DNA from: Pilatotrama ljubarskyi
Lineage: Eukaryota > Basidiomycota > Agaricomycetes > Polyporales > Polyporaceae
Assembly (NCBI GenBank): GCA_022385805.1
Contig: MU277802.1
Span: forward strand, 2,330-28,194
Direction of reading: 5' to 3'
Length of the DNA: 25,865 nucleotides
How positions within the stretch are numbered: position 1 is the stretch's first letter; every line of letters begins with the position of its first letter. The position numbers were made by a program, and so were the translations under genes. This document shows, one piece after another, positions 1 through 25,865 of this stretch. The notes beneath the pieces were generated by a model. It was given only the letters and a program-made list of their open reading frames with translations. It was not told where the DNA came from and ran no database searches.

Positions 1-75
1 CTTCGCAGCTTCGCATCTTCGCGCATCTTCGCACTTCTTCGCACAGACCCGCAGGCCTTCGCAGCTTCGCAGCCT
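1..75. repeat. Degenerate CTTCGCA short tandem array
   Basis: About seven copies of TTCGC/CTTCGCA in direct orientation with irregular 7-12 base spacing, cut by the window edge. The same heptamer recurs in the opposite orientation (TGCGAAG) around 485-620. No coding signal is seen here. Confidence 0.6.
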
Positions 76-484
76 CCGCAACGGATCACAAAGTCCCGCG
101 AGGGACTCAACGTGCAGCCATCGCGCAGAACCTGGGGGATGACCAGGCGTTTGGGGAGCGAAGTCTTTCGCACCAGCCTGCCCTGAAGATGGCCCCGGCG
201 CTAGGTCCATGCGTTCGCAGTTGGCTCGGCAGCATGAAGGTCCGGTCCGGTGTCATATGCGTAGCACGCCATTTTGGCACCGATGTAAAATACTCGCGCT
301 TCGCAGTGCAGCAATCCAGCTTCCGCTCCCCCCCTCCTGAGAGCAGAGACCTCACTGTGCCCTAACTGTGTTTGTGTCCGCGTCCCTCTTGCGTTTACTA
401 CTTCGCCGCGTCGAGTTTTCCTATTGAGCATTGCGTCTTTCTCTTCACTGTTCGCGTCTTACACTGAGTTGCTGTTGAATACTG

Positions 485-620
485 CGTAGCTGCGAAGAAT
501 CACTAAGTCCCTCCGCATCCGCGTTGAGCCCGACGAGACTGCGAAGAGCGTAACGAGTATCCGCGAAGACCCGCGAACGGTTGCGCACATCTGCGAAGAG
601 CTTGCGAACACCCACGAAGA
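485..620. repeat. Inverted cluster of the same heptamer (TGCGAAG)
   Basis: Several copies of CTGCGAAG, CCGCGAAG, TTGCGAAC and CACGAAGA lie here, which are the reverse complement of the motif at 1-75. Together the two clusters give an inverted arrangement about 400 bp apart. The stretch 76-771 otherwise shows no gene I can support. Confidence 0.45.
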
Positions 621-771
621 ACTCTGTTTGCTCCGATCCACTGCCGCATCGCGACGTTCGCCTCAAGGGCACCCCGGCCGAACCGCTACATCTCCTGATC
701 CCGCCATCTACCTCAGCTCAGCTCGTCAGAGGCCTCGACCTACAAAGGCTCTCGGCCTCAACCTCACGGCT

Positions 772-1158
772 TTAGGGTAGATTTGGCACATCAACGATTT
801 GCGGCAGGTCAGCGTGCTGGATCGAGTCGAGCTCCTCGACACATATGCCGAACTCATTCTTAAGCCGCTTGCGTAGATTTCTCATGTACTGACAGGCAAT
901 GTCGTAGCAGCCCTTCAGGAGAAGTAATGTCAAGTACCGTTGCAGGCAGGACACGAGAGCGAAGTTGACATAGAGGTACCTGCCATAAGATCAGCACTTA
1001 GTCTTCCCAGATCGATGATGCACGAACCCCTCCGCACGTAGCAGATCTACAATACTGCCGGGCAACATGAACATGTGACGGCAGGTGATGGCGATGATGC
1101 CAGAAACCTTGCCCTTGTACTTTCCGTAGCCCATGGCACTGAACTGGTTGCAAGTCAT
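772..1158 (-). pseudogene. KDZ (CxC2-type) transposase, internal fragment
   Basis: Minus-strand translation gives the conserved core of CxC2-type KDZ transposases in order: CNQFSAMGYGKYKG, GIIAITCRHMFMLPGSIVDL, YLYVNFALVSCLQRY, and KGCYDIACQYMRNL. A 48-bp intron (1027-980, GTTCGT donor, GGCAG acceptor) joins the first exon in frame to the second. The fragment ends in a stop at 772, soon after the YDIACQY motif, where the family would normally continue with the rest of the catalytic core. In-frame sequence is also lost upstream of 1158. No terminal repeats or complete element were seen, so this is a truncated, probably dead copy. Family assignment is from remembered motifs, not a search. Confidence 0.8.
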
Positions 1159-1177
1159 TGACTATCTATTGTCGCAG

Positions 1178-1986
1178 ATGTGCAGTGTGGCGTCGTCGAT
1201 GTCTGGGATCTGGCCGGGGGCGAATGGAACCTGAAATCGATCTTCCGAGAGCTCAACTCTGGACACCACGCGAGCGTCCTCATCAAGCGGATCGACGTCG
1301 GCATCACCCCAGGGCTAGGCCAAGAAGTCGCGAGGCTCGACGGAGCTGCCGATGCACGCTCGCCCAACATTGTTATCGGCCCAGGCGCCGCGAAGACCGT
1401 CAAAATGCTGAAGGGAGTGGCGAACGATAACCCCGCCGTCAAGCTCGAGGGTAACGGTGTCGGTCGCAGAGGCAAGCAGGTGACTGGCGCGGTCCCTCCG
1501 GCCGTAGCCAAGCCAGGGGGGAACGCTCCTGCCGCTCGCCTCCCCACTTCCGACAGGCCTTTGCGCAGCCGTATGAACTTTGTGGTGTGGACCATCCCAT
1601 GTAGTTACTAACCTGCGCTAACGTGCTATACACAGAGTCCCGACGACCTTGGGGCAATGCGGCTGGGTTCCACCAAACGGCAGAAGACTGGAGGTAGTGT
1701 AGTCGCGAAGGGAGCACAGCGCACGGGTAGCACAGTGAATGCGGGGACCAGCGGTCGTGTAGAGGGCATAGCAGCGGCAGGAGGGAGCGGTAGCGTGAAC
1801 AGGCCCGCAGGTGCCGCAGGGGATGCGCGTCCAGCTCGTGGCCTAGGCCTAGGGCGTGTCATACAGCGCGAGCTAGCCAGGCGTCGACTCGCTCGGGGGG
1901 AGAGAGCTGGTCCGATACAGCCGGGGGATGTGATTGACCTGACCGGAGATTCGGACAAGGAGAAAGTCGACGCTGCTAAACCGTAG
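1178..1986 (+). CDS. Hypothetical protein, partial, C-terminal SIM-like motif
   Basis: Two plus-strand coding blocks, 1178 to about 1584 and 1636-1986, can be joined in phase by a 51-bp intron (GTGTGG donor, ACACAG acceptor; a GTGGTG donor at 1582 also keeps phase). The first block has no convincing start and is preceded by TCGCAG, so it is probably an internal exon of a truncated gene. The protein is Gly/Ala/Arg-rich and ends with GDVIDLTGDSD, a hydrophobic core followed by acidic residues as in SUMO-interacting motifs; binding is inference only. It abuts the KDZ fragment head to head, which suggests shuffled repeat-associated sequence. I do not recognise the family. The long minus-strand frame over it is a shadow. 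Confidence 0.4.
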
Positions 1987-2253
1987 TTACACCGTGGCGG
2001 ACTAGCTCAGATAGGAGCCCCAAAGTGCTTGGACATCGTAGAAAATGGCAGAAGAAAGTATGAATTGACTCTCGGTGCCTGTCGAAGTATGGCCGTCCCC
2101 TTCCGTATGGCCGGCCCCTTGCAGCGGGTGAAATTTGCAGCTCGCGGGGCCGAGAACAGCGCATAACAGGGCTGCCTGCGAGCGCGGCTCCTTCGCACCC
2201 CTCTTCCTCCTCTTCATCATCACCCTCCCGCGTATGCCGCTCTCACATCAGAA

Positions 2254-3972
2254 ATGCCTGAACACATCCGTGTGTACCATCTGGAGCGCAAGGAACAGAA
2301 AGCGTGGCACGCGGTGAATGGAGAACGTCGCGAAGACTATAGCAAGAAACTCAGAGCTCTTTGCCTGCGGGACTCCGAAAAACGCAAGTTGGTCCAAAAA
2401 GGCGACGGCAACAACGATGTCAGCGTGGCGTGGGAAGGGCCGTTGATCTGGACAGAACAAGACTTTGATCCCTTCATTCACCACCCATATCAACATATTC
2501 CTAAAGACAAGTACGGGACAGAGTTCGGTAAACCGTTAAGGCTTTTGGAGTACGTGGATAAGTCGGCTGTTTGTAAGTCAAGTAGTCTTCCAGGGGAGCA
2601 AGCACTACTATGAATCCGCCGTATTCACACCTTCATCTGCAGATGTGACTTTGGCCGACAAAACTCAGCCGTTCACACTCTCTGGGTGTTACTGGTGGAA
2701 CAGTAATGAGTCAATACTCACGCCTCTCACTCTGCGCTATTGTCCTGCGGTCGCGATTGCCGCGTCACGGAAGACCTTCGCTACAAGCCGATTCGGGGTA
2801 TCCTGGATCTTCGGCCCTATCCATGCGCCAGCTTCTGTCCGATCGACTGTCCGACTGCGACTGACGTATGACGACAGAGTCCAGGATGCTTTCGAAAAAG
2901 ACAGTTGGGGATTACTGGAAGCTCCGGTAAGCAGTGTGGCTCAGCGCTCATCAGCCGGACGTGTTTATCATACAAATCACCACCGGTCTACAGTCTCTTT
3001 GCTTAGAGCTTTTCCAGCAAAAAAAGGGACTGAGTGACGGGGCTACTGTCAGTTGGTTCTTCTTTGGTGACTGCCTCGGAATCTGATTGCTGAACGTCGC
3101 ACAGCGAGGGCTTACCTTTTACTTCGGCTTACGTCTTCGTGACACCGGACTTCCCAGGTAAGCATGTGCATCTTCGTGTCCGTGACCGGTCGTTCTGTCC
3201 CATATAACGTCGATTTTGCGAACATAGTTGGTGGGGCCTGAACAGATGGCCTTGTCCCGGGCGGGAGCCGCGCTGGTCCGACAATATACCCGTCCTGGCG
3301 CACGCTGCTGATTGGGAAATAACGCTGGAGTCCATGTGTTTTGAGGAAGTCTACAACGACGGATCGTTCCGAGAGCATTCAAGTGGACCGCTCTCTTTCT
3401 CTGGTGGTCTCAAGGTCTTACTCGACACCGGTAAGTGGAGTCGTCTACATTCGCGGCTGCCAACCAGTCGGCAAGATTGAGGGTTGCGGTTGGCAGCCAG
3501 ACCCCGTATTACGGCGATAGGCGCCTTGCCCACACAGCCATCTGCCTGGGCCAACGGGAAAAGGTAAAAGTCGCACCTGGCGGGGGTCGAACTAGCAACC
3601 TCGCAGACAGAGACGGCACAGTATACCACTGGACCACCAGGGCCTTTTTAGTGGAGCTGGGTTACGTATTGATACCATTTCAGATGGGTCAACCGGTACT
3701 CTCCAGCTTTCGCAGCCACCCGCCTCCTTCGCAGCCGGGCGCCTCTGGTTCACCCACCCACCTCCTCAGCAGCCATCCGCCTCCAGCTCCACCCCTTCTT
3801 CTCGCAGTAAGTAGACAAGACCGGTCGCACGTGTAATATACGCCCTATCATAACCTATGCATAACCATTGTGCCTTTCCAGAGGTCGGACGGTCCGCCCG
3901 ATATTCCCTGGACCGATCTCAGGCACAAATGAATTCGCTCTTATCACAGATAGATCCGCTGGCGGTCACTGA
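2254..3972 (+). CDS. Hypothetical seven-exon protein, unrecognised family
   Basis: The exons fit one phase-consistent model: 2254-2572, 2643-2926, 2994-3047, 3105-3157, 3228-3430, 3684-3806, then a last exon from 3882 or 3884. Introns are 70, 67, 57, 70, 253 and about 75 bp. Recognisable stretches are MPEHIRVYHLERKEQKAWHA at the start, GCYWWNSNESI, SWIFGPIHAP, RWSDNIPVLAHAADWEITL and a Pro/Ser/Gln-rich region near the C-terminus. No signal peptide, membrane helix or known domain was seen. The fifth intron is several times longer than the others and holds a tRNA-like sequence. The stop depends on the last acceptor: about 3972 with AGAG, or 4213 with CAG. The start ATG at 2254 is the first in frame. 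Function is unknown; accessory or transposon-derived origin is possible from its neighbours. Confidence 0.5.
3455..3498. repeat. Perfect 11-bp inverted repeat (hairpin)
   Basis: GGCTGCCAACC at 3455-3465 pairs with GGTTGGCAGCC at 3488-3498, with a 22-base loop. It lies within the oversized intron beside the tRNA-like sequence. Confidence 0.6.
3573..3643 (-). tRNA. tRNA-like sequence (pseudogene or SINE head)
   Basis: Read on the minus strand, this has an A-box match (TGGTCCAGTGGT) and a B-box-like AGTTCGACCCC at tRNA spacing. A partial acceptor stem, GCCCTGG against CCAGGTG, pairs at about five positions. The anticodon arm and T-stem pair poorly, so it is not a convincing functional tRNA and I assign no isotype. 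Position inside an intron and the degenerate arms fit a tRNA-derived SINE or a tRNA pseudogene. Confidence 0.45.
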
Positions 3973-4414
3973 GCGCACAAGACTTTCCGCCGGCAAGTCG
4001 GTGAGGTCTTGCACCGCCACCCCCATTCCTCGAATGCCTCCCCCTTTCAACGTCATCCGCTCACAGGCTTCTTCATTTCCGTCTCGATCGGGCCGCGCAC
4101 GTTTCCCCAAGTCATTCATGCTCGACGACAGTGTGAACCACCAAGATTTGATGCCGTTGCAGCTTGTGGGACATTTCATAGCACTCCTCCCCCGACTACG
4201 CTTGCATACATAGTACAGGTACCGTACGTTAGCGTGCGCGACGGACATTACTTGTATCAAATGCATGAGATACATCCTTGTCTACGCTATCCCAGTGCGA
4301 TCGGCGTCGTCTGATTGTCGTCGGTCACCTCACGCTTCGCTACAAGAAAGTCTTCGCATCCCAGTGAAAAGCGCGGGACAAACGACGCATCACGCTGGCC
4401 CAAAATGTCAGTCA

Positions 4415-4815
4415 TCATGGAGTATGCCAAGTGCGACGCATACCGGTCTTGTCCTGACTTCTGCAAGATGTGGTCATGATCCTGACGAAGACATGAGCAT
4501 TCCGTTTCAATGCGCTCTGGTGCTGGGCCATGGGCATTCGGTTACTGACCATGTGTATGGCCAAAACTCCTCCTCCATACCTCTTGGGCGCGCGGAAGCG
4601 GTACACGACGCCTTGACTTTCGATCGTGAAGCCCATTTCCGTCATGGCCTGGAACAGCGTTGATTAAGTTGCCTCTCGCGCATGCTTTCCCTGTGAGTAG
4701 CGACCTTGGTGAACGCACTCCAGTCGAGCTTGTGATGCGCGTTGGCCCCTCCCTTGAAAATGGAGAGCATAGTCTTCCCGGAATTAGTCCATTGTCCACT
4801 GAGTACCCGGAATCA
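4415..4815 (-). pseudogene. Fragment of a repeat-associated Agaricomycete protein
   Basis: Minus-strand exons from about 4815 to 4705 and from 4648 to 4415 join across a 56-bp intron (weak GTCGCT donor, TTCCAG acceptor). The product contains TMLSIFKGG, KLDWSAFTK, AMTEMGFTIES and VYRFRAPKRYG. This fits the pattern W-x-x-F...AM...GF...V-x-F-x-P that I remember from a widespread, high-copy Agaricomycete protein C-terminus, though I cannot name a curated family. The motif normally following, rich in His and Pro, is degenerate or frame-shifted here. The upstream part of the gene was not found. The sequences at 4214-4414 and 4816-5780 show no other gene I can support. Confidence 0.35.
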
Positions 4816-5780
4816 TACCTGTTGCGCATCACTGCTGAGCTGCATGCTTTGATAGATGATCACGATCACAAACAAAGGCGCTACCAGCGAGCCTTTACGA
4901 AGGCACACAGTAGAAAGTGGAGCGAGGTCGAGCGTCAGCAAGCGTCGCCGTAGTACGCTGAGAGGGGGCACGCTTACCTGAGGTTCATGCCCGACCTGCA
5001 GTAGATGCCGCCTGAAAGCGCCCGAAATACTCTCGCGCCCTGTCCGTCCAGTTGCGTACGGCGGTTGTCCAAGCCCCCCCCAGCTGAGCACCGTCGCCCT
5101 GCGGCTCTCGTCAACGCTCTCGGCTGCGCCACGTTCGGTAAATACTGCTCACTCCTGGTGGAACCTCCTGGTGGACCTAGCACCCAACAACAGTCCCCGC
5201 TTGACCCTGCCTCGATCACGTCGATCTCGGTTCGCGCTCGCAGGCACGCGTAAGACTATACGTCCGCATAGTTGATGCAATGCGTGCCACGCGATGTCTA
5301 ACGTGGCCGCGAAGCTTCGCCCTAGTACTCCACCCACTCGCTCAGTGCGTCCCCGCCGTTCATGTCTCTCCGACCTGAGCTTGAGCTCTATCAAGCGCCA
5401 TCCCTAGACCACTTCGACGTCCTACCAGTGCGCGAGTGCAGGGTAGCCTGCAACAGGACGCCTGTCAGGGTATGCCATCACGGCGCGCTAGCGCGTTCCA
5501 CGAGCTCCCCTCTGGACCTCCTCTTACCCGTCCACATCTTCCGCGGCCCTCTCCTTTCTTTATACTCTGGCTACACGTGCGGCGCGAAGGAAGGCGCAAT
5601 GCGATGCTATATATTCTCGTTTGCGACCTACTTGCATGCGCATTCCTCAAGTTGGCTTACATGGTCGTCATCATTCATTGCCTCTGCGTCGACTCGCTTT
5701 CCCTATTCTGAGTGTCAGTGGAAGTAAAACATGAGCTGCGGGAGGTCGTACCATGCGACACCGTCTAGCACAGACACTTC

Positions 5781-7217
5781 CTAGTCCAGGAATTCGATGG
5801 AGGGGGAGCGTGTCTGACGTGTGCGCGGAGCACGCGAGGGTCCAGCCACGATCTCGAGGGACGGGGAGCGCGTCCAACGCGCTAATGGGGCGCGCGATGG
5901 TCCAGCGATGATCTCGGCGGACGGAGAGCGCGTCCAACGTGTGATTGGGGCACGAGATGGTGCAGCCACGATCTCGATGGAAGGCGAGCGGCGCCGACTG
6001 TGCACAGATCGCAGACTGGCCTGCGCCTGCGAGCCTTGTTGAATGGACATGGCACACAGCTCCATCTCCAAGCCGAGAAGCGACATCTGGCGCATGCCTA
6101 TCCGGCGAACCAGCAGAGTATGCGATTGCGCACGCATTGAATAGGGCACTCGGGACTGGCAGCCCTTCCAAGTCGTGACGTTGACATCCCACACCTCGAT
6201 GTCATTCCCCGGTAGCGCCGCCGGGGACCCACGGAGACGCCAGTGATCACTGAGCAGGATGTTCCCGAGGGGACAGATCTCGACTGTCTCCACGACAGGG
6301 AAGTCGTCATCCTGGGCACGGTCGATATCAGTCACGCCTCACGCGATGGTCCGCGGAAGTCTCACCTCTGTCCAAACGACCACCCATGCTCGGCTCTGGT
6401 ATGCCGGCCGGGAGGTAATGGCCGAGCGCGCCTGAACAGCGATTGCATCCGCGATGTCTTGCGACATCGCTATGGCCTTGCGATGTGTCTCGAGCGTTTG
6501 AAGATAGTGGCCCAGCCCGACGCACACCTTCACACTCGTCAGCCGCACGAGCAGCATCGACGCAAAGTCGTCGACATGCATGTCGGACGTGGTCGACGCG
6601 AGCAGCCTCCAACCGTTATCGTGCTCGCTCCAGTAGTCGAAGGGGAACCACGGCACGTCATGTGCAGCGCGAATGCAGGCATAGTCCGTGATATGTACTT
6701 TGTTCGGGGAACGCAATACAATTTCTTGGGGCTGCGGCTGCTCATCCTCCTGAAGGGGTGATAAGCACGTCGTCACGGAGCGTCAGCATTGTTTCCCACC
6801 TTGCACCAGAAAACCAGGAGCATCGTGCGCTGAAGGACGATGATGAGTACGCGGGACTGGGCACGATCACAGTTGTATGTACCTGGACTTTGCCGCCTCC
6901 ACGCTTGACGTCCGCGTTGTCGCGCGCGATGGGCCGCAGAGCCTCGTGGTCACGGTTCGCCGCATTCTGGCGAGGTGTCAGCCACGTACGCGGGCGGTTC
7001 GAATCAAGACGAACCGTGAACACTTGAATGTCACCAGTGCCGTGGTTGTCGTCGTTGTTGTTGTCGTCAGTCTAGTCTAACTGCGTAAGCAAGGATCCTC
7101 GCGATGCACTCCAAAACTCACCTGGATGGGCAGTGGCGAACGCCGCGGCGCGCTGGGGGCACGCTTGTTTGCCACCTTGTGCGCCTGCTCGACTCGCGAC
7201 TTCTTCTCGCCGCGCAT
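5781..7217 (-). CDS. Hypothetical protein, 3' half of a MITE-interrupted gene
   Basis: Five phase-0 exons are visible: 7217-7122, 7071-6883, 6829-6800, 6749-6366 and 6311-5781. Introns are 50, 53, 50 and 54 bp, and the total is 1230 bp (409 aa). The exons encode a basic start (MRGEKKSRVEQAHKVANK), an Asp/Asn run, RTMLLVFWCK in a 30-bp micro-exon, a middle domain with VPWFPFDYWSEHDNGWRLL and CPLGNILLSDHWRL, and a C-terminal tail of 20-residue repeats. I do not recognise the family. The ATG at 7217 overlaps the edge of element A. Reading across the element, the frame continues into the 3' end of the gene at 7703-9573, so this is probably the second half of one longer gene rather than an independent one. 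Confidence 0.55.
5793..5992 (-). repeat. 60-bp coding tandem repeat (about 3.3 units)
   Basis: The unit translates on the minus strand to RSPS-x-EI-[VI]-A-[GA]-PSRAP-x-x-R-x-T, 20 residues. Three full units and a partial unit end at the stop codon. The DNA shows the same period through the recurring GGAGCG and GTCCA blocks. Confidence 0.75.
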
Positions 7218-7704
7218 CAGTACTTCTGTAAAAGTCTGACGAGGTCTGACGCAGACCTCTCAGACCCTTCAGACCAGGTTTCAGACATATTCAGACAGGC
7301 CAGATGGTCAGAGCTCAGAGGTAGCAGGACGGTTGTTCAGACATTTAGAGTTTTCATGTTTTGCCCCTGAAACGTCCTTGTGGAGATTGTTAAGCCAATC
7401 TATGCATCCTTCTTACATATTCCACAGCTATGTGAAGTCTAACTCGACTACTATCGCCTCATATTGACCCCAAGTTGATGCATTCTGGACAAGCCATTTC
7501 ATGCCATTGGCATCAATAGTTTCTTTCAGGAAGGCTCTGAATTAATTACAGAGTTTATACTACACATGTGTAAGGTGCTCCATGCTGCAATATGCAACGA
7601 AAGGCCCCTAGGTAGCAGCAGACCTGGCAGGTTGGACAAGTCTGAGGGGTCTGACTGAGAAAAGGTCAGACATCCCAGATGCTCAGAGATTTGCGAAAGT
7701 ACTG
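7218..7704. mobile_element. TIR element (MITE-like), copy A, 487 bp
   Basis: It is bounded by CAGTACTTCTGTAAAAGTCT at the left and the reverse complement of CAGTACTTTCGCAAATCTCT at the right. It aligns end to end, in inverted orientation, with copy B at 9803-10286. The subterminal 120 bp carry at least seven GTCTGA/TCAGAC hexamers. No ORF spans it, so it is non-autonomous. Both copies are flanked by AT/AT, which may be a 2-bp target duplication or part of the TIR; at copy A a GCGC duplication is also possible. Superfamily is not assignable from this alone. It lies inside a coding region (see the flanking gene halves). Confidence 0.8.
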
Positions 7705-9573
7705 ATGCGCTGTGCAGCCTTGAGCGGCCGCGAAGCAATCGCTACCTTCTTGCGTGCTGGGTCGGTCTTTTTCGTCGGGGCCACAGGAGCTTGCCTGGCA
7801 GCGCGCTCCTGACGCCGTTTAGCCTGCACCTCCTCGTCTGCGGCGCGTCTGGCGACCTTTGCTGCGGCGTCCCGCTCGCCTTGACGCACTTTGGCCTCCT
7901 TTTCTGCTGCGCGTTGAGCGGCCTTCTCCATGGCCTTTCGCTGGCGCTCACGAGCGTTGGCCTCCTTGGCCGCGGCTTTTTGGGCTGTTCGCGCGCGTCG
8001 CTCGTCAGCCTCTCGCACTTTGGCGGCCCTGTCGTAGGCACGCTGATCTTTGATTTCGCAGAGATGGTCGGGGTTTGGGCCATCTTGATCCTTCGGAGCG
8101 AACACCGCCCCGCACCTGGGCCCGAAACACTGCTCGTTGTGTCAGTCTTGCCCACCTGGACATGTGCTGGGTACGTACATAGACACTCCATGCACCCGCA
8201 TACCCCTCTTTGTAGCATAACGTGAACTTGAACCTCGACGTGTTGCCGCACCGTCCACATTCGACGTGACGGGGTTTGCGATTACCCCAGCCGAACAACC
8301 AGCTTCAAGAGCATGTCTGAAGTCAGCTCATGGATATACTTGCTTGCGACGTCGGAACGTACGTAGTGCTGGAGCCTGTGGAACAAAGTTCGTAGTCAGC
8401 GCAGAGAACGTGCAGCCAAGGCTGGCAACTGTTGCATCGAGGGTCGTACCAGTGTCCATCAATAAACCTACATTGATCGGCCATGTCGACCTTTTAGCCT
8501 CTTTGACCAAGTCAGGTGGAACGTCCTGAGGTATATGCTGTCACGTCATGAATCAGTATCCTTGAAGCTTTGAACGGTAGAAAGCGTCACTTACAACTGC
8601 TACGGTGTAGGTCTGAAGACGGAAATAGGGGCGTGTATCACCGGCACGCGGCGGGGCGAAGTTGAAGTCAGTCTTGACGAAGCTGCCGAGAGGGTAGCGA
8701 TGGGCAGAACCACTACTTCTGGATGCGGAGATGTTGTGTCCGCTCTCCTGATAATCGATCTCCTTCTCCGGGCGAGCATTCTCGTCCACACCCTCCTGTG
8801 TACATGGTTCGACATCGGTCACCCAGTCTGCTTTGATCAACGACAGTGGAAGTTGAACATACTGTTGAATCCTCTACACTCGCTGCTGGAGTCCTGGGCG
8901 ATGCCGACGAATCGGTTGAGGATGTAGGTGAATCAACCCATGGGACATCGGCATCACCAGGCTCAGTATGGGCTAAAACCACCTGGTCGACAGGTGCAAT
9001 CCTGCCCTCGTCGGTAACACGATCTGGAGCGACAACGAGGGACGAGGGAGTGCTGCCTGCAGGAGACACGCCGGAGAGTCTTTTGCTCCTGTAGAAGACA
9101 TCCCAGAGGCGCTGACAGCACAGTAAGCCTATATACATGCAAACCGGCCATATTCATCACATACCCGTTCTTCGGCGGTGGACGGAGGAGGGGGATCGAG
9201 CTTAATGTAGAATGATCCCTCACCGGGTGGAAGTGGGTCAGATGTCAAAGGCATAACGAACCAAGCGGAGGACCTGGGGTGCTGAGATGTGAGCAGCTCG
9301 TCACCTTTATAATGCTATGACGCATGGAGTCCAGTCATACGCGGCAGATGCGTACCCGGACTCGGAGTGTTGCTCCCCATGCTGAAGACGCTCTCTCACA
9401 TCAAGGCCGTTAAACACGAGTTGCGATAGCCTATCAAGATGACCTGGAGATACAGCATCAGCAACGCTTATCGTGAGAGCGTCGAACTCACATGACTGAG
9501 AGAAGATCGTGCTAGTGTGGCCCTTCGTGGTCGCTCGGACCGGATGATGAGCAGCACAATACTGGTGCGCTGA
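7683..9573 (-). CDS. Hypothetical Cys-rich/coiled-coil protein, 5' part of MITE-split gene
   Basis: Phase-consistent exons are 9573-9492, 9443-9356, 9273-9165, 9111-8880, 8827-8595, 8490-8363, 8302-8179 and 8129 onward. Introns are 48, 82, 53, 52, 104, 60 and 49 bp. The N-terminus is not resolved. The protein has a Ser/Thr/Pro region, then Cys-rich blocks (DPRCNSCQPWLHVLCADYEL, VECGRCGN, LCYKEGYAGAWSVYCFGPRC) that could bind zinc, then an Arg/Lys/Glu/Ala coiled coil of about 110 residues. If unspliced, it terminates at 7683 with its last eight residues (ISTFANL and neighbours) encoded by the terminus of element A. If element A is removed, the frame runs on into 7225-5781. Two acceptors (8491, 8303) are AAG, weaker than usual. 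An alternative is a shorter 230-aa gene starting at the ATG at 8484. Family unrecognised. Confidence 0.5.
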
Positions 9574-9802
9574 CTAGAAGCGCTGCACCGCAGACGGCCA
9601 CGCGGCGCATGCGCAGCAACATGTGGTAGAGAAACGACGGTACTGTATTGTCGAACTACATGTGGATGGCGGAAGTGAGTGCGTCACTTCTGGGTTGAGA
9701 ACGGGACACATCCGGCGAAAAGCTTGCCTAATCCACGGCGGGCCGTGTCACATAATGGGTGTTGCCGAGCTACCGGTACCGCAGCTTGCCAGGTCTAGGC
9801 AT

Positions 9803-10286
9803 CAGTACTTTTGCAAATCTCTGAGCGTCTGGCACGTCTGAGCTTTTCTCACTCAGACCCTTCAGACCTGTCTACCCTGCTTCTGCTGCTTCCCAGAAGC
9901 CTTTCATCGGGTCTTTTGGTGTCAAGTATGTTGTAAATATGTAGGACAAACCTCATGACTAATTACAAGCTCTTTAGAACAAGAATTGTGCTGCCAATAG
10001 CATAGAAAGGCTCATCCAGGAGGTGTCAACTTGGGGACAATACGAAGTGATAGCAGTTTAGTTACACATCACATAGCTGTGTAATACATAGTGAAGGTAC
10101 ATAGGATGAGTCAGTGATACACACGAAGAAGTTTGAGTCGCAAAACACAGAAGCTCATCATGTCTGAACGGCCATCCGACCACCTCTGAGCTCTGACCGT
10201 CTGATGTGTCTGAATATGTCTGAAACCCGGTCTGAGTGGTCTGAGAGGTCTGTGTCAGACCCTCTCAGACTTTTGCAGAAGTACTG
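9803..10286. mobile_element. TIR element (MITE-like), copy B, 484 bp
   Basis: The left end CAGTACTTTTGCAAATCTCT corresponds to the right end of copy A, and the right end (reverse complement CAGTACTTCTGCAAAAGTCT) to the left end of A. The two copies are therefore inverted, about 2.1 kb apart. Interior blocks also match, such as ACAGCTATGTGA and CCCCAAGTTGA after reverse-complementing. Subterminal GTCTGA/TCAGAC hexamers are dense at the right end. No ORF. It lies between the unresolved 5' end of the split gene and the 3' end of the F-box gene. The stretch 10287-10639 holds a TATATA at 10408-10413 but no gene I can support. Confidence 0.8.
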
Positions 10287-10639
10287 ATGGGGCTAATGAG
10301 CCATAAACTTGTGCATGACCGGTACTGATCGTGGCGTGTCGCATTCCCCTTTCTCTACAGCCCAGTGCCAGTGCCGACGCCGTACAACAGCCTGTTTTCC
10401 ACACCAGTATATAGTCGCTGCATATCTGCATCTCCTACGACAGAGACTCGCCGTCCTTCAGCATGCCTGACCTCCTTAGGAGTTCCCGCACCTAGCATAC
10501 ATAGCCCTGGCGCCTTCTAGATCCGCCCGGCAGCTCGAACGGCAGCACTCCGGGGTCGACGACGGGCGGCGGACTTGGGGCGATCGATATGCCATATTGT
10601 TCATCAGGACGCTGTTCTCCGATGGAAGAGGCATACAAT

Positions 10640-12437
10640 TCAGCGCGGAACGTCAGCAAAGTGAACGATACGTAGAACCTCGAACACCATGCGCACCGTG
10701 AGATCGTGGTCGTACTGTGCAATCGGAGGTAAGGGCCGCCCTTCCGAGTCTTGGCGGATGACGCGGAAAATTGCCCATTCATGACCACTAAAGGTGGGAC
10801 GCAACATCTTGATTAACGTCACAGAGGGTGCCAGATGCTGGGCAAAAATGTCGGCTGCATGGTCCTGAGCTAGAGAGAATGTCTTCATATCCTGACTCCG
10901 GAAGTTGTGCGCGCCGACAAGGCCGGGAAGATAGTAACGTCTTGGCGTCTCGGGAAGGTCCAAATGTAGAGAGATGGTTCGAAGTTGTTCCAGGCGTCCC
11001 AGAGTCTGCGCGATGGTTTCCTGTGAGGAGGGCGTTAGAATGCGAATAACAGGATACACAGTTCCCGATGCACTCACAATATCCACTCCCGATCCGGCGG
11101 CCTGCGACGTCTGGTACCGAAGGAGCTTGAGCGACTTGAGAGCAGGAAAAGCAATGCTGACGAGTTGCAGGAGATCGCCTTCCGATTGGTCCTGGTGGTA
11201 CTCTATCTCCAAGTCCTCCAGCGCGGAGATGTTACAGCTGTTCAAGATGCACGAGAGGTCTCGAGAGGGTAAGAGGGGGACACGCCACGGGAGCTTGGAC
11301 TGATCCGGCGACCACCGGCTACATGCCAGATGTGGAACGTACCGCAATGCGAGACTGCGGAGGGTGGAGGGGAGATGAGCGTACAGTTGATCTTCCACGC
11401 GCGGAAATGATACAGTCAGTCGCTCCAGGTCAGGCCAAGGATACGTGACGTCGCAATCCGGCGGCCAGATGGCCTGAGGCAACGTATGAGACGGATACGG
11501 GAACATGAGCTCCAGCACGCGGAGCTTGGGCATATTCCTAAGGGCACATACATAACTTGTTGATGGCTCGACGACCGGTGGGTGACCACGAAGGCTGAGC
11601 TCGTGAAGGGAGGCCCAGCTGAGAGAAGCAAAGGTATCCAACAGCGAGAGTTGGGAGGGTAGCGCGATAGCCTCTAAGGAGTCATGCAACATTGAAAGAA
11701 TGACATCCACGGCTTCCTTCTCTGCAGGGTAGGGATGGGCCGCATCGAGATATTCCCTTCGTAAGTACCGGAAAGATGTGAGTGGGGCGGGAGCGACGAT
11801 GGAGAGCGCTGATGGCAAGGGCGATTCGGGCGAAAGCAGGTAGTTGTCGCATATGAGCTCGCGCAACTGCGGTACGGCCAGAATTGTTTGCACGACAGAC
11901 CACGGAAGACTATGGTCCGAGCCGGGATACCGTGATATGAAGGACACGCGTGACAGCTGGGGCATACTCCTAAGAGCCTTGCTGAGAGCGGTTGTGTCAT
12001 AGGCACAGCAAAGGAGGGCATCTTCTGTACCAGGCATAGGCGATGGAGCCTCCGACCACGCTCGCAAGGTGCGTGACCCGCTACACTTGTCTATGAAGGT
12101 GATTGACCTGCTCCGATGATGTGAGTATGATTCGCTTTCCATAGGCTCGTAATAGTATAGATTAATGTACCTGATGTAGGGCCACAAGACGTCAGGGAGG
12201 AAATGGCTCGAGATGGATCCTCTCATGAGAACGACGCATTGACGAAAGAGGACCGGCATGCATAGCTGTCGTACAAGCTTACAAGTTCGCGAAAAGGGCT
12301 TCAGCGCGCGGCAAACGAGCAACTCCTCTAGGATTTCATTGAAGACATCCTCGTTAAGCCGTAGAAGGCTGCAAAGCTTAGCATGCGGCGGGAGCCTAAG
12401 GCAAGGAGACTCACGAGGATTGACTTCTCGCTGGCAT
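10640..12437 (-). CDS. F-box/LRR-like protein
   Basis: The model is a 23-bp first exon (12437-12415), a 46-bp intron (GTGAGT donor, TTTGCAG acceptor) and a 1729-bp second exon, giving 583 aa. The start ATG at 12437 is chosen because it splices in frame into LNEDVFNEILEELL, the N-terminal F-box helix pattern seen in basidiomycete F-box proteins. It is followed by RALKPFSRTCKLVRQLCMPV and LFRQCVVL, which resemble the rest of an F-box. The remainder contains irregular leucine-rich stretches (PQLRELICDN, LEDLEIEYHQ, FPALKSLKLLRY) spread over about 450 residues. Such proteins usually act as substrate adaptors of SCF ubiquitin ligases; the substrate is unknown, and this role is inferred from family only. 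This class is highly expanded in Agaricomycetes. Confidence 0.75.
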
Positions 12438-13471
12438 CAGGAAGAGTGTTTGAATCGCACGCTCGGAAAGAAGCACCGGTGCAGAATGGAATAAATGCGA
12501 GTAGCTCTCCTTTCGAGGTAGAGAAAGTGTGCAATCTCAAGCAATGAAGGAGGATGGACACGAGTGGCAGTCGTCGCTGGGCTAAAGGTGCTCTTCAGAG
12601 TGATTAGTCATACCAGGCACGTGCGATGGTGAGTGCGCCTGAGAGTCGCAGTGAGAGAGAAGACCATACAACTACTCTACGACTGCACGCCTGAGCCTGC
12701 CAATTGTCCGGAGCGGTCAATGTCCACTGGCAAGTCCCCTACCATGTCAGAGTACAGTACTGCAGTCCCATCATATTGCAGGCAAGTACGGATGCATACC
12801 AATGGCGACTTCTCGTGGTGCGGTCGGCCAAGGGTTCTACTACACCTCAGATCGCTGATAGGTGAGCACAAAACGCAGTACTTCCGAGTCGATGGTCACC
12901 CCCTGCCCGCAATCTGACTTCCTCAAAACAGCCTATAGTACGTCCTCTTTCTGTGGATGCAGTCGGATTCACAGCAGAATTAGCTAGGGCAACAGTGAGG
13001 CATCGTGGACTGATGCGCTGATAGTACTGACATGATGGATCAGCTACCCAACCTAGCAGTGAGCTCGGCACACATCCTCTGCGTAATTCGCTTTGTAAGC
13101 TGTATACTCAGCACCACACGTAGAGACTGCAGTACAGCATGTTGAGGCTCGGCTCAATCTGGCGACGCTCACTAAAGCCTCGCGCAATGCTTCCAGGAGC
13201 AACAGAATCAAACGATCCACCCTCATTCGATTGTGGAGATGACGGACATATTCCTCCACGACATCAGGCCAATTGCATGTAACGTTTCACCTGGGAAGCT
13301 CCGCCGACATGGTTGACACAAGGTAAACAGGTGCCCTAAGGGGGCTCGAAGTTCAACCGTCTTATACAGTATGATCTCAGCGTCGTCTTAGAAACATACA
13401 CGAGTCCATGTCCTGTGCGGCGATCCCCGTGGGTACAAGCACTCCATAACCCAAAGTAAAGCACGAGCCCT
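12438..13471. other. Intergenic, no supported gene
   Basis: About 1 kb between two minus-strand genes. It presumably holds the promoter of the F-box gene and the 3' region of the peptidase gene. Short frames on both strands show no domain, no phase-consistent splicing and no repeat that I could support. Confidence 0.5.
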
Positions 13472-15439
13472 CTAATTTGTCGTCGCTGTTGTGAACGGGG
13501 TGTTGGCAATGCCGACGCGGCTGTTCGCAGTGTCGAAGACGGCGTAGAACCGTTCGAGGAACGTCATGCCGTTGATGAAGTCGAGTCCCTCGCCGCTGGG
13601 CGTGCCAAGATCTCCGACAATGAGGTAGATGCTGTTCGCGTTCCCACCGATAGCGGTGTTGAGCGCACGCTGTGAGTGGTGAGATAACCGTGAGGAAAGC
13701 GTTTTCGGGCTCAGGACATCGGAGATGACCTACCGGGAAGATTTGGGCATTGGCCGTGAACTCGAAGTTCACCTGAAAGATCGAGCACGTCAGTACGCCT
13801 CGTGTGTCAAGACAGCCAATGGGAAGTGTCACGCGTACTCCATTGATGTCGAAGAACAGGCTCTTGAGATTCTGGAATTGAGCGTTGGTGAGGCGCAGCA
13901 GGCCCGTCGCGTTGTCGAGCACTGCACCGGTCGCACGCTGGTACCGCTGGAGAGCGTCTATAGGACCATATGAGCATGAGCGGACCGGGCTCTGCGGAGT
14001 GCTGGTGAAGACTCGCACCAGTAGCGATGAGCGTGAGCGTGGTTCCGGTGTCAACGATACCGGCGGTCCTGGAGAGGATGTTGGTGGACGTGCCGTACGT
14101 GATCGACTGGTCGATGCCGAAGAACTCCGACGCCGGGGACGTGCGTGTGATGGGTCTGCAATACAAAACGTTCACACAGGCATGTGCGCACGCGACGTCA
14201 TCATGTCAGTTGTCGCTGAGCTCCCATGGACGCCACGAAGGCCGTCAACGTCAACGAAGAGATGGGACGCACGCAAAGTTGATCGCGCCGACGAACTTGG
14301 ACGAGTCTGTGCCGCCGAAGGTGAGCTCGCCGTTCAGGTTCTCGACATCCTGGGTCGGCTCGAACGAGATGGCGACCTCGTCCGACGTGATGATACCCTG
14401 AGAGAAGAGGTTGTCCGTGACTGCCCACGGGCATAGCGGTCAATACCTGTCTCACAGCCTGCGGCAGAAGCTTAGATAGACTTACCCGTAGGGATAGTCG
14501 ACCTCGTGTCCGGAGAAAGCGTTCCGACGGTGAGGTCGACCGGGCCAATGCTAGGAAATTGGGACGTGAGAGGCGAAGCGGACGACAAGGTGAGCGCAAT
14601 ACATACCCAAGGATGCCATCGACTCCGTCGAACCCATCGGATCGGGTCGCCACGCCAATGGACTGGCCTGTGATGGTTAGACCGGGTCCAAGAGTGACAG
14701 TATCTGTGAACTCCGTGCCTAGAGGGAAAAGTGAGCACAACCGTGATCACCGAGCAGAGTCGCAGACTGTGCGTGGACAGCGTACCCGAGACATCCCCCG
14801 AACCGTAGGTGACAGCCTAGGAATGCGCAACAGCATCAGTCTTCTCCGTATACGAATCATCAAGAGGGCCTGTCAGGAGCGACACGTACCACACGGTCGC
14901 GTGTCTGCCGAGTTGAAGATGTCTGCACAAACGGACGGCCGGCGCCGACCCAGGTGTTGGAGCTGCCAGTGTCAACGAGCAATGAGTCTTCGAGATTATA
15001 TGTTTGTCAGTGGTCAAGCCCGGTCTGGACGCTGAAGATGGACATACACGTGGTGGGGGGAGTGCCGACGCCGACCTGTTGGATACCCGGGAGGGTCAGC
15101 ATTGCCCCTCGAGAGCAGAGCTCGAGGAAATCGCGCTTCGCCGGGACTCACGTTGACGACGTAATCGACGACCTGGTTGTCCGCGGGCACGCTTACCACA
15201 GCGTCCGAGGTGAGGGGCACGCCAGAAAGCTTCGCGTTCGCACGCGCACGGAGGTTGCGCACGCGCGCCTGGTCACGCGCTAGGAGCTTGCCCGAGCCTG
15301 TGAGGTTGAAGCGCTTCGCGACGGGCAACCGGACGAGGTTGTCGCGGACCTGCACCACGGGCGTCGCGCTGGCAGTGACCGCGAGGGTGACTACAAGGAG
15401 GAGCAAGGAGAAGAAAGAGCTGGAGGAGCCGCGCGACAT
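13472..15439 (-). CDS. Secreted aspartic peptidase A1 (polyporopepsin-like)
   Basis: An 11-exon model sums to 1263 bp (420 aa), all in phase: 15439-15152, 15075-15048, 14987-14890, 14816-14786, 14718-14607, 14550-14486, 14420-14273, 14155-14019, 13957-13839, 13772-13734 and 13669-13472. Introns are 56-117 bp. The N-terminus has a signal peptide (SSSSFFSLLLLVVTLAVTASA), then a propeptide with LPVAKRFNLTG. The mature enzyme shows both catalytic motifs, LLVDTGSSNTW (Asp111) and GIVDTGTTLTLI (Asp292), and the flap VTYGSGDVSG (Tyr142). Further family landmarks are DGILG, ELTFGGTDSSK and the C-terminal FLERFYAVFDTANSRVGIA. It should be an acid endopeptidase secreted for protein degradation. A TATA motif sits about 85-92 bp upstream. 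The start is set by the signal peptide; an in-frame upstream ATG near 15586 would lie beyond the TATA box. Confidence 0.93.
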
Positions 15440-15522
15440 GTCTGCCAAGGGTAGGGAAAAACAAGGAGAGAGGATGTCTGAGCGGGAGCTCCAACGGGGG
15501 ATATTGAGCGGACCAGAGGCGC

Positions 15523-15532
15523 TCTTATATCC
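15523..15532 (-). promoter_or_regulatory. TATA box of the aspartic peptidase gene
   Basis: GGATATAAGA on the minus strand, about 84 bp upstream of the chosen ATG (15439). The spacing fits a core promoter with a short 5' leader. Confidence 0.55.
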
Positions 15533-15610
15533 TGGAGCACGAGGAGGCTTGAGACTATTCTCAGAGCATGAGCACCAAATGAACATGCGTGCTCCCCGCT
15601 TCTTCGATGC

Positions 15611-16390
15611 TCATTGGATGCCCTGCGGAGTTGATGGATGCGCGAACTGTCCAGAGAAAGAAGCATAAGTCACAATCGTGCCTGCTCCGGGGAGCGCGGG
15701 TTGTATGGCATAAACGTACCGCGGATCAGGCGCCGGGCTCTTCGGACGAGAAAGCGGAGGACAACGCGATGCGACTGCAACACCTGTGAGCCTGAGCTCA
15801 CTTCCACCATGCACGTTTAGTGAAACGGAAGGAAGATCGGGTTGTCCCAATAACGAGCGGGCAGCCGTCCAAGCCTGGGCATCGTCAAACGTCGTGATCA
15901 GGAAGCGCATTGCTTGCGTATTCAAATGACTACGAATGCTTGCGGATCGCGACTGTATGGAGAAGACCTCGGTGCCCCTTCTGCTTCAGCGGGAGCTGGC
16001 CAGGTTCGGAAGCGAGGGCGACAATTATTCCTGAGCCGCGGTGGTCACTTCGATAGGTAGCTACAGAAATAGTGTGCCCGAGCATACCCAGATGGCCCTT
16101 TAGCCGTAGCCAGCGGAATTCCTCTCGCGCTTGTGTTGCCCGGGTCGGCTTCGCGCCTATCTGATCAGTGGAGGGAGCAAGTCCAGGCCGGAGAAATCAG
16201 CGCCGCTGCGTGAGGGAGAGTACTGGAGCCTGAGGGGCGAGAAATGATACCAGACTGGATCCGGAGGTGCGGCGAGGAGGCAACATCTGTCATTGACACT
16301 GTCAATACCATCGTCTTCGTCGGCTCGTTGAAAGCCCCAGCACTCTGGCAGCAGGATCAGCATCCGGCTCATTGCCGACGTCGTGACCAC
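15611..16390 (-). other. Unresolved hypothetical coding remnants
   Basis: Several minus-strand pieces look protein-like but do not join into one sure model. One open block without an ATG (about 16195-15931) encodes REEFRWLRLKGHLGM and GIIVALASEPGQLPLKQK. A second block (about 15925-15770) encodes MRFLITTFDDAQAWTAARSL. A third (16390-16157) encodes PVWYHFSPLRLQYSPSRSG. A 56-bp intron with GTATGC donor and GCTCAG acceptor is possible near 16070, and a 55-bp intron with GTCTTC donor would join the first two blocks. A stop between the third and first blocks has no obvious intron, which suggests decay. No family recognised. Confidence 0.3.
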
Positions 16391-17669
16391 TTGTGTGTGA
16401 GCGTGGACGGAGCCTATTGCTGTGCATTCAAGGATGGTTCCGAAGGAGGAGCGAGTAAGAGTTGAGTACGAGGGGCCATGTCGAGTATACCAGCAGGACT
16501 CAGGTCAATAGACCGTTCGCATTTTACTGTGTTCGTGGAGCACGGAGCGTCCGGACGATCCAGACCGAATGTGGCAAGTCGCAAGGGGCGCATCGACGAC
16601 GACTGACGCCGCGTCCCAGGCGCATACCCGTCCATAACTACGTTGGCGACCCCGTAGCCTAAGCTCGCGATGTGATGCTGGCATGCAACAGAGTCTTCAT
16701 GAGTGTTTGCGGGCTGAGCCGATCCCAAGAGGCTACAGACAGCAACACCAGCGGCATCCGGTCGCAGACGCCCTGTCAGAAGCCGGCGTCCCGGGATCAC
16801 GGGCAGCGGAGCGAGGTGGCTCTTCCTCCCATACGCGGCTGCATCGCTCCAGGGATCTGTGAAGAAAATAAAATCAATGCGGTCTATCGACATGAGTCCT
16901 GCTGACAGACACCGATGGAATCGCCGCGTTACATCACCCGCCTCCCTCACGGCGGATCCGATGAGTGAATTGTATAACGGAGCACGAGGTGCCGGCAAAT
17001 AAAAAAGAACGTACTGCATAATAACAAATACTTGACTAGACCTGAAACATATCTCGGGTCTTCTCGATTTACCTGTCAACTGAGGCGGATGTTGAATTGG
17101 GCACCGCACGCTGGTTAGGTACGAAAGGCAGTATACGGACAATCACAGGCACCGTTCCCAACGTTCCACGCGGCTAGCCTTGGGAAAGGCAGGTGTCGAG
17201 GAGGCACGACATAGAAACGCCACATGTCGTTTGTGAATATGAAGCATTGTGCCGCAACTCGCCCACGATGTCCAGCAAGTGCATTGCCGCTGAGATGTAC
17301 TGCGACGACAGGGGTTAAGTATCTTCATTCATCCCCAGAAGGTGCATGCAAGGCCCACTGAGGCGGCTGCCTTGTGTTACGACGAGTCGCAGGCCTAGGC
17401 CAAGACTTAGCGAAGCCCGCTGATATCAGTGCTTTCTTTAAGGTTGTAGTCGCGCTCAACATGCCTACCTCGTTTTCTTCTAATGGCTCTGCTGCGCTGA
17501 GCGTCTAATAGCGGATCTTCTCAGCCTTCAGAGCCCGAGCGCGCCAGGTACAAGTTCCGGCATGGTTTTGCTGGGTTCACTGCCTAGAGACTATTCATGC
17601 GTACGGCTTTCTGCCAGTAAACATATATCTGGTTTCCAGTAGGATTTTTCTCAAGAATCAGAGTCGATT

Positions 17670-17725
17670 GTGAGTGAGTGAGTGAGTGAGTGAGTGAGTG
17701 AGTGAGTGAGTGAGTGAGTGAGTGA
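17670..17725. repeat. (GTGA)14 microsatellite
   Basis: An uninterrupted tetranucleotide repeat of about 56 bp, roughly 430-485 bp upstream of the start of the Mug190-like gene. Confidence 0.95.
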
Positions 17726-17770
17726 AGTAACGCAAGCGCAGCGCATCCAGGTCGAAGAGTCATCGATTCA

Positions 17771-17791
17771 TCCTCCTCCTCCTCCTCTTCC
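17771..17791. repeat. (TCC)n trinucleotide run
   Basis: Short pyrimidine-rich run of TCC with one TTC interruption, between the GTGA microsatellite and the Mug190-like start. Confidence 0.8.
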
Positions 17792-18154
17792 TGATTAGAC
17801 GCCCATTCCTGAACTCAACCTTACGTAAGCAGTCTTATCATGGCGTCAGCGCGGGCGTCTACCTAGTAAGTATACTCATCTCGACCCTCTGCACTTTCTT
17901 CACGACTTCCTTCTCTTTCTGGCTTCATATCTATTGCCGTAGTTTTCGCTAACACCTCAACAACATGAGTTTCGTAATATACTTGCTGGAAGGATAGCTC
18001 TTTGGAGCTCCAGGGAATCCTCTTAGCCGCAGCTAACCCGTCTGATCGCACGACTCCACTATGACATTATCCCAAGAAGCGTGAAGTTACGCGCAGTGAA
18101 GTGGGCACAAAACCATGACCAGGCTCCTTACAACCATACCGCGACGTACCCAGC

Positions 18155-21100
18155 ATGGCGCACAAGCTGGCAGAGCCATACTCGGGCAAGAACCCGGTTC
18201 CACACATCGCTACGAAACTCACGTCGCTCGTTAACCCGCAGAAGGCAACCGACGCCAAGGCTCAACAGCTTCAGGATCACAGCGTTCATCGCGAGGAGAA
18301 GCAGACCGAGAGGAACGCGCGGAGACTCGCCAAGGGCCATATCATGCATGTCACCGACCCCACTACGGGCGAGGAGCTCGACATCTGCAACGCCGACGAG
18401 GATCCGGACGTCAGGTCCAAGGGAGACAATGTTCTCCACCAGGACTTTCCCCCGCCAAGTGAGTATCCTGTTCAGCATCTTCCAGGGTCTGTACTCAACG
18501 TCTCAGACTGGAAGGAGCACAGGGACAAGGTCGTCTCGATCACGAACACAAGCATCGGATACATCTCCGCCGCATTCGTCGCCTCGTTCGTCTTCTCCAC
18601 TCTACTCTCCAGCGCCACCGCCCGGGTTCTGTGTCTGCTTCCCCCAGCGTTCCTCAGCTACGCGCTGCTTTTTCGCATGAACAAGGCCACCGAAGCAGAC
18701 TTCGAGCAGCGTATCTGGCACGCCGAGAGAATGCGCGGCCTCGCCGCGGGCTCAGACGTTGACGGCGACGGCAAGGTGACGGACAAGGAGCGCATGCGCG
18801 AGAGCGCAGAGTGGGCGAACGCCGTCATCCGCGGACTCTGGCCCATCCTGAACACCGACCTCTTCAGCTCCCTCGTGGACATGCTCGAGGACATCATGCA
18901 GTCCTCCGTCCCGACGTTCATCGTAAGTTCTCGCCAGTTCTCGGCTATGTCATGTCTTCTGATTTTGTGCGCCTCAGCACTCCGTTCGTATCGCTGACCT
19001 CGGCCTGGGATCGAACGCTGGCCGTATTACCGCCATTCGCTCACTGCCTGACGCCACCACACGCGATACGGGCGACCCCACGAAGGGCGAAGACAGTCTT
19101 GCTGCCATGGGCATCGACGCGGACACGATCAGTCCTGACGATCGCGAAGTGCTTGATGGAGACCACGTCAATCTTGAGGTGTCGTTCGCGTACCAGGGCC
19201 TGCCGAGCGGCCAGTCTGCGGAGAGCAAAGCGCAAAACATACAGTAAGCGAGCGGCTCACTGTTTGACCTCTGCAGCAGCTAATGCTACACCACAGCTTA
19301 CTTGTGGAATTCTTCTTGGGAATGAAGGGAGTGTACGGCTTCCGAGTCCGTGAGTGCATCTGTACTGTCCAATGCAGGGGCTCGTTGCGCTGACTGTTTG
19401 TCCACAGCCGTGTGGGTTGAGATCACAGGCATTGTCGGGACGGCGCGAGCGCGCCTTCAGCTCATTCCTGACCCTCCTTTGTGAGTTTGTCCGTTACGCG
19501 AGTTGTCAGAGGCCAAACTTACATGTAATGCAACAGCGTGAAGACGACTCTGATCTCACTCATGGGCCTCCCACGCATCACGATGTCCGCCGTGCCGCTC
19601 AGCAGAGCACTGCCCAACGTCATGAGCCTGCCGTTCATCTCGGGCTTCATCTCCAGTGCGCTCGACACGGCCGCGGCAGAATACGTCGCTCCGAAGAGCC
19701 TCACCCTCGACCTCCAGCGGCTCATCAGCGGAGATGACATCAAGAAAGGTTAGCCAGCCTCTTCCGTTGCCGTGGGCATCGATTCACGTTGTCGCAGATA
19801 CGGAGGCTATCGGCGTCCTCGTCGTGCACATCCATCGCGCGACCGGGATCAAGAAGATGGACACGACCGGCAGCTCGGGTACGCACTCTCACGTTGGCGG
19901 AATTGTGCGCTTTCTGACCGTGTTTCGGACGTCTTCAGCAGATCCATACGTCACGCTCACGTTCTCGCGGCTCGAGAAGCCGCTGTATTCGACGCGCATC
20001 ATCAAGGGAGACTGCAACCCCGTGTACGAGGAGACGGCCGTGCTGCTCGTGGACGTCAACACGGTCAAGCTCCGCGAGAAGCTCAGCTTCCAGCTGTGGG
20101 ACTCGGACCGCATGAGCGTCGTACGTCCCCTCCGTTTCTCGTAGTGTATAGACACGCTCACGTCGCCGCAGGACGACATGATGGGGTTCGCGGAGGTCGA
20201 CGTCGTCGACTTTATCCGGCAGCGAGGCACGCCCACCCGGCGCGTCTCGCCGCTCTCGAGCCCGGACTCGCAGCACCGCCCCGGGTCGATCGAGTACACG
20301 GTAGGGTACTACGGGAAGTGGCCGCCGAACAAGGCGCTCAGCACCGACGGCTCGGACCCGAGCCTGCCCGACGACCTGCGTGCACGCCCCGAGTTCAAGG
20401 AGGCGCGGTCGGCGGCGCTGAACGATCTCGAGGCGGCGGTGCTCGTGACGACGCCGGATCCCGAGTGGCCGAGCGGCCTGCTCAGCGTGCAGGTGCATGA
20501 GATCCGGGACTTGGCGGTGAAGACGCTGGGAAAGGAGCGCAGGGGTGGCAAGGGCCGTGAGGGCGAGAAGGGCCAGGACGAGGACGAGGACACGGCGGAA
20601 GAGGGCGAGGGCCTGCCGTCCTCGTACTGCACGATGTGCGTATCTCAGTCAACCATTCCTTCTGTGCCCTTGTGTGCTGACGCCGTTGCGGAAAGCTCCC
20701 TGAACGACGAATTGGTATACGAAACTCGCGTCAAGCCGATCACGAGCTCGCCCATATTCAACGCGGGCACGGAGCGCTTCGTCAGAGATTGGCGAAAGGC
20801 GCACGTCACCGTCACCGTCAAGGATTCGCGCTTGCGGGAGAACGACGTTGTCCTCGGGACCGTCTTCCTGAAGGTCGGTGAAGTGTTATTATTACTGGCT
20901 ACGGTACGCTGACCATTCCTATATAGTTGTCCGAAGTCTTCGTGAATGCCTCGGAGGTGACGCGCTGTTACTCGCTCGAGAAGGGCTTGGGCACGGGCCG
21001 CGTTCGGATCTCGCTGCTCTTCCGACCCGTTGAAGCGAAGCTCCCGCCGAACCTGCTCGGCTTCGACACCGGTACCCTCGAGATCCGCGACGTCTCCGTG

Positions 21101-22132
21101 CAATCTGAGCTCGGCGATCTCGCCAAGTGCGAGATTCGCCTGAAGACGACTACCGCCGAAGCAGAGGAGAAGCTATCCCGCAAGACGGTGGAACGGCGCG
21201 GCGAGAAGCTCGTCTGGTCGACGGAGGGTGCCTCGAAACTGCCCGTGCGGCAGCGCTACGCCTCAGCGCTACTCATCTCTTTCCGCGACGCGTCGGGCTT
21301 CAAGAGCTCGGGGAGGAAGGCGCTCGGCGTGCTCTGGCTCCGCGACATCGTCGACCGCGCGGAGGGCCCGGTGGAGGTGTCGCTCTGGCGGGCGAAAGAC
21401 GGCGACTACTCGCGCCTGAAGCTCAACTACGTGCCCCCAAACGGCGACCTCTCGTACTGGGACAGTGACAACAAGAAGATCGAGCGCGTTGGAATCGTCA
21501 CGCTCGACCTCGTGTTCTGGCCCGGCATCTCGGAGAAGCACCACGAGATGCTGAGCGGGGCGGGATCGAAGAAGCGCGCGGCCTGGGACGAGTACAACAG
21601 GCAGAAGTCGGCTGGCTTCCGCGACGCCATTGGCGAGCTCGCCACGCAGGTCCCGCAGGACCATCAGGCGAGCTCGAGCCGCGAGACGCAGGAGCGGGAC
21701 GGGGAGCAGATGGGCCCTGAGAAAACGGATGAGACGATGACTGACGGTCCGGTGAATACGCAGGAGGGCGACGACGAGGACGCGGGGCAGGATGAGGAGG
21801 GCCACGGCACGAACACGATCGTCTCGGCAGACGACGTAGAAGTTGAGTCGCAGGCGCAAGCCGACGGCGAGTCAGGCGAAGAGGAGCAAGATGGAGAGAG
21901 CGAGAAGTCGGGAGACGGTGACAGCGGGAAGAAGAAGCGCGGTGTGATCGGGAAAATAAAGGACTGGCGGCAGCACGAGAAGGAGCTGCACCGCGACCAC
22001 CGCGGCATCATGCAGTTCAAGCCGGCGCGCACTGCGGAGTGGCTGAAGGACAATGTCGAGGACGGCGCGCATGCAGTGAAGGAGCGCTTCAAGATGAAGG
22101 CGCGGCACCCTGATGTCGAGACCGAGGTCTGA
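18155..22132 (+). CDS. Mug190-like SMP and C2 domain protein
   Basis: A ten-exon model (18155-18922, 18978-19243, 19297-19349, 19408-19480, 19537-19748, 19798-19878, 19942-20120, 20172-20635, 20696-20873, 20927-22132) sums to 3480 bp, 1159 aa, in phase throughout. Near residues 130-175 lies a hydrophobic hairpin (SIGYISAAFVASFVF, LCLLPPAFLSYALLF). Residues about 205-455 form an SMP lipid-transfer domain (WANAVIRGLWPIL, VEFFLGMKGVYGFRV, FISGFISSALDTAA). C2A follows at about 460-565, with acidic loops KKMD, SDPYV and WDSDRMSVDD that could bind calcium. A second C2 at about 645-790 is interrupted by a Lys/Glu/Asp-rich insert. Another beta-rich, C2-like region precedes a long acidic tail. The order matches fungal Mug190 and tricalbin-type proteins that tether the ER to other membranes and move lipids; that role is inferred. 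It converges with the RPC6 gene. Confidence 0.88.
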
Positions 22133-22473
22133 GCCCTCCGAAGCATGGCTGCTGGAATGGAAGTTTCCATGAGGTTTTTGGACCCACGATGTACTCTATA
22201 CACCTTTCATGTTCGATACCCCCGCATGTATAACAGTCAGTGTACGGACGAATGGAGTATGAACTGAATACCCTTTTCCCAACTCTCGACTCTCGAGCGC
22301 CGTCACTGCGAGCTCGTACACGCTCGACGTGTGTATGCCTATACCTTGCGTGCCAATACGGTTCTATCGACATGCGGACCATAACCACACGGAAAGCAAC
22401 ACTCGCCTATTGGCAATATGAACGCCGGACATGCGTCGATACATGAATCTGCCCTTGATCCTTCATATGTCTC

Positions 22474-24451
22474 TCATCCCTGAGCGACGTCTGCCGCAAT
22501 GAGCCAGGTACCGTAGTATGTGCACTCCTGGGGGTTGACGGGTCCGCCGGGCTTGCAGAAGTCGAATGTTGGGCATCGCACGCAGGGTGCCTGCGACAGG
22601 CCGTGCGCGGCGCGCTCTTGCCGTACGGCGCGGTACATATACGCGCCGCCCCCACCATAGTCGGTGTATGCGTCTGCGAAGGCATGCGAAGGCCCCGGGG
22701 CGGGCGAGGATGAGCGCGAGCGCTTCGACTTGGACTTCGCTTTTGACTTGGATTTGGATTTCGAGGAGCGGGAGGAGGACTTGGACTTGGAGCGCGAGCG
22801 CGAGCGGCGGTCTGCGTCCGAATCCGAGCCAGAGTCGGAGTCGGACTCTGAGCCGGATGAGGACTCGGAGTCCGTGTCGTACTTGCGCCGTTTCTTGCTC
22901 TTGCTCTTGCCCTTGCTCCGGCTCTTGCGCTTCCGCTTCTCCTCCTCGTCGCTCATCTCGACGTCGTCGTCCTCGCTGTTGTCCCGCGAGCGCTTCTTCC
23001 TCTTCTTGTCCCTCGGCCTCTCTCGGTCCTCCTCGTCCTCGCTGGCGCTGCTCGCGTCGCGGCTCTTGCGCTTCTTACGGCGACGCCGCCTTTCCTTTTC
23101 GTCCTCGCTCTCGCTCTCGGACCCGGACTCTGTCTCAGAGCCGGAATCGGACTCCGAGGTGGAACGACTCCGCTTGCTGCGCTTCCGCTTCCGCTTGGGC
23201 GAGTCGTCGTCCTCGCGCGACTTGCGCTTCGGCCGGCGCGAAAGCTCGCGGTCGTCGTCGCTCGCCTCGGCAGCATTGGGATCCTCGGAGGTGTCCCACA
23301 TCGTCGCACCGAAGGCGGGGACCTGTGAAGGTGATCTCAACAGGAGTCAAGTGTCAGGACGACAGGCGGACATACCCGCTCGATTTCGCCGTCGAGGACG
23401 AGTACGTTGAGGAGCATTTCGACGTGTTCGACGCTGAGCTGCGTTTCGGTAATGCGGCTCTTGCTGAGGAAGGTGAGGATCTGCTGCGCCGTGGGGTACG
23501 ATGGGGCTGCGGAGATGGGATAGAGCAACCCAGAGGACGACGAAGGATCGCCGCCTTTAGGTTTAGGAGCGCTCTGTGAGCAGAATCATAAGCCTGAGCC
23601 TTGGTTCGCCGAAGGGAGAAGGTATACGGACCCGATCGCGGATGAAGCGCAGGCAGGCGCTGCAAAGGAGCTTGATGAACTCGGTATCGAGCTCGTTGTC
23701 GGTGTACCATGGCCCTCCGGTCATTTCTACCGACGGCTCCAAGTGCGCGAGCATGTAGATCTTCCGTGTCGGGAACTATTCGTCGGGGGACAAGTGATCC
23801 GTTCAGGCCGCTTTACCAAGAGCGAGGAGAGAAGAAAGCAGACCTTGACAGACTTTACAGCCTTGATGAGCTGCTTTTGGGTGAGCGATTTGAGACAGCG
23901 GTCGATCACCGTCTGGTGGAGTTCGGTCTTGGCCTTCAAGTGTTTCGTCCAGATTCCTTGATGAAGTGATGAGGCCGTGGGCTGTGTCATTCGATGAGGA
24001 CACTCACCTTCATTCCCTGCAGCCTGGATATAGCTCAAGATCATGGACTCCTCTCCGCTCATGTCCTTCTTGCTATGACCTCCGATGAGTGGGTACGCCC
24101 GCGAAAGGCAGCGGTAGACTCACACATCGAGCTCCTTTTTCATGACAGCCCGGAATGACACAGCGCCTTTCGTGTCTTTCATCGCTTTCAACAAGCCCTG
24201 AATCGCTAACGTTAGCCATCCACCCTCGCCGCTCGAATCGCTACTCACTGTGCCCAGCAGGAAGTTGAGCGCGGCGGTACGCGCCGCGGGATCCGGGATG
24301 AGGGCCTCGCATTCTTTCTGCGTGAGTGTCTGCACAGACAATCAGCACCTTCATACAAGCCATGCCGTAGAGAAAATCGTACTTTCTTGGGGTCGGCGAG
24401 GGCAGCCTGGTGCAGCCTCTGCTCAAGCGGGTTGAGCTTCCGCCCGCTCAT
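22474..24451 (-). CDS. RPC34: RNA polymerase III subunit RPC6 (Rpc34 homologue)
   Basis: An eight-exon model (24451-24383, 24329-24249, 24197-24124, 24072-24008, 23956-23844, 23775-23632, 23573-23376, 23322-22474) sums to 1593 bp, 530 aa, with introns of 51-68 bp. Winged-helix blocks are present in order: AVSFRAVMKKEL; GIWTKHLKAKTELHQTVIDR and KSLTQKQLIKAVKSVK; then KIYMLAHLEPSVEMTGGPWY. The C-terminus, APCVRCPTFDFC...ECTYYGTWL, carries the four Fe-S-type cysteines (about 495, 498, 504, 515). RPC6 is part of the RPC3-RPC6-RPC7 subcomplex that acts in Pol III initiation. Known RPC6 proteins are about 315 residues. The excess here is one low-complexity insert of about 210 residues. One donor is GTCTGC. 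Confidence 0.92.
22670..23310 (-). repeat. Low-complexity SR/KS/DE-rich coding insert in RPC6
   Basis: Residues about 260-470 of the RPC6 model are almost entirely Ser, Arg, Lys, Asp and Glu, with runs such as SESDSGSETESGSESES and SRSRSKSKSSSRSSKSK. It is all within one open exon and the frame is kept on both sides, so it is a real coding insert rather than an intron. It sits between the last winged-helix region and the conserved YMYRAV segment. Confidence 0.85.
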
Positions 24452-24890
24452 CGTGGCGCGGTGCGTGGGCCTCTTGCAGCTATGACAATCGCCTGTGTGG
24501 CCGCTGTTTCTCTTGAACCACTCTTCTACTCCCGACAACGCATGAGAAGAGGACGGAGAGGACAGCGAGCGAGTGCAGAACGGTGTTGGCCCACGCGAAG
24601 GAGGACGCCGCCTTGAGTCAATATATGTACCGTAAATCCTTCCCGGTCTCCCGGCCCGATCGTGGGATACGGGCGCTAGTCCGACCACATCGGCGCTTAT
24701 GACTCGTTGCGAGCGTAGTTTACGTTGTGGACTCCGAGATACCCTACTCTGAGCATGAACACGCGTACGACGTTTCCTCCTTCCTTATGTCTAGGACTTA
24801 CGGAGAGTCCTGTAAACGCCGAGATGGTGCCCTTCGTGAGGTTGCTGATGTACAGCGACCATACTCACTAGTGACTAGACACCGGGGGCA
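24452..24890. other. RPC6 upstream region, no supported gene
   Basis: Short frames only; none has a recognisable domain. This stretch should hold the RPC6 promoter. No clear TATA box was seen near the start codon, as is common for housekeeping genes. Confidence 0.4.
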
Positions 24891-25470
24891 CGGCACTGTG
24901 TAACAACCTGTCCCACTTGGGTCACACTCTCATCACAGTCCAAGTGCGATTTTGATGTAACGAGATGTCACATCTGAAACAAAGCAGTAAACCAATTGGT
25001 TTGTGAGTACACGCTGAGCCTTGGTGAGACAGCAAAAGACAGTCTAGTCACATAAGGCTTGTGTTCACAATGTAACATTGCGTTACACAGAAATAAAAAA
25101 ATTCAGTGGCACAGACGTGAATTTTGCATGAATAATGTGTGCAACACTGTAGACCACCTATTGGAAACAGGTTATCCATATGAATCCCATTGAGTGTGGT
25201 ACAGTGGATGTGATTACTTGTAGCACATTGTATATACTCTGATGTGTGTATCTCATGTTTCCTGCGTGCCACACACCTTCAGGATGATCGTAACATTGAG
25301 AATGTGATACTGATGCAATCGCTCACTGCATACAAACCATCAGAGTAATATCACCCAAGCACCATTTTGTCTGTAATCAGCGTGTTGTAGGAATGACTTT
25401 GTAGAGCAACAATACGATTGAGATCCGGATGTTATCAAAGTGACCCCAGGAAATACAATTTAATTGAGGC
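24891..25470. other. AT-richer segment, possibly repeat-derived
   Basis: Base composition shifts to clearly lower GC than the genes to the left. There are several TGTAAC/GTTACA-type motifs, including a near-palindrome TGTAACATTGCGTTACA at 25070-25086. The only sizeable frame (25272-25048, minus) has no recognisable features. It could be an LTR or other transposon end, but no second copy is in the window. Confidence 0.35.
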
Positions 25471-25473
25471 CTT

Positions 25474-25483
25474 CATATAAATG
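25474..25483 (+). promoter_or_regulatory. Putative TATA box
   Basis: CATATAAATG, followed after about 20-40 bases by an A/C-rich leader and then two successive ATGs. It could drive the open frame that runs off the window. Confidence 0.45.
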
Positions 25484-25583
25484 GGCTGTCTTGTCCTGAC
25501 AACAACTACTCCTAAAACCTCTACCAGAGATATCACTATGATCTATACCTTCGCCATGAACAACACTACCATTAACTGTGCTG

Positions 25584-25865
25584 ATGACTGACTACACTAC
25601 CACCACCACAACCAATCTACTACTAAGCATTACAGCCGCTGTATGTGTGCCTTCAGAAAGTGAAGGTGTGCTCATCGGACGAGCCGCTTGTGCTAAACCA
25701 ATGCTCTCCGCCTCGGGGCGTGAGCACAGGTGCATCAGCTATGTTAGGCTAATGCTCTCCAACTCTCGAGGTGAGCACCGGCCCGTCAGCTGTGTTAAGC
25801 TAATGCTGTCTGAGGCTCGACGTGAGCACAGGCCCGTCAGCTGTGTTAAGCTAATGCTGTCCGCT
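25584..25865 (+). CDS. Partial ORF built on a 17-residue tandem repeat
   Basis: From the ATG at 25584 the frame is open for 94 codons to the window edge. It starts MTDYTTTTTTN, passes through a mixed segment, and then enters 51-bp tandem repeats read as MLS-x-x-R-x-EHRPVSCVKL. A short frame with its own ATG at 25538 lies just upstream and would be an upstream ORF. Because 51 is divisible by three, the repeat stays in frame whatever its copy number. Whether this is translated is unknown; no family recognised. Confidence 0.3.
   Translation, partial: MTDYTTTTTTNLLLSITAAVCVPSESEGVLIGRAACAKPMLSASGREHRCISYVRLMLSNSRGEHRPVSCVKLMLSEARREHRPVSCVKLMLSA
25700..25865. repeat. 51-bp minisatellite (3 units plus partial)
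   Basis: Units begin at 25700, 25751 and 25802, with a 13-base fourth at 25853 cut by the window edge. Each opens AATGCT and ends near TGTTAAGCT (TGTTAGGCT in unit 1). Units 2 and 3 are closer to each other than to unit 1. Confidence 0.9.

Follow-up and report, generated by a model that had tools for sequence, protein, structure and literature searches.

A recently active, non-autonomous MITE of the PlavakaB type has split a coding exon in the wood-decay basidiomycete Pilatotrama ljubarskyi, a polypore. The copy concerned, A1, lies in the window, by which we mean the whole stretch of 25,865 nucleotides of contig MU277802.1 that was analysed. We consider A1 to be a young, gene-interrupting element that was moved by a Plavaka transposase and whose most likely effect on the gene is interruption, and we give this reading a probability of roughly two in three. 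The chief alternative, in which the ends of the element serve as splice sites, is weighed against it below. Coordinates of the element and of the gene are collected in Table 1.

Table 1. Positions of the two MITE copies and of the interrupted gene in the window
Feature	Position	Strand	Remarks
Element A (copy A1)	7215..7707	-	non-autonomous PlavakaB-type MITE, 493 bp, in coding exon
Left TIR of A1	7215..7225	+	CATCAGTACTT; minus-strand reading gives two putative acceptors, TTTTACAG with its end at 7226 and AAG with its end at 7223
Right TIR of A1	7697..7707	-	on the minus strand putative donor CATCA/GTACTT, intron start 7702
Target-site duplication CG of A1, left copy	7213..7214
Target-site duplication CG of A1, right copy	7708..7709
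Interrupted exon, 5' part	7708..8129	-	aligned to Trametes cingulata P0005; exon start approximate
Interrupted exon, 3' part	7122..7214	-	GTGAGT donor at its end; colinear with P0005
Downstream exons of the same gene	5781..7071	-	gene model 7071-6883, 6829-6800, 6749-6366, 6311-5781; 6746-5784 aligned to P0005
Element B (copy B1)	9800..10289	+	490 bp, from the sister subfamily of this MITE; GG duplicated; a minus-strand gene on either side

Structure of the element and of the split gene

A1 starts with CATCAGTACTT, finishes with AAGTACTGATG and has CG on either side. It carries three private substitutions in 493 bp. In the unspliced state the frame of the interrupted gene runs into a stop 7 codons inside the element.

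The gene was compared with a homologue from Trametes cingulata, P0005, which aligns on both sides of A1 (8129-7704 and 6746-5784). At the empty site, in which one CG is kept, the alignment with P0005 is free of gaps (PLKAAQR/GEKKSR against PLSAVQR/VEAHSR), which argues that A1 split what had been one continuous ancestral exon. The joined sequence, read without the amino acids that the putative splice residue would add, likewise has PLKAAQR-GEKKSRVEQAHKVANKRAPSAPRRSP ungapped opposite PLSAVQR-VEAHSRIGQALKVRSKRAASARRRSP.

A preliminary description, made from the letters alone, had noted element A with its TIRs, had called it a MITE inserted in coding sequence, and had read the minus-strand gene on its two sides as one frame once the element is removed. 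The element was borne out, with its ends, at 7215-7707, and the CG duplication is added here. The single frame agrees with the colinearity of P0005, and insertion into coding sequence is firmly supported by the colinear empty site. The accompanying gene model, with thirteen exons adding up to 2661 bases or 887 codons, was not reproduced: with a rough gene finder the model came to 15 exons and 834 codons including the stop. That the summed exon length was divisible by three is no evidence, because the model had been chosen to be so. The exon piece 8265-8179, missed by the rough gene finder, is supported by P0005; the exons that the preliminary description placed upstream of about 8265 found no support in this one homologue.

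Where the window gene was aligned to P0005 we saw no further stop or frameshift, except a stop inside a predicted intron. Since the insertion of A1 is so young, an intact remainder fits a spliced gene and a freshly broken gene alike. A DNA search of the same assembly for a second, empty allele, with 7708-8300 as query, returned only the window itself.

Two further observations concern this gene. The last exon contains 60-bp tandem repeats (5794-5990), through which the motif RWTRSPSxEIxAGPSRAP recurs at the C terminus. At 2254-2382 the plus strand codes for a segment that shares 58% identity with the N terminus of the T. cingulata protein P0005; judged by this similarity, the gene family may have a relative, or an N-terminal part that has been displaced, at this place.

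Two subfamilies of the MITE in the genome

Searching the genome (33.1 Mb, 173 contigs) yielded 21 full copies of 468-502 bp as assembled, 9 belonging to subfamily A and 12 to subfamily B. B11 and B12 were counted as full though both hold N runs and B12 also has a deletion. Left outside the 21 were truncated or gap-cut copies on contigs C1, C6 (168 kb), C122, C130, C7, C15 and C96 and a gap-interrupted copy at C7:59158-60524.

The majority sequences of A and B have the same ends and differ at 124 of 490 aligned positions. Mean pairwise divergence was 1.6% among the A copies and 0.7% among the B copies, and three of the latter (B3, B4, B6) were identical to the B majority sequence. A 2-bp target duplication of varied sequence flanks all full copies but A3 and B5 (19/21). 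The start CATCAGTACTT and the end AAGTACTGATG were found in 20 of the 21; the remaining copy, A4, has one internal change (AAATACTGATG) and keeps the TGATG end. Short length, TIRs, the target duplication and several near-identical copies place both A and B among the MITEs.

The private substitutions of the copies lean towards G>A and C>T (9/18 in A; 10/14 in B, where six of the 14 fall in copy B10), and this lean may reflect cytosine methylation. B1, which is close to the consensus, is separated by a few hundred bases from the gene split by A1, on its upstream side; the two subfamilies flank or split one gene.

Affiliation to PlavakaB

In the accessible part of a 2025 study of fungal transposons (PMC12730594), PlavakaB families are described with CATCA..TGATG termini and 2- or 3-bp duplications, and Plavaka is grouped with EnSpm/CACTA, Mirage, Chapaev and Transib. 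As far as that text describes the PlavakaB transposons of Agaricomycotina (CMCT clade), A and B resemble them in the termini, in the 2-bp duplications and in the host, an agaricomycete with Plavaka transposase genes. The difference lies in the transposase, which the 490-493 bp elements lack: the ORF list contains no frame of at least 60 aa wholly within A or B.

For the Plavaka transposase family, 75 matches were obtained in the genome; many are neighbouring pieces of one gene. A diverged end that departs from the search pattern by one mismatch and is 82% like B over 68 bp (E 3.6e-14) was located on contig C68, about 1.7 kb from a Plavaka domain (PF18759). The 6.5 kb examined there, which close in an N run, did not contain the opposite end of this Plavaka element. 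Taking the matching termini and 2-bp duplications together, A and B are best read as non-autonomous MITEs tied to PlavakaB and, as such, as relatives of CACTA/EnSpm. We infer the link to a Plavaka transposase from the termini, the duplications and the one shared end.

B-type ends also abut N runs at C7:59158/60524 (L034), C7:572782 (L030), C15:31378 (L036) and C96:47154 (L072). These are probably the ends of longer, perhaps autonomous, copies that the assembly did not carry through.

Copies inserted in coding exons

A copy was accepted as a coding-exon insertion on the codon score of its empty site, plus homology where available. Eight of the 21 full copies were accepted: A1, A2, A5, A7, A9, B3, B5 and B11. 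The other 13 were not, several of them being doubtful cases. All five accepted A copies share one orientation relative to the coding strand, and the three accepted B copies have the opposite one.

The loci of A2, A5, A7 and A9 are on contigs C84, C38, C6 and C52, respectively. A2 lies in a DUF6532-type gene, with a Pfam match that falls just below the cut-off and adjoins the junction. A5 interrupts a DUF6589 gene, and P0016, a paralogue from the same species, reads through the site (VTTPG-RRKTDAD vs KVTPG-RRKTDAE). The gene hit by A7 encodes a CmcJ/NvfI oxidoreductase (E 2.4e-71), and here the junction falls within an ungapped part of the NvfI alignment. The relatives of the A9 gene have PF20151; the insertion site, about 16 codons before the stop, is beyond the aligned part. 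For B5 an F-box match (E 2e-7) was obtained with a query made by joining two frames, and this copy shows mismatched frames and no duplication.

The rough gene finder also put A6, A8, B2, B4, B6, B9 and B10 in exons, on one or both strands, and these were dropped. No long frame with a good codon score crosses the site of A6 or B10, and the codon scores at B2, B4 and B9 were weak or negative. B6 has a doubtful sense frame (scores of 3.6 and 10.2 on the two sides), and A8 a doubtful antisense frame with its first in-frame ATG about 135 nt past the site. The frames at B7 and B8 were weak too. An overall orientation bias was rejected as evidence, the five A copies pointing one way and the three B copies the other. 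The contrast between the subfamilies (5:0 vs 0:3) has a chance of 1/56, or of 4/84 with B6 taken as a sense copy, both computed after the fact; counting B6 or A8 would weaken it.

Splice-site potential of the TIRs

The preliminary description had suggested that the TIRs could act as splice sites, which would make the MITE introner-like: spliced at its TIRs, it would leave 5 or 6 codons in the protein, insertion into an exon would be tolerated, and each such copy would amount to a new intron. As a statement about sequence the suggestion holds. The 11-bp TIR contains the self-complementary AGTACT and with it both GT and AG, and on either strand the element begins with CATCA/GTACTT and finishes with AAG/TACTGATG. 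Both sites named in that description are present, CATCA/GTACTT as donor at 7702 and TTTTACAG/AAGTACTG as acceptor with its end at 7226, and their stop-free product, AAQRI-KVLMRGEKK, was reproduced.

The putative splice residue totals 15 nt, made up of 13 nt and the 2-bp duplication; with the CAG acceptor of A1 it totals 18 nt. The frame is kept in either case. One of the three insertion phases puts a TGA in the frame of the residue. The phase is 2 for A1, A7 and A9 and 0 for A2 and A5, and a TIR-to-TIR splice would be open in all five; without splicing their frames stop once 7 or 13 codons of the element have been read. This speaks for splicing, as does the joint behaviour of the four copies other than A1: A2, A5, A7 and A9 all have the orientation and one of the two phases that leave the frame open, for which the chance is about 0.012 at even odds, calculated after the fact. 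The accepted B copies are divided. The splice would be open in B11, and also in B6 and A8 if these are coding, but B3 and B5 would meet a stop.

Among all the GT-AG pairs that A1 contains, an open frame results from three; each has the TIR donor, and in two the acceptor also lies in the TIR. The CAG acceptor, gained by A1, counts in favour of splicing, and in the introner-like reading it would be the stronger acceptor. It is nevertheless private to A1: the other eight full A copies have ACAC at this place, which leaves only AAG, and in A4 the AAG is lost as well. The donor is atypical, with T instead of G at +5 of GTACTT, and the putative intron would measure 477-480 nt. By comparison, the annotated protein P0017 of the A5 gene has introns of 55-142 nt with G at +5 in all five, one gene being a small yardstick. 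The related end on C68 reads CATCAGAACTT, with GA rather than GT at the donor place and no GTACTT after CATCA; GT at the donor place is thus not general among related ends.

Annotated proteins and reports in the literature

An annotated protein joining both sides of an insertion was not found for any of the three genes tested, those of A1, A5 and A9. P0017, which maps to contig C38 with full identity over its five introns, is flagged as partial and has its start 41 nt beyond the element. Among the candidates of about 458-1458 aa listed for A1, none came from P. ljubarskyi. The A9 gene's own protein was absent from the matches listed, though a relative from the same contig was present. The lack of a joined annotated protein in three genes is moderate evidence against splicing, as gene models are not transcripts.

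Among the titles and abstracts listed by the literature searches, none reports that Plavaka elements serve as introns. PMC12730594 uses 'intron' three times, always with regard to gene prediction.

Probable interruption of the gene and the alternatives to it

We propose that a Plavaka (CMCT-clade, CACTA-like) transposase moved A1 by cut and paste into the coding exon and that 2 bp were duplicated in the process. Translation would then stop 7 codons inside the element, and most transcripts would probably not lose it precisely. Some TIR-to-TIR splicing may still occur, since the palindromic AGTACT holds both dinucleotides, GT and AG, and what is left behind stays in frame. The best reading is therefore the one that the preliminary description had mentioned as its simpler alternative, a gene-breaking insertion. 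It is supported by the empty site colinear with P0005, the 2-bp duplications, the PlavakaB termini, the Plavaka transposase matches in the genome with the B-like end on C68, the atypical donor and intron length, the partial P0017 beginning past A5, the missing joined protein for A1 and A9, and the stops met by two of the three B exon copies. Against it stand the five accepted A exon insertions, all in an orientation and in phases that TIR splicing would tolerate, and the lack of a further lesion in the aligned part of the window gene, bar the stop in the predicted intron.

Splicing at the TIRs has precedents, the best of them, in mechanism, being maize En/Spm (dSpm), which was reportedly found by Menssen et al. 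in 1990 (cited in PMC4219821) to have splice sites at its termini. As in the present case, a CACTA-type element lies in an exon and has the splice sites at its ends; splicing is said to have been shown there, whereas here it is possible in sequence. Introners offer a second precedent. Those of Aureococcus bring both splice sites with them and lengthen the transcript by 12 bp, according to the accessible part of PMC9860276, and A and B, in which splicing is putative, would similarly add codons in frame. Like the introners and introner-like elements in the available text of PMC9860276 and PMC4457414, they are repeated elements with TIRs and duplications in coding exons, but there are 21 full copies here and hundreds there, and many of the present copies, 13 of the 21, lie outside accepted coding exons. 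The fungi named for introners in that part of PMC9860276 are Pezizomycotina or ascomycetes.

In its full form this reading would make the TIR an intron end that works in either orientation, insertion in two of three phases would add five codons, and the MITE would be a nascent basidiomycete introner present in five genes. We regard this as possible but rather unlikely. If it were true, a cut-and-paste transposon would be giving rise to introns in a basidiomycete, and would do so at several young insertions with a known empty-site frame; the build of the TIR would explain why the frame is kept, in two phases of three and in either orientation. If the element is not spliced, the MITE family, tied to PlavakaB, is still a clear-cut and recent case of gene interruption.

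Partial exonisation appears improbable. It would pair the TIR donor with internal acceptors, or remove a number of short introns from within the element, and would give a longer, altered protein. The gene finder did trace an open path through A1 with four introns of 52-107 nt, the first, of 52 nt, starting at the TIR donor; but this path scored 93 against 101 for the single-intron model (intron allowed at neutral score), the finder's splice weights being rough. That A1 merely lies between two separate genes that were never one is a reading we reject with near certainty: each side of A1 has its own open frames, but a single T. cingulata protein aligns to both and spans the junction without a gap.

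Other features of the window

The plus strand at 18119-22129 contains a gene with MUG190-like SMP and C2 domains. On the minus strand an open frame of 598 codons (10643-12436) gave a weak leucine-rich-repeat match, below the curated cut-off. Two tandem arrays were also noted, one of GTGA at 17662-17737 and one with a 51-bp repeat at 25689-25862.
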